Below, one piece after another: positions 1 through 64,000 of a stretch of DNA of 64,000 nt (positions within the stretch are counted from its first letter, which is position 1; the number at the start of each line of letters is the position of its first letter). Made by a program: the position numbers and the translations under genes. The DNA comes from Rhodocyclales bacterium. Its GTDB lineage: Bacteria; Pseudomonadota; Gammaproteobacteria; Burkholderiales; Rhodocyclaceae. The stretch spans positions 16,080 to 80,079 of the forward strand of contig JACRIX010000053.1 in NCBI GenBank assembly GCA_016215645.1, in the 5' to 3' direction. The notes under the pieces are model-generated. The model was not told the origin of the DNA. It saw nothing but the letters and a program-made list of their open reading frames with translations, and searched no databases.

Positions 1-532
1 CATCCGGAACCGGCCCTTGACCTTGCTGCGGTATTCATTGAGCAAGGCGAGCAGCTCTCCCTCGTGACTTCCTCGAATCTCGAAGTCGAGGTCGTGATAC
101 ATGGCGGAATCCGCCCCTTGCGCATCGGGATTGGCCGCCGACGAAGCTGCCGCAAGCTCACCCGACCCGTCTTCGGCAACGCTGCGCGGCGGCTTGAGCA
201 CGTAGTTCAGCATCTCGGCAACACCTAGCTCCGACCGCGTGGCGACCAACTGTTCCACCCAGCTCTCGCGTTCCGCATTGCCGACAAGACCCTGCTGCCG
301 CAGTTCGCGATAACGGGCGATGTGGGTGCGTATGCTGGATAGATCGCCCTGCTTGAGATTGAGCGTCGCCGTTCGCGCACCCAGCAGGCCCTGGCTGGTC
401 GCCAGACTCTTGATCAACGAATCACGCAGGTAAATACTGCCGAATACCAGCGTAAGGGCAAAGAAAATGCTCGCCCCCAGAATATTCAGGCGCCGCCGCG
501 AGCGCTGAAATATTTCACGTTCCGGAGTCATG
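1..532 (-). CDS. Pilus biogenesis inner-membrane protein (PilN/MshJ-like), 3' end truncated by window edge
   Basis: Minus-strand reading from CAT at ~532: MTPEREIFQRSRRRLNILGASIFFALTLVFGSIYLRDSL...; short N-terminal cytoplasmic stretch, one TM helix, then coiled region; sits downstream of pilus genes with start overlapping the preceding stop. Confidence 0.55.
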
Positions 533-1997
533 TTCCCGCTCCTCCGTCGGCGGACTTTGGTTTGGCGCCGGTGCCTGGCAGTGTCAAACACCACTTGAGC
601 TGTGTCGCACCACTGACGATGGATCCGCCACGCAGGCTGCCGCTGGCCTGCTCCTTGTTGGCGTCCAGCAGGACGGTCGCGCCATCGATGGCGGCGATTG
701 CATTGGAAACTGCGCGCAATGTCAGCGCGCGATCGCGCGGCCCGTAGGAACCTGGAATCGCCAGCTCGAAGCCCAATTCGATCCGCCGGACGTCGCTACC
801 GGGTGCCTTGGCTTCATTGCCTGAACCGGTCGCCCCTCCCTGGGCCAGGGCGGCGACGCATGCCTCTACGCCAGGTGCAATCAGTCGCCAATGCAACTCC
901 TTGATGCGCAAATTGGAATCCCTTGCAATGGACTGCGAGACCATTCGCAGATACGGCTCGATGTCCGGCGCCGAGTCCAGTTCACTCTCGGCCAGGGCCA
1001 GGGCCTTGCGCACGATGTCCGGAGACACCCCGTAGCTGGCAATATGGGCGTTCAGGCCATCGATTTGCTGGTCAAGGTCCTCTATCTGCTCGGTGACCGC
1101 GAGACGTTGCTCGACCTTGCGATAAATCGACAGCAAATTGCTGCTCGCAGCAAACAGGCCGACGACAAAAATCAGCAGGGCAAGATAGCGGGCAAGCCGC
1201 GACAGTTTCGCGGAAAGATAGCCGACTCGGCGAGAAAGGGGGGCGACCTGCCCGATCGGAGATTTCAAAACCAGGTCGAAAAGTGCATGGCGCCAGTCGC
1301 CCACCACGGCTTCGCCTGTTTGCGGCAGTTCCACGAGGATCAGGCGTGCCGGCGCCAGGAGTGGCTCGATCCTCACCGGATCGCCGAGATACAGTACCGG
1401 AAAGGCCTTGCCGTCGCGTGTCACGGCCTGGGTATTTTCCAGATGGCGAATGGTGCGCACGATTTCGTCGACCTGGGCATTCGGCTGATTTGGCGTCAGT
1501 GTCAGGCGGGTGAGAATCGGTATCCGGTTCTTGAGGTAGACAATGCGCAAGGATTCCGGCCCGGGCAGCACCACGAACAGGTCGGACGGGAGCGCCCGGT
1601 GGGAGGCGAGCACTCCCATCAACATGGATATCGGCCATACCCCGGCCAGCGGAGCACGAATCGCGTCGAGCTCGGTGTTGATACGCTCGGCGGCATCTAT
1701 GCCGAACATCACATACCGTGTGGGCACAAGGGAACCTAGCGAATCCCCTTGAGCAGGATTGGGAATCGCGCCACAGAACGGCGTATCGGGATAGCGCCCG
1801 GCAACCTGCCGCTGCACGAAGGAACGGCGATCTCTTCCGTACAGGCGAGGCACCTTGCACTCGTTCAGGCTTTCTTCGGCCAGGTCGGTCACGACCCAGA
1901 CAGGATCGTCGGAACCGCCCGGACCAGGCCCCCAACCACCTCCTTCGCGGCTCCACCATCGGCTTTCGCCAGGCGTAATGAACAGGACCCGACTCAT
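528..1997 (-). CDS. MSHA/type IV pilus biogenesis protein (PilM/PilN- or GspL-like), start at MSRVLFITPGE
   Basis: Long ORF; single TM segment (LARYLALLIFVVGLFAASSNLL) preceded by a PilM/GspL-like domain; ATGA overlap with upstream gene. Confidence 0.55.
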   Translation of the reverse strand: MSRVLFITPGESRWWSREGGGWGPGPGGSDDPVWVVTDLAEESLNECKVPRLYGRDRRSFVQRQVAGRYPDTPFCGAIPNPAQGDSLGSLVPTRYVMFGIDAAERINTELDAIRAPLAGVWPISMLMGVLASHRALPSDLFVVLPGPESLRIVYLKNRIPILTRLTLTPNQPNAQVDEIVRTIRHLENTQAVTRDGKAFPVLYLGDPVRIEPLLAPARLILVELPQTGEAVVGDWRHALFDLVLKSPIGQVAPLSRRVGYLSAKLSRLARYLALLIFVVGLFAASSNLLSIYRKVEQRLAVTEQIEDLDQQIDGLNAHIASYGVSPDIVRKALALAESELDSAPDIEPYLRMVSQSIARDSNLRIKELHWRLIAPGVEACVAALAQGGATGSGNEAKAPGSDVRRIELGFELAIPGSYGPRDRALTLRAVSNAIAAIDGATVLLDANKEQASGSLRGGSIVSGATQLKWCLTLPGTGAKPKSADGGAGT

Positions 1998-3193
1998 GTC
2001 TTCATCTTCGCGATCGTGTCGTAGATCGGACTCAGAACCGACATCATGATCCATCCCAGGAGCAGCCCCATGGTCACGGTCATTATGGGTTCGATCAATG
2101 CCTGGACCTTGCCGATCGACTCGTCGATTTCGCGCGTATAGAAGTAGCTCACGTTGGCCAGCGACTGGTCCAGTGCACCGCTTGACTCACCTACCTGCAG
2201 CATGCGTATCACCAGGGCCGGGAACATGCGTTCGGCGGCAAATGCCGTCGATATGGAGGTGCCCGTGGCGATTCGCTCAATGACCCGATCCAGCGAACGC
2301 TGGATCACCAGATTGCCGGTGATCTTCTGACAATAGCGCAGTCCGTCGAGGATCGGAATACCGGTCCTGTACATCAGGCCGAAGGTATCCGCCAGGCGCG
2401 CAAGGATCATTTTCTTCAATACCAGGCCAAGTACGGGCAGGTTCAGCGCCATTTGATGCAAAGCGTAGCGCACCGCCGGATTGAAGCGCGCCAGCGCAGA
2501 AATCGCCGCCACCAGCAAGGGAGGTGTCGAAAGCAGCAGCCACCAGTACTTGACGAATATTGCCGAGACCAGGATCAGCAGCTTGGTTTGCATCGGGGTT
2601 TTTTGTCCCATGGCGCCAAGGAAGTTCACCAGTTGGGGCACAAGATAGATCATCAGGAAAAATACGACGCCACTGATGACAACCACGACGAAGGCCGGGT
2701 ACATGAGGAGCTTTTTGGTCTGCGCCGCCATTTCATCCTGCCACTTCAGCGAGCGGACCAGTTCCTTGAGTACCTCCGGCAGTTGGCCGGTGATCTCGCC
2801 GGCTCGAACCAGATTGACCACGACTTCGGAAAATATTCCCGGATAGTGCGCCATCGCCTCGGCAAGTGTGGCGCCGGACTCGATCTTGTCGTAGATGCCG
2901 GCGGCGAGCAGCTGACCTTCCATGGACTCGGCGGCATCTCGCATGTCGCCCAGTGCGGCCAGTATCGGCACCCCGGCACGAATCAGCATCTCAAGCTGGA
3001 AGACGAAGCCGATGATTTCCTGCTTGGGCAGGCTCTTGACCGTTCGACTGCGCTCCTTCAGCGCCTTGGCCCGGACCAGTGTCAGGCCAACCCGCGTCAA
3101 TTGTTTTGCCAGTTCGGTCTCGTGCAGCGCCTCGATCTGACCCGTGACGATGCGGTCATCTACATCGGTCGCACGATACTTGTAGAGGGGCAT
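1994..3193 (-). CDS. Type II secretion/type IV pilus inner membrane platform protein (GspF/PilC/MshG family)
   Basis: MPLYKYRATDVDDRIVTGQIEA...; duplicated GspF-type domains, e.g. FVFQLEMLIRAGVPILAAL and GLMYRTGIPILDGL. Confidence 0.9.
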   Translation of the reverse strand: MPLYKYRATDVDDRIVTGQIEALHETELAKQLTRVGLTLVRAKALKERSRTVKSLPKQEIIGFVFQLEMLIRAGVPILAALGDMRDAAESMEGQLLAAGIYDKIESGATLAEAMAHYPGIFSEVVVNLVRAGEITGQLPEVLKELVRSLKWQDEMAAQTKKLLMYPAFVVVVISGVVFFLMIYLVPQLVNFLGAMGQKTPMQTKLLILVSAIFVKYWWLLLSTPPLLVAAISALARFNPAVRYALHQMALNLPVLGLVLKKMILARLADTFGLMYRTGIPILDGLRYCQKITGNLVIQRSLDRVIERIATGTSISTAFAAERMFPALVIRMLQVGESSGALDQSLANVSYFYTREIDESIGKVQALIEPIMTVTMGLLLGWIMMSVLSPIYDTIAKMKT

Positions 3194-4911
3194 CAGGCAA
3201 ACGACTCGGTCAGGTCAACCACCCGGCTCACCTCATCCACGGTGGTTAGCCCATCCCTGACTCGACGCAGTCCATCCTCGGCCATGCTGACGAAACCGCG
3301 TCCGATGGCATAGTCGTACATTGCGTTGACGCTCGCGTTCCGGGTGATGAGTTCGTCCAGCCCCTTGTCGAATTTCAGCAGTTCGAAGATCGCCATGCGG
3401 CCCTTGTAGCCCAGGAAGTCGCATTCCTGACAGCCTTTCGGACGGTAGATCATCATCTCCTCGTCGGGGCTCAGACCAAGCAGTCGCCCTTCGACCGGGC
3501 TGGGCTGGCCGGGCGTCTTGCACTTCGGACACAAGGTACGCACCAGGCGCTGGGCCACGATCCCGATGACGTTGCCTGCCAGCACATTGGTCTTGATGTT
3601 GAGGTCAAGCAGTCGCGGAATCGACTGGATCGCCGAATTGGTATGCAGCGTCGAGAATACCTGGTGCCCGGTCATTGCGGCACGGAATGCCATCTCGGCC
3701 GTGTCGTGGTCGCGGACCTCGCCCACCAGAATGACGTCGGGATCCTGGCGCATCATCGAACGAATGCCTTCCGCAAAATCCATCTTCGATACCTCGGAGA
3801 TCGAAGTCTGGCGAATCATCGGCATTGGATACTCGACAGGGTCCTCAAGGGTCATGATATTGACGCCCTCGTTGTTCAGGTGCCCCAGAACCGAATACAG
3901 AGTCGTGGTCTTGCCCGAACCGGTCGGCCCGGTAACCAGCAATATCCCCTCCGGGCGTGCCAGCATCAGCTGCAGCAGGGTGAGTTGGTGTTCGGACAGG
4001 CCCAGGCCGTCGATCGGAACCAGTCCGCGCGCGCGGTCGAGGATGCGCAGCACGAAGTTCTCGCCGTGGATCATCGGCTGGACCGCGGAGCGGTAGTCGA
4101 CCTGCCGTCCGGAGATCGTCAGGGAAATTCGGCCATCCTGCGGCGCCCGCGTCTCGGCGATGTTCATTCCGGCCATGACTTTCAGGCGCACTACCATCGC
4201 GGGCCAGTAGCGCAGATGCAGCACGCGTACCTGTCGCAGGACGCCGTCGATGCGATAGCGTATCCGAAGGAAATGCGGCTCCGGCTCGAAATGGATGTCC
4301 GAGGCGCCACGCAGCGTGCCGTCGGCAAGCAGGGCGTCCATCAGTCGCACCACGGGGTGGCTGTAACCACCGGTATTCTGCGCCAGGGTGGCGGTGTCGA
4401 TATTGCCGGTTTCGAGCTCGTGGAGAATGCCGTCGATGGACAGCTCGTGTCCGTAAAACTGCTCGATCGCGGGATGAATCTCGGCGCTGCTGGCGAGGCG
4501 CCAGATCGCCTTGACTCGCCCACCAAGCATTGCGTTCACCTGGTCGCCGGCAACGATATCGGACGGTGTCGCACTCGCAATCAGCAACTCGTTCGCATCG
4601 GCATCAAAGCTGACCGGAAACAGGGTGAAACGTTTGGCCAAGGGCTTCGGGATCAGGCTCAGTGCCCTGGAATCGGCGACGATCCCCTTCAGGCTGATGG
4701 CCACTTCGCCGAGGTTGGCGGCAAGCGCGCCGCGCATGGCGTCTTCGGTAACGAACCCCAGGGCCAGAAGGGTCTCGCCCAGGGGCTTGCCCATCGACTT
4801 CTGTTCCAGCAGCGCAATGCGAAGCTGATCCTGAGTAATCAAGCGCCGTTCGAGCAGCAGATCGCCCAGCCTTACCGGAGCCTTTTCAGTAGCGGGTCGT
4901 TCTGCGCTCAT
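3193..4911 (-). CDS. GspE/PulE/MshE family assembly ATPase
   Basis: Walker A GPTGSGKTTTLYSVL, MRQDPDVILVGEVRDHDTAEMAFRAAMTGHQVFSTLHTN, CPKCKTPG...GCQECDFLGYKGR zinc motif. Confidence 0.95.
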   Translation of the reverse strand: MSAERPATEKAPVRLGDLLLERRLITQDQLRIALLEQKSMGKPLGETLLALGFVTEDAMRGALAANLGEVAISLKGIVADSRALSLIPKPLAKRFTLFPVSFDADANELLIASATPSDIVAGDQVNAMLGGRVKAIWRLASSAEIHPAIEQFYGHELSIDGILHELETGNIDTATLAQNTGGYSHPVVRLMDALLADGTLRGASDIHFEPEPHFLRIRYRIDGVLRQVRVLHLRYWPAMVVRLKVMAGMNIAETRAPQDGRISLTISGRQVDYRSAVQPMIHGENFVLRILDRARGLVPIDGLGLSEHQLTLLQLMLARPEGILLVTGPTGSGKTTTLYSVLGHLNNEGVNIMTLEDPVEYPMPMIRQTSISEVSKMDFAEGIRSMMRQDPDVILVGEVRDHDTAEMAFRAAMTGHQVFSTLHTNSAIQSIPRLLDLNIKTNVLAGNVIGIVAQRLVRTLCPKCKTPGQPSPVEGRLLGLSPDEEMMIYRPKGCQECDFLGYKGRMAIFELLKFDKGLDELITRNASVNAMYDYAIGRGFVSMAEDGLRRVRDGLTTVDEVSRVVDLTESFA

Positions 4912-4931
4912 GACAGGAATTGCGCCGGACG

Positions 4932-6575
4932 CTATTTGGCGCTGGAGCTCGGGATTGTCGCCGTCGAACGCTCGCCGCCGAGGGTCCGCAATTGTTCGAG
5001 GCGTCGTTCCGCTTCGGCGAGCGGCACGCCGGAGCGGTCGGAGGCGTTCGATTTCTCGGCCAATGCAAGCGCACGCTGGTAGTAGGTCCGGGCCAGCGAA
5101 TACTTGTGCAGACGATCCAGGGCGACAGCAAGATTGTAGGCATGCAGCGCGTTTTCCGGCTCGATCGTCAGCGCCTTGAAGTAGGCTTGTTGCGCTTCGG
5201 CAATCCGTCCCTCGCGCGCCAGAATGTTGGCCAGCGTCGACAGCGCCGCAGCCGAATCCGGCATGCGTTCAACCATCTCGCGCGCGCGGCTCGCCGCCTG
5301 GGAGAGGTCGCCTTCGGCTGCGATGGCGAGCATGCCGGCATTGGCACCCGCGTGTCCGGGCTCCAGGCGAAGCACTTGCTGATAGTAGTTGCGCGCCTCT
5401 TCATTGCTTCCCTGTCGCTGCGCGATATACGCCAATCCCAACAAGGCGTCGCGCTCCGCGGAATTCTTTTGCAACACCTTGCCATACGAAACTTTCGCTT
5501 CGTCGAGGCGACCTTCCGTCAGTGCCGCGTAGGCCAGTTCCAGGTCTCCCGGAGGTGGCGGGCGGGAAGTGACAACCGGTTTGGCCGGCTTCGCGCGCCC
5601 GCTTCCAGCCAATGCTGCGGAACCGCCGTCCGCAATCGGCTGCACGACCGCCGGACGCGGCGTGGCATCGCCTTTTGCCATTTTGGCGGAGCGTTCCCGT
5701 CCGGGGGAATCGGATCTCGAGGCGGCTTTGTCCGCGGCGGCGCCCGGAGCCCCCGGCACGCTCGGAACCTCCGGCGCGCCTGGCGCCGACGGCGTCGCCG
5801 CAACTGCCGCCACAGGCGCCGCCACTGCTGACTGAGCCGGGGCAGACGGCTGCAGACCCAATGATGGTTGCGCAAAAAAACGATCGAAGGCGTGAAAGTA
5901 AAAGGCAAGGTACAACGCCAGGACAAGGGTAGCCAGACTTCCAAGCACCTTGAGCCGCATGTTGGGCACGCGCTTGACCGTGGCACCCAGAATTTCACGG
6001 GCGATTTTCGGGGAAATTTCCTTGTATCGCGGCGAGGCGTCTTCCTTCCCGGCCGCCATTTTGGCGGTCACGGTGCTTTGCTGCACGGCCGAGGGCGAAG
6101 GCATTTGGGCCGACGGAGTCGCCTTCGACATATCGCTGCCAAGGACTTGGTCAGTCCTGATGCCTGGGTCCGGCGCCATGGACGGCGCAGGTGCGTCGCC
6201 CGGCGTGAATCGCAGTGTCGCATCCGGCATCGGTGCCGACGACACTTCAGCCATCGGCAAAGCCGGCGGCACGGCCACGAAATCCGCCGTAGCCCCGGGG
6301 ATAGACGGTGTTGCGTCGCTGCCGGAATCCGGCGATGCATGCGACAGGTCGTTGGCGGGATCGACCGGATCGGTGATCCTGGCGCGATCAGGCGCGGCGA
6401 GCTTTGGCTCAAGCGGCTCGATGCTGAGTTCCGGGGCCGCCGGTTCGGCCGCAGCGGGTTCGCCTTCCAATGCCGGCAAGGGTTCGCGAAGCCTTGGCTC
6501 ACCGCCCTGGCGGGCTTCGGCCAACTTTTCCTTCTCCTTGCTCGCGCGCTGCAGCGCATCCAGAAGCAGGCTCAT
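4932..6575 (-). CDS. TPR-repeat protein (MshN-like), start at MSLLLDALQRASKEKEKL
   Basis: Position within pilus operon; C-terminal TPR repeats (LELAYAALTEGRLDEAKVSYGKVLQKNSAERDALLGLAYIAQRQG...); MSLLLDAL N-terminus typical of MshN/GspB-like proteins. Confidence 0.7.
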   Translation of the reverse strand: MSLLLDALQRASKEKEKLAEARQGGEPRLREPLPALEGEPAAAEPAAPELSIEPLEPKLAAPDRARITDPVDPANDLSHASPDSGSDATPSIPGATADFVAVPPALPMAEVSSAPMPDATLRFTPGDAPAPSMAPDPGIRTDQVLGSDMSKATPSAQMPSPSAVQQSTVTAKMAAGKEDASPRYKEISPKIAREILGATVKRVPNMRLKVLGSLATLVLALYLAFYFHAFDRFFAQPSLGLQPSAPAQSAVAAPVAAVAATPSAPGAPEVPSVPGAPGAAADKAASRSDSPGRERSAKMAKGDATPRPAVVQPIADGGSAALAGSGRAKPAKPVVTSRPPPPGDLELAYAALTEGRLDEAKVSYGKVLQKNSAERDALLGLAYIAQRQGSNEEARNYYQQVLRLEPGHAGANAGMLAIAAEGDLSQAASRAREMVERMPDSAAALSTLANILAREGRIAEAQQAYFKALTIEPENALHAYNLAVALDRLHKYSLARTYYQRALALAEKSNASDRSGVPLAEAERRLEQLRTLGGERSTATIPSSSAK

Positions 6576-6576
6576 G

Positions 6577-8577
6577 TCAGGGCCGCACCGTCGGTGATTT
6601 GCCCTGCTCGGAGGGCTGGGCATAGGCGCTGCGCGCCTCGGGCAGAATTGCACTGAAGCGCTGGAAATCGCCCTCAAGGCTGGAGTCGGAAAGAACGGTT
6701 GGGCGCAGGAAGATTACCAGCTCCGTCTTGCGGCTGCGATTGTCGGTATAGCGAAACAAGTCACCCACCACGGGCACTCCGGTCAACCCGGGAATCCCGT
6801 CCGTTTTGCGATCACGCGTATCCTGGATCAGGCCTCCGAGCACCGCAATATCACCGGATTGCACGCGCAGTATCGATTCCATTTCGCGGCTTTGGACAAC
6901 CGGAATGCGATTGACAACACCCGCCGCCGCCAGCGCGGGACTTGGATCGGTGGCAAACGAGCTGATCCGGCTGATGGTCGGCCGCAGGTTCAGAATGACT
7001 TCTCCGTGACCGCTGATTTGAGGGGTTACGGTCATCAGGAAGCCGACAGGGACCGTGTTCACGTTGGTGGTGTAGGTGGGCGCAACGGCCGCAGACGTGG
7101 CCGTGGCCGCCGTACCGGGGGTGACCGTAATGGTGAAGTACACCTCGTTGTCGACTACCTTGAGAATGCTGGTTTGACTGTTGAGCACGGACACTTTCGG
7201 ACTCGATAGCACACGCAGGGTTCCAAAGGACTCGAGCAGGCGCAGCGCCGATGTCAGGCTGTACTCCCAGCTCGTCTTGTTCCAGCTGAGCGTGGTGATG
7301 CTGCTCAGCAGTCCACCCGTCAAGGTGCCCGTGGTGGGGCCTGCCGGTGCCATGGCGATCCCGGTCCCGGTTCCGGAGCCCGCCGTACGCAGCAACGACC
7401 AGTCAATTCCCTGCTGATAGCGATCGGAAAGGTCGACTTCGACGATGGTCGCCTCGATCAGTACCTGGCGCCGGGCATTGCCCATGATTCCATCCAGAAA
7501 CTCACGGACCTTCTCGTGTTGTCGCTGGGTCGCCCTGACGTTGATGACGCCATTTTCCGGATTCGCAATCACCGATCCCGTCTCGCGGTAGAACGAGCGC
7601 CCCGACGCGGCAGCTGGCGTCGCAGCGGCGCCGGCCGGCGCAGCCACCACCTGCAGCGAAGGCGTCGGAACCACAACCGGTGCGGCAGCGGATGCCTGCG
7701 GGTTGCCTGCGGCTGCGCCCCCGCTCCCTGTCGGCGCAGCGCTTGCCGGGCTACCGGCCGCGCGGCCGCCAGACAGATTGTTTGCGGCCGAAGCCGCTGC
7801 CGACGCGGCGGCGGCGAGGGGTGCGGAGAGCGCGGAAGCGGACGGAGCGGGTGCGGCGGCGGCCGGCGCGGCGGTGGTAGCCTGGGTGGCTTGCACTCTG
7901 TCCGTCTGGACCAGGAGTTCCGTCAGATTGGCCACCAGCGTCTTCCAGAACTCGTTGTTCGCCGTATTCTTGATGGTGCTGTCGGATGCGTTGCTGCCCG
8001 TCCCGCCACCGGTGGAGCCCGGCCCACCGCCGGTACTTGCCACATTGGTCGAAATGCTTACCGAACTTTGGGAGGTGCGCGCAATGTTCGGATAGTCGAT
8101 CCGATAGATCTTCAGATAGGGCATGTCCTGCGAAATGCTCAGCGACTTGCCGTTGAGTTCGTAGCGCAAGTCGACCTGCTTGCCAATGACATCAAGAATT
8201 TCCGTCAGGGTCTGATCGAGCACGCTCATCGTCACGTTGCCGGTAATCCCCGGGTGAATCGACACATTCAGCCTGGCGTCGCGAGCAATGGCGAACAACA
8301 GGTCCTGGACCGGCGTCTCGTGCACCACGACGCTGTACAGTTCGGGCTTTTCGGCGGGCTTGGGCGGCTTGGGCAATGATGGCGCCGCGGCGAACTCCGG
8401 CGCCTTGCCGACCACCTGCGGGGCTGGATCAAGATGCTGCGGAGAAGGGGGAGGCGAAGGGCTGGCGCAGGCCGCGAGCAGCGCAGCGCAGCCAGCGAGC
8501 CGCAAACCGCGGCCGCGCCAGGTCACTTCGTTCAGAGCCTTATGGGCAGCGGCAGACTCCGGAATCAGGCCTGTCAA
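6577..8577 (-). CDS. MSHA biogenesis secretin (MshL/PilQ-like lipoprotein)
   Basis: Lipobox-like LAACAS; STN-like N-terminus; secretin core VLSSPKVSVLNSQTS ... VVQSREMESILRVQSGDIAVLGGLIQD ... VPVVGDLFRY. Confidence 0.88.
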   Translation of the reverse strand: MTGLIPESAAAHKALNEVTWRGRGLRLAGCAALLAACASPSPPPSPQHLDPAPQVVGKAPEFAAAPSLPKPPKPAEKPELYSVVVHETPVQDLLFAIARDARLNVSIHPGITGNVTMSVLDQTLTEILDVIGKQVDLRYELNGKSLSISQDMPYLKIYRIDYPNIARTSQSSVSISTNVASTGGGPGSTGGGTGSNASDSTIKNTANNEFWKTLVANLTELLVQTDRVQATQATTAAPAAAAPAPSASALSAPLAAAASAAASAANNLSGGRAAGSPASAAPTGSGGAAAGNPQASAAAPVVVPTPSLQVVAAPAGAAATPAAASGRSFYRETGSVIANPENGVINVRATQRQHEKVREFLDGIMGNARRQVLIEATIVEVDLSDRYQQGIDWSLLRTAGSGTGTGIAMAPAGPTTGTLTGGLLSSITTLSWNKTSWEYSLTSALRLLESFGTLRVLSSPKVSVLNSQTSILKVVDNEVYFTITVTPGTAATATSAAVAPTYTTNVNTVPVGFLMTVTPQISGHGEVILNLRPTISRISSFATDPSPALAAAGVVNRIPVVQSREMESILRVQSGDIAVLGGLIQDTRDRKTDGIPGLTGVPVVGDLFRYTDNRSRKTELVIFLRPTVLSDSSLEGDFQRFSAILPEARSAYAQPSEQGKSPTVRP

Positions 8578-10025
8578 GGTTTTGGCTCCTGGCGTATGCC
8601 CGCCCAGGTTCTGACTATCGGCTGATTGACTTTCAGAGTCTCCGGAAGGTCGGTCAGTGCCTGTCTCGCTTGTTGCTCCGACGGGTACTGCCCCAGGTAT
8701 ACGGCAACCGAATTCTTGCCCTTGTACTTGCGGTCGTGTGCGTAGATGGTCGCAGGATCAAGGTGCCTGCCCAGGACGTCCAGATAGCCGGGCAAATGTT
8801 CCATGGATGGCAGGCTGGCCAGTTGCAGCGTGAAGCCTTTCCATTTGGGATCGTTCAACAGATCTTCGGTTCGCTTCACCACCATGCCAACCCGGGCGCC
8901 AGCGGCCATCGGCTGCAGCTCCCTGGGTGCTGAGGCGAGGTAGGGAGCAGGCGGCGAAGCCGCGTCTGGCGACACCCTGCTTGCCTTTGCCAGAAGAAGT
9001 TCCGGTCTCTGTACCCCGGATGGCACCGGATCAGCTGCGGATGGCGGCGCGACAGCCGGCGCCATCGCTGCCTCTCTGGATTGGGCGACCGGCGGTGCGT
9101 CGCGATACCAGCCCAGCACGCCGACGGCGAACGCGGTGATCGGCAACGCCAGCGCCGTGCCCGCCGCCCAGGTTTTCCAGCCGGGCAATGCCCATTTCAT
9201 CCGCCCGGGAGCATCGGGATGCAATTCGCTGCACGCCGACTGCACGTGACGCTTCTCGACCTGGCGCGCACCCTCGGCATAGGCCGCAAGCAGGGATTTG
9301 TCGGCCAGCAGGTTGATGCGTCGGGCGCGGCCCTGTGATGCCTTGAGCAGCAACGAGATTGCCGCCGAGGTGAACAGGCGCCCACCGCGCCAGCCGGCGA
9401 TGCGCAGGCGATGATCGATATAGGCCATGGCTTCGTCGCGCGGCAGGGGCGGCAGCTCGAAGCGATGAATGACGCGATCGCGCACCTGACGCAGGCGACG
9501 ATCGGTCAGCAGCGTGTCCAGTTCCGGCTGACCGAACAGCATGATGTTGACCAGCTTGTGGCGATCGGTTTCCAGGTTCGACAGCAGGCGAACCTCTTCG
9601 AGCGACTCCGGTGGCATCGCATGCGCCTCGTCGATCACCAACAATACGCGCTGCCCGAGGGAATGCCGACGCAGGAGTTCCTGGTGCAGTTGGGCCAGGT
9701 TTTCTTCCGTGGACGCAAGCGTCGTCGCAAGGCCGAGGTCGCGCGATATTGCCGAAATGATTTCGTCGCGGCTGAAACAGGGGTTGGCAAGGTAGACCGT
9801 GCTGATGTCGTCCGGCAAGCGGCTGATCATCAACCGCGCAAGCAGGGTCTTGCCGCTGCCCACCTCGGCCACAGCGGTGACGATTCCTTCCTCGTGACTG
9901 GCCACATGCAGCAGTGCCGTCAAAATGCCGCCGCGCTGACTACCGGAAAAGAAGAAATCGATGTCCGGGGTGATCTGAAATGGCGATTTCTCGAGGTCGA
10001 AATGTTTCAGATAGAGAAAGGACAT
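8574..10025 (-). CDS. ExeA/MshM-like AAA ATPase with C-terminal SPOR-like domain
   Basis: MSFLYLKHFDLEKSPFQITPDIDFFF; VAEVGSGKTLLARLM Walker A; C-terminal FTLQLASLPSMEHLPGYLDVLG...KNSVAVYLGQYPSEQQARQALTDLP. Confidence 0.85.
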   Translation of the reverse strand: MSFLYLKHFDLEKSPFQITPDIDFFFSGSQRGGILTALLHVASHEEGIVTAVAEVGSGKTLLARLMISRLPDDISTVYLANPCFSRDEIISAISRDLGLATTLASTEENLAQLHQELLRRHSLGQRVLLVIDEAHAMPPESLEEVRLLSNLETDRHKLVNIMLFGQPELDTLLTDRRLRQVRDRVIHRFELPPLPRDEAMAYIDHRLRIAGWRGGRLFTSAAISLLLKASQGRARRINLLADKSLLAAYAEGARQVEKRHVQSACSELHPDAPGRMKWALPGWKTWAAGTALALPITAFAVGVLGWYRDAPPVAQSREAAMAPAVAPPSAADPVPSGVQRPELLLAKASRVSPDAASPPAPYLASAPRELQPMAAGARVGMVVKRTEDLLNDPKWKGFTLQLASLPSMEHLPGYLDVLGRHLDPATIYAHDRKYKGKNSVAVYLGQYPSEQQARQALTDLPETLKVNQPIVRTWAGIRQEPKP

Positions 10026-10166
10026 GGTGTGTCACCGAAAATTGACAACTTCGTCGAATGTCTTTGTAGTTCAATATGTTGCATTATTCCCCTACGAAGC
10101 TTGCCGGAATATAGCCGAAGCGTGTGCAATCGGATGGGCGGTTCTGAGCAACTTTTCGGCCTTAGC

Positions 10167-10190
10167 TCGCCGTGTCGCCAGCGCCGACTT
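10167..10190 (+). repeat. Dispersed 24-nt repeat, reference copy (intergenic)
   Basis: TCGCCGTGTCGCCAGCGCCGACTT. Confidence 0.85.
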
Positions 10191-10306
10191 CCGAGCGCCC
10201 GCCGCCTTTCTCCGGGCAACGCGTTTTGCCGACTTAGAATTCCACCGGTCCGCCCTGACCACGGTGGCAGCAACCAAGTTGTGGTCGCGGGCGCCTTGAA
10301 AAACCC

Positions 10307-10786
10307 ATGGAAAGCCTGACAGTGTTCCACGTTGTACTCGTCGCACCGGAAATCCCGCCCAATACGGGCAACATCATCCGCCTGTGTGCCAACACCGGCT
10401 GCCGCCTGCATCTGGTCGAACCGCTGGGATTCAACTTGTCCGATGCGCAGTTGCGCCGCGCCGGGCTCGATTACGCCGACATGGCCTGTGTCACCGTACA
10501 TCGGGATTGGGCGGCATGTCGCGTTGCACTGGGCGACGCGCGGATATTCGCGCTGACGACGAAGGGAAATCGCCGTCACGCCAGCGCCGACTTTCGGCCC
10601 GGGGACGCGTTTGTGTTCGGCTCGGAATCACGAGGACTGCCGGCCGATCTGCTGGCCGCCATCGATGAAAGTCAGCGCCTGCGCCTGCCCCTTATCCCGG
10701 GCAACCGCAGCCTCAACTTGTCAAACGCGGTGGCCGTGATGGTCTACGAGGCCTGGCGGCAACAGGGCTACGTCGGCGGCAGCTAA
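10307..10786 (+). CDS. trmL: tRNA (cytidine(34)-2'-O)-methyltransferase
   Basis: FHVVLVAPEIPPNTGNIIRLCANTGCRLHLVEPLGF ... FVFGSESRGLPADLL; SPOUT signature. Confidence 0.95.
   Translation: MESLTVFHVVLVAPEIPPNTGNIIRLCANTGCRLHLVEPLGFNLSDAQLRRAGLDYADMACVTVHRDWAACRVALGDARIFALTTKGNRRHASADFRPGDAFVFGSESRGLPADLLAAIDESQRLRLPLIPGNRSLNLSNAVAVMVYEAWRQQGYVGGS
10569..10592 (+). repeat. Dispersed repeat-like copy in trmL
   Basis: 22/24 match. Confidence 0.55.
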
Positions 10787-10789
10787 ACC

Positions 10790-11770
10790 TTATTCGTGCC
10801 TGGCTTCGCGGGCCATCAGTTGCTCGACCGCCGCGCGTGGGGTGATGCGGCCATCCAGCACGGCCGTCACGGCCCGCGTGATGGGCATATCTACCCCCAG
10901 CGCCGCGGCGCGGCGCGCCACTTCGCGCGCTGCGGGAACGCCTTCGGCAACATGGCCCAACTCGCGAACGACGTCAGCCAGGGCCCGACCCTCGGCCAAC
11001 AGCAGGCCGACGCGACGGTTGCGCGACAACTCGCCGGTGCAGGTCAGCAGCAGGTCGCCCATCCCGGTCAGGCCCATGAAGGTTTCCCGCTTTGCCCCCA
11101 GCGCCTCACCGAAGCGGGTGATTTCGACCAAACCGCGGGTAATCAGCGCCGCCCGGGCGTTGCTGCCCAGGCCCAGGCCGTCGCAGATTCCGGTGGCAAT
11201 GGCCAGAACGTTCTTTACCGCGCCGCCGACTTCGGCGCCGACGAGGTCTTCATTGGCATAGATGCGCAGATTGCCGCCGTGCAAGGCCAGGGCCGTGGCC
11301 GTGGCGAATTCTGCGTCGGATGCAGCAAGCGTGATTGCCGTCGGCAAGCCACGCGCGACTTCGAGCGCGAAACTCGGTCCGGTCAGGACGCCACAGGGTG
11401 CCTGGCCCACGACCTCGCCCACTACCTGATGCGGCAGCAGGCCGCTGCCAGCTTCGAGGCCCTTGCAGACCCAAAGGAACGGTATCGTTGGTGCCACCGC
11501 CTTGAGTTGTGCGACCAGGCCGCGCAGTCCGGCCAGAGGCCCGGCAAGAATGGCCAGCCCGGCACCGTCCAGCGCCGCGGAAAAATCTGCCGTTACCCGC
11601 AGGCGTGGCGGAAAAGGACAATCCGGCAGGTAACGGGCATTGCTTCGCTGGCGCGACATGGCGTCCACCTGCGCCGCATCGCGCGCCCAAAGCGCAACGT
11701 CATGCCTGCCGGCAAAGGCTATCGCCAATGCCGTACCCCAGGCCCCCGCTCCGAGCACCGCTATGCGCAT
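10790..11770 (-). CDS. gpsA: NAD(P)H-dependent glycerol-3-phosphate dehydrogenase
   Basis: [20 protein letters not shown] ... [19 protein letters not shown] ... GVPAAREV. Confidence 0.95.
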
Positions 11771-11815
11771 CGCCGCCTCGCCATCACGGCGCCCGCCGCG
11801 AGGCGTTCGCAGTGC

Positions 11816-12292
11816 CTACAGCCCCCAAACCTGCTGCGCCTTGAGAAACCCGCCCTGGCCATCGCGATGCCTGACCTTGATCCAGCCTCCGGGTGCCGCT
11901 TCGAGCAACTCCAGCACCACATCCCGCTCGGCCTCGAAGACCAGGGCCGCCTTGTCATTCCCGCTGGCGCGGACCTGCGCGCTATCGACGCGCACGATCA
12001 CCGTGCGCCTGTCGGCGAGGTGCTTTTTTTCCATCCAGATCAGATCACCCTTGCTGTCGCGGACCTTGGACCAGCCGTCGAGGCTGACCACCTGTTCCAC
12101 CGGCGTTCCGGGGTGCACCACGAACAAGGGCTTGGCCTTGGCTGACGGCGCATCGAAGGCCGGTGCGACCTCGCTGACGCTGCGGAAATCGAGAGCCCAT
12201 GCCGCCTGCATCGAGAGCAGTGCGGCAAAAAGCACGCTGGCCGTCGCACGCCGCCGCAGTGTCGCCAGTGTCAGCCCCCGGGTTCGTGGCAT
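11816..12292 (-). CDS. SH3-domain (bacterial) periplasmic protein
   Basis: Signal peptide plus repeats of SH3b-like motifs (VHPGTPVEQVVSLDGWSKVRDSKGDLIWMEKKHL). Confidence 0.7.
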   Translation of the reverse strand: MPRTRGLTLATLRRRATASVLFAALLSMQAAWALDFRSVSEVAPAFDAPSAKAKPLFVVHPGTPVEQVVSLDGWSKVRDSKGDLIWMEKKHLADRRTVIVRVDSAQVRASGNDKAALVFEAERDVVLELLEAAPGGWIKVRHRDGQGGFLKAQQVWGL

Positions 12293-12297
12293 CGCGA

Positions 12298-12753
12298 CTA
12301 TTGCAGCTGGATGCGGCTTTCGCTTTGCTGCTGCTCCATCAGGCGCTGCTGGTAGAGCGACTCGAAATTCACCGGGGCAAGTATCACCGGCGGGAATCCC
12401 GCACGATTGACCGCGTCGGAAATCGTCTCACGGGCGTAAGGGAAAAGGATATTCGGGCAAGCAACCGCCAGGATCGGGGCCATGTCCGACTCCGGTACGT
12501 TGCGGATCTGGAAAATGCCGGCCTTGACCACCTCCACCAGGAAGAAGGCCTTTTCGCCCTCCTTGGCATTGACGGTGATCGTCAGCGCCACTTCGAACAG
12601 GCCTTCGCCGACGGCTTGTGCGGCGCTCTGGATCTGCACTTCGATGCCCGGAGTTTCGCGCTCCAGGAATATCTGCGGGGCATTCGGGACCTCGATGGAC
12701 AGATCCTTGACGTAAATCTTTTCGATGCTGAATACCGGTTGCTCGTCGCTCAT
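12298..12753 (-). CDS. secB: Protein-export chaperone SecB
   Basis: QPVFSIEKIYVKDLSIEVPNAPQIF ... CPNILFPYARETISDAVNRAGFPPVILAPVNFESLY. Confidence 0.97.
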   Translation of the reverse strand: MSDEQPVFSIEKIYVKDLSIEVPNAPQIFLERETPGIEVQIQSAAQAVGEGLFEVALTITVNAKEGEKAFFLVEVVKAGIFQIRNVPESDMAPILAVACPNILFPYARETISDAVNRAGFPPVILAPVNFESLYQQRLMEQQQSESRIQLQ

Positions 12754-12800
12754 GATGGATGGGTTGGGTAAAGTAAGTGGAAAACCGCCGGCAGCCGGAA

Positions 12801-13058
12801 TCAGGCCGCGAGCAGTGAGTCGAGCTTGCCCTGGTGCTCAAGTTCGTAGAGCTCGTCGCAGCCGCCGACATGCGTATCGCCGATGTAGATTTGCGGCACG
12901 CTGCGACGCCCGGTCTTCTGCATCATTTCCTCGCGCCGCGCGGGTTCGAGATCGACGCGCACCTTTTCGATGTCGGTCACGCCTTTTCTGGTCAACAATT
13001 GTTCGGCGCGAACGCAATAGGGACAAACGGCGGTGGAATACATCAGGACCTTGGCCAT
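12801..13058 (-). CDS. grxC: Glutaredoxin 3
   Basis: MAKVLMYSTAVCPYCVRAEQLL ... RRSVPQIYIGDTHVGGCDELYEL. Confidence 0.95.
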   Translation of the reverse strand: MAKVLMYSTAVCPYCVRAEQLLTRKGVTDIEKVRVDLEPARREEMMQKTGRRSVPQIYIGDTHVGGCDELYELEHQGKLDSLLAA

Positions 13059-13071
13059 TGCGGGCTCCGTA

Positions 13072-13482
13072 TCAGTTCTTGGTCGTCAGGGGCAGGTTTG
13101 CGTCGCGCCAGGCACCCACTCCGCCCCCCAGGCTGAAGACCTTGTCGAAGCCATGCTTCTTGAGGTTGCCGCACGCCGAGGAAGACCTGTTGCCTGACGC
13201 GCAGACCACGATGATCGGCCGCTCCTTGAATTTTTCCAGCTCGGAGAGGCGGCTTTCCAGCTGACCCAGCGTGATATGGCGCGCGCCGCCAATATGGCCG
13301 CTGCCCCACTCGCTGGTTTCGCGCACGTCGAGCACGATCGCGTCCTCGCGATTCATCATCAGCGTCGCCTCGGCCGGCGACAGGCTCGCCACGGTTCCGC
13401 CGGCGATCAGCGGCCACAGCAACATGCCGCCGCTGACCACGGCAATGCCGATCCAAATCATGTTCTGCTGCACAAAATCCAT
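13072..13482 (-). CDS. Membrane-anchored rhodanese-like protein
   Basis: N-terminal TM plus rhodanese active loop VVCASGNRSSSA. Confidence 0.9.
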   Translation of the reverse strand: MDFVQQNMIWIGIAVVSGGMLLWPLIAGGTVASLSPAEATLMMNREDAIVLDVRETSEWGSGHIGGARHITLGQLESRLSELEKFKERPIIVVCASGNRSSSACGNLKKHGFDKVFSLGGGVGAWRDANLPLTTKN

Positions 13483-13488
13483 TGTCGT

Positions 13489-13812
13489 TCAGTCCTTGTT
13501 TGTCGGCACACCGCAGAACACCTCGCGCATCAGGGCGATGAGCTGCAAGGTGCGCTGGTCGGCAATGCGGTAATAAACCCGGTTGGCGTCCTTGCGGGTT
13601 TGCAGAACGCCCTTGTCCCGCAGAATCGCGAGGTGCTGCGAAATGTTGCTCTGCGAGGTGCCGACCGAATCGACAATGTCCTGCACGCAGATTTCATCGC
13701 CACCAATGACGCACAGTATCTTCAGGCGCAGGGGGTGTGAAATAGCCTTCAGCGCGCGCGCGGCGGTTTCTATGTGTTCCTGCTTGCCGATCAGGTCGTC
13801 AATTGCATGCAT
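13489..13812 (-). CDS. ArsR/SmtB-family regulator (YgaV/SqrR/BigR-like)
   Basis: [60 protein letters not shown]...VFCG; wHTH and Cys pair. Confidence 0.85.
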
Positions 13813-13857
13813 ACCGTGCTGCCCCGTATGGCCGTTGGTCCGGCGCGAAGAGTCGAT

Positions 13858-13876
13858 ATTATAGAATACCGGTATT
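13858..13876 (-). promoter_or_regulatory. ArsR-gene promoter -10 (TATAAT) abutted by 12-bp perfect palindrome AATACCGGTATT
   Basis: TATAAT on minus strand at 13858-13863; AATACCGGTATT 13865-13876 immediately upstream. Confidence 0.6.
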
Positions 13877-13898
13877 GACCTGCACCAAGGCTTCGATC

Positions 13899-14648
13899 AT
13901 GTACAAAATAGTTCTGCTTCGCCACGGCGAATCCACCTGGAACCAGGAAAACCGCTTTACCGGCTGGACCGATGTCGGCCTGACGGAGAAGGGCATGGCC
14001 GAGGCAATTGCCGCGGGACAGCTCCTGAAGGCGGAAGGTTACGAGTTCGATCTCGCTTACACCTCGGTACTGCGCCGGGCCATCAAGACATTATGGACGG
14101 TGCTGGAGCAGATGGACCGCATGTGGGTCCCGGTACAACATTCCTGGCGCCTCAACGAACGCCACTACGGCGCCCTACAGGGGCTGAACAAGTCGGAGAC
14201 TGCCGCCAAGTTCGGTGACGAGCAGGTACTGGTCTGGCGTCGCGCCTATGACACGCCGCCGCCGCCCCTGGACGAAAGCGACCCGCGCTACGAAATCCGC
14301 GATCCGCGCTACGCCGGCCTCAAGCCCGGCGAATGTCCGCGCACCGAATGCCTCAAGGACACCGTCGCCCGCGTCCTGCCCTTCTGGAACGAATCCATCG
14401 CGCCGACGATCACGTCAGGCAAGCGTGTCGTCATCGCCGCCCACGGCAACAGCATCCGCGCCCTGATCAAGTATCTGGACAATGTTTCCGATGCCGACAT
14501 CGTCGGTCTCAACATCCCGACCGCGCAGCCGCTGGTGTACGAGCTCGACGCCGAGCTCAAGCCGATTCGCCATTACTACCTCGGCGACCAGGAGGCCATC
14601 AAGGCGGCAATGCAGGCTGTCGCCAATCAGGGCAAGGCAAAGGCCTGA
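13899..14648 (+). CDS. gpmA: 2,3-bisphosphoglycerate-dependent phosphoglycerate mutase
   Basis: [32 protein letters not shown] ... [23 protein letters not shown]. Confidence 0.96.
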
Positions 14649-14666
14649 GCTCTCGTATCCGCGAAA

Positions 14667-15908
14667 GTGAACCCGAGACCGCCGGGCTCGCCAAGACTTC
14701 GGGTTTCCCGTTTCATCCTCGGGATCGGCGTCGCCCTGGCGCATTGCGCCACGCCGGCCAATGGCGCTACCGTCGATCGCAAAAAAGACGAGCTGCACGA
14801 TCTCAAGGGCCGCATCGAGGCGCTGCGCCGCGAGATGGCTTCCGCGGAAGAGTCCAAGGCCTCTGCGTCCGACCAGTTGCGCGAAGCCGAGTCGGCCATA
14901 TCCACGGTCAATCGCCGCCTGCATGAACTCGGACTGGAAAGCGCACGACTGAAAGCCGACCTGGCCGACCTCGATGCACAGGGCCGGCGCCTCGACCGCC
15001 AGGGCGGCGCCCAGCAATCCCAGTTATCACAGGTACTCAACCGCCAGTTCGTCGGTGGCGATGCGGATGCCATGAAGCTCCTGCTGTCCGGGCACGATCC
15101 CAACCAGGCCGCACGCGACCGGTATTTCCTGACCCAGCTTTCGCGCGCCAAGGCCGAACTGATCCAGCGTCTGCGCGTCGCCGCCGACGAGAAGCGGCAG
15201 TTGGCAGAGACCGTGCGTGAGCGGCAGGCTCAGCTCGCCGCGATCGAGCGCCAGCAGCAGGAAAGTCGTGCCCAGTTGCTGGAACGCAAAAAGCAACGGC
15301 AGGCGCAACTGGCGGCGATTGCCGATCGACTCAAGGCGCAGCGTCGCGAGATCACCACGCTGAAACGCGATGAACAACGCCTGACGCGCCTGATTGATGG
15401 ACTGATTCGTATCGCCGGCACGAAAAAGCCCAAGAGCAGCGGCCCGGCCAAAGGCAAGCCGGTGCCGGGCGCCACGCTGAAAAGCCATGACCCAGGCAAT
15501 GTCGGAGGCGCATTCGCCGCGCTGCGCGGGCGCCTGCACCTGCCGGTCAAGGGCACGATCGCCGGGCGTTTTGGAACGCCGCGAGCGGAGGGCGGCGCAC
15601 TGTGGAAGGGGCTGTTCATCCGTGCCGCGGAAGGTGCCGAGGTCAAGGCCGTGGCGCCAGGCACCGTCGTGTTCTCGGACTGGTTGCGCGGATTCGGCAA
15701 CCTGCTGGTGATCGACCATGGTGATGACTTCCTCTCGGTCTATGGCAACAACGAGTCCTTGTTGGCGGCGGTCGGCGCCGGCATCAAGGGCGGGGAGGCC
15801 GTGGCCACCGTGGGAAACAGCGGTGGCAACCCGGAGTCGGGTTTATACTTTGAACTCAGGCATCGGGGCCTGGCCTTCGACCCCATGAAGTGGTCGGCAG
15901 GTCCCTGA
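14667..15908 (+). CDS. EnvC-like murein hydrolase activator (coiled-coil plus LytM/M23 domain)
   Basis: Coiled-coil N-terminus, C-terminal RLHLPVKGTIAGRFGTPRAEGGALWKGLFIRAAEGAEVKAVAPGTVVFSDWLRGFGNLLVIDHG. Confidence 0.9.
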   Translation: MNPRPPGSPRLRVSRFILGIGVALAHCATPANGATVDRKKDELHDLKGRIEALRREMASAEESKASASDQLREAESAISTVNRRLHELGLESARLKADLADLDAQGRRLDRQGGAQQSQLSQVLNRQFVGGDADAMKLLLSGHDPNQAARDRYFLTQLSRAKAELIQRLRVAADEKRQLAETVRERQAQLAAIERQQQESRAQLLERKKQRQAQLAAIADRLKAQRREITTLKRDEQRLTRLIDGLIRIAGTKKPKSSGPAKGKPVPGATLKSHDPGNVGGAFAALRGRLHLPVKGTIAGRFGTPRAEGGALWKGLFIRAAEGAEVKAVAPGTVVFSDWLRGFGNLLVIDHGDDFLSVYGNNESLLAAVGAGIKGGEAVATVGNSGGNPESGLYFELRHRGLAFDPMKWSAGP

Positions 15909-15946
15909 GGCTGATTCAACCCTGCCGTCGCGCAATTGGAGTCTCT

Positions 15947-17359
15947 ATGAGCAGCAAGCTGCAACAATTCGGTCTCGTGGCTACCGGTCTGGTGGCGGGC
16001 GTCTTTCTGAGCCTCAATTTTTCCGCCAGCGCCAACAAGGACGCCGCGTCCGCGCTGCCGATCGAGGAGCTGCGCAGCTTCGCCGACGTCTATAGCGCGA
16101 TCAAGCAAGGCTACGTCGAACCGGTCGAGGACAAGAAACTGATCACCCATGCCATCAGCGGCATGCTGGCCAATCTCGATCCCCACTCCGCCTATCTCGA
16201 TCCGGATTCCTTCAAGGACTTGCAGGTGAGCACCCAGGGCGAATTCGGCGGCCTCGGCATCGAGGTCGGCATGGAAGACGGTTTCGTCAAGGTCGTTTCT
16301 CCGATCGAGGATACTCCCGCCTTCCGCGCCGGCCTCAAGCCCGGCGACCTCATCATCAAGATCGACGACACGCCGGTCAAGGGCCTGACACTCAATGACG
16401 CCGTAAAGAAGATGCGCGGCAAGCCCAAAACCCAGATCCGGCTAACTATCGTGCGCAAGTCCGAATCGCGGTCCTTCGATGTCACCCTGACCCGCGAGAA
16501 AATCAAGGTGCAGAGCGTCAAGTCGAAGCTCCTCGAAGGTGGCTATGGCTACCTGCGCGTCACCCAGTTTCAGGAAGAAACCGCACCCGACGTGGTCAAG
16601 CATCTTGAGAAGCTGGCCAAGGCCGACAAGGATGCCAAGGGTGAAGGGGTCAGGGGCCTGGTGCTTGATCTGCGCAACGACCCGGGCGGACTACTCAGTG
16701 GCGCCGTCGGCGTGTCCGCGGCATTCCTGCCGCCGCAAATACTGGTGACGTCCACCGACGGCCGTACCGAGGATGCCAAGCGCCGCTACATGGCCAACCC
16801 CGAGGACTATCAGCGTGGAGCCAAGGACGACTTCATGAAGACCCTGCCGGCCTGGGCCAAGACCGTACCGATGATCGTGCTGGTCAACGGTGGCTCGGCC
16901 TCGGCGTCGGAGATCGTCGCCGGTGCCTTGCAGGACCACAAACGTGCGGTAGTCATGGGTACCCAGACCTTCGGCAAGGGCTCGGTACAAACCGTGCTGC
17001 CGCTGTCGAACAATGCCGCCATCAAGCTGACCACGGCGCGCTATTTCACCCCCTCCGGCCGCTCCATCCAGGCCAAGGGCATTACCCCCGACATCGTGGT
17101 CGAGGAATCCGCCAACGGCGGCGGTTCGCGCACTCGCGTGCGCGAAGCGGACCTGGAGCGCCATCTCACCGGCGAAGGCGAGAAGGCTGAGCCGGCCCCC
17201 GCCAAGAGCACCGCGAAACCTGGCGACAAGAAAGACAAGGGCAAGGCCGACGACGCAGAGGAATCACCGCATGCGCCAATCGAGTTCGCCTCCTCCAAGG
17301 ATTACCAGCTGGGCCAGGCCGTCAATCTGCTCAAGGCCTGGCAGATCATCAAGCGCTGA
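15947..17359 (+). CDS. S41 family C-terminal processing peptidase (PDZ domain)
   Basis: VFSPIEDTPA-type PDZ, GVRGLVLDLRNDPGGLLSGAV, VNGGSASASEIVAGALQDHKRAVVMGTQTFGKGSVQ. Confidence 0.95.
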   Translation: MSSKLQQFGLVATGLVAGVFLSLNFSASANKDAASALPIEELRSFADVYSAIKQGYVEPVEDKKLITHAISGMLANLDPHSAYLDPDSFKDLQVSTQGEFGGLGIEVGMEDGFVKVVSPIEDTPAFRAGLKPGDLIIKIDDTPVKGLTLNDAVKKMRGKPKTQIRLTIVRKSESRSFDVTLTREKIKVQSVKSKLLEGGYGYLRVTQFQEETAPDVVKHLEKLAKADKDAKGEGVRGLVLDLRNDPGGLLSGAVGVSAAFLPPQILVTSTDGRTEDAKRRYMANPEDYQRGAKDDFMKTLPAWAKTVPMIVLVNGGSASASEIVAGALQDHKRAVVMGTQTFGKGSVQTVLPLSNNAAIKLTTARYFTPSGRSIQAKGITPDIVVEESANGGGSRTRVREADLERHLTGEGEKAEPAPAKSTAKPGDKKDKGKADDAEESPHAPIEFASSKDYQLGQAVNLLKAWQIIKR

Positions 17360-17372
17360 ACGGACAACGGCC

Positions 17373-17855
17373 GTGAGCCGCATGAACCCGGAAAAGGCCC
17401 GCGAGTTGCGCGACGAAAAGCGCGACGGCAAGACGCGCCAGCGCCCGGCGGCTTTCGTGCCGCAACCGGGTACGCGCAAACATCGCGAGTTGCGCTTTGA
17501 TCATCGCCATCCCGAACATGTCGACGAGGCGCGCAAACTGCTGGCCGGCCTCGAAGGCATGGAGATCGACGACGGCATCGCGCCCTACAGCCTGTCGATC
17601 TGGTACGAAATCAGCGATTACTCGCTCGAAGGACTTGAAGCGGCGCTGGTACGTCAGGGCTTTCATCTCGACCACAGCATGTACAGCAAGCTGATGCGGA
17701 CCGTGGTGTATTTCTGCGAGGAAACGCAGATGCGCAACATGCGCGTACCCGAGCGCCTGATCAAGAAATCCCACGAAGTCTATTCGAAGGCCTGGGAACA
17801 TCACCCCCACGGCGACCACGACGAGACACCGCCCGAGCTGCGCCAGGAACGATGA
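17373..17855 (+). CDS. Conserved hypothetical protein with His-rich C-terminus (start GTG 17373 or ATG 17382)
   Basis: Open frame between ctpA-like and moeB-like genes, 4-bp overlap with the next gene; C-terminal WEHHPHGDHDE. Confidence 0.75.
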   Translation: MSRMNPEKARELRDEKRDGKTRQRPAAFVPQPGTRKHRELRFDHRHPEHVDEARKLLAGLEGMEIDDGIAPYSLSIWYEISDYSLEGLEAALVRQGFHLDHSMYSKLMRTVVYFCEETQMRNMRVPERLIKKSHEVYSKAWEHHPHGDHDETPPELRQER

Positions 17856-18610
17856 CCGACGAGCAGCTGCTCCGCTACAGCCGCCATATCCTGCTGCCGC
17901 AGATCGGCATCGAGGGGCAGGAAAACATCGTCAATGCCAGGGCATTGGTGGTCGGCGCCGGCGGTCTCGGATCTCCCGCCGCCTATTACCTCGCTTCGGC
18001 CGGCATCGGCACTCTGGTACTCGCCGACGGTGACACGGTCGACCTGACCAACCTGCAGCGCCAGATCCTCCACCGCACCGATGCGGTTGGAATGACCAAG
18101 GTCGAGTCCGGCAGGCGCACGCTGGGCGAGATCAATCCCGAATGCAAGGTCGTCGCACTCACCGAACGGCTCGCCGGCGAACGCCTCGATGAAGAAGTTG
18201 CGCTGGCCGACATCGTGCTCGACTGCTGCGACAATTTCGCCACGCGCCATGCCGTCAATCGTTCCTGTGTGAAGCTCCGCAAGCCCCTGGTCTCCGGCGC
18301 CGCGATCCGCTTCGACGGCCAGGTCGCGGTATTTGATTCACGCCAGGCCGATGCGCCCTGCTACCACTGCCTGTTTCCCGAGGGCCAGGAGGTCGAGGAA
18401 GTACGCTGCGCGGTGATGGGCGTATTCGCACCGCTGACCGGAATCATCGGCACGGTACAGGCGGCGGAGGCGCTGAAGCTGGTGATCGGCTGCGGCACCA
18501 GCCTGGCCGGGCGCCTGTTGCTGCTCGACGGCCTGGGCATGGAGTGGCGGGAGATCAAAGTACCGCGAGACCCGGCCTGCCAGGTCTGCGGCGGGACAAA
18601 CCCGGCCTAA
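17852..18610 (+). CDS. moeB: HesA/MoeB/ThiF family adenylyltransferase
   Basis: LLRYSRHILLPQIGIEGQENIVNARALVVGAGGLGSPAAYYLASAGIG; CxxC pair (YHCLFPEG / CQVCGG). Confidence 0.92.
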   Translation: MTDEQLLRYSRHILLPQIGIEGQENIVNARALVVGAGGLGSPAAYYLASAGIGTLVLADGDTVDLTNLQRQILHRTDAVGMTKVESGRRTLGEINPECKVVALTERLAGERLDEEVALADIVLDCCDNFATRHAVNRSCVKLRKPLVSGAAIRFDGQVAVFDSRQADAPCYHCLFPEGQEVEEVRCAVMGVFAPLTGIIGTVQAAEALKLVIGCGTSLAGRLLLLDGLGMEWREIKVPRDPACQVCGGTNPA

Positions 18611-19026
18611 TACAGTTGCCGGTGGCGGATGCGCCCCGGGGCATGGCTCAATGCCACCGAAAACGCCAGTAGGAACCAGAACAGCGGTTGGCGACCAGGC
18701 TCCCAGGCCATCATCAGGCCGACCAGCAGGATCTTGAACACGGTGCCGACACCTTTTGCCTGGCGAAAGTAAAGTGGATTGGCCCAGGCGTCGAGAGCGA
18801 TGATGCCCAGCCCGGTCACCAGCATCAGCCCGGCCCATTGATGCAGCGCGCCGCCCGCGGCGAGGATGGCCGCCGACAAGCCCGCCAGGCCGGCGATGTG
18901 AAACACGCGCAGCAGGTTGATGAGGAGGCTGCGCCCCGCAAAATCGCGGCGCCCCTGCTCCTCGTCCCGGTCGCGCCTAGGCCTGGTCAAGGCGCGCCCG
19001 GATGCGAAAGTCGGCGCCCACGGCAC
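18607..19026 (-). CDS. Small hypothetical membrane protein
   Basis: Three to four hydrophobic segments; overlaps the 3' end of ribD, so true start is probably a TTG/GTG near 18990; stop overlaps the convergent moeB stop. Confidence 0.55.
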   Translation of the reverse strand: MPWAPTFASGRALTRPRRDRDEEQGRRDFAGRSLLINLLRVFHIAGLAGLSAAILAAGGALHQWAGLMLVTGLGIIALDAWANPLYFRQAKGVGTVFKILLVGLMMAWEPGRQPLFWFLLAFSVALSHAPGRIRHRQLY

Positions 19027-20080
19027 GGCGCTCGAGGATGGTCAGTCGAACGGCGCCCGCCAGGTCGGCCAGTTCGGCCAGGCCGAACATGCCGCGGGCG
19101 GCATCGCCGATCAATAGCGGCGCCTGGTAGATCAGCAGTTCGTCGACGCAGCCTTCGCGCAGCAGCGAACCATTCAGCCGCGTGCCGGCCTCGGCCAGCA
19201 CCTCGTTGATGCCGCGGCGACCCAGTTCCTGCAGCAGGTCGGCAAGCTGCACTTTGCCGTTCGCGTTCGGCAGGACGACGATCTCCGCGCCGCGCGCGCG
19301 CAGGGCCTCGGCCCGCCCGGCATCCTCCTGCGCCGCCGCGATCAGAACATTGCCGCCGTCGAGGATCGCGGCGTCCGGCGGCGTCTCCAGCCGGCTGTCG
19401 ATGACCACGCGCAGGGGTTGCCGCGTCGTCGCCACCTCGCGCACCGTAAGCCGCGGGTTGTCGTCCTTGACCGTGCCGATGCCGGTGAGCACGGCACAGG
19501 AGCGCGCGCGCCAGGCATGCCCATCGCGCCGTGCCGCCGGCCCGGTGATCCACTGCGATGCGCCGTTGTTGAGCGCGGTCTTGCCATCGAGGCTGGCGGC
19601 GACCTTGAGCCGCAGCCAGGGCCGGCCGCGCGTCATGCGCGCAACGAAACCGATGTTGAGTTCGCGGGATTCCGCCTCCAGCAGGCCGCTCGCCACCTCG
19701 ATGCCTGCCGCGGCGAGCCGGGCCAGGCCCTGCCCGGCAACCAGGGGATTCGGATCCTGCATCGCCACCACCACCCGCTCCACACCGGCCGCGATCAGGG
19801 CGTCGGCACAAGGCGGAGTACGTCCAAAGTGGCAGCAGGGCTCCAGCGTGACGTAGGCGGTGGCGCCAATCGCCGTGTTACCAGCGCCGACTGTTGCCGC
19901 CAACGCGGCAGCTTCGGCGTGCGGCAAGCCGGCCTTTTCATGCGAGCCTTCGCCGACGATGCGGCCGTCGCTAACGATGACGCAGCCGACGCGGGGATTG
20001 GGCGTCGTGGAAAACAGTCCGCGCCGCGCCAAACGCAGCGCGCGCGCCATGAAGGCATGGTCGTGGGTGGAAAAACTCAC
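18977..20080 (-). CDS. ribD: Bifunctional diaminohydroxyphosphoribosylaminopyrimidine deaminase / 5-amino-6-(5-phosphoribosylamino)uracil reductase
   Basis: HDHAFMARALRLARRGLFSTTPNPRVGCVIV ... HAEAAAL ... TAYVTLEPCCHFGRTPPC. Confidence 0.96.
   Translation of the reverse strand: MSFSTHDHAFMARALRLARRGLFSTTPNPRVGCVIVSDGRIVGEGSHEKAGLPHAEAAALAATVGAGNTAIGATAYVTLEPCCHFGRTPPCADALIAAGVERVVVAMQDPNPLVAGQGLARLAAAGIEVASGLLEAESRELNIGFVARMTRGRPWLRLKVAASLDGKTALNNGASQWITGPAARRDGHAWRARSCAVLTGIGTVKDDNPRLTVREVATTRQPLRVVIDSRLETPPDAAILDGGNVLIAAAQEDAGRAEALRARGAEIVVLPNANGKVQLADLLQELGRRGINEVLAEAGTRLNGSLLREGCVDELLIYQAPLLIGDAARGMFGLAELADLAGAVRLTILERRAVGADFRIRARLDQA
19870..19893 (+). repeat. Dispersed repeat, copy in ribD (antisense to gene)
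   Basis: 21/24; shares 25/27 with the cysH copy including flanking GTTGCC. Confidence 0.7.
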
Positions 20081-20107
20081 GCGGCGGCACTCACCGGCCG
20101 CGACCGC

Positions 20108-20581
20108 TCAGGCCTTGGCCCGCGGCTGGCGCGGCTTCTTGATTTCACGGATCGCCTCGGAGAACTCGTCGACGTCCTCGAAGTTGCGATACACCGAGGC
20201 GAAGCGGATGTAGGCCACCTTGTCGAGGCGCTTCAGTTCCCGCATCACCAGTTCGCCGATGCGGTCCGAGGCCACTTCGCGCAGTGCCAGTTGCACCAGT
20301 TTCTCTTCGATGCGGTCGAGTGCGAGATCGATACTCTCGGTGGTCACCGGGCGCTTGCGCATGGCCAGCATCATGCTGGCCTTGAGCTTGTCGCGGTCGT
20401 AGTCGGTGCGGCTGCCGTTCTTCTTCACCACCTGAGGCAGTTGCAGTTCCACACGCTCGTAGGTGGTAAAGCGCTTGTCGCAGGCCAGGCAGCGGCGGCG
20501 GCGGCGAACAGTATCGCCGTCCTCGTTCTCACGGGTATCCACTACCTGTGTATTTGGCTCCGAACAGTAAGGACATTTCAC
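20108..20581 (-). CDS. nrdR: Transcriptional repressor NrdR
   Basis: [43 protein letters not shown]. Confidence 0.97.
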
Positions 20582-20602
20582 TATCGGCTCCGCAGACCGC
20601 GA

Positions 20603-21847
20603 TCAGCCATACACCGGAAACTTCTTGCACAAGGCCGACACCTCGCCGCGCACGCGACTCAGCACCGACGCATCCTGCGGAGCGTCGAGCACGTCGGCGA
20701 TCAGGTTGGCAACCTGCTCGGACTCGATCTCGGTGAAGCCGCGTGTGGTCATCGCCGGAGTGCCGATGCGGATGCCGCTGGTGACGAAGGGCTTCTGCGG
20801 ATCGTTCGGAATGGCGTTCTTGTTGACCGTGATGTGCGCCTTGCCCAGAGCCGCCTCGGCATCCTTGCCGGTGATGTTCTTGGCCTGCAGGTCGACCAGG
20901 AACACATGGGACTCGGTGCGCCCGGACACGATGCGCAGACCACGGCTCTTGAGCACCTTGGCCATCACCTGAGCGTTGTCGATCACTTGCTCCTGGTATT
21001 CGCGGAAGTCGGGCGTCATCGCCTCCTTGAAGGCGGCCGCCTTGGCAGCGATCACGTGCATCAGCGGTCCGCCCTGCAGGCCGGGGAAGATCGCGGAATT
21101 GATCGCCTTTTCGTGCTCGGCCTTCATCAGGATCAGTCCGCCGCGCGGCCCGCGCAGCGTCTTGTGCGTGGTCGAGGTGACGACATCGGCATGAGGTACC
21201 GGATTCGGGTAGTAACCGGCGGCAACCAGGCCGGCATAGTGCGCCATGTCCACCATGAAAATGGCGCCGACGGCTTTCGCCACCTTGGCGAAACGCTCGA
21301 AGTCGATCTTCAGGGCGTACGCCGAAGCACCGGCGATGATCAACTTGGGTTTGTGCTCATGCGCCAACCGTTCCATCTCGGCGTAGTTGATCTCCTCGTT
21401 CTCGTCGAGGCCATAGGGCAGCACGTTGAACCACTTGCCGGACATGTTCAGCGCCATGCCGTGCGTCAGGTGGCCGCCGGCGGCGAGGTTCATGCCGAGA
21501 ACGGTGTCGCCGGGCTTGAGGAAGGCCATGAACACCGCCTGATTGGCCTGCGAACCGGAATTGGGTTGCACGTTGGCGGCGTCGGCGCCGAACAGCTTTT
21601 TGGCGCGATCGATGGCCAGTTGCTCGGCCACGTCGACATGTTCGCAGCCGCCGTAGTAGCGTTTGCCCGGATAGCCCTCGGCGTACTTGTTGGTCAGTTG
21701 CGATCCCTGCGCTTCCATCACCGGCCAGGACACGTAGTTCTCGGACGCGATCAACTCGATGTGATCTTCCTGGCGGCGATTTTCGTTCTGGATCGCGGCC
21801 CACAGGTCGGGATCGCTCTTGGCGAGGGTGTTCTGCTTCAGGAACAT
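20603..21847 (-). CDS. glyA: Serine hydroxymethyltransferase
   Basis: [46 protein letters not shown] ... [16 protein letters not shown]. Confidence 0.98.
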
Positions 21848-21915
21848 GGCGGGATCCGGGTGGGATGAAAAGGGACGAATTTTAGCATCCGCACCCCGCC
21901 GCCCGCCAATCGGAA

Positions 21916-22569
21916 CTAGCCTGCGACCTCGTCGAGCGCCTGCTGCAGGTGCCCGCAGTCCGCCCAGGAAATCAGCTGCCAGCCGTAGTCGTCGCGCTCG
22001 ACCCAGTTGAAGGCGGCGTTCGGCAGGGTGAAATCGCGCGGGGCCTCCAGTGAACGGCCTGTCGCCACCCGATGAACGACGTCGAGCACGCCACCGTGGG
22101 TAAAGGCCAGCACGTGCTCCCCGGCATGGCGTGCGGCCATCGCCTCCAGTCCGGCCATCACCCGCGCCGCAAACGCGGCCAGGGATTCACCGGTCAGGTT
22201 GTCGTAGTCCGGCGTACGTGCCTGGTGATGGCGATGAACCTCGGGATACTGCCTGCTGGCTTCGTGCGAGGTCGTACCCTGCAACACACCGAAATGCCGT
22301 TCGCGAAGAGTCGGCGCTGGCGACACGGCGAGGCCAAGTCCGACGGTGGCGAGGCGGGCGGTATTCAGGGCACGCAACAGATCGCTGCTGTAGATGGCGG
22401 CAAAGGCCTGGCCGGCCAGGCTGGCGGCCACGGCCCGAGCCTGGGCACGGCCGGCAGCGTTGAGGTCGATGTCGATCTGGCCCTGGATGCGCTTTTCACT
22501 GTTCCAGTCGGTCTCGCCATGGCGGATCAGGCAAAAGCGCGTGGTGGATGTGTTCAGCATGGATGGCAT
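21916..22569 (-). CDS. Histidine phosphatase family protein (phosphoglycerate mutase-like)
   Basis: [36 protein letters not shown] ... [13 protein letters not shown]. Confidence 0.88.
22308..22331 (-). repeat. Dispersed 24-nt repeat, copy in phosphatase gene
   Basis: 23/24 match. Confidence 0.75.
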
Positions 22570-22672
22570 TCTACCGTTCGCCGGATGACGGCCGGGATTC
22601 CGCATTTGGTGTGAAAATGCACTCCGCTTCCGGCCTGGCCGGGAATCCGGTCCGAAGAAAGGAACTCGCCCG

Positions 22673-24103
22673 ATGTCACTGCCACCCGCGGCCACACCGT
22701 CCGCCACGCCGCTGCAAGCCGGCGAGGCCAGGCAGTTGCTGAAGGTCGCCACCGAATCGCTGCTTGGCCATTTCGCCGAGATCTGCGAAGGCGCCGTGAT
22801 CGTCGACCGGCAGGCGCGCATCGTCTGGATGAACGAGCGCTACCCCAAGCGCCTCGGCGTCGCCAACCCCGCCGCCGCGATCGGCCAGCCGGTGGAGAGC
22901 ATCCTGCCCAACAGCCTGATGCGCGAAGTGGTGGACACCGGCCGCCCGATCATGCTCGACATCATGGATTTCGGCGTGGAATCCTTTGTCGTGGTGCGTC
23001 TGCCCTTGCGCGACAAAGACGGCACGGTAATCGGCGGCATCGGCCTGATGCTGCTCGACGACGCGCGCAGCCTGGCGCCGCTGGTCTCGCGCTTCAACCG
23101 CCTCAAGCTCGACTACGCCGACTCGCAGCGCCGCCTGGCGGAAGCCCGTCGCGCCAAGTACACGCTGTCGTCGATCATCGGCGCTTCGGCGGCTTGCGTC
23201 GCCTTCAAGCAGCAGGCGCGGCGCGCGGCGCGCACCCGCGCACCGGTGCTGATCCAGGGCGAAACCGGGACCGGCAAGGAACTGCTGGCACAAGCCATCC
23301 ACAACGCCAGCCTGCGCGCCGACAAACCCTTTGTCGCGGTGAATATCGCCGCCATCCCCGAAACCCTGCTCGAATCCGAGTTCTTCGGCACCGCCCCTGG
23401 GGCCTTCACCGGTGCCGAACGCAAGGGGCGCGAGGGCAAGTTCAAGCTCGCCGACGGCGGCACCCTGTTCCTCGACGAAATCGGCGACATGTCGGCTGCG
23501 CTCCAGGCCAAGCTCCTGCGCGTACTCCAGGAAGGCGAGTTCGAAGCGCTCGGCTCCAACCGGCTGGTGCCGATCGATGTCCGCATCCTCGCCGCGACCA
23601 GTCGCGACCTGCAGGCCGAGGTCGACGCGGGGCGCTTCCGCACCGACCTCTATTACCGCCTGAATGTCGTCACGCTGTCGATACCGCCGCTGCGTGAGCG
23701 CCTGGCCGATCTGCCGCTGCTCTGCGAGCACATGCTGGAGACGCTGTGCCACAAGCTGGGCCTGCCCCTGCGCGACATCGCGGCGGACGCCTTGCAGCGC
23801 CTGCACCAGCATGGCTGGCCGGGTAACATCCGCGAACTGCAGAACGTGCTGGAGCGGGCACTGATGATGAGCGACGGCGAGGTACTGGCACGGGCCGACA
23901 TCGACGCCGTGCTGCCCGCCGCCAAGGCAGCGGCGCCGGCACCGGCCAGCCTGTCGCTGGCAGAGGCCATCGCCGAAGCCGAGCGCCACAGCATCCGCAA
24001 GGCGCTGGCGGCCTGCGGCGGCAACAAGGCCCGTGCTGCCGCCGAACTCGGTATCTCACGCACATCGCTCTACGAGAAGATCGCCCTGCTCGGCCTGGGC
24101 TGA
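22673..24103 (+). CDS. PAS domain sigma-54-dependent Fis-family transcriptional activator
   Basis: LIQGETGTGKELLAQAIH, GAFTGAERKGREGKF, DGGTLFLDEIGDM, C-terminal Fis HTH NKARAAAELGISRTSLYEKI. Confidence 0.95.
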   Translation: MSLPPAATPSATPLQAGEARQLLKVATESLLGHFAEICEGAVIVDRQARIVWMNERYPKRLGVANPAAAIGQPVESILPNSLMREVVDTGRPIMLDIMDFGVESFVVVRLPLRDKDGTVIGGIGLMLLDDARSLAPLVSRFNRLKLDYADSQRRLAEARRAKYTLSSIIGASAACVAFKQQARRAARTRAPVLIQGETGTGKELLAQAIHNASLRADKPFVAVNIAAIPETLLESEFFGTAPGAFTGAERKGREGKFKLADGGTLFLDEIGDMSAALQAKLLRVLQEGEFEALGSNRLVPIDVRILAATSRDLQAEVDAGRFRTDLYYRLNVVTLSIPPLRERLADLPLLCEHMLETLCHKLGLPLRDIAADALQRLHQHGWPGNIRELQNVLERALMMSDGEVLARADIDAVLPAAKAAAPAPASLSLAEAIAEAERHSIRKALAACGGNKARAAAELGISRTSLYEKIALLGLG

Positions 24104-24141
24104 CAGCGAAACGCACAACTGTTCGCCCTGCCGTACCGAGC

Positions 24142-24204
24142 GTCCGCCGTGACGGACAACGCAGCGGCGGTTTCACTGCGGAAACCAGCCGAAACCACGG
24201 TTTC
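24142..24204. promoter_or_regulatory. Inverted-repeat cluster upstream of sigma-54 promoter (candidate activator sites)
   Basis: GTCCG-ccgtga-CGGAC (24142-24157); GGTTTC 24169, GAAACC 24181, GAAACC 24191, GGTTTC 24199 (GAAACCacGGTTTC perfect dyad). Confidence 0.5.
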
Positions 24205-24220
24205 TGCGGTCCGGACCGTG

Positions 24221-24236
24221 TGGCGCGGTCCTTGCT
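24221..24236 (+). promoter_or_regulatory. Sigma-54 (-24/-12) promoter for CoA-transferase
   Basis: TGGCGCGGTCCTTGCT matches TGGCRCG-N4-TTGCW with correct spacing, upstream of 24327 and directly after a sigma-54 activator gene. Confidence 0.75.
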
Positions 24237-24326
24237 GATGAATGTTCACGCATCCCGATTCACAAGACAATCGGGACGAGTGTCGCGACCCAACCGGCGC
24301 CGACGCTCCACCATGAGGAGAACATC

Positions 24327-26360
24327 TTGGTCCAGCAACCGCTGACTGCTTCCTTCCGCGCCGGCGAGACTGGCAAGGTGGTGAGCGCACGCGAGGCCGT
24401 ACAGTTGATTCGCGACGGCGACACGGTGGCCACCAGCGGCTTTGTCGGCATCGGCTTCGCCGAGAACATCGCGGTTGCGCTTGAGGCACTGTTTCTCGAT
24501 GGCGAAGCCGCCGAACCGCAAAGCCTGGGCCGGCCGCGCAACCTGACGCTGGTGTATGCCGCCGGCCAGGGCGACGGCGGCGCGCGCGGCCTCAATCACC
24601 TGGGCCACGACGGACTGGTCAGCCGCGTCATCGGTGGCCACTGGGGCCTGGTGCCAAAGCTGCAGCAACTCGCGGTGGCCAATCGGATCGAGGCCTGGAA
24701 CCTGCCGCAGGGCGTGATCTGCCACTTGTTCCGCGACATCGCCGCGGGCAAGCCGGGAACCCTGACACGCATCGGCCTGGGCACTTTCGTCGACCCGCGC
24801 CATGGCGGCGGCAAGCTCAACGAGAAGACCCTCGCCTGCGCCACCGAACTGGTGCGCGTGATGGAAATCGACGGCGAGGAATACCTCTTCTACAAGGCCT
24901 TCCCGATCAATGTCGGCATCATCCGCGGCACCACGGCCGACCCCGACGGCAACATCAGCATGGAAAGGGAAGCGCTGACCCTGGAGGCGCAGGCGATCGC
25001 CATGGCCGCGCACAATTCCGGTGGCATCGTCATCGCGCAGGTCGAGCGCATCGCCGAACGCAATTCATTGAACCCGCGCCAGGTCAAGATTCCCGGCGTG
25101 CTGGTGGATTGCGTGGTGGTGGCGGAAAAGCCCGAGTACCACATGCAGACCTTCATCGAGCCCTACAGTCCGGCTTTCGCCGGCGAAATCCGGGTACCGA
25201 TGTCCGCCTCGTTTGGCAACGGCGCGCCGATGGCGCTCGACGCGCGCAAGATCATCGCCCGCCGCGCCGCGATGGAGCTCGCCGCCAACGACGTGGTTAA
25301 CCTCGGCATCGGCATGCCGGAAGGCATCGCCGCGGTTGCCGCGGAAGAGATGATATTGGATCTGATCACCCTCACCGCCGAACCCGGCGTAATCGGCGGC
25401 CTGCCCGCCGGCGGCCTCAACTTCGGCGCCGCCACCAACACCCAGGCCATTCTCGACCAGCCCAGCCAGTTCGATTTCTACGATGGCGGCGGGCTCGACA
25501 TTGCCTTCCTCGGGCTGGCCCAGGCCGATCGCGAGGGCAACCTCAACGTCTCCCGCTTCGGCCCCAAGCTGGCCGGCGCCGGCGGCTTCATCAACATCAG
25601 CCAGAGTGCCGGCAAGGTGGTATTCGTCGGCACCTTCACTGCCGGCGCGATGGAGATCGAACTGGCTGCCGGCGGCGTGAAAATCCTCGCCGACGGCAAG
25701 GCCAGGAAGTTCGTGGCCCAGGTCGAGCACCGCACCTTCAGCGGCCCGGTCGCGGCACGGAGCGGCAGGACCGTGCTCTACATCACCGAGCGCTGCGTGT
25801 TCCGCCTTTGTGCCGAGGGCCTGGAACTGATTGAGATCGCGCCCGGGGTCGACCTGCGCCGCGACATCCTCGATCGCATGGAGTTCGCTCCCGTCCTGCG
25901 GCATCCGCCAGCCCTGATGGATGCCCGCCTGTTCATGCCGGAACCGATGGGCCTGCGTTCGCAACTGCTGGAGCGGCCGCTTGAACAACGCCTGAGCTAC
26001 GACCCGGAGCAGAACCTCTTCTTCGTCGATTTCGAAGGGTTGTCGGTGCGCCGCGCGGAGGACATCGACCGCATCCTGCATGCGGTCGAGGCGCGCCTGG
26101 CGCCAATCGGACACAAGGTCGCGGCGGTGGTCAATTACGAGCGCTTCAGCATCGCGCCGGAACTGCTCGACGACTACACCGGCATGGTCAAAGGACTCAT
26201 GGAACGCCACTACAGCGACGTGACACGCTATACCGCGAGCACCTTCCTGCGCGCCCGGCTGGGCGAATCCTTCGGCAAGCGGGTCGCCGATCCGCACATC
26301 TTCGAAACCCGCGACGAAGCGCAGCGACACCTGCGGCTCGGGACCCGCGCCGCGCCATGA
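24327..26360 (+). CDS. Acyl-CoA:acetate/3-ketoacid (family I) CoA-transferase, TTG start
   Basis: [36 protein letters not shown] ... [17 protein letters not shown] ... [23 protein letters not shown] gaggag then TTG. Confidence 0.9.
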
Positions 26361-26410
26361 ATCAGGCCGCCGATCGAGTGGCCCGGCGCGGGCTCAGTGG
26401 GCCACGAGCG

Positions 26411-27142
26411 TCAAGGCATGCGCCGCGCGTCGCTGCGCAACATGCGTGTCAGGTTCTGGCGCACGTAGCCGATGTGATTGGTCGCCGCCGCCAGCGCCTG
26501 CCCCGCATCGCCCTGCTCGATGGCCCGCCAGACCGCCCGATGCTGGTCGAGCAGTGCGTCCCGCGCGGCGGGCACCTGCATCAGTTCGCTCAGGTTGCGC
26601 CGCAAGTTGTCGCGCATCAGGCGCAACAGGCTCGCCGTCAGATGGCCGACGATCACGTTATGCGAGGCCTCGGCGATGGCCTGGTGAAACGCCAGGTCCG
26701 TATCCACCTGAAGGTCCAGATCCTGCCCGCCGAAGGACTCCTCGAGCAAATTCAGGCAATGGCGCACCCGCTCGCGATCCGCCGCCGTCGCACGCAATGC
26801 CGCGCATTCGGCGGCGCGGGCTTCCAGCATGTGGCGGAATTCGAGCATGTCCTCATGCACCCCCGGGTGGTCGCGCAAGATGGCTTCCCAGGGATTGCCA
26901 AAACTGGAATCCAGCCGGTCGGTGACGAAAGTACCGCCACCCTGGCGGCTTTCCAGCATGCCGCGTGCCGCCAGTTTGTGGATGGCCTCGCGCAGGGACG
27001 CGCGGGACACTCCCAGTTGCACCGAAAGATCGCGTTCCGACGGCAGGCGATCGCCCGGTTTCAGACTCCCTTCGAGCACCCGCTGTTCGATCTCGCGGGC
27101 AACGACGTCAGCCAATCGCGGAGCGGTCATTTTTGTATCCAT
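26411..27142 (-). CDS. FadR-subfamily GntR transcriptional regulator (PdhR/LldR-like)
   Basis: LADVVAREIEQRVLEGSLKPGDRLPSERDLSVQLGVSRASLREAIHKLAARGMLESRQGGGTFV plus FCD domain. Confidence 0.92.
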   Translation of the reverse strand: MDTKMTAPRLADVVAREIEQRVLEGSLKPGDRLPSERDLSVQLGVSRASLREAIHKLAARGMLESRQGGGTFVTDRLDSSFGNPWEAILRDHPGVHEDMLEFRHMLEARAAECAALRATAADRERVRHCLNLLEESFGGQDLDLQVDTDLAFHQAIAEASHNVIVGHLTASLLRLMRDNLRRNLSELMQVPAARDALLDQHRAVWRAIEQGDAGQALAAATNHIGYVRQNLTRMLRSDARRMP

Positions 27143-27158
27143 CGGCAAAATATAACAC

Positions 27159-27169
27159 TGGTCTGACCA
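27159..27169. promoter_or_regulatory. Candidate GntR/FadR-type operator 1
   Basis: TGGTCTGACCA, perfect TGGT-N3-ACCA dyad directly upstream of the regulator start. Confidence 0.65.
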
Positions 27170-27215
27170 CAATATCAATAGATGATCTTTCCATGCACGG
27201 AATACCTCAAAAGGC

Positions 27216-27244
27216 TTGACAGAGCAGATCTTGACCGATAACAT
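27216..27244 (+). promoter_or_regulatory. Candidate sigma-70 promoter for TRAP operon
   Basis: TTGACA-N17-TAACAT. Confidence 0.5.
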
Positions 27245-27254
27245 TTCAAGAATA

Positions 27255-27265
27255 TGGTCTGACCA
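27255..27265. promoter_or_regulatory. Candidate GntR/FadR-type operator 2
   Basis: Second identical TGGTCTGACCA, just downstream of the -10 element on the TRAP side. Confidence 0.65.
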
Positions 27266-27351
27266 TTGATCCAATTTGACAGAAACGCATGCGGAGCGCT
27301 TGCGCAATCCGGGCATAAGACCCGAGTGTCGCGGCAACCAAGGAGAAACTC

Positions 27352-27474
27352 TTGAAGCAAAGACTTTTTCAAGTTCAAGCTCGGGCTAAGATATGCCGCC
27401 CCTTACGCTATGGCCTGACTAGCGGCTTGCTTGTCGGATTTGCCCGCGTACCCACCCTGGAGGTCTGCGCATGA
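27352..27474 (+). CDS. Possible 40-aa leader ORF upstream of and coupled to dctQ
   Basis: AGGAG then TTG start; MKQRLFQVQARAKICRPLRYGLTSGLLVGFARVPTLEVCA*; stop overlaps dctQ ATG (ATGA). Confidence 0.25.
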   Translation: MKQRLFQVQARAKICRPLRYGLTSGLLVGFARVPTLEVCA

Positions 27475-28127
27475 ACGCCATGCTGAAGATGTCGCAACTG
27501 ATCGATGGACTGAACGAACGGGTGGGCCGCAGCCTGATGTGGCTGGTGCTCTTCGCCGTGGTCATTTCGGCGGTCAATGCCGTGGTGCGCAAGGCCTTCG
27601 ACATGAGTTCGAATGCCTTCCTCGAAATCCAGTGGTACCTGTTCGCCGCCGTGGTCATGCTCGGTTCCGCCTACACCATGCTGCGCCAGGGACACGTCAA
27701 GATCGACGTCATCGTCGGTCGTTTCTCCAAACGCACCCAGCTCATCGTCGAGTGCCTGGGCATCGTATTTTTCCTCTTTCCTTTCGTTTACAAGGTCAAC
27801 GAACTGGTCTGGCCGCTGGTGATCCAGGCTTATCACAGCGGCGAAATGTCACAGAATGCCGGCGGCCTGATCCGCTGGCCGGTGTATGCACTGGTACCCG
27901 CCGGCTTCATCCTGCTCGGCCTGCAGGGCCTCTCGGAATTGATCAAGCGCGTCGGCTTCCTCATGGGGCTGGCGGTCGATCCCACGCTACCGGTGCAGAC
28001 CAAGACAGCCGAAGAGGAACTGGCCGAGGAAATCCTCAAACATCAAGTCGCCCCCGAAGTGGTCAATCGCGTCGAGGATTCGCTCGACATGCACAAGGAT
28101 CAGAACAAGACCGGGAGCGCGAAATGA
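27471..28127 (+). CDS. dctQ: TRAP transporter small permease subunit (DctQ family)
   Basis: Four TM helices; VVSAVNAVVRKAFDMSSNAFLEIQWYLFAAVVMLGSAYTMLRQGHVKIDVI. Confidence 0.92.
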   Translation: MNAMLKMSQLIDGLNERVGRSLMWLVLFAVVISAVNAVVRKAFDMSSNAFLEIQWYLFAAVVMLGSAYTMLRQGHVKIDVIVGRFSKRTQLIVECLGIVFFLFPFVYKVNELVWPLVIQAYHSGEMSQNAGGLIRWPVYALVPAGFILLGLQGLSELIKRVGFLMGLAVDPTLPVQTKTAEEELAEEILKHQVAPEVVNRVEDSLDMHKDQNKTGSAK

Positions 28128-29875
28128 TCGAAATCCTCCAGCACAACATGGCGCCGATCATGTTCGGCGGCCTGATCATCTTTCTGCTGATGGGCTATTC
28201 GGTGGCCTTCTCGCTGGCCGCCTGCGGCCTGTTCTTCGGCTGGCTCGGCGTCGAACTCGGCCTGCTGCCGCACTCTCTGCTGCAAGCACTGCCGCTGCGC
28301 ATCTTCGGCATCATCCAGAACGACACCCTGCTGGCGATCCCCTTCTTCACCTTCATGGGCCTGATCCTCGAGCGATCGGGCATGGCCGAGGACCTGCTCG
28401 ACACCATCGGCCAGTTGTTCGGTCCGATCCGCGGCGGCCTCGCCTACGCGGTCATCTTCGTCGGCGCGATGCTGGCCGCCACCACCGGCGTGGTCGCCGC
28501 CTCGGTGATCTCGATGGGGCTGATTTCGCTGCCTATCATGCTGCGTTACGGCTACGACCGCCGCATCGCTTCGGGCGTGATCGCCGCTTCGGGTACCCTG
28601 GCGCAAATCATTCCGCCCTCACTGGTACTGATCGTGATCGCCGACCAACTCGGGCGCAGCGTCGGCGACCTGTACGCCGGCGCTTTCATCCCCGGTTTCA
28701 TCCTCACCGGACTCTATGTTGTCTGGGTTTTCATCATCAGCATGGTCAAGCCTGCCTACGTGCCGGCACTGCCGCTCGAAGCGCGCACCATCCGCGAGGA
28801 CAACGGCAGCGCCGGCCTGCCTTCGGTACTGGCCCTGGTCGTGCTATCTGCGGGTGCCGCGATCGCCTTTGCCAAGACGCGGCCGGCGGAAACGCCAACC
28901 GACGAACTGATCGTGGTCGCGATGTGCGTCGGCGTCGGCGTGGCCTTTGTGCTGGCGGTGCTGAATCGCGTCACCAAAATGGGCCTGCTCTCGCGCATGG
29001 CCGAACGCGTCACCTTTGTCCTGATCCCGCCGCTGGCCCTGATCTTCCTCGTGCTCGGCACCATCTTCCTCGGCATCGCGACGCCGACCGAGGGCGGCGC
29101 CATGGGCGCGGTCGGCGCGCTGATCATGGCGGTGTCGCGCCGCCGCCTCAGCGCCAGCCTGATGAAGCAGGCGATGGATGCGACCATGAAGCTGTCCTGC
29201 TTCGTCGTCTTCATCCTGCTCGGCGCTACGGTATTCAGCCTGACCTTCCAGGCCGTCGATGGCTCGGTCTGGGTCGAACACCTGCTGACCGGCCTGCCCG
29301 GCGGACAGGTCGGCTTCCTCATCGTGGTGAACCTGCTGGTCTTCTTCCTTGCCTTCTTCCTCGACTTCTTCGAGCTGGCCTTCATCGTCGTCCCGTTGCT
29401 CGGACCGGTCGCGGATAAGCTCGGTATCGACCTGGTCTGGTTCGGCGTCCTGTTGGCGGTGAACATGCAGACCTCGTTCATGCACCCGCCCTTCGGCTTT
29501 GCCCTGTTCTACCTGCGCAGCGTGGCGCCGCACAGCGAGTACATCGACCGCCTGACCCAGAAGAAGATCGCGCCGGTCACCACCACCCAGATCTACTGGG
29601 GTGCGGTGCCCTTCGTCGTCATCCAGGTCCTCATGGTCGGTTTGCTGATCGCCTTCCCTGGCCTGGTCACCACGCCCGATACGGCGGCCAAGGTCGATCC
29701 TGCGAGCATTCAGCTCGAAGCACCGCCTGCGGCAGACCTGGAATCGGCCATCGCCGACCAGGACAAGGAAAAAGCCGGGCAGGACGACGCGGACGGCAAG
29801 GAAGAATCGGAGCCCGAAGAAGAAGCAGATGACGCCGCCAAGGCGCTGGAGCAATCGATCAGCAAAGGAAAGTAG
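28124..29875 (+). CDS. dctM: TRAP transporter large permease subunit (DctM family) with acidic C-terminal tail
   Basis: MIEILQHNMAPIMFGGLIIFLLMGYSVAFSLA ... FTFMGLILERSGMAEDLLD ... SGTLAQIIPPSLVLIVIADQLGRSVGDLYAGAFIPG; ATGA overlap with dctQ. Confidence 0.95.
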   Translation: MIEILQHNMAPIMFGGLIIFLLMGYSVAFSLAACGLFFGWLGVELGLLPHSLLQALPLRIFGIIQNDTLLAIPFFTFMGLILERSGMAEDLLDTIGQLFGPIRGGLAYAVIFVGAMLAATTGVVAASVISMGLISLPIMLRYGYDRRIASGVIAASGTLAQIIPPSLVLIVIADQLGRSVGDLYAGAFIPGFILTGLYVVWVFIISMVKPAYVPALPLEARTIREDNGSAGLPSVLALVVLSAGAAIAFAKTRPAETPTDELIVVAMCVGVGVAFVLAVLNRVTKMGLLSRMAERVTFVLIPPLALIFLVLGTIFLGIATPTEGGAMGAVGALIMAVSRRRLSASLMKQAMDATMKLSCFVVFILLGATVFSLTFQAVDGSVWVEHLLTGLPGGQVGFLIVVNLLVFFLAFFLDFFELAFIVVPLLGPVADKLGIDLVWFGVLLAVNMQTSFMHPPFGFALFYLRSVAPHSEYIDRLTQKKIAPVTTTQIYWGAVPFVVIQVLMVGLLIAFPGLVTTPDTAAKVDPASIQLEAPPAADLESAIADQDKEKAGQDDADGKEESEPEEEADDAAKALEQSISKGK

Positions 29876-29951
29876 CAGCGTGGTGTAGTATCCGGCGGCG
29901 GACCAGTCCGGCCCAGTCGTCATGTATGAACAACATCGAGGAGATTCATAA

Positions 29952-31073
29952 ATGGAACGTCGCAAATTTTTGCAAAACGCCGCCGGCACTGGATTGGCCG
30001 GCATCTTGGCTGCCGGTGTCGCGCCGGCAGTTCATGCCCAGGCCCCGGCCATCCGCTGGCGCCTGGCTTCAAGCTTCCCGAAGGCGCTCGATACAATTTA
30101 CGGTGCGGCCGAAACCTTCTCGAAAGCAGTTTCCGAAGGCACCGGCGGCAAGTTCACGATTTCGGTCCATGCCGGCGGCGAGCTGATGCCCCCCTTCGGC
30201 GTGGTGGATGGCGTGCAGCAGGGTACGGTTGAATGTGCCCACACCGCCCCCTACTACTTCTTCGGCAAGGACGATACCTTCGCCATCGACTGCGCGATTC
30301 CCTTCGGCCTCAACAGCCGCCAGATGACCGCCTGGATGTACGAAGGCAACGGCTTGAAGCTGTTGCGCGAGTTCTATGCCGGCTACAACATCGTGAACTT
30401 TCCGATGGGCAACACCGGCGCCCAGATGGGCGGCTGGTACCGCAAGGAAATCAAGAGCGTGGCCGACATCAAGGGCCTCAAGATGCGTATCGGCGGCTTC
30501 GGCGGCAAAGTGCTGTCGGCCATCGGCGGCGTGCCGCAGAACATCCCCGGCGGCGAGATCTACCAGGCGCTGGAAAAAGGCACCATCGACGCCACCGAAT
30601 GGGTCGGGCCCTATGATGACGAGAAGCTCGGTTTCGTCAAGGTTGCCAAGCACTACTATTATCCGGGCTGGTGGGAAGGTGGTCCGCAGCTCTCTCTCTA
30701 CGTCAATCAGAAGGCCTACGACGCGCTGCCGGCCGACTACAAGGCCATTCTTGCCTCTGCGGCCTCCCACGCCCACGTCGTCATGCAAGCCAAGTACGAC
30801 GCCAAGAACCCGGCGGCGTTGAAGCGCCTGGTCGCCGCCGGCGCCAAGCTCCACCAGTTCGACAAGAGCATCCTCAAGGCCGCGCACGACGCAGCGATGT
30901 CGCTGTATTCCGACCTTTCGGCCAAGAACCCGGCCTGGAAAAAGGTGTACAGCGACTACGCCGCCTTCCGCGACGAGCAGCACCTGTGGTTCCGCTTCGC
31001 CGAAGCCGGCTTCGACAACTTCATGCAGACCGGTCGCAGCGCCGCTGCCAAGGCCGCGCCGAAGAAGAAGTAA
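29952..31073 (+). CDS. dctP: TRAP transporter substrate-binding protein, TakP-like (2-oxoacid type)
   Basis: MERRKFLQNAAGTGLAGILAAGVAPAVHAQ; IRWRLASSFPKALDTIYGAAETFSKAVSE ... WVGPYDDEKLGFVKVAKHYYYPGWWEGG. Confidence 0.92.
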   Translation: MERRKFLQNAAGTGLAGILAAGVAPAVHAQAPAIRWRLASSFPKALDTIYGAAETFSKAVSEGTGGKFTISVHAGGELMPPFGVVDGVQQGTVECAHTAPYYFFGKDDTFAIDCAIPFGLNSRQMTAWMYEGNGLKLLREFYAGYNIVNFPMGNTGAQMGGWYRKEIKSVADIKGLKMRIGGFGGKVLSAIGGVPQNIPGGEIYQALEKGTIDATEWVGPYDDEKLGFVKVAKHYYYPGWWEGGPQLSLYVNQKAYDALPADYKAILASAASHAHVVMQAKYDAKNPAALKRLVAAGAKLHQFDKSILKAAHDAAMSLYSDLSAKNPAWKKVYSDYAAFRDEQHLWFRFAEAGFDNFMQTGRSAAAKAAPKKK

Positions 31074-31104
31074 GGCAGCATCCGGCTGGTAACGGTCGTC
31101 CATG

Positions 31105-31135
31105 GCAAACCCCGCTCCGGCGGGGTTTGCTTTTT
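31105..31135 (+). terminator. Rho-independent terminator after TRAP operon
   Basis: GCAAACCCCGC-tccg-GCGGGGTTTGC-TTTTT. Confidence 0.92.
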
Positions 31136-31230
31136 CGAGATCCGGCAAGGTTCCGCGCGGCTGGCTGACTGCCGGCGCGCGATAGTTCGTCCACCGATTC
31201 AAGTGGCGAATCGTCGGCGAGGAATCGCCC

Positions 31231-32691
31231 ATGTCCCGGCACCCTCTGATTGCATCCCTGCATGGCGGCGATACCGGCAAGTTGATGACGACCCGGCGGG
31301 CAGTGCAACTGATTCGCGACATCGCCGCAGGCAAACCCGGAACGCTGACCCAACTAGGGCTCGGCACCTTCGTCGATCCACGCCACGGCGGATTCCGAGG
31401 GCAACATTTCGATGGACCGTGAGGCGCTGACCCTCGAAGCACAGGCGATCGCCATGGCCGCCCACACTTCGGGTGGCATCGACATCGCCCAGGTCGAGCG
31501 CAACACCCGTAGTCTCAACAGCGCCGCCTTTTCCAGCGAAATCCGGGTGCCGATCTCGGCCGTGGCGCCAATGGCGCTGGACGAACGCAAGATCATCGCC
31601 CTCCGCGCGGCGATGGAACTCGCCGCCAATGGCGTGGTTAAGCTCGGGATCGGCATGCCGGAAGGCATCGCGAATGTCGCCACCGAAGGAAAGATCATCG
31701 ACCTCATCACGCCCACCACCGAACCCGGCGTGATCGGCGGCGTACCGGCCGGCGGGCTCAATTTCGGCGCGGCGATCAACACCCCGGCCATCGTCGACCA
31801 GCCCAGCCAGTTCGATTTCTACGACGGTGGCGGACTCGACATCGCCTTTCTGGGGCTTGCCCAGGCCAATCGCGAGGGCAATCTCAATGTCTCGAAGTTT
31901 GGTCCCAAGCTCGCCGGTGCCGGTGGCTTCGTCAACATCAGCCAGAGCGCGAAAAAAGTGGCTTTCGTCGGCACATTTACCGCCGGCAATCTTGAGATGG
32001 CACTGGAGAACGGCGCGTTGAAGCTACTCGCCGACAGCTAGGCGATGAAGTTCGTGAACGAGGTCGAACGCCGCAGCTTCAGCGGCACGGTTGCCGCCGC
32101 GTCGGGCAAGACCGTGCTCTACGTCACCGAACGCTGCGTCTTCCGCCTTTGCACCGAGGGTCTGGCGCTGATCGAGATCGCGCCGGGCGTTGACCTGCAA
32201 CGCGAAATTCTGGATCGCATGGAATTCGTGCCGGTCATGCACCAGCCGCCCGCATTGATGGACCCCCCATCTTCGGCCGTGATTCCATGGGCCTGCGACC
32301 GGAATTGCTTGAGGTGCCGCTGGAGCAGCGCCTGGGTTACGACGCCGGGCAAAACGTGTTCTTCGTAAACTTCGAGGGTCTGTCGGTGCGCAGCCGCCTG
32401 GACATCGAGCGCATTCTTGCGGCGGTGGAATCACGCCTGGCCCCCATCGGCCACAAGGTGGCGGCGATCGTCAACTACGACCGCTTCAGTATCGCGCCGG
32501 AGCTGATCGACGCCTACACGGCAATGGTCAAGGGCATCATGGACCGGCACTACACCAATGTGACGCGCTACACCTCACGCACCTTCCTCAGGGTCAGGCT
32601 GGGGGAATCTTTCGGCAAGCGCGTCGCCGATCCTCACATCTTCGGCAATCACAGCGAGGCGCAACGACACCTGAACTCCGGACCCGCCTAA
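31231..32691 (+). pseudogene. Decayed paralog of the 24327-26360 CoA-transferase
   Basis: Three ORF fragments (31412-32041, 32045-32368, 32287-32691, plus 31231-31422) line up in order with the intact protein; internal deletions, in-frame TAG at 32039, frameshift near CCCCCC at ~32264. Confidence 0.93.
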
Positions 32692-35015
32692 GCGCGGCTC
32701 TGGATTTCCTCGATGAAACCCTGCATGCCGGTGGCAATGTTGCCGGCATTGCCTTCGTCGGTATCGATGTGCATGGCGAGCCGGAAATTCGGATTCACCC
32801 GCACCACGACGTCGCCGTAAGTCACTTCGCGCTCGCCCTCGATGCGTACGCGAACGACATAGCGATCGCGCAGTCGCAGCCGCATGGCGTCCTCGGGCGA
32901 CATATGGATGTGGCGCTGGGCGCAAATCACGCCGCGCTCGAGCTGGACACTGCCGGCGGGGCCTTCAAGGCGGACGCCCGGCGTGTTGGCCAGATCGCCC
33001 GATTCGCGGATCGGCGGTTGCACACCGAGCTTGAACTGCTCGGTCATGGCGATTTCGACCTGGCTTTCCTTGCGCGTCGGGCCCAGCACGCGAACATTGG
33101 CGATGCGGCCCTTGGGGCCGACCAGATCCACCTTCTCCGCACACGCAAACTGGCCCGGCTGCGAAAGTTCGTGTTCGGGAGTCAGTTGATGGCCGGCACC
33201 GAACAGCTTGTCGACATCGGCCTGGGCCAGATGCACATGATGCGCCGAGACCTCGATCGGGATCGGTGACGCCGCCTCGTCGCGAATCGCCAGGGTGATC
33301 TGATTGCGCTCGATGGCGCGCAATGCCTCCCATGCCAGCAAACGTTCGTCATTATTGGCGACGACGATGATGGTGACCGGCGAATCGTCGGCCGAGATGA
33401 CAGCATAATCCTGCACCGCGCCGAGGTTGCGGTTCTTTTCCTCGTCGAGCTTGATGCCCATGTAGGCCAGACCCTGGCAGGCCAGGCTGCGCACCGAAGG
33501 GCTGGTCTCGCCAATATCCCCGGTGAATGCCAGCACGCTGACGCCGCCCATCGCCGCGACGTAGGCGCCGATGTTCTTGCGGATCTGGTAACAGAAGGCC
33601 TTGTGCGCCAGCAAGGCGCGATGGTGGCCTTCCGCGGCAGCGGCTTCGATCTCGTGGATATCGCTGGAGATGCCGGAAATGCCTTTGAGCCCGCTCTCCG
33701 AATTGATGAGCTTGTTGAGTTCGTCCGGCCCCAGCCTGTAACGCTCCATGAGCTGGATCATGATCGCCGGGTCAAGGCTGCCCGATCGGCTGGGCATGAT
33801 GAGTCCATCGGAAGGCGTCATGCCCATCGTGGTATCGACCGAACGACCGTGGTCGATGGCGCAGATCGATGCGCCGACACCCAGATGACAGGAAATGATT
33901 TCCAGCTCGCCGAGCGGACGCTTGACCATCTCGGCCGCCTTGAGCGACACGTAGCGGTGCGAGGTGCCATGGAAGCCGTAGCGGCGGATGCCTTCCTTCT
34001 TGTACCACTCGTAGGGCAGGCCGTAGAGGTAGGCATAGGTCGGCAGCGTCTGGTGGAAGGCGGTGTCGAACACGGCGACATGAGGCACGCCGGGGAAGTA
34101 CTTCATCGCCTCGCGCATGCCTTCCAGGTTGTGCGGGTTGTGCAAGGGCGCCAGCGAAGACAGGGCCTCGATGTCGGCCAGCACCTGCGGTGTGATTACT
34201 GTGGCACTGGAGAACTTGCTGCCGCCATGCACCACGCGATGCCCTACCGCAATGACATCCAGCGGGGTGAACAGAAAGCGATTGTCGAGGTCGAGCATGG
34301 ACTCGAACAGGACGTTGAAGAACTCGTTGACGGCGAAGGACGGCCGCTCGCGGCGCGTCGTCTGGCCCGCCGCCGTCATCGTGATGTGCACGGTCTCGCA
34401 ATCGGCGCAATCGACCACGCCATGCACATCCAGCCCCTCGTCGTGGGTATCGTAGATGCCGAAACGGATCTGGCTCAAGCCGGCGTTGATCGACAGGATC
34501 TTGCCGTGCACTTCCTTCTTCAGGCTCAGTGCATAGGGATCGTCGGACTGTGCCAGCGCGCGGGCGCGAAGCTGGCTGCTGGTGACGTCCACCGCCTGGG
34601 CGCGCGCACGGTCGGCGAGCAGCTTGGAGAGATACAGGATGGCCTTGGGATTCACCAGGATGTGGCTGCTGACCAGGTCCTGCGGAATCAGCATCACCAG
34701 ACAGCGATTGCCGGCAATCACGTCGGCCACCGTGCGATCGCCTGTCAGGACGGACATTTCGCCAAACACGTCGCCCACCTCCAGCGGACTCATGACGATG
34801 CGGCCGCCGGTGTTGTCGGCCACCGAAATCTCGCCGTGGCCGTCGATCAGCACACCGATGAAGCGGCCTTCGTCACCGCACTGGATGATGGATTCATTGC
34901 CTTCAAAGGTTCGCAGTTCGGATCCATCGACGATGGCCTCGATACCGGCTTGGCCGAAACTCTCGAACACGGGCACCTGTTTCAGCAGGAAGGGAATCAG
35001 TTCGTCACGGGTCAT
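32688..35015 (-). CDS. Fusion protein: cyclic-nucleotide-binding domain + acetate kinase + PduL-type phosphate acyltransferase (start at MTRDELIP or 35051)
   Basis: N-term CAP_ED (VGDVFGEMSVLTGDRTVADV); AckA core (VGHRVVHGG, AVFDTAFHQTLP, RRYGFHGTSHRYVS, SCHLGVGASICAI, GETSPSVR); C-term PduL (VSAHHVHLAQADVDKLFG, LSQPGQFAC, RVLGPTRKESQVEIA, AQRHIHMSPEDA, MHIDTDEGNA). Confidence 0.93.
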   Translation of the reverse strand: MTRDELIPFLLKQVPVFESFGQAGIEAIVDGSELRTFEGNESIIQCGDEGRFIGVLIDGHGEISVADNTGGRIVMSPLEVGDVFGEMSVLTGDRTVADVIAGNRCLVMLIPQDLVSSHILVNPKAILYLSKLLADRARAQAVDVTSSQLRARALAQSDDPYALSLKKEVHGKILSINAGLSQIRFGIYDTHDEGLDVHGVVDCADCETVHITMTAAGQTTRRERPSFAVNEFFNVLFESMLDLDNRFLFTPLDVIAVGHRVVHGGSKFSSATVITPQVLADIEALSSLAPLHNPHNLEGMREAMKYFPGVPHVAVFDTAFHQTLPTYAYLYGLPYEWYKKEGIRRYGFHGTSHRYVSLKAAEMVKRPLGELEIISCHLGVGASICAIDHGRSVDTTMGMTPSDGLIMPSRSGSLDPAIMIQLMERYRLGPDELNKLINSESGLKGISGISSDIHEIEAAAAEGHHRALLAHKAFCYQIRKNIGAYVAAMGGVSVLAFTGDIGETSPSVRSLACQGLAYMGIKLDEEKNRNLGAVQDYAVISADDSPVTIIVVANNDERLLAWEALRAIERNQITLAIRDEAASPIPIEVSAHHVHLAQADVDKLFGAGHQLTPEHELSQPGQFACAEKVDLVGPKGRIANVRVLGPTRKESQVEIAMTEQFKLGVQPPIRESGDLANTPGVRLEGPAGSVQLERGVICAQRHIHMSPEDAMRLRLRDRYVVRVRIEGEREVTYGDVVVRVNPNFRLAMHIDTDEGNAGNIATGMQGFIEEIQSRA

Positions 35016-35059
35016 GATGGGTTCTTGCGGGAAATCGAGAATACTTGGCAATGATTATA

Positions 35060-35075
35060 TTGCTGCATTGCACAA
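35060..35075. promoter_or_regulatory. Candidate PhaR/PhbF-type box
   Basis: TTGCTGCATTGCACAA, 9/10 match to TG-N-TGC-N3-GCAA, upstream of the AckA-PduL fusion gene. Confidence 0.4.
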
Positions 35076-35138
35076 ATTTTAGAGTATTTGCCTAATTCCT
35101 GCGGCAAATACGGTGGTTTGGACATTTCGCGAGGGCCG

Positions 35139-36272
35139 TCAGGCCCGCAACCGCCACAGCGAAGTGATCTCGCGAGAGCGCGCCGCGTGCAGCGAATCGC
35201 CACGGTCCGCGGCTCGCGGATGCACCGGTCGCGCGTCGAGCCGTCCGGCCACCCTCAGACCGGCCTGATCAAAGGCCGCCAATAAAGACGCGCGCGAGCG
35301 CAGGCCGAGGTGCTCGGCGAGGTCCGACAGGATCAGCCAGGCTTCGCCGCCGGGGGTCAGATGGGCTCGCAGGCCCACGATGAAGCCATGCAACATGCGA
35401 CTGTCGGGGTCATACACCGCTCGCTCCAGCGGCGTGCCGGCGCGCCCCGGCAACCAGGGCGGATTGCAGACAATCAGATCCGCCTGGCCGGCAGGAAACA
35501 GGTTTGCCTGGGTAACCTCGACCCGGTTCGCCAAGCCGAGGCGCCCGATGTTTTCTGTAGCACAGGCCAATGCCAGCGCATCACAATCCGTGGCCACCAG
35601 CCGATCGACGCCGCGCCGCGCCAGCAAAGCCGCCAATACGCCGGTACCGGTACCGATATCGTAGGCAATCCGGCATGGGTGGGGCAATGGCGCCTTGGCG
35701 ACCAGGTCGACATATTCCCCGCGCACCGGCGCAAACACGCCATAGTGCGGATGAATCCGCGCATCGAGCGCCGCCACCGGAACCCCCTTCCGGCGCCACT
35801 CGTGGGCTCCGATCAGGCCTTGCAACTCGCGCAGCGAGGCAACGAAGCCCTCCCCGGCCAACCCGTAAGCCTCACGGCAGGCCTCGCTTGCCTCGGGCGC
35901 ACGGCGCAGCGGAATCCGGAAATCCGCATCGAAGGGAAGCAGCAGCATTCCCAGCGTGCGGGCGCGCTGCGCCTGACCCAGCCGATAGCGATGGAATCCG
36001 TCGGGCGTGATCGCAGCGTTTGGGTCGGCGTTGCGCGCCTTTCGTTCGATGCGTCGTGCCATGGCCTGAAGCAACTGGCGGGCATTGTGAAAATCACCCC
36101 GCCACAGCAGCGCCGTCCCCTCAGACGCCAGACGGAACGCCGCATCCGCCGCCGTCCGGTCATCGGCGAGTACCACGCGCCGTGGCGGCGGCAGTCCGGC
36201 CAAGGATCGCCAGCGGGCCTGGCACCGGTTGCCCGCCTCGTCCCATTCGATCAGTGGAACAAGCGCGGTCAT
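35139..36272 (-). CDS. Class I SAM-dependent methyltransferase (N5-glutamine/rRNA MTase-like)
   Basis: RIAYDIGTGTGVLAALLARRGVDRLVATDCDALALACATENIGRLG ... LIVCNPPWLPG (NPPW motif). Confidence 0.85.
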   Translation of the reverse strand: MTALVPLIEWDEAGNRCQARWRSLAGLPPPRRVVLADDRTAADAAFRLASEGTALLWRGDFHNARQLLQAMARRIERKARNADPNAAITPDGFHRYRLGQAQRARTLGMLLLPFDADFRIPLRRAPEASEACREAYGLAGEGFVASLRELQGLIGAHEWRRKGVPVAALDARIHPHYGVFAPVRGEYVDLVAKAPLPHPCRIAYDIGTGTGVLAALLARRGVDRLVATDCDALALACATENIGRLGLANRVEVTQANLFPAGQADLIVCNPPWLPGRAGTPLERAVYDPDSRMLHGFIVGLRAHLTPGGEAWLILSDLAEHLGLRSRASLLAAFDQAGLRVAGRLDARPVHPRAADRGDSLHAARSREITSLWRLRA

Positions 36273-36386
36273 CGGACTGACCCATCCATCGTATCGAATC
36301 GAGAAATCATTGCCTGCCACCGATGAAAACGGAATTGCCGATCCTACGCGGCCTTGGAGGTGCTGTAAATTCGTCGATCGCGCTGA

Positions 36387-36411
36387 AGTCGGCGTACCGT
36401 CAGCGCCGACT
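36387..36411. repeat. Hairpin built from inverted copies of the dispersed-repeat core
   Basis: AGTCGGCG-taccgtcag-CGCCGACT, intergenic. Confidence 0.6.
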
Positions 36412-36451
36412 CCTGCGGTAAAGTCGCGTTCCCGCGGAACCTTGATCCTCC

Positions 36452-37792
36452 ATGCCTGCACGCCTGCTATTCACCATCGTCTTCATCGAGGGCTATTGCT
36501 CGCTGGGCGCCGAGATCATCGCCTTGCGCCGGCTGATCCCGCACATTGGCAGCTCGATCGTGGTCACCGCGCCGACCATCGGCTTCTTCCTGCTGGCGCT
36601 GGCGCTTGGTTACCATTCAGGCAGCCGTGTCGCAACGAACTACCGCGCCGTTGTCGCGCGCAATTTCCTGATCTCCGCGGCACTGCTTGGGAGCGGCTTG
36701 GCCGCGACCACGGTCAATGCGATATTCGCCGGCACCCAGGTGGCCCTGGCCTACCTCATTTTCATCGGCGGCATCCTTTGCCCCCTGGCCTGGCTGCTCG
36801 GACAAACAGTCCCGATCCTGACCAACCTGATGCTGGCGCAGCGCAGCGGCGAGGCCGCCGGACGGGCGCTTTACTGGTCCACACTGGGATCGTTTCTCGG
36901 TTCGGTGACGCTGTCGCTCGCCGTCATGCAGGTAGTGGGCGTCTGGGCCGCCGTACTGCTCGGCACCGTGATGCTGGTTAGTGGCACGCTGCTGGTACAA
37001 CGACCGACTCCCGCCATGACGGCCGTGCTGGTTGCAGTGGTTGCGCTTGGACTCGGCCTGAATCTGCACGACCGTGCGCGCATCGAAACCGCCTACGCCG
37101 ACTACGAAGTGCAGCCCGTGGTTCGTGACGGGATGCTCGAGCCACGGGTATTTGTCGTGAACAACCAGAGCGCTTCTCTGATCGACAGCAGCCGGCCACC
37201 GCTCTATGCCCGATACGTGCAGCACATCCGACGCATCCTGCTGGACGACCTGGGGTTGAGTGGCCGCGAAATCCTCGTCCTTGGCGCCGGCGGCTTCACG
37301 CTCTCGCATCGCGAACCGCTGAACCGCTACACCTTCGTCGATATCGATCCGGAAATCCGCGCCATTGCCGAGCGCGAGTTCTTGCGCGAATCCGCCGCGG
37401 GCGAGTTCATCGCCACCGACGCACGACGCTTCGTTGCCGAGACAAGCAAGCGCTACGACGCGCTGGTGGTGGACGTGTACAGCGCGCGAACCTCCATCCC
37501 CGGGCATCTGGTGACCCGTGAGTTCTGGAACGATACGCGCCGCGCCTTGAAGCCGGCTGGCGCCATGCTGGCCAACCTGATCCTCGACGGCCAGCTGGCC
37601 AGCCCCTATGCCCGAAATCTGCTGGCCACCATCGAGAGTGCCTATGGCCGCTGTGCCGTTGAGGTGCTGTACAAATCTGCACCGCGCAGCAATGTAATTG
37701 TCACGTGCTTTGCGGTCGACGCGCGGGAGCCGGCAAGGGTCTATGTCGACGAACGCAACCGGGCCGACATCGACAGCGCGCGGTCACCTTGA
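36452..37792 (+). CDS. Membrane-embedded spermidine-synthase-like protein
   Basis: Six or more TM helices then aminopropyltransferase Rossmann fold: ILVLGAGGFTLSHREPLNRYTFVDIDPEI ... YDALVVDVYSARTSIPGHLVTREFW. Confidence 0.85.
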   Translation: MPARLLFTIVFIEGYCSLGAEIIALRRLIPHIGSSIVVTAPTIGFFLLALALGYHSGSRVATNYRAVVARNFLISAALLGSGLAATTVNAIFAGTQVALAYLIFIGGILCPLAWLLGQTVPILTNLMLAQRSGEAAGRALYWSTLGSFLGSVTLSLAVMQVVGVWAAVLLGTVMLVSGTLLVQRPTPAMTAVLVAVVALGLGLNLHDRARIETAYADYEVQPVVRDGMLEPRVFVVNNQSASLIDSSRPPLYARYVQHIRRILLDDLGLSGREILVLGAGGFTLSHREPLNRYTFVDIDPEIRAIAEREFLRESAAGEFIATDARRFVAETSKRYDALVVDVYSARTSIPGHLVTREFWNDTRRALKPAGAMLANLILDGQLASPYARNLLATIESAYGRCAVEVLYKSAPRSNVIVTCFAVDAREPARVYVDERNRADIDSARSP

Positions 37793-37883
37793 GTTGCCGG
37801 CGGGCACAGGATGGGCGCGTTTGCGGTAGCATGCTATTGACACACTCGTCCGGCACCAACCCGACAATCCAAAGGTCGCAACA

Positions 37884-38708
37884 ATGTCACTTCCGAATCG
37901 TCCGATTGCCTTCGTGATGGCCTCGTCGAATCACGGCAACCTGATCGTCAACCGCCATGACTACCGGATGATCGATGAATCGCGTGGCTATGGGGTCGGC
38001 TTCCAGATCCTGAACAAGAGCAGCTTCGATCCCGACGAAGTCCGCTTCGCCCTGGCCTTGCTGGACAGCCGGCGCAAGTATTTCGGCGACCAGGTATTCG
38101 CCGTCGATGGCGGCGCCAACATCGGCGTGCACACCATCGAATGGAGCCGGCACATGCATGGATGGGGCCGCGTGTTGGCGTTCGAAGCCCAGGAGGTCGT
38201 CTTCTACGCGCTGGCTGGCAATATCGCGCTCAACAACTGCCTGAATGCACGAGCGCGCAATTCCGCGCTCGGAGCCAATTGCGGTGAACTGGATATCCCC
38301 CAGCCCGATTACTTTGCCCCGGCAAGTTTTGGCAGCCTCGAACTGCGGCAAAGCCAAACGACCGAATTCATCGGCCAGAAGGTTTCCTATGCAAGCAGCG
38401 ATTGCGCCAAGGTGCCGATGCTCAGCCTTGACTCCCTTCAGCTTCCGCGTCTGGATCTGGTCAAGATTGACGTCGAAGGAATGGAACTCGAGGTATTGCG
38501 CGGGGCTCAGGACGTGATGCGCAGGCTCCGCCCGCTGATGATCATTGAGGCAATCAAGACCGACCGCGGCGCGCTGGAAGCATTGCTGCGCGAAATGGAG
38601 TATCAGGTGTTCCCGATGGGGATCAACCTGCTCGCAATCCATGGGACCGATCCGACGCTGAAGCACGTCAGGCAGACCGCGCAGGGTATCAACTTTGCCA
38701 TCGTCTAG
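37884..38708 (+). CDS. FkbM family methyltransferase
   Basis: FAVDGGANIGVHTIEWSRHM ... VLAFEAQEVVFYALAGNIALNN ... LDLVKIDVEGMELEVLRGA. Confidence 0.9.
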   Translation: MSLPNRPIAFVMASSNHGNLIVNRHDYRMIDESRGYGVGFQILNKSSFDPDEVRFALALLDSRRKYFGDQVFAVDGGANIGVHTIEWSRHMHGWGRVLAFEAQEVVFYALAGNIALNNCLNARARNSALGANCGELDIPQPDYFAPASFGSLELRQSQTTEFIGQKVSYASSDCAKVPMLSLDSLQLPRLDLVKIDVEGMELEVLRGAQDVMRRLRPLMIIEAIKTDRGALEALLREMEYQVFPMGINLLAIHGTDPTLKHVRQTAQGINFAIV

Positions 38709-38743
38709 TTTCTAAGGATTTCGCCGGGGAAGGGCTGCGAAGG

Positions 38744-40012
38744 ATGGCAATCACACAACAGGAAGGTGGCGCGGTTCTATTCTTTTCCGGGCTTACCGAA
38801 GGCAACGCAATTGCCGAACTCACGAAGACCCAATTGGCGCCTTTCGCCAGGATTGCGGCACGCGCCGAACTGCTCGACGTGACCAGGAACGATTGGCTCG
38901 ACATGACGGGGAACATCACTTCGGCACCGATCTGGTTTGCCGCTGGCTATTTTGGAACCGGCCAGGAAGTGAATATCACGCGGAATGGCGAAACGGCAAA
39001 TCTGTGGGAATCGTCCGGGATTCCGTTCATACGGATTTTTGGCGACTCACCTGCCTATCTTCCGGATCGTCATCGCGCCGCCTTCAGGAACAGCATCAAT
39101 GCCTATGGACATCCGGAGCATTTGGCATTCTATCGACGCTGGTTCCGCGATCCGACCTTGTCGGTGCTCCTGCATCCAATCACGATCGACAAAGCACCGG
39201 CGGACACGCTAAGGCTCCCGGAAAAGGCTTCCGGAAAGATCATATTTCCAAAGAACGGCAATTCGCCGATGCAACTTCGGGCCTATTGGCGCGACGCCCT
39301 GCCCTCGTCGATCTGTCAGGCGCTTGAAGACCTGGCAGAGGAATCGATCGGCCTCGACTGGATCGATCGCGAGCCTTGCCTCGATGACCGGCTGCTGGAT
39401 TACTTCGGTACCAAGGGGATCGACCTTGCGGCGGAACTCGGACTGCTGTTCTTCCTGGTGGCGCAACTGGACGACTACCTGCGCCGCGTCAAGAGCACCA
39501 TGATCGCCGAAGCATTGCTCGATCTTCCCGTCATCGTTCGCGGCCGCAACTGGGACCACGTCAACTTCACCGGCCGGCGCGCCACCTATGACCCGTCGTC
39601 GGACATGGCCGCCACCCTGGCCTTGATCGACCAGGCTCCCGCCATGCTAGACATGTCGCCAAATACGCAACGGGCACCGCATGACCGGATCTGGCGTGCC
39701 ATGGGCCGCCGCACCGCTTTCCTGACCAACAGGCAGGAATTTCTTGACGCCGCGCTTGGCCTCTCCGCAAGCCGCTGCAGCTTTTCCTTCGAAAGATCTG
39801 CGATTCGCACCCTGGTGGAACACTACGTCGAGCGGCCGCAAGACGCCATAGACCTCGGCCTGGAACAGGTCCGCACGCTGAGCCCGCTTCTCGATGAATC
39901 CCGGTACGTGGACTCTTTGCGTACTGCCGTTCAGACCGTCGCGTTCGCACGCGGCAGCCGTCCGCCCGCGACGCAGGACTTCGTCTCGTTTCCGTCTTTG
40001 CTGATTCGCTGA
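38744..40012 (+). CDS. Hypothetical protein, possibly GT-B glycosyltransferase (CgeB-like C-terminus)
   Basis: AMLDMSPNTQRAPHDRIWRAMGRRTAFLTNRQEFLDAALG resembles C-terminal half of CgeB-like GTs; no other family recognised. Confidence 0.6.
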   Translation: MAITQQEGGAVLFFSGLTEGNAIAELTKTQLAPFARIAARAELLDVTRNDWLDMTGNITSAPIWFAAGYFGTGQEVNITRNGETANLWESSGIPFIRIFGDSPAYLPDRHRAAFRNSINAYGHPEHLAFYRRWFRDPTLSVLLHPITIDKAPADTLRLPEKASGKIIFPKNGNSPMQLRAYWRDALPSSICQALEDLAEESIGLDWIDREPCLDDRLLDYFGTKGIDLAAELGLLFFLVAQLDDYLRRVKSTMIAEALLDLPVIVRGRNWDHVNFTGRRATYDPSSDMAATLALIDQAPAMLDMSPNTQRAPHDRIWRAMGRRTAFLTNRQEFLDAALGLSASRCSFSFERSAIRTLVEHYVERPQDAIDLGLEQVRTLSPLLDESRYVDSLRTAVQTVAFARGSRPPATQDFVSFPSLLIR

Positions 40013-40047
40013 TGGAAAATCGCCGTGTCGCCAGCGCCGACTTTCCA
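40013..40047. terminator. Hairpin filling the convergent gap, containing a full dispersed-repeat copy
   Basis: TGGAAAATCG...CGACTTTCCA (9/10 arm match) between convergent stops at 40012 and 40051. Confidence 0.5.
40020..40043 (+). repeat. Dispersed 24-nt repeat, identical copy (intergenic)
   Basis: TCGCCGTGTCGCCAGCGCCGACTT, 24/24. Confidence 0.85.
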
Positions 40048-40050
40048 GCC

Positions 40051-41388
40051 TCAATTCCCGGCAATCGTCATCCGCTCGACCAGTATCGAGCCCACCTGCT
40101 TTGAGCCGCGTACTTCGATGTCATTGCCGATTTCGGCAATGCCGAGCAACATGTCGCGCAGGTTGCCGGCGATGGTGATCTCTTCCACGGGATGGACGAT
40201 CTCGCCGTTCTCGACCCAGTAGCCGGCAGCGCCACGGGAATAGTCCCCGGTCACATAATTGACGCCCTGCCCCAGCAACTCGGTCACCAGCAGACCGCGG
40301 CCCATTTGGCGCAACAGCCCCTTCAGGTCATGTGTGCCGGATTGGACCAGCAGGTTGTGCGAACCGCCGGCATTGCCGGTCGTCGGCATGCCCAGCTTGC
40401 GCCCCGAATAGGTGGAAAGAAAATAACCCTGAAGGACCCCGTCCCTGACCACCTCGCGATCGCGCGTAACCACGCCATCGTCATCGAAGGGGGATGAGGC
40501 GAAGCCACCGCGGATGTGCGGACGTTCGCTAATGCGGACAAAGGCGGGAAACACCTTCTTGCCGAGGCTGTCGAGCAGGAAGCTGGTCTTGCGGTAGAGC
40601 GATCCGCCCGATATGGCGTGCACAAAGCTGCCGATGAGGCCCGTGGCCAAGGGCGCCTCAAAGATCACAGGGCATTTGCGTGTCGTCAGCTTGCGCGAAT
40701 CCAGCCGCGCCAGCGCGCGGCGCGCGGCATAGTCGCCGATCAGCGCCGGGTCGGGAAACTCGGCGGCATTGCGGCGCGAGGCGTACCAGTCGTCGCGCTG
40801 CATGTCGTCACCCTCGCCGGCGATGACGGAGCAGGAAACATAGTGGCGCGACGTCGAGAACCCGCCCATGAAGCCCAGGCTGTTCGCCGAGACAAAATGA
40901 GACTGCTGCGCGGACACCGTGGCGCCTTCGGAATTTTTCACCATCGGACTGACGTCGAACGCCGCCTGCTCGCAACGCCGTGCAATTTCAATCGCCGCAT
41001 CGATCGAGATATCCCAGGGATGGAAAAGATCCAGGTCCATGTCGCTCCTGGCCAGCAGTTTCTCCTCGGGCAACCCGGCGCAATCATCTTCCGCGGTGAA
41101 GCGGGCAATCGATAGCGCTGCTTCCACGGTGGCTCTCATGGCCTCGGCTGAAAAATCGGAGCTGCTGGCGTGTCCGCGACGTTGCCCGATATAGACGCTG
41201 ACGCCCAAGCCCTTGTCGCGGTTGTACTCGATGGTTTCGACGTCCTGGCGACGCACGCTGACGGACTGGCCAAAGCCCTCCGAAACATCGACTTCGCACG
41301 CGCTGGCGCCACTTGCCGCCGCGTGGTCCAGCGCCGCCTGGGCCAAAGCGCGCAGTGCGGATTGGGAATGAGCAAAGCCGTCGGACAT
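40051..41388 (-). CDS. pmbA: Metalloprotease PmbA (TldD/PmbA family)
   Basis: SVRRQDVETIEYNRDKGLGVSVYIGQRRGHASSSDFS ... SHNLLVQSGTHDLKGLLRQMGRGLLVTELLGQGVNYVTGDYSRGAAGYWVENGEI. Confidence 0.96.
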   Translation of the reverse strand: MSDGFAHSQSALRALAQAALDHAAASGASACEVDVSEGFGQSVSVRRQDVETIEYNRDKGLGVSVYIGQRRGHASSSDFSAEAMRATVEAALSIARFTAEDDCAGLPEEKLLARSDMDLDLFHPWDISIDAAIEIARRCEQAAFDVSPMVKNSEGATVSAQQSHFVSANSLGFMGGFSTSRHYVSCSVIAGEGDDMQRDDWYASRRNAAEFPDPALIGDYAARRALARLDSRKLTTRKCPVIFEAPLATGLIGSFVHAISGGSLYRKTSFLLDSLGKKVFPAFVRISERPHIRGGFASSPFDDDGVVTRDREVVRDGVLQGYFLSTYSGRKLGMPTTGNAGGSHNLLVQSGTHDLKGLLRQMGRGLLVTELLGQGVNYVTGDYSRGAAGYWVENGEIVHPVEEITIAGNLRDMLLGIAEIGNDIEVRGSKQVGSILVERMTIAGN

Positions 41389-41426
41389 GCGGTAACCCCC
41401 AGGAAGGCAAAGCTATAATCATAACC

Positions 41427-41957
41427 GTGGAAGATATCGATAACGAGCCGTCGGAGTACCGCGGTCCAAGTAAATCGCAGCGCAAGCGCGAAATGACCGC
41501 GTTGCAGGAACTCGGCGAGGAATTGGTCGGCCTGTCGCGTGAACGCCTGTTGAAGATTGAAATGCCGGAGCGCCTGCGCGACGCCATACTTGACGCCCAA
41601 CGCATTACCAAGCACGAAGCCCGGCGGCGCCAGATGCAGTACATCGGCAAGATCATGCGCGATGTAGACGTCGAACCCCTGAGTGAAGCACTCGATGCAC
41701 TCAAGGGTGTTTCCGCCGCGGCAAATGCGCGCCAGCACCATCTCGAAAAATTGCGTGCGCAGCTGATGGAAGACGAGGCCGCCTTCGGCGATCTGGCGCG
41801 CGAATTTCCTGCCGCCGATATCCAGCATCTGCGCCAGTTGAGGCGCAATGCGCTCAGGGAAGCCGAGCAGGGCAGGCCGCCGCGTTCCTACCGTGAGTTG
41901 TTCAGGGAACTGCGCGAACTCGGCAGCGCCGGATCCGGCGGGGACGACGCAACCTAA
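41427..41957 (+). CDS. DUF615/YjgA (DarP-like) ribosome-associated protein, GTG start
   Basis: PSKSQRKREMTALQELGEELVGLSRERLLKIEMPERLRDAILDAQRITKHEARRRQMQYIGKIMRDVD. Confidence 0.92.
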   Translation: MEDIDNEPSEYRGPSKSQRKREMTALQELGEELVGLSRERLLKIEMPERLRDAILDAQRITKHEARRRQMQYIGKIMRDVDVEPLSEALDALKGVSAAANARQHHLEKLRAQLMEDEAAFGDLAREFPAADIQHLRQLRRNALREAEQGRPPRSYRELFRELRELGSAGSGGDDAT

Positions 41958-42232
41958 GCGGTATCGGCTTGCGCGGCAGCCCTGGCCTCGACGCCGGGAT
42001 CCAGAATCATCAGCAAGGCCTGGGCATGCTCGGCGGCATCCCGTCCCAGCCCCGTCAGGTAGCCACCATCGATCAGCGTCAGCAAACCCTTGGCGTGCAA
42101 GCTCCGGGTTGCGGCGATGACTTCCGGCGCGGCGGTCTTGTGCACCTTGATGCCCTGTTGGCTGGTCGCGAGATCAAAGCGCACCAATGTGTTCAGCTCA
42201 TGGACCAGCTCGGGCGTGAAAGGCATGTTCAA
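41954..42232 (-). CDS. TIGR02647-type small conserved protein
   Basis: FTPELVHELNTLVRFDLATSQQGIKVHKTAAPEVIAATRSLHAKGLLTLIDGGYLTGLGRDAAEHAQALLMIL. Confidence 0.85.
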   Translation of the reverse strand: MNMPFTPELVHELNTLVRFDLATSQQGIKVHKTAAPEVIAATRSLHAKGLLTLIDGGYLTGLGRDAAEHAQALLMILDPGVEARAAAQADTA

Positions 42233-42328
42233 TCCTCGGTTAGGGATGGGGCGGGGCGGTCTTGTGATTCTAGCGTCGGATCGACGACGCTACCGTTTCG
42301 AACAGCGGAATCACCTGTCGCCGGATTT

Positions 42329-43270
42329 CTACAGACCGGGATCAGCACCCTCGTCCCGCAGCGTGGCCTCGATCACCGGTCGCGTCAGCTGCGGCGCCAG
42401 GAATTGCATGAAGTCGTATTCATGACGACGTAGCCAGGCGTCGCGGCGAAACGCGACGCGGGTAGTATTGCCCTCGAACAAGTGCGCCGCAGGCAACGCT
42501 GCCAATGCCCCATCGCGCCCGGCATCGAAGGCCATCTCGGCGATGATCCCCACGCCAAGCCCCAGAGCAACATACGTCTTGATGACATCCGAATCAATCG
42601 CGGTCAGCATCACGTTTGGCCGCAGTTGCTGGCGTTCGAAGGCCCGGTCGATTCGTGAGCGGCCGGTAAAGGTGGCGTCATAGGTGATCAGGGGATAGGC
42701 CGCCAGCGCGGCCAGCGTCAGGGGCTGGTGCGCCAGCAAAGGATGTTCCTGCGGCGTCACGACCAGATGCGCCCACTGGAAACAGGGCAGGGTCAATAAG
42801 CCGTCGTATCGATCGAGCGCTTCCGTGGCAATCCCCAGATCCGCGCTGCGATCCAGAATCCAGCCCGCGACCTGCTCCGGACTGCCTTGCTGGATGTGCA
42901 AGCGAATCTTCGGATGGCTCCCGACAAAGCGCTGAATGACGGGCGGCAGGGTGTAGCGGGCCTGGGTGTGGGTGGTGGCGATCGAGAGCTGGCCAACACC
43001 TTCGGTCGCAAAATCCTCGCCGACCCGTTTCATGTTTGCGGCCTCGGCCAGAACTCTCCGCGCCATCGTCAGTATCGTCCTGCCCGGGGCGGTGATAGCG
43101 ACCAGACGCTTGCCCGTCCGCTCGAAGATTGTCACTCCCAACTCGTCCTCCAGCATGGCGATTTGCTTGGAGATGCCGGGCTGGGACGTGTGAAGTGCCT
43201 CCGCCGCCGCCGAAATGTTGAGACTGCGCCGTTCGACTTCCACCAGGTACCGCAATTGCTGGAGCTTCAT
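42329..43270 (-). CDS. cysB: LysR-type regulator, CysB family
   Basis: MKLQQLRYLVEVERRSLNISAAAEALHTSQPGISKQIAMLEDELGVTIFERTGKRL; divergent to sulfur assimilation operon. Confidence 0.9.
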   Translation of the reverse strand: MKLQQLRYLVEVERRSLNISAAAEALHTSQPGISKQIAMLEDELGVTIFERTGKRLVAITAPGRTILTMARRVLAEAANMKRVGEDFATEGVGQLSIATTHTQARYTLPPVIQRFVGSHPKIRLHIQQGSPEQVAGWILDRSADLGIATEALDRYDGLLTLPCFQWAHLVVTPQEHPLLAHQPLTLAALAAYPLITYDATFTGRSRIDRAFERQQLRPNVMLTAIDSDVIKTYVALGLGVGIIAEMAFDAGRDGALAALPAAHLFEGNTTRVAFRRDAWLRRHEYDFMQFLAPQLTRPVIEATLRDEGADPGL

Positions 43271-43272
43271 GG

Positions 43273-43313
43273 ACTTATTATATCTTCTAATTATATACAA
43301 ATCGCTAATAAGT
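43273..43313. promoter_or_regulatory. AT-rich divergent control region with ACTTATTA...TAATAAGT dyad
   Basis: Perfect 8-bp arms 43273-43280 and 43306-43313 in the cysB/tauE intergenic region. Confidence 0.5.
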
Positions 43314-43330
43314 ATTTTCCAGAACTATAT

Positions 43331-44146
43331 ATGCGAATTAGCATGCGCACCATCATGGAATTTTCACTCAACCCCCTGCTTCCCCTGTCCGGCTTTGCCG
43401 TCGGCCTGCTGGTCGGCCTGACCGGCGTTGGTGGCGGCTCGCTGATGACGCCGCTGCTGGTGTTGCTGTTCGGCTTCAAGCCGGCAACCGCAGTGGGCAC
43501 TGACTTGCTTTACGCCGCGATCACCAAGGGCGGCGGTTCCTGGGTGCATCACCGTCACGGCAATATCGACTGGGCCATCACCGGGCGTCTGGCCCTGGGC
43601 AGCGTTCCGGCCGCCGGCCTGACGTTGCTGGCGCTGGCACAACTAGGTATACAAGGCCACGGCGCGACAGGATTGATCTCGGTGGTGCTCGGCTTTGCCC
43701 TGCTACTGACTGCCCTTTCCCTGTTCTTCCGCCAGCGCCTGCTGGACCTCGCCCAGCGCCGCAGCACCAGCGCCGACTTCTCGCATCGCCATGTCGCCAG
43801 CCTCACGGTCGCGGTCGGCGTCGTGGTCGGCGCGCTGGTGACGATCTCCTCGGTCGGCGCCGGGGCGCTCGGCGTCACTGCACTCACCTTCCTCTACCCG
43901 CAGCTCGCCACGCGTCGGATTGTCGGCTCCGACATCGCTCATGCCGTGCCGCTGACCCTGGTCGCCGGCCTCGGTCACTGGTGGCTGGGTACGGTCGATG
44001 TGGTGCTGCTGGTGTCGCTGCTGATCGGCTCCCTGCCCGGCATCGCGCTCGGCGCCCATTTCGCCGCCAAGGTGCCCGAAAAGGCGCTACGCGGCCTGCT
44101 CGCTTCCGTGCTGCTGCTGATCGGCGGCAAGCTGATCTTCGTTTAA
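43331..44146 (+). CDS. Sulfite exporter TauE/SafE family protein
   Basis: GFAVGLLVGLTGVGGGSLMTPLLVLLFGFKPATAVGTDLLYAAITK ... TISSVGAGALGVTALTFLYP. Confidence 0.9.
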   Translation: MRISMRTIMEFSLNPLLPLSGFAVGLLVGLTGVGGGSLMTPLLVLLFGFKPATAVGTDLLYAAITKGGGSWVHHRHGNIDWAITGRLALGSVPAAGLTLLALAQLGIQGHGATGLISVVLGFALLLTALSLFFRQRLLDLAQRRSTSADFSHRHVASLTVAVGVVVGALVTISSVGAGALGVTALTFLYPQLATRRIVGSDIAHAVPLTLVAGLGHWWLGTVDVVLLVSLLIGSLPGIALGAHFAAKVPEKALRGLLASVLLLIGGKLIFV

Positions 44147-44155
44147 GGACACACC

Positions 44156-45838
44156 ATGTACCAATACGACGACTACGATCACGCCATTGTCCGGGCCCGC
44201 GTCGCCCAGTTCCGCGACCAGACGCGTCGCTACCTGGCCGGCGAACTGTCCGACGACGAGTTCCGCCCGCTGCGCCTGCAAAACGGCCTATACATCCAGC
44301 GCCATGGGCCGATGCTGCGCCTGGCCGTGCCCTACGGCCTGATCTCGGCCGCGCAACTGCGCCGCTTTGCCGATGTCGCCCGCCGCTACGATCGCGGCGT
44401 CGGCCACTTCACCACACGCCACAACCTGCAACTCAACTGGGTCAAGCTGGCCGAGGTGCCGCAAATCCTCGCCGATCTGGCGCGGGACGAACTGCATGCG
44501 ATCCAGACCTCAGGCAATTGCATCCGCAATGTGACCACCGACCATTTCGCCGGTGTCGCCGCCGACGAGATCGCCGATCCGCGTCCCTGGGCCGAGCTGT
44601 TGCGTCAGTGGTCGAGCTTCCACCCCGAGTTCGCCTACCTGCCGCGCAAATTCAAGGTCGCCATCTCCGGCGCCACTGAAGACCGCGCGGCGATCCAGGT
44701 GCATGACCTCGGTCTTCAGGTGGTGCGGGATCCCGCCGGCACGATCGGCTTCAGGGTCTATGCCGGCGGCGGCCTCGGCCGCACCCCGCTGCTCGGCCAG
44801 GTGCTGCGCGAGTTCCTGCCGTGGCAACACCTGCTGAGCTACACCGAGGCGCTGGTCCGCGTATTCAACCGCTACGGCCGCCGCGACAATGCCTACAAGG
44901 CGCGCATCAAGATCCTGGTCAAGGCCCTCGGTTGCGAGGAATTCTCCGGGCAAGTCGACGAGGAATGGTCGCACCTGAAGGACGGTCCTTCGACCTTGAC
45001 CGATGGCGAGATCGCCCGCGTCGCCGCGCAATTCCGCGCGCCGGCCTACGAAACATTTGCGGCTGACGATCTCTGCCACCTCGCCCATCTGCGCGAGGAC
45101 AAGGCTTTCTCGCGCTGGGTCGAACGCAATGTGCAAAACCACAAAGTCCCCGGCTATGCCGCCGTCACCCTCTCGCTGAAGAAAGCGGGTGCCGCGCCGG
45201 GCGACGCCAGCAGCGAACAGATGGAAGCCGCCGCCGACCTGGCCGAGCGTTACAGCTTCGGCGAACTCCGCGTCTCGCACGAACAAAACCTGATCCTCGC
45301 CGACGTGCCGCAGCGCGAGCTCTACACCGTCTGGCACCGCGCCAAGGCCGCCAGCCTGGCCGCGCCCACCGTCGGCCTGATCCAGGACCTGATCGCCTGC
45401 CCCGGCGGCGATTTCTGCGCTTTGGCCAATGCCCGCTCGCTGCCGGTCGCCGCCGCGATCCAGGAGCGCTTCGAGGATCTCGACTACCAGCACGACATCG
45501 GCGAACTCGAACTCAACATCTCCGGCTGCATGAACTCCTGCGGCCACCATCACCTCGGTGCGATCGGCATCCTCGGCGTCGACAAGAACGGCGAGGAGTG
45601 GTACCAGATCACGCTGGGCGGCCGCCAGGGCAATGACGCCAGCATCGGCGAGGTGATCGGCCGCGCCTTTGCCGCCGCCGAAGTGCCGGATGCCATCGAG
45701 CGCCTGATTGGCGCCTATCTGGCGCACCGCCATGCCGACGAACGCTTCATCGACACCTTCGACCGCATCGGTGAAGAAGTTTTTCGACAAGCCGCCTACC
45801 CCCACCCCCATCAATCAAGGAGAGTCGCAAATGGCTAA
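44156..45838 (+). CDS. cysI: Nitrite/sulfite reductase (ferredoxin-type siroheme hemoprotein)
   Basis: HFTTRHNLQLNWVKLAEVPQIL ... NVTTDHFAGV ... ACPGGDFCALANARSLP ... NISGCMNSCGHHHLGAIGILG. Confidence 0.95.
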   Translation: MYQYDDYDHAIVRARVAQFRDQTRRYLAGELSDDEFRPLRLQNGLYIQRHGPMLRLAVPYGLISAAQLRRFADVARRYDRGVGHFTTRHNLQLNWVKLAEVPQILADLARDELHAIQTSGNCIRNVTTDHFAGVAADEIADPRPWAELLRQWSSFHPEFAYLPRKFKVAISGATEDRAAIQVHDLGLQVVRDPAGTIGFRVYAGGGLGRTPLLGQVLREFLPWQHLLSYTEALVRVFNRYGRRDNAYKARIKILVKALGCEEFSGQVDEEWSHLKDGPSTLTDGEIARVAAQFRAPAYETFAADDLCHLAHLREDKAFSRWVERNVQNHKVPGYAAVTLSLKKAGAAPGDASSEQMEAAADLAERYSFGELRVSHEQNLILADVPQRELYTVWHRAKAASLAAPTVGLIQDLIACPGGDFCALANARSLPVAAAIQERFEDLDYQHDIGELELNISGCMNSCGHHHLGAIGILGVDKNGEEWYQITLGGRQGNDASIGEVIGRAFAAAEVPDAIERLIGAYLAHRHADERFIDTFDRIGEEVFRQAAYPHPHQSRRVANG

Positions 45839-46355
45839 GCAAATCATCAAGGAGCGTCGCCTGCAGGATGACGCATGGAAAATCGTCAATCTGGTTGATG
45901 GCGAACCCGCTATCGACGTCTGCCTGCCGGTCGGCCCGCTGCTGGTCCCGGTCTCGGTCTGGAAGGCGAAGAAGTCTTGCCTGATCGCCCGTGAATACGA
46001 ACACGGCACACCCCTGGGCATCTGGCTCGCGCCGGAGGACAACATCGAGGACATCGCCGCCGATATCGACGACTTCACGGTGATCGCCGTGCATTTCCCG
46101 AAGCTCGCCGACGGCCGCGGCTATTCCACCGCGCGTCTGCTGCGCGAGCGCCACGGCTATGACGGAGAACTGCGCGCCTTCGGCGACATCGGCCGCGACC
46201 AGATTTTTTTCCTCAATCGCGTCGGCTTCGATGCCTTCGTGATCGGCGAGGGCAAGAGTGCCGAAGACGCACTGGCCGCCTTCGACGATTTTCCCGAGAG
46301 CTACCAGGGCGATGCAGTCCAGCCGCTGCCCCTGTTCCGCCGACGGGCCGCCTGA
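45831..46355 (+). CDS. DUF934 domain protein (CysX-like, sulfite reductase-linked)
   Basis: MAKQIIKERRLQDDAWKIV ... DIDDFTVIAVHFPKLADGRGYSTARLLRERHGYDGELRAFGDIGRDQIFFLNRVGFDAF. Confidence 0.92.
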   Translation: MAKQIIKERRLQDDAWKIVNLVDGEPAIDVCLPVGPLLVPVSVWKAKKSCLIAREYEHGTPLGIWLAPEDNIEDIAADIDDFTVIAVHFPKLADGRGYSTARLLRERHGYDGELRAFGDIGRDQIFFLNRVGFDAFVIGEGKSAEDALAAFDDFPESYQGDAVQPLPLFRRRAA

Positions 46356-46380
46356 ACACCGATCGCCAAGGAGCTGCACC

Positions 46381-47160
46381 ATGTTGCGTGAAAACATCCC
46401 CGATCTGGCCGACCTGGAACTGGTCGCCACCGTTGCCGAAAAAGCCGTCGGCGTCAAGCTACTGCTGCGCGACGTGGCGCGCGACTACGCGCCCGTCGTG
46501 TTCGCCAACAGCCTGGGCGCCGAGGACATGGTGCTGACCGACATGATCTGGCGCGAGAATCTCGACATCGGCATTTTCTCGCTGGATACCGGCCGCCTGC
46601 CGGCCGAGACCTATGACTTGATGGCCCGCGCCGAGCGCCACTACGGCCGCCGCCTGGAGGTATTCGCACCGCGCCACGACACAGTACAGGACTTCGTCAC
46701 GGACTTCGGCATCAACGGCTTCTACGATTCCGTGGAGGCGCGCAAGGCCTGCTGCCATGCACGCAAGATCGAACCGCTGCAGCGCGCGCTGGCCGGCAAG
46801 CAGGCATGGATCACCGGCTTGCGCGCGGCACAATCGCCGACCCGCGAGAAGCTCAAGACCGTGGCCTTTGACCACGGCAACAAGCTGGTCAAGATCAGCC
46901 CGCTCGCCGACTGGAGCGAACGCGAGATCTGGGTCTACCTGCGCGCCAACCGGGTGCCCTACAACGCATTGCACGATCGCAATTTCCCGAGCATCGGCTG
47001 CGCCCCGTGCACCCGCGCCATTCAGCCCGGCGAGGACGTTCGCGCGGGTCGCTGGTGGTGGGAGTCGGCCGAGACGAAGGAGTGCGGCCTGCATCTGGTG
47101 GATGGCAAGCTGGTGCGCGTGGCAACAGTCGGCGCTGGCGACACGGCAGCGGCAGCATGA
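46381..47160 (+). CDS. cysH: Assimilatory APS reductase (CysH family, [4Fe-4S] Cys motifs)
   Basis: EARKACCHARKIEPLQRAL and SIGCAPCTRAI double-Cys motifs; FSLDTGRLPAETY; WWWESAETKECGLH. Confidence 0.95.
   Translation: MLRENIPDLADLELVATVAEKAVGVKLLLRDVARDYAPVVFANSLGAEDMVLTDMIWRENLDIGIFSLDTGRLPAETYDLMARAERHYGRRLEVFAPRHDTVQDFVTDFGINGFYDSVEARKACCHARKIEPLQRALAGKQAWITGLRAAQSPTREKLKTVAFDHGNKLVKISPLADWSEREIWVYLRANRVPYNALHDRNFPSIGCAPCTRAIQPGEDVRAGRWWWESAETKECGLHLVDGKLVRVATVGAGDTAAAA
47127..47147 (-). repeat. Dispersed repeat, copy in cysH 3' end
   Basis: 21/21 match to repeat positions 3-23. Confidence 0.75.
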
Positions 47161-48089
47161 ACGCGCCCGCGCCCGCCACCGCCCCCGTTCGCCCTGCCCT
47201 TGACCACCTTGATTGGCTGGAGGCGGAGGCCATCTACATCCTGCGCGAAGTGGCAGGGCAGTGCAGCAACCCCGCGCTGCTGTTCTCCGGCGGCAAGGAT
47301 TCCATCGTTCTCCTGCGCCTGGCCGAAAAGGCCTTCCGTCCCGGCCGCTTTCCGTTTCCGCTGCTGCACATCGACACCGGGCACAACTATCCCGAGGTCA
47401 TTGACTTCCGCGATGCCCGCGCCTGCGAACTGAACGAGCGCCTGATCGTGCGCTCGGTCGAAAGCTCGATGGCGCGCGGCACCGTTCGGCTCAATTCGGC
47501 CGACGAGTCGCGCAACAAGCATCAGTCGGTGACGCTGCTCGAAGCCATCGGGGAATTCGGCTTCGACGCCTGCATCGGCGGCGCCCGCCGCGACGAGGAA
47601 AAGGCCAGAGCCAAGGAGCGCATCTTTTCCTTCCGCGACGAATTCGGCGGCTGGGACCCGAAGAACCAGCGGCCGGAGTTGTGGGATCTGTTCAATGCCC
47701 GCGTGCACAAGGGCGAAAACATCCGCGCCTTTCCTATCTCCAACTGGACCGAACTCGACGTCTGGCAGTACATCGAACGCGAGGGGCTGGCCCTGCCGCC
47801 GATCTACTTTGCCCACCTGCGCCCGGTGGTCCGCAAGGGGAATCTGTTGCAGCCGGTGACGGAGCTCACTCCGGCGCGCGACGGCGACAACGTCGAACTG
47901 ATGCAGGTGCGCTTTCGCACCGTCGGCGACATCACTTGCACCGCACCGGTGGAATCGGACGCCGATACGGTGCACAAGGTCATCGCCGAGACCGCGACTA
48001 CCACCATTTCGGAGCGCGGCGCGACACGGCTGGACGATCAGGCCTCTGAAGCCGCGATGGAGCAACGCAAGAAAGAAGGGTATTTCTGA
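47157..48089 (+). CDS. cysD: Sulfate adenylyltransferase subunit 2
   Basis: LDWLEAEAIYILREVAGQCSNPALLFSGGKDSIVLLRLAEKAF ... GGARRDEEKARAKERIFSFRDEFGGWDPKNQRPELW. Confidence 0.97.
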   Translation: MNAPAPATAPVRPALDHLDWLEAEAIYILREVAGQCSNPALLFSGGKDSIVLLRLAEKAFRPGRFPFPLLHIDTGHNYPEVIDFRDARACELNERLIVRSVESSMARGTVRLNSADESRNKHQSVTLLEAIGEFGFDACIGGARRDEEKARAKERIFSFRDEFGGWDPKNQRPELWDLFNARVHKGENIRAFPISNWTELDVWQYIEREGLALPPIYFAHLRPVVRKGNLLQPVTELTPARDGDNVELMQVRFRTVGDITCTAPVESDADTVHKVIAETATTTISERGATRLDDQASEAAMEQRKKEGYF

Positions 48090-49429
48090 TGAGTGCATTC
48101 GAACACATTCCCGAGTTTGGCAGTCCCGTCGACAGCGGCCTGCTGCGCTTCCTCACCTGCGGCAGCGTCGATGACGGCAAGAGCACGCTGATCGGTCGCC
48201 TGCTCTACGACACCAAAGCGATTCTTGCCGACACGCTGCACGCCATCGAAAAGACCTCGCTGCGGCGCGGCATGGAAGCGGTCGACCTGTCGCTGCTGAC
48301 CGACGGCCTGCAGGCCGAACGCGAGCAGGGCATCACCATCGACGTCGCCTACCGTTACTTCAGCACCGGCACGCGCAAGTACATCATCGCTGACGCACCC
48401 GGCCACGAACAATACACGCGCAACATGGTGACGGCCGCCTCGACCGCCAACCTGGCGATCATCCTGATCGATGCCAGGAAGGGCGTCCTGACCCAGACCC
48501 GGCGCCACTCCTATCTGGCCCATCTAGTCGGCATTCCGCACCTAGTCGTCGCGGTTAACAAGATGGATCTGGTCGGCTACGACCGTACCGTGTTCGAACG
48601 CATTCGCGGCGAGTACCTCGAGTTCGCGCGGCAGCTCGGCATCGAAGATGTTCGCTTCATACCGCTGTCGGCGCTGAATGGCGACATGCTGGTCGATCGC
48701 GGCGACAATCTCGGCTGGTACGATGGTCCCACCCTGATCGACATCCTCGAATCGGCACCCGCCGCCCACAGCGAAAGCGACGAGCGCTTCCGCTTCCCGG
48801 TGCAATATGTCTGCCGTCCACAGAAGGCCGACGATCCGCTGCTCCACGACTACCGTGGCTTCATGGGTCGCGTCGAATCGGGCGAGATTGCGGTCGGCGA
48901 CGAGGTCGTGGTGCTGCCGTCCGAACGCCGCAGCCGCATCAAGGACATCCAGGTCGGCGGCCGCTCCCTGTCCCGCGCGGTCGCCGAACAGTCGGTGACG
49001 CTGCTGCTGGAGGATGAGATCGACATCTCGCGCGGCGACATGATCGTCCGTGGCGACGCCAAAGAGTTATGTCCCGGTGCGTCAGCACCCGGGACGGTAT
49101 CCACGCGGACGGCGCTGGTGACACGGCGAATCGACGCCATGCTGTGCTGGCTGGGCGACAGCCCGCTCGATGCGCGGCGCAAATACGTGATCCGCCAGAC
49201 CACGCGCGATGCCCGCGCCCTGCTGGATGGCATTGCCTATCGACTCGACATCAATTCGCTGCAACAGGTACCCGCTGAAGGAATCGGCATGAACGACATC
49301 GCCCGCGTCGCCTTCAAGCTGGCGCAGCCGCTGGTCGTCGATCGCTATGCGGAGAACCGTGCCACAGGGGCCTTCATCGTCATCGACGAAAGCACCAACA
49401 ACACGGTTGGGGCCGGAATGATTCTCTGA
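48089..49429 (+). CDS. cysN: Sulfate adenylyltransferase subunit 1 (GTPase)
   Basis: LRFLTCGSVDDGKSTLIGRLLYDTK ... DAPGHEQYTRNMVTAAS ... VVAVNKMDLVGYD. Confidence 0.97.
   Translation: MSAFEHIPEFGSPVDSGLLRFLTCGSVDDGKSTLIGRLLYDTKAILADTLHAIEKTSLRRGMEAVDLSLLTDGLQAEREQGITIDVAYRYFSTGTRKYIIADAPGHEQYTRNMVTAASTANLAIILIDARKGVLTQTRRHSYLAHLVGIPHLVVAVNKMDLVGYDRTVFERIRGEYLEFARQLGIEDVRFIPLSALNGDMLVDRGDNLGWYDGPTLIDILESAPAAHSESDERFRFPVQYVCRPQKADDPLLHDYRGFMGRVESGEIAVGDEVVVLPSERRSRIKDIQVGGRSLSRAVAEQSVTLLLEDEIDISRGDMIVRGDAKELCPGASAPGTVSTRTALVTRRIDAMLCWLGDSPLDARRKYVIRQTTRDARALLDGIAYRLDINSLQQVPAEGIGMNDIARVAFKLAQPLVVDRYAENRATGAFIVIDESTNNTVGAGMIL
49071..49095. repeat. Hairpin inside cysN coding region
   Basis: GTCCCGGTGC-gtca-GCACCCGGGAC, 10-bp stem with one bulged G. 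Confidence 0.6.
49106..49129 (-). repeat. Dispersed repeat-like copy in cysN
   Basis: 20/24 match, next to cysN hairpin. Confidence 0.55.
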
Positions 49430-49448
49430 TCGCGGGCTGGGCTGAAAG

Positions 49449-49479
49449 CAGAAAAGCCAGGCAATGCCTGGCTTTTCTG
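49449..49479. terminator. Bidirectional terminator between convergent cysN and rplQ
   Basis: CAGAAAAGCCAGGCA-a-TGCCTGGCTTTTCTG near-perfect inverted repeat with A/T flanks on both strands. Confidence 0.93.
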
Positions 49480-49494
49480 TTGGGAGCGATTGCC

Positions 49495-49887
49495 TTATTC
49501 GGCAGCTGCCGCTTCGACCACTTCGCCGGCCGGACGATCCAGCAGCTCGACGAAGGCCATCGGCGCGTTGTCGCCAACGCGGAAGCCCATCTTGAGGATG
49601 CGCAGATAGCCGCCGTTGCGGGCCGCATAGCGTGGCCCGAGCACATCGAACAACTTGCCGACGATGTCGCGATCGCGCGTGCGGTCGAATGCCAGGCGAC
49701 GATTCGCCAGGCTGGGCTTCTTGCCCAGAGTGATCAGGGGTTCCACCACGCGGCGCAGTTCCTTGGCCTTGGGCAGGGTGGTCTTGATGGCCTCATGGCG
49801 CAGCAGCGAGACTGCCATGTTGCGCAGCATTGCCTGGCGGTGTGCCGAGGTTCGGTTGAGTTTGCGAAGTCCGTTACCGTGACGCAT
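49495..49887 (-). CDS. rplQ: 50S ribosomal protein L17
   Basis: [24 protein letters not shown]. Confidence 0.98.
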
Positions 49888-49983
49888 GGTGAATTCCCTT
49901 TTTTGTGCGGCCGCCGCGCATTGCAAGCGGCCGGTTAATGGTTTTTAAGAGAGTGGGATGCCGGGCACCGGCCCGGCGACGGA

Positions 49984-50961
49984 TCAGGAGAGCTTCTCCA
50001 GACCGGCGGGCGGCCAGCTTTCCAGCTTCATGCCCAGGGTCAGGCCGCGCGAGGCGAGCACTTCCTTGATTTCGTTGAGTGACTTGCGGCCCAGGTTTGG
50101 CGTCTTCAACAGCTCCGTCTCGGTGCGCTGGATCAGGTCGCCGATGTAATAGATGTTCTCTGCCTTGAGGCAGTTGGCGGAACGCACGGTCAGTTCGAGG
50201 TCGTCGACCGGACGCACCAGTACCGGGTCAACCGACGTCTGCTTTGGCGCATCAATCACGCCCGGAGTACCCTCAAGATCAGCAAAAATCGAGAGCTGTT
50301 CCATCAGGATGCGGGCGGCCGTACGCACGGCTTCCTCGGCATTGTCGATCGCACCGTTGGTTTCGATGTCGAGAATCAGCTTGTCGAGGTCGGTACGTTG
50401 TTCGACTCGGGCGGATTCGACGGAGTAGCTGACGCGACGCACCGGGCTGAACGAGGCGTCGAGCATGATCTGGCCAATGGCGCGATTCTCGCGGGCGATT
50501 TCACGCTGGTTGGCCGGAACATAGCCGCGACCGGATTCGACGCGAATCTGCATGTTCAGCTTGCCCCCGGGAGCGATATGGGCAATGACGTGATCGGGAT
50601 TGACGATCTCGACGTCGTGGGTAGCCTCAATGTCGCGTGCAGTAACGACACCTTCCCCGTTCTTCGACAGGGACAATGTTGCCTCGCGGCGGTTGTGCAT
50701 CTTGAGCACCACACCCTTGAGGTTGAGCAACACGTCGACCACATCTTCGCGGACTCCGTCCAGCGTCGAGTATTCGTGAAGCACGCCTTCGATGGAAACC
50801 TCGGTTGGCGCAACCCCTTCCATCGATGACAGCAGGATGCGGCGCAGGGCATTGCCCAGCGTGTGGCCGTAGCCGCGCTCGAAGGGCTCCATCACCACAC
50901 GGGCGTGCACCGGCGAGAGTTGCTGAACATCAATACTGCGGGGTTTCAGAAGTGTGTGCAT
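49984..50961 (-). CDS. rpoA: DNA-directed RNA polymerase subunit alpha
   Basis: [29 protein letters not shown]-terminal CTD. Confidence 0.98.
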
Positions 50962-51022
50962 GTGCATTCCTTCAAATGGGCAACGCCTGGCGTCCATTGG
51001 ACGCCAGGCGCGAAACTACGTA

Positions 51023-51652
51023 TTAACGCGAATACAGTTCGACGACCAGGCCTTCGTTGATCGAAGGCGGCAGGTCTTCGCGAGCCGGAAGGGATTTGAA
51101 AATCCCCTTGCCAGCCTTGGCGTCGACTTCGATCCACTCCGGGAACCCGCGTGATTCTGCGGCTTCCAAGGCGGCTTTGGTGCGCAGGTGTCCACGGGTG
51201 CCTTCGGTCAACTGAATCACGTCGCCGGGACGTACGTTGTAAGAAGGGATATTCACACGTTTGCCGTTGATCAACACGCCATTGTGGCGCACGACCTGGC
51301 GGGCTTCCGCACGCGACGCGCCAAAGCCCATGCGGTAGGCGACGGTGTCGAGGCGGCTTTCAAGAAGCTTCAACAGGTTTTCGCCGGTCTGCCCCTTCTT
51401 GCGCTCTGCGTCGGCGAACACCTTGCGGAATTGGCGCTCGAGAATGCCGTAGATGCGACGGATTTTTTGCTTTTCGCGCAGCTGCGTACCATAACCAGAC
51501 AGGCGCTGACCGGACTTCTGGCCATGCTGGCCGGGCGCGTAGGAACGGCGCTCGACGGAACACTTGTCGGTAAAGCACTTTTCGCCTTTGAGGAACAGCT
51601 TCTCGCCCTCGCGGCGGCACTGGCGGCACTTGGCGTCTAGGTTGCGGGCCAT
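51023..51652 (-). CDS. rpsD: 30S ribosomal protein S4
   Basis: MARNLDAKCRQCRREGEKLFLKGEKCF; YRMGFGASRAEARQVVRHNGVLING. Confidence 0.98.
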   Translation of the reverse strand: MARNLDAKCRQCRREGEKLFLKGEKCFTDKCSVERRSYAPGQHGQKSGQRLSGYGTQLREKQKIRRIYGILERQFRKVFADAERKKGQTGENLLKLLESRLDTVAYRMGFGASRAEARQVVRHNGVLINGKRVNIPSYNVRPGDVIQLTEGTRGHLRTKAALEAAESRGFPEWIEVDAKAGKGIFKSLPAREDLPPSINEGLVVELYSR

Positions 51653-51672
51653 GGTGTCGGGTCCTTATTGCC

Positions 51673-52062
51673 TTAGATGCGGCGGCGCTTGGGCGGCCGG
51701 CATCCGTTGTGGGGAATCGGGGTAATGTCGGTAATGCTGGTGATCTTCATGCCCAGCGCATTGAGAGCGCGCACGGCCGATTCACGTCCGGGGCCGGGAC
51801 CCTTGATGCGAACTTCAAGGTTCTTGACACCGCATTCCTGAGCCGCCTTGCCAGCGGCCTCTGCGGCAATCTGCGCGGCGAAGGGAGTCGATTTGCGCGA
51901 ACCCTTGAAACCAGCGCCACCCGAAGTTGCCCACGACAGGGCATTGCCCTGGCGATCGGTGATGGTGATGATGGTGTTGTTGAAGGAAGCGTGAACGTGC
52001 GCGATACCTTCGGCGACGTTCTTCTTGACCTTCTTGCGAACTTTGGTAGCGGTCTTTGCCAT
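51673..52062 (-). CDS. rpsK: 30S ribosomal protein S11
   Basis: [46 protein letters not shown]. Confidence 0.98.
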
Positions 52063-52077
52063 GTGCTGGTTCCTGGT

Positions 52078-52443
52078 TTACTTCTTGCCCATCGAAATTG
52101 CTTTGCGCGGGCCCTTGCGGGTGCGCGCGTTGGTGCGGGTACGCTGACCACGCACCGGCAGGCCGCGACGATGACGCACGCCGCGGTAGCAGCCAAGATC
52201 CATGAGGCGCTTGATGTTCATCGTCGTCTCGCGGCGCAGGTCGCCCTCGACGGTGAACTTGCCTACCTCCTCACGCAGGCGATCCATTTCGCTGTCCGTG
52301 AGTTCCTTGATCTTGGTCGACCGCTTGACGCCGACGGCGTCGCAGATCTTCCGGGCGCGGGTACGGCCGATGCCGTAAATCGCCGTCAGAGCGATCTCCG
52401 CGTGCTGGTGGTTCGGGATGTTGACGCCTGCTATACGAGCCAT
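52078..52443 (-). CDS. rpsM: 30S ribosomal protein S13
   Basis: [34 protein letters not shown]. Confidence 0.98.
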
Positions 52444-52532
52444 GTGCTTACCTGTTCGTCGCCGCCGGTGCGGTGTGGCGGGTTAGCTGAAAATTGGGAA
52501 ACTGCTAAGTATATCTGATCGCGGCTGCCTGA

Positions 52533-52646
52533 TCAACCCTGGCGCTGCTTGTGACGCGGATCGGTACAGATGATCCGCACCACGCCCTTGCGGCGGATGA
52601 CTTTGCAGTTGCGGCAGATACGTTTGACCGAAGCCAGAACTTTCAT
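52533..52646 (-). CDS. rpmJ: 50S ribosomal protein L36 (not in supplied ORF list)
   Basis: [37 protein letters not shown] translated directly from the minus strand. Confidence 0.97.
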
Positions 52647-52672
52647 TGGATTTCTCCGGATAAATTGCCAGA

Positions 52673-52891
52673 CTACTTGGCGCGGAACACGATACGGGCC
52701 TTGGAAAGGTCGTAGGGTGTCAGCTGCACGGTGACCTTGTCGCCAGGGAGAATGCGGATGTAATGCATCCGCATCTTCCCGGAGATATGGCCGAGTACCA
52801 CGTGCCCGTTTTCCAGCTTGATGCGGAACGTGGCGTTCGGGAGATTCTCCATGACCTCTCCCTGCATTTCAATGACATCTTCCTTGCCCAT
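52673..52891 (-). CDS. infA: Translation initiation factor IF-1
   Basis: [53 protein letters not shown]. Confidence 0.98.
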
Positions 52892-52894
52892 CCT

Positions 52895-54223
52895 TCAACG
52901 GCCCGGGAATCCGGCTCCCTTGAAGTTGGCTTTCTTCAACAAGCTTTCATACTGGTGCGACATCACGTATGCCTGAACCTGCGACATGAAGTCCATGGTT
53001 ACCACGACGATGATCAGCAGGCTTGTGCCACCGAAGTAGAACGGCACATTCCACTTCAGGATCAGGAATTCCGGAATCAGGCAGACCAGAGTGATGTAAA
53101 TCGCGCCCACCAAGGTGAGCCGAGTCAGAATCTTGTCGATGTAGCGACTGGTCTGGTCACCAGGCCGAATTCCGGGAACGAAGGCGCCGCTCTTCTTCAG
53201 ATTGTCTGCCGTCTCCTTGGAATTGAACACGAGGGCGGTATAAAAAAAGCAAAAGAAGATGATCGCGACGGCGTAAAGAATGACATAGATCGGCTGACCC
53301 GGAGACAGGGTCGCCGCAATATCCTTCAACCATGTCATGCCGTCGCCCGAGCCAAACCAGCCAGCCGCAGTGGCGGGGAAAAGAATGATCGACGACGCGA
53401 AGATCGGCGGGATTACGCCGGACATATTCAACTTCAGCGGCAGATGCGAGCTCTGACCGCCATAAATCTTGTTGCCGACCTGGCGCTTGGCGTAATTCAC
53501 CAGGATCTTGCGCTGGCCCTTTTCAACAAAGACCACAAAGCCGGTGACCAGAACCACCAGAGCGCAAATGAACAAAGCGGAAATCGCGTGCATCGCACCG
53601 GTCCGCACCAATTCGAACAAACCACCCAAGGCGCTGGGGAGACCAGCGACAATGCCGGCGAAAATAATGATCGAGATCCCGTTGCCAAGTCCGCGCTCGG
53701 TAATCTGCTCGCCGACCCACATCAGGAACATGGTTCCAGTAAGCAGCGTCAACACCGTGACGAAACGAAACATGGGGCCAGGATCGAGTACCAGACCAGC
53801 CTGGGATTCAAGCGCAATCGCAATACCCAGACCTTGAAACAGCGCCAGCGCTACCGTGCCGTAACGGGTGTATTGGGTGATTTTGCGGCGGCCAGCCTCC
53901 CCCTCCTTCTTCAGTTGCTCAATCGATGGCACAGCAACGGCCATGAGCTGCATGATGATCGACGAGGAGATATAGGGCATGATGCCCAGGGCAAATAGCG
54001 TGAAGCGGGAAAGCGCACCGCCGGAGAACAGGTTAAAGACTCCGAGGATCCCGCCCTGCTGTCCCTGAAACAATTCGGCGAGTTTGACCGGATCAATGCC
54101 AGGGACGGGAATATGCGCACCGATTCGGTAAACAATGAGCGCGCCAAGCAGGAACCACAAGCGGCGCCAAAGGTCGCCGAACTTGCCGGTCTTCCCTATT
54201 GCTGCTGCTTGATTACTTGCCAC
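52895..54223 (-). CDS. secY: Preprotein translocase subunit SecY
   Basis: [13 protein letters not shown] ... [14 protein letters not shown]; ten TM topology. Confidence 0.98.
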
Positions 54224-54241
54224 CGCGTCGACCGTCCACTA

Positions 54242-54688
54242 TCAGGCTACAGCGATGTCCGCCACAGATCCGCCGGCCGCCTCAATCGCAGCACGCGCAC
54301 CCTTGGTGGCGCCAACACCCTTCAGCAGGATCTTGCGGCTGAGCTTACCCGACAAGATGACCTTGGCCGACAGTGCATCACCGGCAATCACACCAGCCTG
54401 CTTCAAAACCAAGAGATCGACCTCTTCTACAGGCAGCTTATCCAGTTCGGATAGACGCACCTCGACATTTCGGCTGGCCGTCAGCGAAACGAAACCACGC
54501 TTCGGCAAACGGCGCTGCAAAGGCATCTGACCACCTTCGAAACCGACTTTATGGAAGCCGCCAGCGCGCGACTTTTGGCCCTTGTGACCGCGGCCAGCCG
54601 TCTTGCCAAGGCCGCTGCCAATTCCGCGGCCAACACGCTTGGGAGCGTGTTTCGACCCGGCACTTGGCTTGAGGTTGTTGAGTTCCAT
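54242..54688 (-). CDS. rplO: 50S ribosomal protein L15
   Basis: [44 protein letters not shown]. Confidence 0.98.
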
Positions 54689-54704
54689 ACCCATGTCTTT
54701 CCCC

Positions 54705-54887
54705 TTAGCCTTCGCTCTTGACGAGATAGGCAATCTTGCGAATCATGCCGCGCACGGCGGGCGTATCCTCAAGCATCGCCGAACTGTTGAGCTTCCTCAG
54801 GCCAAGTCCACGCGCTGTGGCACGATGATCCTGCTTGGTGCCGATCAGGCTTTTGACCAGCGTGACCTTGATTTTCTTGTCCGCCAT
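54705..54887 (-). CDS. rpmD: 50S ribosomal protein L30
   Basis: [30 protein letters not shown]. Confidence 0.97.
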
Positions 54888-54890
54888 CTC

Positions 54891-55418
54891 TTACTCCAGA
54901 ATTTCCGCCACTGCCTTGCCGCGCTTGGCGGCAATCTCGGCCGGCGTGCTCATTGCGCGCAGGCCATGCAAGGTCGCGCGCACGACGTTGTACGGGTTAG
55001 TCGAGCCGATCGTCTTGGCAACCACATCGGTGACGCCCATGACTTCGAACACAGCACGCATCGGGCCACCGGCAATAACACCGGTACCGGGAGACGCCGG
55101 GGACATCAGAACCGTGGTGGCCCCGTGTTTGCCGGTTACCGAGTGATGCAATGTGCCATCCTTCAGATTGACCTTGGTCATTTTGCGACGGGCTTCTTCC
55201 ATGGCCTTCTGCACGGCGACCGGAACTTCGCGGGATTTCCCCTTGCCCATGCCGACACCACCATCGCCATCACCAACCACCGTCAGCGCAGCGAAGCCAA
55301 GAATTCGGCCTCCCTTGACAACCTTGGTAACGCGATTGATGGAGACCATCTTCTCGCGCATGCCGTCATCACGCTCTTCCTGAACCTGTTGCTGTTTCCT
55401 GCCTTGCGGTTTTGCCAT
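54891..55418 (-). CDS. rpsE: 30S ribosomal protein S5
   Basis: [40 protein letters not shown]. Confidence 0.98.
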
Positions 55419-55432
55419 GTCGTCGGCCTCGC

Positions 55433-55786
55433 TCAGAACTTGAGACCGCCCTCACGGGCGGCTTCAGCCAGCGCCTTGACGCGGCCGTGATAGTGAAAAC
55501 CGGAACGATCGAAAGCAACCTCCTCGATGCCGGCCGCCTTGGCCCGCTCGGCGATCAACTTGCCAATCGTTTTGGCGGCATTTACGTTGCCACCGTTCGC
55601 AACCTCTCCGCGAATGGCGGGCTCCATCGTGGAAGCCGACGCGAGCACGCGCGTACCGCAACCAGTGAAAATCTGGGCGGAGATGTGCAGGTTGCTACGA
55701 TGCACCGAGAGGCGCACAACCTTGAGCTCCGCAATCTTGGCGCGGGTTTTACGCGCCCTGCGTAGACGAGCCTGTTTCTTTTCCAT
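55433..55786 (-). CDS. rplR: 50S ribosomal protein L18
   Basis: [16 protein letters not shown] ... [26 protein letters not shown]. Confidence 0.97.
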
Positions 55787-55801
55787 GTTTCAGCGCCTCG
55801 A

Positions 55802-56335
55802 TTATTTCTTCTTGGTTTCCTTGATGACCACAACCTCATCGGAGTAGCGGACGCCCTTGCCCTTATAGGGCTCCGGCGAACGGTACGCACGAATTTCGGC
55901 GGCCACCTGCCCGACCACTTGCTTGTCGATCCCCTTGATCAGAATCTCGGTCTGGGTGGGCGTCTCGACCTTGATGCCGCTCGGCATATCATGGACCACG
56001 GGGTGAGAAAAACCCAAGGTCAGGTTCAGCTTTGCGCCCTGCGCCTGCGCGCGATAACCCACCCCAACCAGCGTCAGCTTCTTCTCGAAGCCCTTGGTGA
56101 CGCCGATCACCATGTTGTTCAGCAACGCACGCATGGTGCCGGACATGGCACCGGCGTCAACCCCGCCTTCGACAGCGCGACATAGAAGCATCTCCCCATC
56201 CTTCTCGATCTTTACCGAGGGAAGCATGGACTGCCTCAACGTGCCCAGAGGACCTTTCACTGACACTTCGGAATCCGAAAGCATTACTTCTACGCCTTTC
56301 GGAACCTCAACCGGATACTTTGCAATACGTGACAT
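55802..56335 (-). CDS. rplF: 50S ribosomal protein L6
   Basis: [33 protein letters not shown] ... [14 protein letters not shown]. Confidence 0.98.
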
Positions 56336-56346
56336 GAGGTGGCTCC

Positions 56347-56742
56347 TTAGGCGACGATGCAGAGAACTTCGCCGCCCATGTTGCCAGCCCGCGCACGGCG
56401 ATCCGTCATCACACCCTTGGGCGTCGAGACGATGGCAACACCCAGGCCGTTCATGACTCGCGGCAGGTCGTCCTTGCCTTTGTATACACGAAGGCCTGGT
56501 TTCGAAATACGCTCGATGCGCTCGATCACCGGACGGCCTGCGTAATACTTCAGTGCGACATCAAGTTCGGGCTTGGCACCATTCTCGCGAATGGCAAAAT
56601 CGTCGATATAACCTTCGTCCTTGAGAACTTTGGCAATCGCCACCTTCAGCTTGGAGGAAGGCATCGACACGGAAAGTTTTTCCGCCATCTGCGCGTTGCG
56701 GATGCGGGTCAACATGTCGGCAACCGGATCAGTCATGCTCAT
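56347..56742 (-). CDS. rpsH: 30S ribosomal protein S8
   Basis: [22 protein letters not shown] ... [22 protein letters not shown]. Confidence 0.98.
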
Positions 56743-56752
56743 ATCGGTCTCC

Positions 56753-57058
56753 TTACCAGCTGGCCTTGGTCATGCCCGGCACTTCACCGCGCATCGCAAT
56801 ATCGCGCAGCTTGTTGCGGCACAGGCCGAACTTGCTGAATACGCCACGCGGGCGACCGGTCAGCGCGCAACGATTGCGTTGGCGCGAGGGGCTCGCATTG
56901 CGTGGAAGCTGCTGGAGCTTGAGGCGCGCATCCATGCGCTGCTCGTCCGACAGATTGACATTGTTGATTACAGCGAAAAGTTCGGTGCGCTTGGCGGCAT
57001 ATTTCGCCACTGTCTTGGCGCGCTTTTCTTCGCGGTTGATGAGTGCTAGTTTCGCCAT
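56753..57058 (-). CDS. rpsN: 30S ribosomal protein S14
   Basis: [24 protein letters not shown] ... [24 protein letters not shown]. Confidence 0.98.
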
Positions 57059-57065
57059 ATTTCCC

Positions 57066-57605
57066 TCAGCTCTTGAAGGGGAACTTGAATGCGGCGAGAA
57101 GCGCCTTCGCTTCGCCGTCGTTCTTCGCGGTGGTGGTAATGCTGATGTTCATACCACGCAACGCATCGATCTTGTCGTATTCGATCTCAGGGAAAATGAT
57201 CTGCTCCTTGACACCGACGTTGTAATTGCCGCGACCATCGAAACCCTTGCCCGAGATACCACGGAAGTCACGAATACGCGGCATGGCAATGGTCACCAGA
57301 CGATCGAGAAATTCGTACATCTGGTTTCCGCGCAACGTGACCATGCAGCCTATCGGATAACCCTCGCGGATCTTGAATCCGGCAATCGCCTTACGCGCCT
57401 TGGTGACGACGGGCTTCTGGCCAGCAATCTTGGTCATGTCGGCAACGGCATGATCAAGAATCTTCTTGTCGCCCACCGCTTCACCGACACCCATGTTCAA
57501 GGTAATCTTGGTGATGCGGGGCACCTCCATCACGGATTTGTAGCCGAATTTTCCTAGCAATTCGGGAACAACGGTATTTTTGTAGTATTCCTGCAATCGC
57601 GCCAT
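57066..57605 (-). CDS. rplE: 50S ribosomal protein L5
   Basis: [50 protein letters not shown]. Confidence 0.98.
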
Positions 57606-57614
57606 GACTGGTCC

Positions 57615-57932
57615 TTACGCGTCAACGACTTCGCCGTTCGATTTGAACACCCGAACCTTGCGGCCGTCGTCGAGCAACTTGAAGCCGACACGATCCGCCT
57701 TCTGGGTGGCCGGATTGAACAGCGCCACGTTGGAAATATTGATCGGCATTTCCTTTTCGACAATGCCGCCCTGATTACCCTTCATGGGATTGGGTTTGGT
57801 GTGCTTCTTGACGCGGTTAATACCTTCCACGATCAGACTGTCAGCACTGACCGCGGTTAGCACGACACCCCGCTTGCCCTTATCCTTGCCCGTGGTAACA
57901 ACCACGTCATCACCCTTGCGAATCTTGTTCAT
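57615..57932 (-). CDS. rplX: 50S ribosomal protein L24
   Basis: [25 protein letters not shown]. Confidence 0.98.
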
Positions 57933-57954
57933 GATCGATTCCTCGATTGCTGGT

Positions 57955-58323
57955 TCAAAGAACCTCGGGGGCGAGCGAGACGATCTTCATGAATCGCTCG
58001 GTACGCAGTTCGCGCGTCACCGGCCCGAAAATTCGGGTTCCGATCGGCTCGAGTTTGTTATTCAGGAGCACTGCGGCATTGCCATCAAACTTGATCAGGG
58101 AGCCATCGGGTCGGCGGACGCCCTTGGCGGTGCGAACCACCACGGCGCTATAGACCTCACCCTTCTTGACCCGGCCTCGCGGTGCCGCATCCTTAATGCT
58201 GACCTTTATGACGTCGCCGATCCCGGCGTAACGACGCTTGGAGCCGCCGAGCACCTTGATGCACATGACCGAACGGGCGCCAGTATTGTCGGCGACGTCC
58301 AACAGGGACTGCATTTGAATCAT
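57955..58323 (-). CDS. rplN: 50S ribosomal protein L14
   Basis: [46 protein letters not shown]. Confidence 0.98.
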
Positions 58324-58433
58324 TTTTTCATCTCCAACTTAATTCGCAACGGCAAACCATTGCGATCAGTCTTGGAGCCCGCTAGGGGCCGGATCATCGG
58401 AAAGCGAACTTACCGATGGAGCAAAGAGGCGGG

Positions 58434-58461
58434 ATTCTATCCTACGCCTCGGTATTGTCAA
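58434..58461 (-). promoter_or_regulatory. Sigma-70 promoter at the S10/spc operon boundary
   Basis: Minus strand TTGACA-N16-TAGAAT in the 164-bp rpsQ-rplN gap. Confidence 0.75.
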
Positions 58462-58487
58462 CTACTTATTGCGACCGATGTATCCGA

Positions 58488-58760
58488 TCAAACGACGCGG
58501 GCTTTTTCCACCACCTTGGCGACTCGCCAGGCCTTGGTTTTTGAAATCGGCGCACATTCCTCTATTTGTACCAAGTCGCCGGACACGGCTTCAAGACCCT
58601 CGACGTGTGCGTGGTATTTCTTGGATCGCGTCATGATCTTGCCGATCACGGGATGCTTCACCTTGCGCTCAACGAGTACGGTTACCGTTTTCTGCATTTT
58701 GTCCGATACAACACGCCCTTGCAGGGTCCGTCGCACGGTCTGGGTGCTTGCCTCAGTCAT
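58488..58760 (-). CDS. rpsQ: 30S ribosomal protein S17
   Basis: [42 protein letters not shown]. Confidence 0.98.
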
Positions 58761-58951
58761 TTCGCCACCGCCTTCTCACGCTGTATGGTCTTGATGCGTG
58801 CGATGTCCTTGCGCACCTTCCCAAGCTGACTCGTATTGGTCAATTGCTGCGTTGCAACTTGCATGCGGAGACCGAACTGAGCCTTGCGCAAGTCCAGCAA
58901 TTCCTTTTGCAGATCGTCTGCATTCTTTGTTCTCAACTCGTTTGCCTTCAT
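58757..58951 (-). CDS. rpmC: 50S ribosomal protein L29
   Basis: [55 protein letters not shown]. Confidence 0.97.
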
Positions 58952-58954
58952 GTC

Positions 58955-59368
58955 TTACCCCAAGTGACGAATGACGAAGGTGGTTTCGAGCGGGAGTTTG
59001 GCTGCGGCCAGGCGGAAAGCCTCGCGCGCCAGCGTCTCGTCGACGCCATCCATTTCGTACAACACCTTGCCCGGCTGTATTTCGGCAACCCAGTATTCCG
59101 GAGAGCCCTTGCCGTTACCCATGCGAACCTCCAGCGGCTTCTTGGAAATCGGCTTGTCGGGGAAAATGCGAATCCAGATGCGGCCGCCGCGCTTGATATG
59201 ACGGGTCATGGCGCGACGCGCGGCCTCGATCTGGCGAGCGGTAAGGCGGCCACGGCCGATGGCCTTGAGGCCATATTCGCCGAAGCTGACCTTGGCGCCA
59301 CGAGTAGCGAGGCCGGTATTGCGACCCTTTTGTTCTTTCCTGTACTTTCTGCGAGCAGGTTGCAGCAT
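58955..59368 (-). CDS. rplP: 50S ribosomal protein L16
   Basis: [36 protein letters not shown]. Confidence 0.98.
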
Positions 59369-59371
59369 GGC

Positions 59372-60250
59372 TTACTCCTTGACCTCTTTCGCCGCGCCGC
59401 CAGCGGCATCAATCTTGGCCGGCGCTTTGCGTACGCGCTTGACGGGCGCCTTGGGCGCCACAACAGCACCTTCAGGCTTGGCATCCTCGGCCTTCTTTGC
59501 CGGGCTACGGCGGGCCGGCGTGGCGTCGCCTTCACCTTCAGGTCTGGACCTGACGGGGCCACGACGCGGCTTACGCTGATCGTCAGTCGCGGCTTCCGGC
59601 GCTGCTTGCAACGCGTCCGTGCGGGACAGCATCTCGCCGCGGAATACCCAAACCTTGATGCCGATGATCCCGTAGGTTGTCTTCGCCTCTGAGGTGCCAT
59701 AATCGATGTCGGCACGGAGGGTATGCAGCGGCACACGGCCTTCGCGATACCACTCGCGGCGTGCGATTTCAGCACCGTTCAGACGTCCTGAACTCATGAT
59801 CTTGATGCCCTGGGCACCAAGGCGCATCGCATTCTGCATCGCACGTTTCATCGCACGGCGGAACATGATGCGTTTCTCGAGCTGCTGCGCAATAGAATCA
59901 GCAATCAGCTGTGCGTCGATCTCGGGCTTGCGGATTTCCTCGATATTGACATGCACCGGCACGCCCATCTTGCGCTGGAGTTCCGCCTTCAGATGTTCGA
60001 TGTCCTCGCCCTTCTTGCCGATGACGACGCCGGGGCGTGCGCTGTAAACGGTGACACGAGCATTTTTCGCTGGGCGCTCGATGACGACGCGGCCAACGGA
60101 AGCATGCGCGAGCTTCTTCTTCAGATAGTCGCGAACCTCAATGTCTTCCTTGAGCATTTGCGGAAACGCCTTGCTGTTGGCGTACCAGCGGGAAGTCCAG
60201 TTGCGCGTGACCGAAAGACGGAAACCGGTCGGATGAATCTTTTGTCCCAT
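59372..60250 (-). CDS. rpsC: 30S ribosomal protein S3 with long basic/low-complexity C-terminal tail
   Basis: [47 protein letters not shown]; 292 aa. Confidence 0.98.
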
Positions 60251-60259
60251 GTGTTCCCC

Positions 60260-60592
60260 TTATGCTCCGACGGTCACGTAGATATGGCAGGTAGGCTTGA
60301 GGATGCGATTGCCGCGTCCCTTGGCTCGTGCGGTGAACCGCTTCAGAACGGTTCCCTTCTCGACATAGATGCGGGTGACCTTGAGGGCGTCAATATCCGC
60401 GCCGTCGTTGTGTTCCGCATTGGCGATGGCCGACTCAAGCACCTTCTTAATGATGCCGGCCCCCTTCTTGGGCGAGTAGGTCAGGATGCTAAGCGCCTGA
60501 TCGACCGGCTTGCCACGAACGAGGTCAGCCACCAGACGGCCCTTTTGAGCCGACAGGCGCACGCCGCGCAGGTTTGCATTGGTTTCCATCAT
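60260..60592 (-). CDS. rplV: 50S ribosomal protein L22
   Basis: [29 protein letters not shown]. Confidence 0.98.
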
Positions 60593-60598
60593 CGCTCC

Positions 60599-60880
60599 TT
60601 ACTTCTTCGCCGCGGCTTTCTTGCCGCCGGTGTGTCCCTTGAAGGTCCGCGTCAGCGCGAACTCGCCAAGCTTGTGACCCACCATGTTTTCCGATACGTA
60701 GACCGGGATATGTTGCTTGCCGTTATGCACGGCGATGGTGAGGCCGACGAAGTCAGGCAATATCGTCGAACGGCGCGACCAAGTCTTGATTGGACGCTTG
60801 TCGTTTGAGGCACGTGCCACATCCACGCGCTTGAGCAGGTGGGCGTCGATGAACGGGCCCTTTTTGATTGAACGTGCCAT
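60599..60880 (-). CDS. rpsS: 30S ribosomal protein S19
   Basis: [20 protein letters not shown] ... [18 protein letters not shown]. Confidence 0.98.
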
Positions 60881-60883
60881 GGA

Positions 60884-61717
60884 TTACCTCTTACCCTTCG
60901 GCCTGCGCTGGACGATCATCACGTCCGTACGCTTGTTGTTACGAGTACGATACCCCTTGGTCGGCTGACCCCACGGACTGACGGGCACGCGCCCCTCGCC
61001 GGTACGGCCTTCACCACCACCGTGCGGATGATCAACCGGGTTCATCGCTGTGCCGCGTACGGTCGGACGCACACCGCGCCAGCGCATGGCACCGGCCTTG
61101 CCGATCTTGCGCAGGCTGTGCTCTTCGTTGCCGACTTCGCCGATGGTCGCACGGCATTCGACATGAATGCGGCGGATTTCGCCGGAACGCAGACGAACCT
61201 GAGCGTAGGCGCCTTCGCGAGCCAGCAACTGCACCGACGTTCCGGCGGAGCGGGCAATCTGCGCACCTTTGCCGGGCATCATTTCGACGCAGTGAATCGT
61301 GGTACCGACCGGAATATTGCGGATCGGCAGGGCATTGCCCGGCTTGATCGGGGCGTCGGAACCGCTGATCACGGTCTGGCCGACAACCATGCCCTTGGTG
61401 GCGATGATGTAACGACGCTCACCGTCCGCGTATAGAACCAGTGCAATGTTGGCCGAACGATTCGGGTCGTACTGAAGGTTTTCCACTTTGCCGGGGATGC
61501 CGTCCTTGTCGCGACGGAAGTCCACCACACGATAATGCTGTTTGTGGCCGCCGCCCATATGGCGGGTTGTGATGTGTCCATGGGTGTTGCGACCGGCAGT
61601 CTTCGACTTCTTTTCGATCAGACTATCGTGCGGACGACCCTTGTGCAGGTTCGGATTGACGACCTTGACGACACCGCGGCGTCCGGGCGAGGTCGGTTTA
61701 ACTTTTACCAGAGCCAT
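60884..61717 (-). CDS. rplB: 50S ribosomal protein L2
   Basis: [26 protein letters not shown] ... [18 protein letters not shown]. Confidence 0.98.
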
Positions 61718-62032
61718 TTAGGCAGCCCCCCCTTCCGCGAAATTGATTTCCTGACCCGGCTTGAGGCAGACAAACGCCTTGCGGATATCGCTGCGCCGGC
61801 CAATGCTACGGCCGGAGCGCTTGACCTTGCCCTTAAGGTTGGCGATCTGTACCGACTCGACCTGAACCTTGAACAGCATTTCAACAGCCGCCTTTACTTC
61901 CGGCTTTGTAGCGTCGGGCGTAACAATGAACACCACCTGCTCGTTTTTGTCGGCGACATAGGTCGCCTTTTCCGAGATCTGGGGTGCGACTAGCACCTGA
62001 AGCAAGCGTTCGGGGTTGAAGTTCTTTTTCAT
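61718..62032 (-). CDS. rplW: 50S ribosomal protein L23
   Basis: [30 protein letters not shown]. Confidence 0.98.
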
Positions 62033-62649
62033 GCCAGCATCTCCTCGATCTTGGCCACGGCGCCCTTGGTGAATATCACCTTGGGAAAGCGAACCAGCGA
62101 GACCGGGTCGGCTTGTTGAGCCTCAAGCACCAGAACATTGGGTAGATTGCGGGAAGCCAGTGCAAGGTTGTCGTCTAGGCTATCGGTAACCAGCAGTACC
62201 GAATCCAGCCCCATGGCCTTGAGCTTTTGCGCGAACAGGCGGGTCTTCGGTGCCTCGATGGCAAAATTTTCGATCACCGCCAGACGGTCTTCCCGGGCGA
62301 GTTGCGACAGAATCGCAGCCACACCGGCGCGATACATTTTGCGATTGACCTTCTGGGTGAAGTTCTCTTCCGGCGAGTTCGGGAAAATACGGCCGCCTCC
62401 GCGCCAAAGCGGCGAAGACGTCATCCCGGCACGCGCACGACCCGTTCCCTTTTGACGGAAAGGCTTCTTGGTGCTGTGATGAACTTCTTCTCGGTCCTTC
62501 TGCTTGCGGTTGCCGGAGCGCGCATTGGCCTGATAGGCAACTACCACTTGATGGACGAGCGCTTCATTGAAGTCACGGCCAAACAGGGCGTCCGAGGCAG
62601 TCACGGTCGACGCTGCCTGTCCCTGATCGTTGATTACTTTGAGTTCCAT
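62029..62649 (-). CDS. rplD: 50S ribosomal protein L4
   Basis: [75 protein letters not shown]. Confidence 0.98.
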
Positions 62650-62662
62650 GTCATCCCCGCTC

Positions 62663-63304
62663 TTAGGAGGCCTTGACGGCCGGGGCGACAACGATGTCCC
62701 CACCCTTGGCGCCAGGTACGGCACCACGGATCATCAGCAACTGGCGCGCCTCATCAATGCGAACCACTTCGAGATTCTGCGTAGTGCTCGCGACGTCGCC
62801 AAGGTGACCGGCCATGCGCTTGCCGGGGAAAACGCGCCCGGGATCTTGCGCCATACCAATCGAGCCGGCAGAGTTGTGCGATACCGAGTTGCCGTGCGAA
62901 GCACGGTTCGACGAGAAATTATGGCGCACGATTGCACCAGCATAGCCTTTACCGATCGACGTCCCGCTGACATCGACTTTTTGGCCGACGCTGAAAATGC
63001 TTGCCGCGATCACATCGCCCGGCTTGAAGCCAGCGAGTTGATCGACACCGACGCGGAATTCCTTCAGAACTTCTCCGGCTTCAACACCGGCCTTGGCGAG
63101 ATGCCCCGCAGCAGCCTTGTTCACACGGCTGGCGCGGCGTTTGCCGAAGGTCACCTGTACAGCGGCGTAGCCGTCTGTTTCAGGTGTCTTGATTTGCGTG
63201 ACGCGATTGTTCGACACATCGACCACGGTTACCGGGATGGATGAACCATCCTCGGCAAACACGCGCGTCATGCCGACCTTGCGTCCAACAAGGCCCAGAC
63301 TCAT
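62663..63304 (-). CDS. rplC: 50S ribosomal protein L3
   Basis: [30 protein letters not shown] ... [10 protein letters not shown]. Confidence 0.98.
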
Positions 63305-63398
63305 TTTATTCTCCTAAACCCCGGCTACGATTGGCCAGGCTAAAGACTACAAACTACGAAAACCGACTTCGGCGCCCAAAAATTTGGCGCCACTTTCA

Positions 63399-63710
63399 TT
63401 ACTGCAACTTGATTTCGACATCCACACCTGCCGGAAGGTCAAGCTTCATCAGCGCATCAACCGTCTTGTCGGTCGGATCGATGATGTCCATCAGGCGCAG
63501 GTGGGTACGAATTTCAAACTGGTCGCGCGAAGTCTTGTTGACGTGTGGCGAACGCAAAACGTCGAAGCGCTCAATCCGAGTCGGTAGCGGCACGGGACCA
63601 CGAACGACTGCGCCGGTGCGTTTGGCCGTATCAACAATCTCGAGGGCGGACTGATCGATAAGGCGATAGTCGAACGCCTTGAGGCGAATGCGGATTTTTT
63701 GACTTTGCAT
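63399..63710 (-). CDS. rpsJ: 30S ribosomal protein S10
   Basis: [44 protein letters not shown]. Confidence 0.98.
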
Positions 63711-63741
63711 GGCAAATCCTTAAAGAGCGATATCGCAAATT

Positions 63742-63773
63742 GCGAAAGGGCGAGATTTTATCGCCCTTTTCGC
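63742..63773 (-). terminator. Hairpin between tuf and rpsJ
   Basis: GCGAAAGGGCGA-gatttta-TCGCCCTTTTCGC stem-loop after the tuf stop; weak T tract. Confidence 0.55.
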
Positions 63774-63789
63774 CGCATTGCAATAGAAG

Positions 63790-64000
63790 TTATTCGATGA
63801 CCTTGGCGACGACGCCGGCGCCGACGGTACGACCGCCTTCACGGATGGCGAAACGCAGACCCTCTTCCATGGCGATCGGGGCAATCAGCCGCACCGTCAT
63901 CGCCACGTTGTCCCCCGGCATCACCATCTCGGTCCCGGCCGGCAGTTCAATGCTGCCCGTGACGTCGGTGGTGCGGAAGTAGAACTGCGGACGATAGCCA
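63790..64000 (-). CDS. tuf: Elongation factor Tu, C-terminal part, truncated by window edge
   Basis: Minus strand reads ...[69 protein letters not shown]. Confidence 0.98.

Follow-up and report, generated by a model that had tools for sequence, protein, structure and literature searches.

A Rhodocyclaceae protein joining a CNB-fold domain, an acetate-kinase-derived domain with a replaced ATP site and a predicted PduL phosphotransacylase

Gly331 is described as completely conserved across all ATP-dependent acetate kinases (ACKs) (PMC5517563), and in MtACK single changes at N211, G239 or G331 lower activity 6- to 200-fold, although the mutants still use ATP (PMC4390882). PduL domains have been reported within multidomain proteins annotated as Acks, with channelling suggested, in a study from which we also take the roles of the PduL residues (metal, phosphate, CoA) (PMC4784909). 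These multidomain proteins, together with several two-domain fusions that we found, overturn the view, taken in an earlier note on this DNA, of AckA and PduL as known from separate proteins. Ack-PduL fusions are thus already in print; apparently new are the third domain and the loss of the ATP site presented here, of which a search of the literature accessible without journal subscription found no description.

The window, a stretch of 64,000 nucleotides from a Rhodocyclales bacterium, carries on its minus strand (35051-32688) one open frame of 787 codons that matches these coordinates exactly; the plus-strand reading of 32688-35051 is interrupted by a stop. The uninterrupted ORF announced in the earlier note, which gave no strand, is therefore present. 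It starts with TTG as listed, but in most homologues the alignment does not begin before residue 13 or so; the downstream ATG given in Table 1 is the likely start of a protein of about 775 aa. A domain search detected all three domains that the earlier note had proposed, each above its Pfam cut-off: cNMP_binding (residues 47-125, E 6e-11, 42.6 bits against a cut-off of 27.5), Acetate_kinase (residues 184-573, 425 bits) and PTAC (PduL, PF06130; residues 598-771, E 9e-77). The NCBIfam models TIGR00016 (ackA; 415.2 bits, cut-off 293.4) and NF011652 (phosphate propanoyltransferase; 261, cut-off 209) also match. The full-length AF2 model is poor (pLDDT 61, pTM 0.44), and pocket geometry is therefore left unclaimed. 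A genome scan recovered the three-domain architecture from at least 80 genomes, of which all but a few belong to Rhodocyclaceae/Rhodocyclales, with dN/dS of 0.02-0.20 for each of the three domains. Because the architecture recurs so widely and dN/dS is low, the fusion gene is real and no assembly join or frame error, which upholds the single protein described at the outset; the same ratios, found in all domains, rule out gene decay.

Table 1. Features of the fusion gene, in window coordinates
Feature	Coordinates	Strand	Basis or remark
Whole ORF, 787 codons	32688..35051	-	probable ATG start 35015-35013
CNB/CAP_ED-fold domain, residues ~20-150	34602..34994	-	Pfam cNMP_binding 47-125; AF2; Foldseek
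Degenerate phosphate-binding cassette FGEMSVLTGDRTVADVIA, residues 96-113	34713..34766	-	column counts, 87 fusions
Acetate-kinase-derived domain, residues 184-577	33321..34502	-	PF00871 E 2e-127; PDB 2iir E 2e-104
PHOSPHATE1 loop INAGLSQIR: Asn7 kept (N189); Ser10->L192, Ser12->Q194, Lys14->R196	34464..34490	-	
Span with invariant acyl-phosphate residues R272 (R91), H304 (H123), D329 (D148), H361 (H180), R422 (R241)	33786..34238	-	87/87
PHOSPHATE2 loop CHLGVGA: Asn211 equivalent is Val392	33870..33890	-	
LOOP3: Pro420 at Gly239 equivalent	33792..33794	-	
LOOP4: His466 at Arg285 equivalent	33654..33656	-	
ADENOSINE motif: Asp512 at Gly331 equivalent	33516..33518	-	
Asp568 at Glu384 equivalent	33348..33350	-	
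PduL (PTAC) domain, residues 598-771; zinc ligands H605, H607, E666, H714, H716, H761	32739..33260	-	Pfam

The PduL half is most likely a working phosphotransacylase, as its residues suggest and as had been proposed before: of the 18 active-site residues listed for PduL 5cuo, 17 are invariant in 87/87 fusions, the exception being K70, replaced by H, and the two zinc sites (H48, H50, E109; H157, H159, H204) and the phosphate-binding R103 and S127 are kept in every one. Is the middle domain, then, still an acetate kinase in the ordinary sense? When its residues were numbered by mapping onto Methanosarcina acetate kinase and 87 fusions were compared with 47 control kinases, the acyl-phosphate residues R91, H123, D148, F179, H180 and R241 proved to be kept in 87/87 fusions, whereas the ATP-site residues S10, S12, K14, N211, G239, G331 and E384, which the controls keep almost without exception, are kept in none (0/87). 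The replacements are L, I or V for S10, Q or R for S12, H or R for K14, I or V for N211, P for G239 and D for E384, with D, E, R, A or Q at position 331, while R285 has become H in 80/89 fusions and is retained in seven. Since some controls vary at 211 (N or S, with Ser in 11/35), this position alone is weak evidence; across the control-invariant columns (n=47), loss in the fusions affects 7/15 in the ATP-site motifs and 1/32 elsewhere, and a chance spread of the changes is ruled out by this enrichment (Fisher p = 7e-4). The acetate kinase with recognisable catalytic positions that the earlier note described consequently holds for the acyl-phosphate half and not for the ATP half, and the motifs quoted there, although all present, include two, PSRSGS and GETS, that do not mark an intact site: PSRSGS contains Pro at the Gly239 position, and FTGDIGETS has Asp at the Gly331 position beside GETS. 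The altered columns are moderately variable (0.3-1.6 bits, against 0 bits in the acyl-phosphate pocket), which would fit equally a re-tuned pocket and one no longer under selection. For the most part the fusions retain Asn7, Asp148 and an acidic side chain at position 384, with which the domain could still bind Mg and a phosphoryl donor. No insertion interrupts the PHOSPHATE2 motif, CHLG[IV]G, and position 330 is Gly in 87/87.

In the tree, the altered Rhodocyclaceae clade, which includes Zoogloea, Azonexus, Dechloromonas and Thauera, has support of 100/100, and its sister (support 100/99) is a three-domain fusion of 801 aa (locus L190 of genome G349) from a different class of Pseudomonadota. 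This sister has the same domain order, and its CNB domain likewise lacks the cassette Arg (TGDKTCADVIA), but its S10, S12, K14, N211, G239, R285, G331 and E384 are all canonical; the ATP site was therefore lost on the Rhodocyclaceae stem.

In the AF2 model of the N-terminal domain (pLDDT 82.5, pTM 0.75), model residues 123-155 are predicted to form a long C-terminal helix that resembles the dimerisation helix of CRP, and Foldseek relates the model with a probability of 1.00 to CRP and PKA regulatory subunits. In the window protein's cassette, Thr107 stands at the Arg of PR(A)AT and Asp110 at the usual Thr/Ser position; an alignment with CRP serves as illustration only. Because the cassette Arg is absent in 87/87 fusions (I, T, L, V, S or M instead) and the Glu, present in 30/87, is missing in 57/87, a cyclic-nucleotide ligand is unlikely, and so is the role of cAMP/cGMP receptor; the cAMP-type gating envisaged earlier thus finds no backing in the cassette. 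Sensing of the kind found in the cAMP-independent trypanosomatid PKAR (6hyi, 6ftf) was considered, prompted by the top Foldseek hits and by a cassette in which the Arg is replaced there too, with a Thr-Val shared by the window protein. It was dropped, since the nucleoside-binding Glu311 of PKAR is unmatched (fusion residue 100 is Ser in 83 and Ala in 4), and a nucleoside ligand class is therefore not predicted either.

Among the genomes checked, ordinary AckA is also present in 7/9 and Pta/PTB-family matches in 9/9; with both coexisting with the fusion, the housekeeping route is therefore separate. No conserved operon context that could hint at function was found, the neighbours of the fusion gene varying between genera: a CoA-transferase gene in convergent orientation and, upstream, a methyltransferase are common only to the closest relatives, and the CoA-transferase copy in the window is decayed.

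What might such a protein do? We give a probability of roughly 0.45, somewhat short of even odds, to the reading that a functional PduL, a kinase-derived domain working without ATP or ADP and a CNB-fold domain bound to neither cAMP nor cGMP are combined in one protein. PduL would interconvert acyl-CoA plus Pi and acyl-phosphate plus CoA, making or consuming acetyl- or propionyl-phosphate; the acyl-phosphate would enter the intact Arg/His/Asp pocket of the kinase-derived domain, and its phosphoryl group would pass to a non-nucleotide acceptor, most simply water, with Pi giving PPi as a sub-case. The net result would be conversion of acyl-CoA to free acid and CoA without ATP, parallel to the ordinary AckA and Pta elsewhere in the relatives' genomes, while the N-terminal domain would probably dimerise and/or regulate. 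We infer the absence of ATP use, the acceptor identity, the direction and any regulation; low dN/dS is no proof of catalysis by the kinase domain, and hydrolysis, transfer to Pi and acyl-phosphate sensing may each be roles of the acyl-phosphate module. That 'acetate kinases' without ATP, together with PduL, interconvert acyl-CoA and free acid through a non-nucleotide partner (Pi/PPi or water), with CNB-fold control by a signal other than a cyclic nucleotide, is a more tentative proposition.

Conceivably, though we think it doubtful, the kinase-derived domain is a pseudokinase, a binder of acyl-phosphate (or acetate/propionate) that does not turn its ligand over and serves PduL as an allosteric sensor or scaffold. 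All nucleotide-contact motifs are altered and less constrained than the acyl-phosphate pocket, and a regulatory role is suggested by the attached CNB-fold domain, but full conservation of H180, R241, D148 and R91 is more than mere ligand binding seems to require, and Asn7 and the acidic 384 are mostly retained. It is unlikely, contrary to the reading in the earlier note, that the fusion still forms ATP, taking acyl-CoA to acid and ATP in one polypeptide as an acetate/propionate kinase joined to PduL: the TIGR00016 score, the sister with a normal ATP site and the residual ATP use of MtACK mutants at 211, 239 and 331 (PMC4390882), which leaves ATP use by the fusion compatible with its sequence, must be set against eight nucleotide-side positions changed jointly across the clade, the replacement of Gly331, described as completely conserved in ATP-dependent ACKs (PMC5517563), and the coexisting AckA and Pta. 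More improbable still is an Entamoeba-type, Pi/PPi-dependent kinase domain (acyl-CoA + 2 Pi <-> acid + CoA + PPi), which falls under our preferred reading as a special case. PPi-using EhACK is also changed at N211, G239 and G331, to T, S and Q (PMC4390882), Asp331 recurs in Anaerolineaceae ACKs suspected of PPi dependence (PMC5517563), and a proton-pumping PPase occurs in 5/6 searched genomes of the genus, although none was found in the genome that carries the window, which is 80% complete; the fusions, however, lack the extra PHOSPHATE2 Gly and the Asp330 of EhACK and its bacterial relatives as well as the PHOSPHATE1 Ser10/Ser12, close to the phosphate sites they have residues that are hydrophobic or acidic, and no engineered change has turned an ATP enzyme into a PPi user (PMC5517563). 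An artefact (joined genes or frame error) or a decaying gene can be dismissed, as local pseudogenisation, shown by the decayed CoA-transferase copy, is all that speaks for it, and the same protein in at least 80 independent genomes refutes it, as do its dN/dS and the intact PduL active site and acyl-phosphate pocket.

Annotation pipelines will call this protein an acetate kinase, since its score clears the curated cut-off by a wide margin; with the nucleotide side gone, metabolic models would therefore credit the clade, whose four named genera are relevant to wastewater treatment, with an ATP-yielding route that the gene may not provide. Canonical and altered fusions also offer natural before/after pairs for the choice between ATP and another phosphoryl partner in acetate kinases, which engineered mutants have failed to settle (PMC5517563).

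The closest known systems include the two-domain Ack-PduL fusions that we found (L118, L119, L122, L170, L172-L175), in which acetate kinase likewise precedes PduL on one chain, but which lack the N-terminal CNB domain and have a canonical ATP site; that at L118 adjoins what we take to be a phosphoketolase-like ORF. With AckA/TIGR00016 enzymes (M. thermophila 1tuu, T. maritima 2iir) the protein shares the fold family and the acyl-phosphate pocket, including Asn7, Arg91, His123, Asp148, His180 and Arg241, whereas the PHOSPHATE1, PHOSPHATE2, LOOP3, LOOP4 and ADENOSINE residues are replaced. The PPi acetate kinase of Entamoeba histolytica (4h0o) is changed at N211, G239 and G331 as well, but to different residues, and the fusion has no PHOSPHATE2 insertion, Gly rather than Asp at 330, and an altered PHOSPHATE1. 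Its PduL, finally, shares all metal ligands, Arg103 and Ser127 with the standalone enzyme of R. palustris (5cuo/5cup), from which it differs in having His for K70 and in being joined at the C-terminal end of a larger protein.

The frame of the fusion lies at exactly the coordinates claimed in the earlier note, and its three domains each score above the curated cut-off (Pfam and NCBIfam; the N-terminal domain in Pfam only). By phmmer, the N-terminus aligns to cyclic-nucleotide-binding (CNB) domains, the middle part to acetate kinases (2iir, E 2e-104) and the C-terminus to Rhodopseudomonas palustris PduL (5cuo). Because the alignments of most homologues begin at about residue 13, ATG 35015 is the probable translation start.

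The proposal that the middle part is an acetate kinase with its catalytic positions in place held for the acyl-phosphate residues but not for the ATP site. When 87 Rhodocyclaceae fusions were aligned to the Methanosarcina thermophila enzyme (MtACK, whose numbering is used), R91, H123, D148, F179, H180 and R241, as well as V93 and P232, were kept in all 87. By contrast, S10 is replaced by L/I/V/H, S12 by Q/R and K14 by H/R on the PHOSPHATE1 side, N211 by I/V, G239 by P (in some by S/A/T), R285 mostly by H (R in seven), G331 by D/E (in a few by R/A/Q) and E384 by D/N/H. Among the controls were three solved structures, two-domain fusions, a three-domain fusion (801 aa) from another pseudomonadotan class, and AckA from these genomes and related ones; S10, G239, R285, G331 and E384 are kept by every control having data, and N211 is Ser in some. 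Among 47 control-invariant columns, the fusions lose 7 of the 15 in ATP-site motifs but only 1 of the other 32 (Fisher p 7e-4). N211 contacts the beta-phosphate, G331 the alpha/beta-phosphates and R285 the adenine (PMC4390882), and G331 is described as completely conserved in ATP-dependent acetate kinases (PMC5517563). Column entropy in the altered clade is zero at the acyl-phosphate residues and 0.3-1.6 bits at the altered ATP-site columns, which suggests that the latter have been relaxed or re-purposed and are not finely tuned.

What might such a protein do? PMC4784909 lists 18 residues of the R. palustris PduL active site; 17 are invariant across all 87 fusions, the sole change being K70 to His, and on this ground the PduL domain is predicted to be active. 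Best supported by these comparisons is a working PduL joined to an ATP-uncoupled acyl-phosphate module, with the CNB-fold domain dimerising or regulating; the kinase-derived module may hydrolyse acyl-phosphate, pass its phosphoryl group to Pi or only sense it. Alternatively, the kinase domain may still use ATP at a reduced rate, a possibility kept alive by the MtACK single mutants, which retain ATP use, and set against the replacements just described. Phosphoryl transfer to Pi with the PPi dependence of the Entamoeba histolytica kinase is less likely, as the fusions have neither the extra Gly of that enzyme in PHOSPHATE2, an ATP-site motif, nor its Asp at 330.

The N-terminal domain is modelled with a CNB fold (AF2, pTM 0.75) matching CRP and PKA regulatory subunits (Foldseek prob 1.00); its beta-roll is followed by a long, CRP-like helix, which suggests that the fusion may dimerise through this domain. 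In CRP and PKA, the Arg of the phosphate-binding cassette holds the cyclic phosphate. In the corresponding cassette, FGEMSVLTGDRTVADVIA, Arg is absent from all 87 fusions and Glu from 57, and the position usually occupied by Thr/Ser is Asp in 86; the fusion from the other class likewise lacks the Arg.

In the kinase-domain tree (IQ-TREE), all sampled altered fusions form one group (100/100) on a stem of 0.69 changes per site; its sister (100/99) is the fusion from the other class, whose ATP site is fully canonical. Most simply, then, the three-domain protein would be older than the loss of the ATP site. Per-domain dN/dS of 0.02-0.20 in ten pairs of the altered clade (simple Nei-Gojobori, some dS high) indicates purifying selection.

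One genome-wide scan returned at least 80 loci with the same protein (66-97% identity, nearly all full length), the matches listed including Sulfuritalea, Dechloromonas, Azonexus, Zoogloea, Thauera, Propionivibrio, Rhodocyclus, Parazoarcus and further Rhodocyclales. PduL occurs in 54 of 220 Rhodocyclaceae genomes and in 42 of these lies within a frame open for 777 aa or more; all eight matches among 398 genomes of the order fall within this family. Inside the window's genus the fusion is patchy: 10 of 31 genomes have it, in one of the ten with its frame interrupted. The rest of the phylum seldom carries PduL (7 of 399 genomes, the window's among them); there it is standalone, in two-domain Ack-PduL proteins (599-675 aa) or, once, in the three-domain form. 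Both tandem copies in Rhodocyclus purpureus have the altered ATP site, plus Asn7 to Asp. In place of the fusion, some Rhodocyclaceae (L183-L186) have ack and pduL as separate, adjacent genes, and the ATP sites of these are canonical.

Ordinary AckA stands alongside in 7 of 9 searched genomes of the genus and Pta/PTB-family matches in all 9, so that the fusion is probably not the housekeeping enzyme; the two genomes without an AckA match, the window's own among them, are about 80% complete. In the closest relatives the fusion is convergent with a CoA-transferase gene, intact in locus L006 and decayed in the window, where it shares about 70-73% identity with its intact paralogue; beyond them no wider neighbour conservation was found. 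The genes between the two window copies look like an organic-acid uptake cluster. In a few relatives (L010, L012) the fusion is followed immediately, in the same orientation, by a gene for a protein that by eye is CBS/PAS/GGDEF-like and presumably of the diguanylate-cyclase type. Beside one two-domain gene (L118) lies what we take to be a phosphoketolase C-terminus, suggesting a route from sugar-phosphate to acetate with acetyl-phosphate supplied by phosphoketolase.

Coordinates of the fusion, its neighbours and related loci
Location	Strand	Feature	Remark
window 32688-35051	minus	CNB-Ack-PduL fusion	
window 31300-32691	plus	second CoA-transferase/acetyl-CoA hydrolase copy	decayed: deletions, frame changes
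window 24327-26360		CoA-transferase paralogue	intact
window 26411-31073		FCD-type GntR regulator, TRAP-type carboxylate transporter genes (DctQ, DctP)	flanked by both CoA-transferase copies
L182:3528-8501		tandem three-domain fusions	4 bases apart; R. purpureus DSM 168
L118:46-3360		two-domain Ack-PduL gene and adjoining ORF	
L010:10364-12134		CBS/PAS/GGDEF-like protein	

Ack-PduL fusions as a class are already known in print; in the open-access library searched we found neither a CNB-Ack-PduL protein described nor any clade of acetate kinases with this replacement set (S10 to E384). Some trypanosomatid PKA subunits have lost the same cassette Arg and bind nucleosides via Glu311 (PMC10959531); the fusions share the loss but have no equivalent of Glu311. 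The closest statement in print concerns some Anaerolineaceae acetate kinases, phosphoryl partner unknown, with Asp at 331 (PMC5517563), a residue also seen at this position among the fusions.
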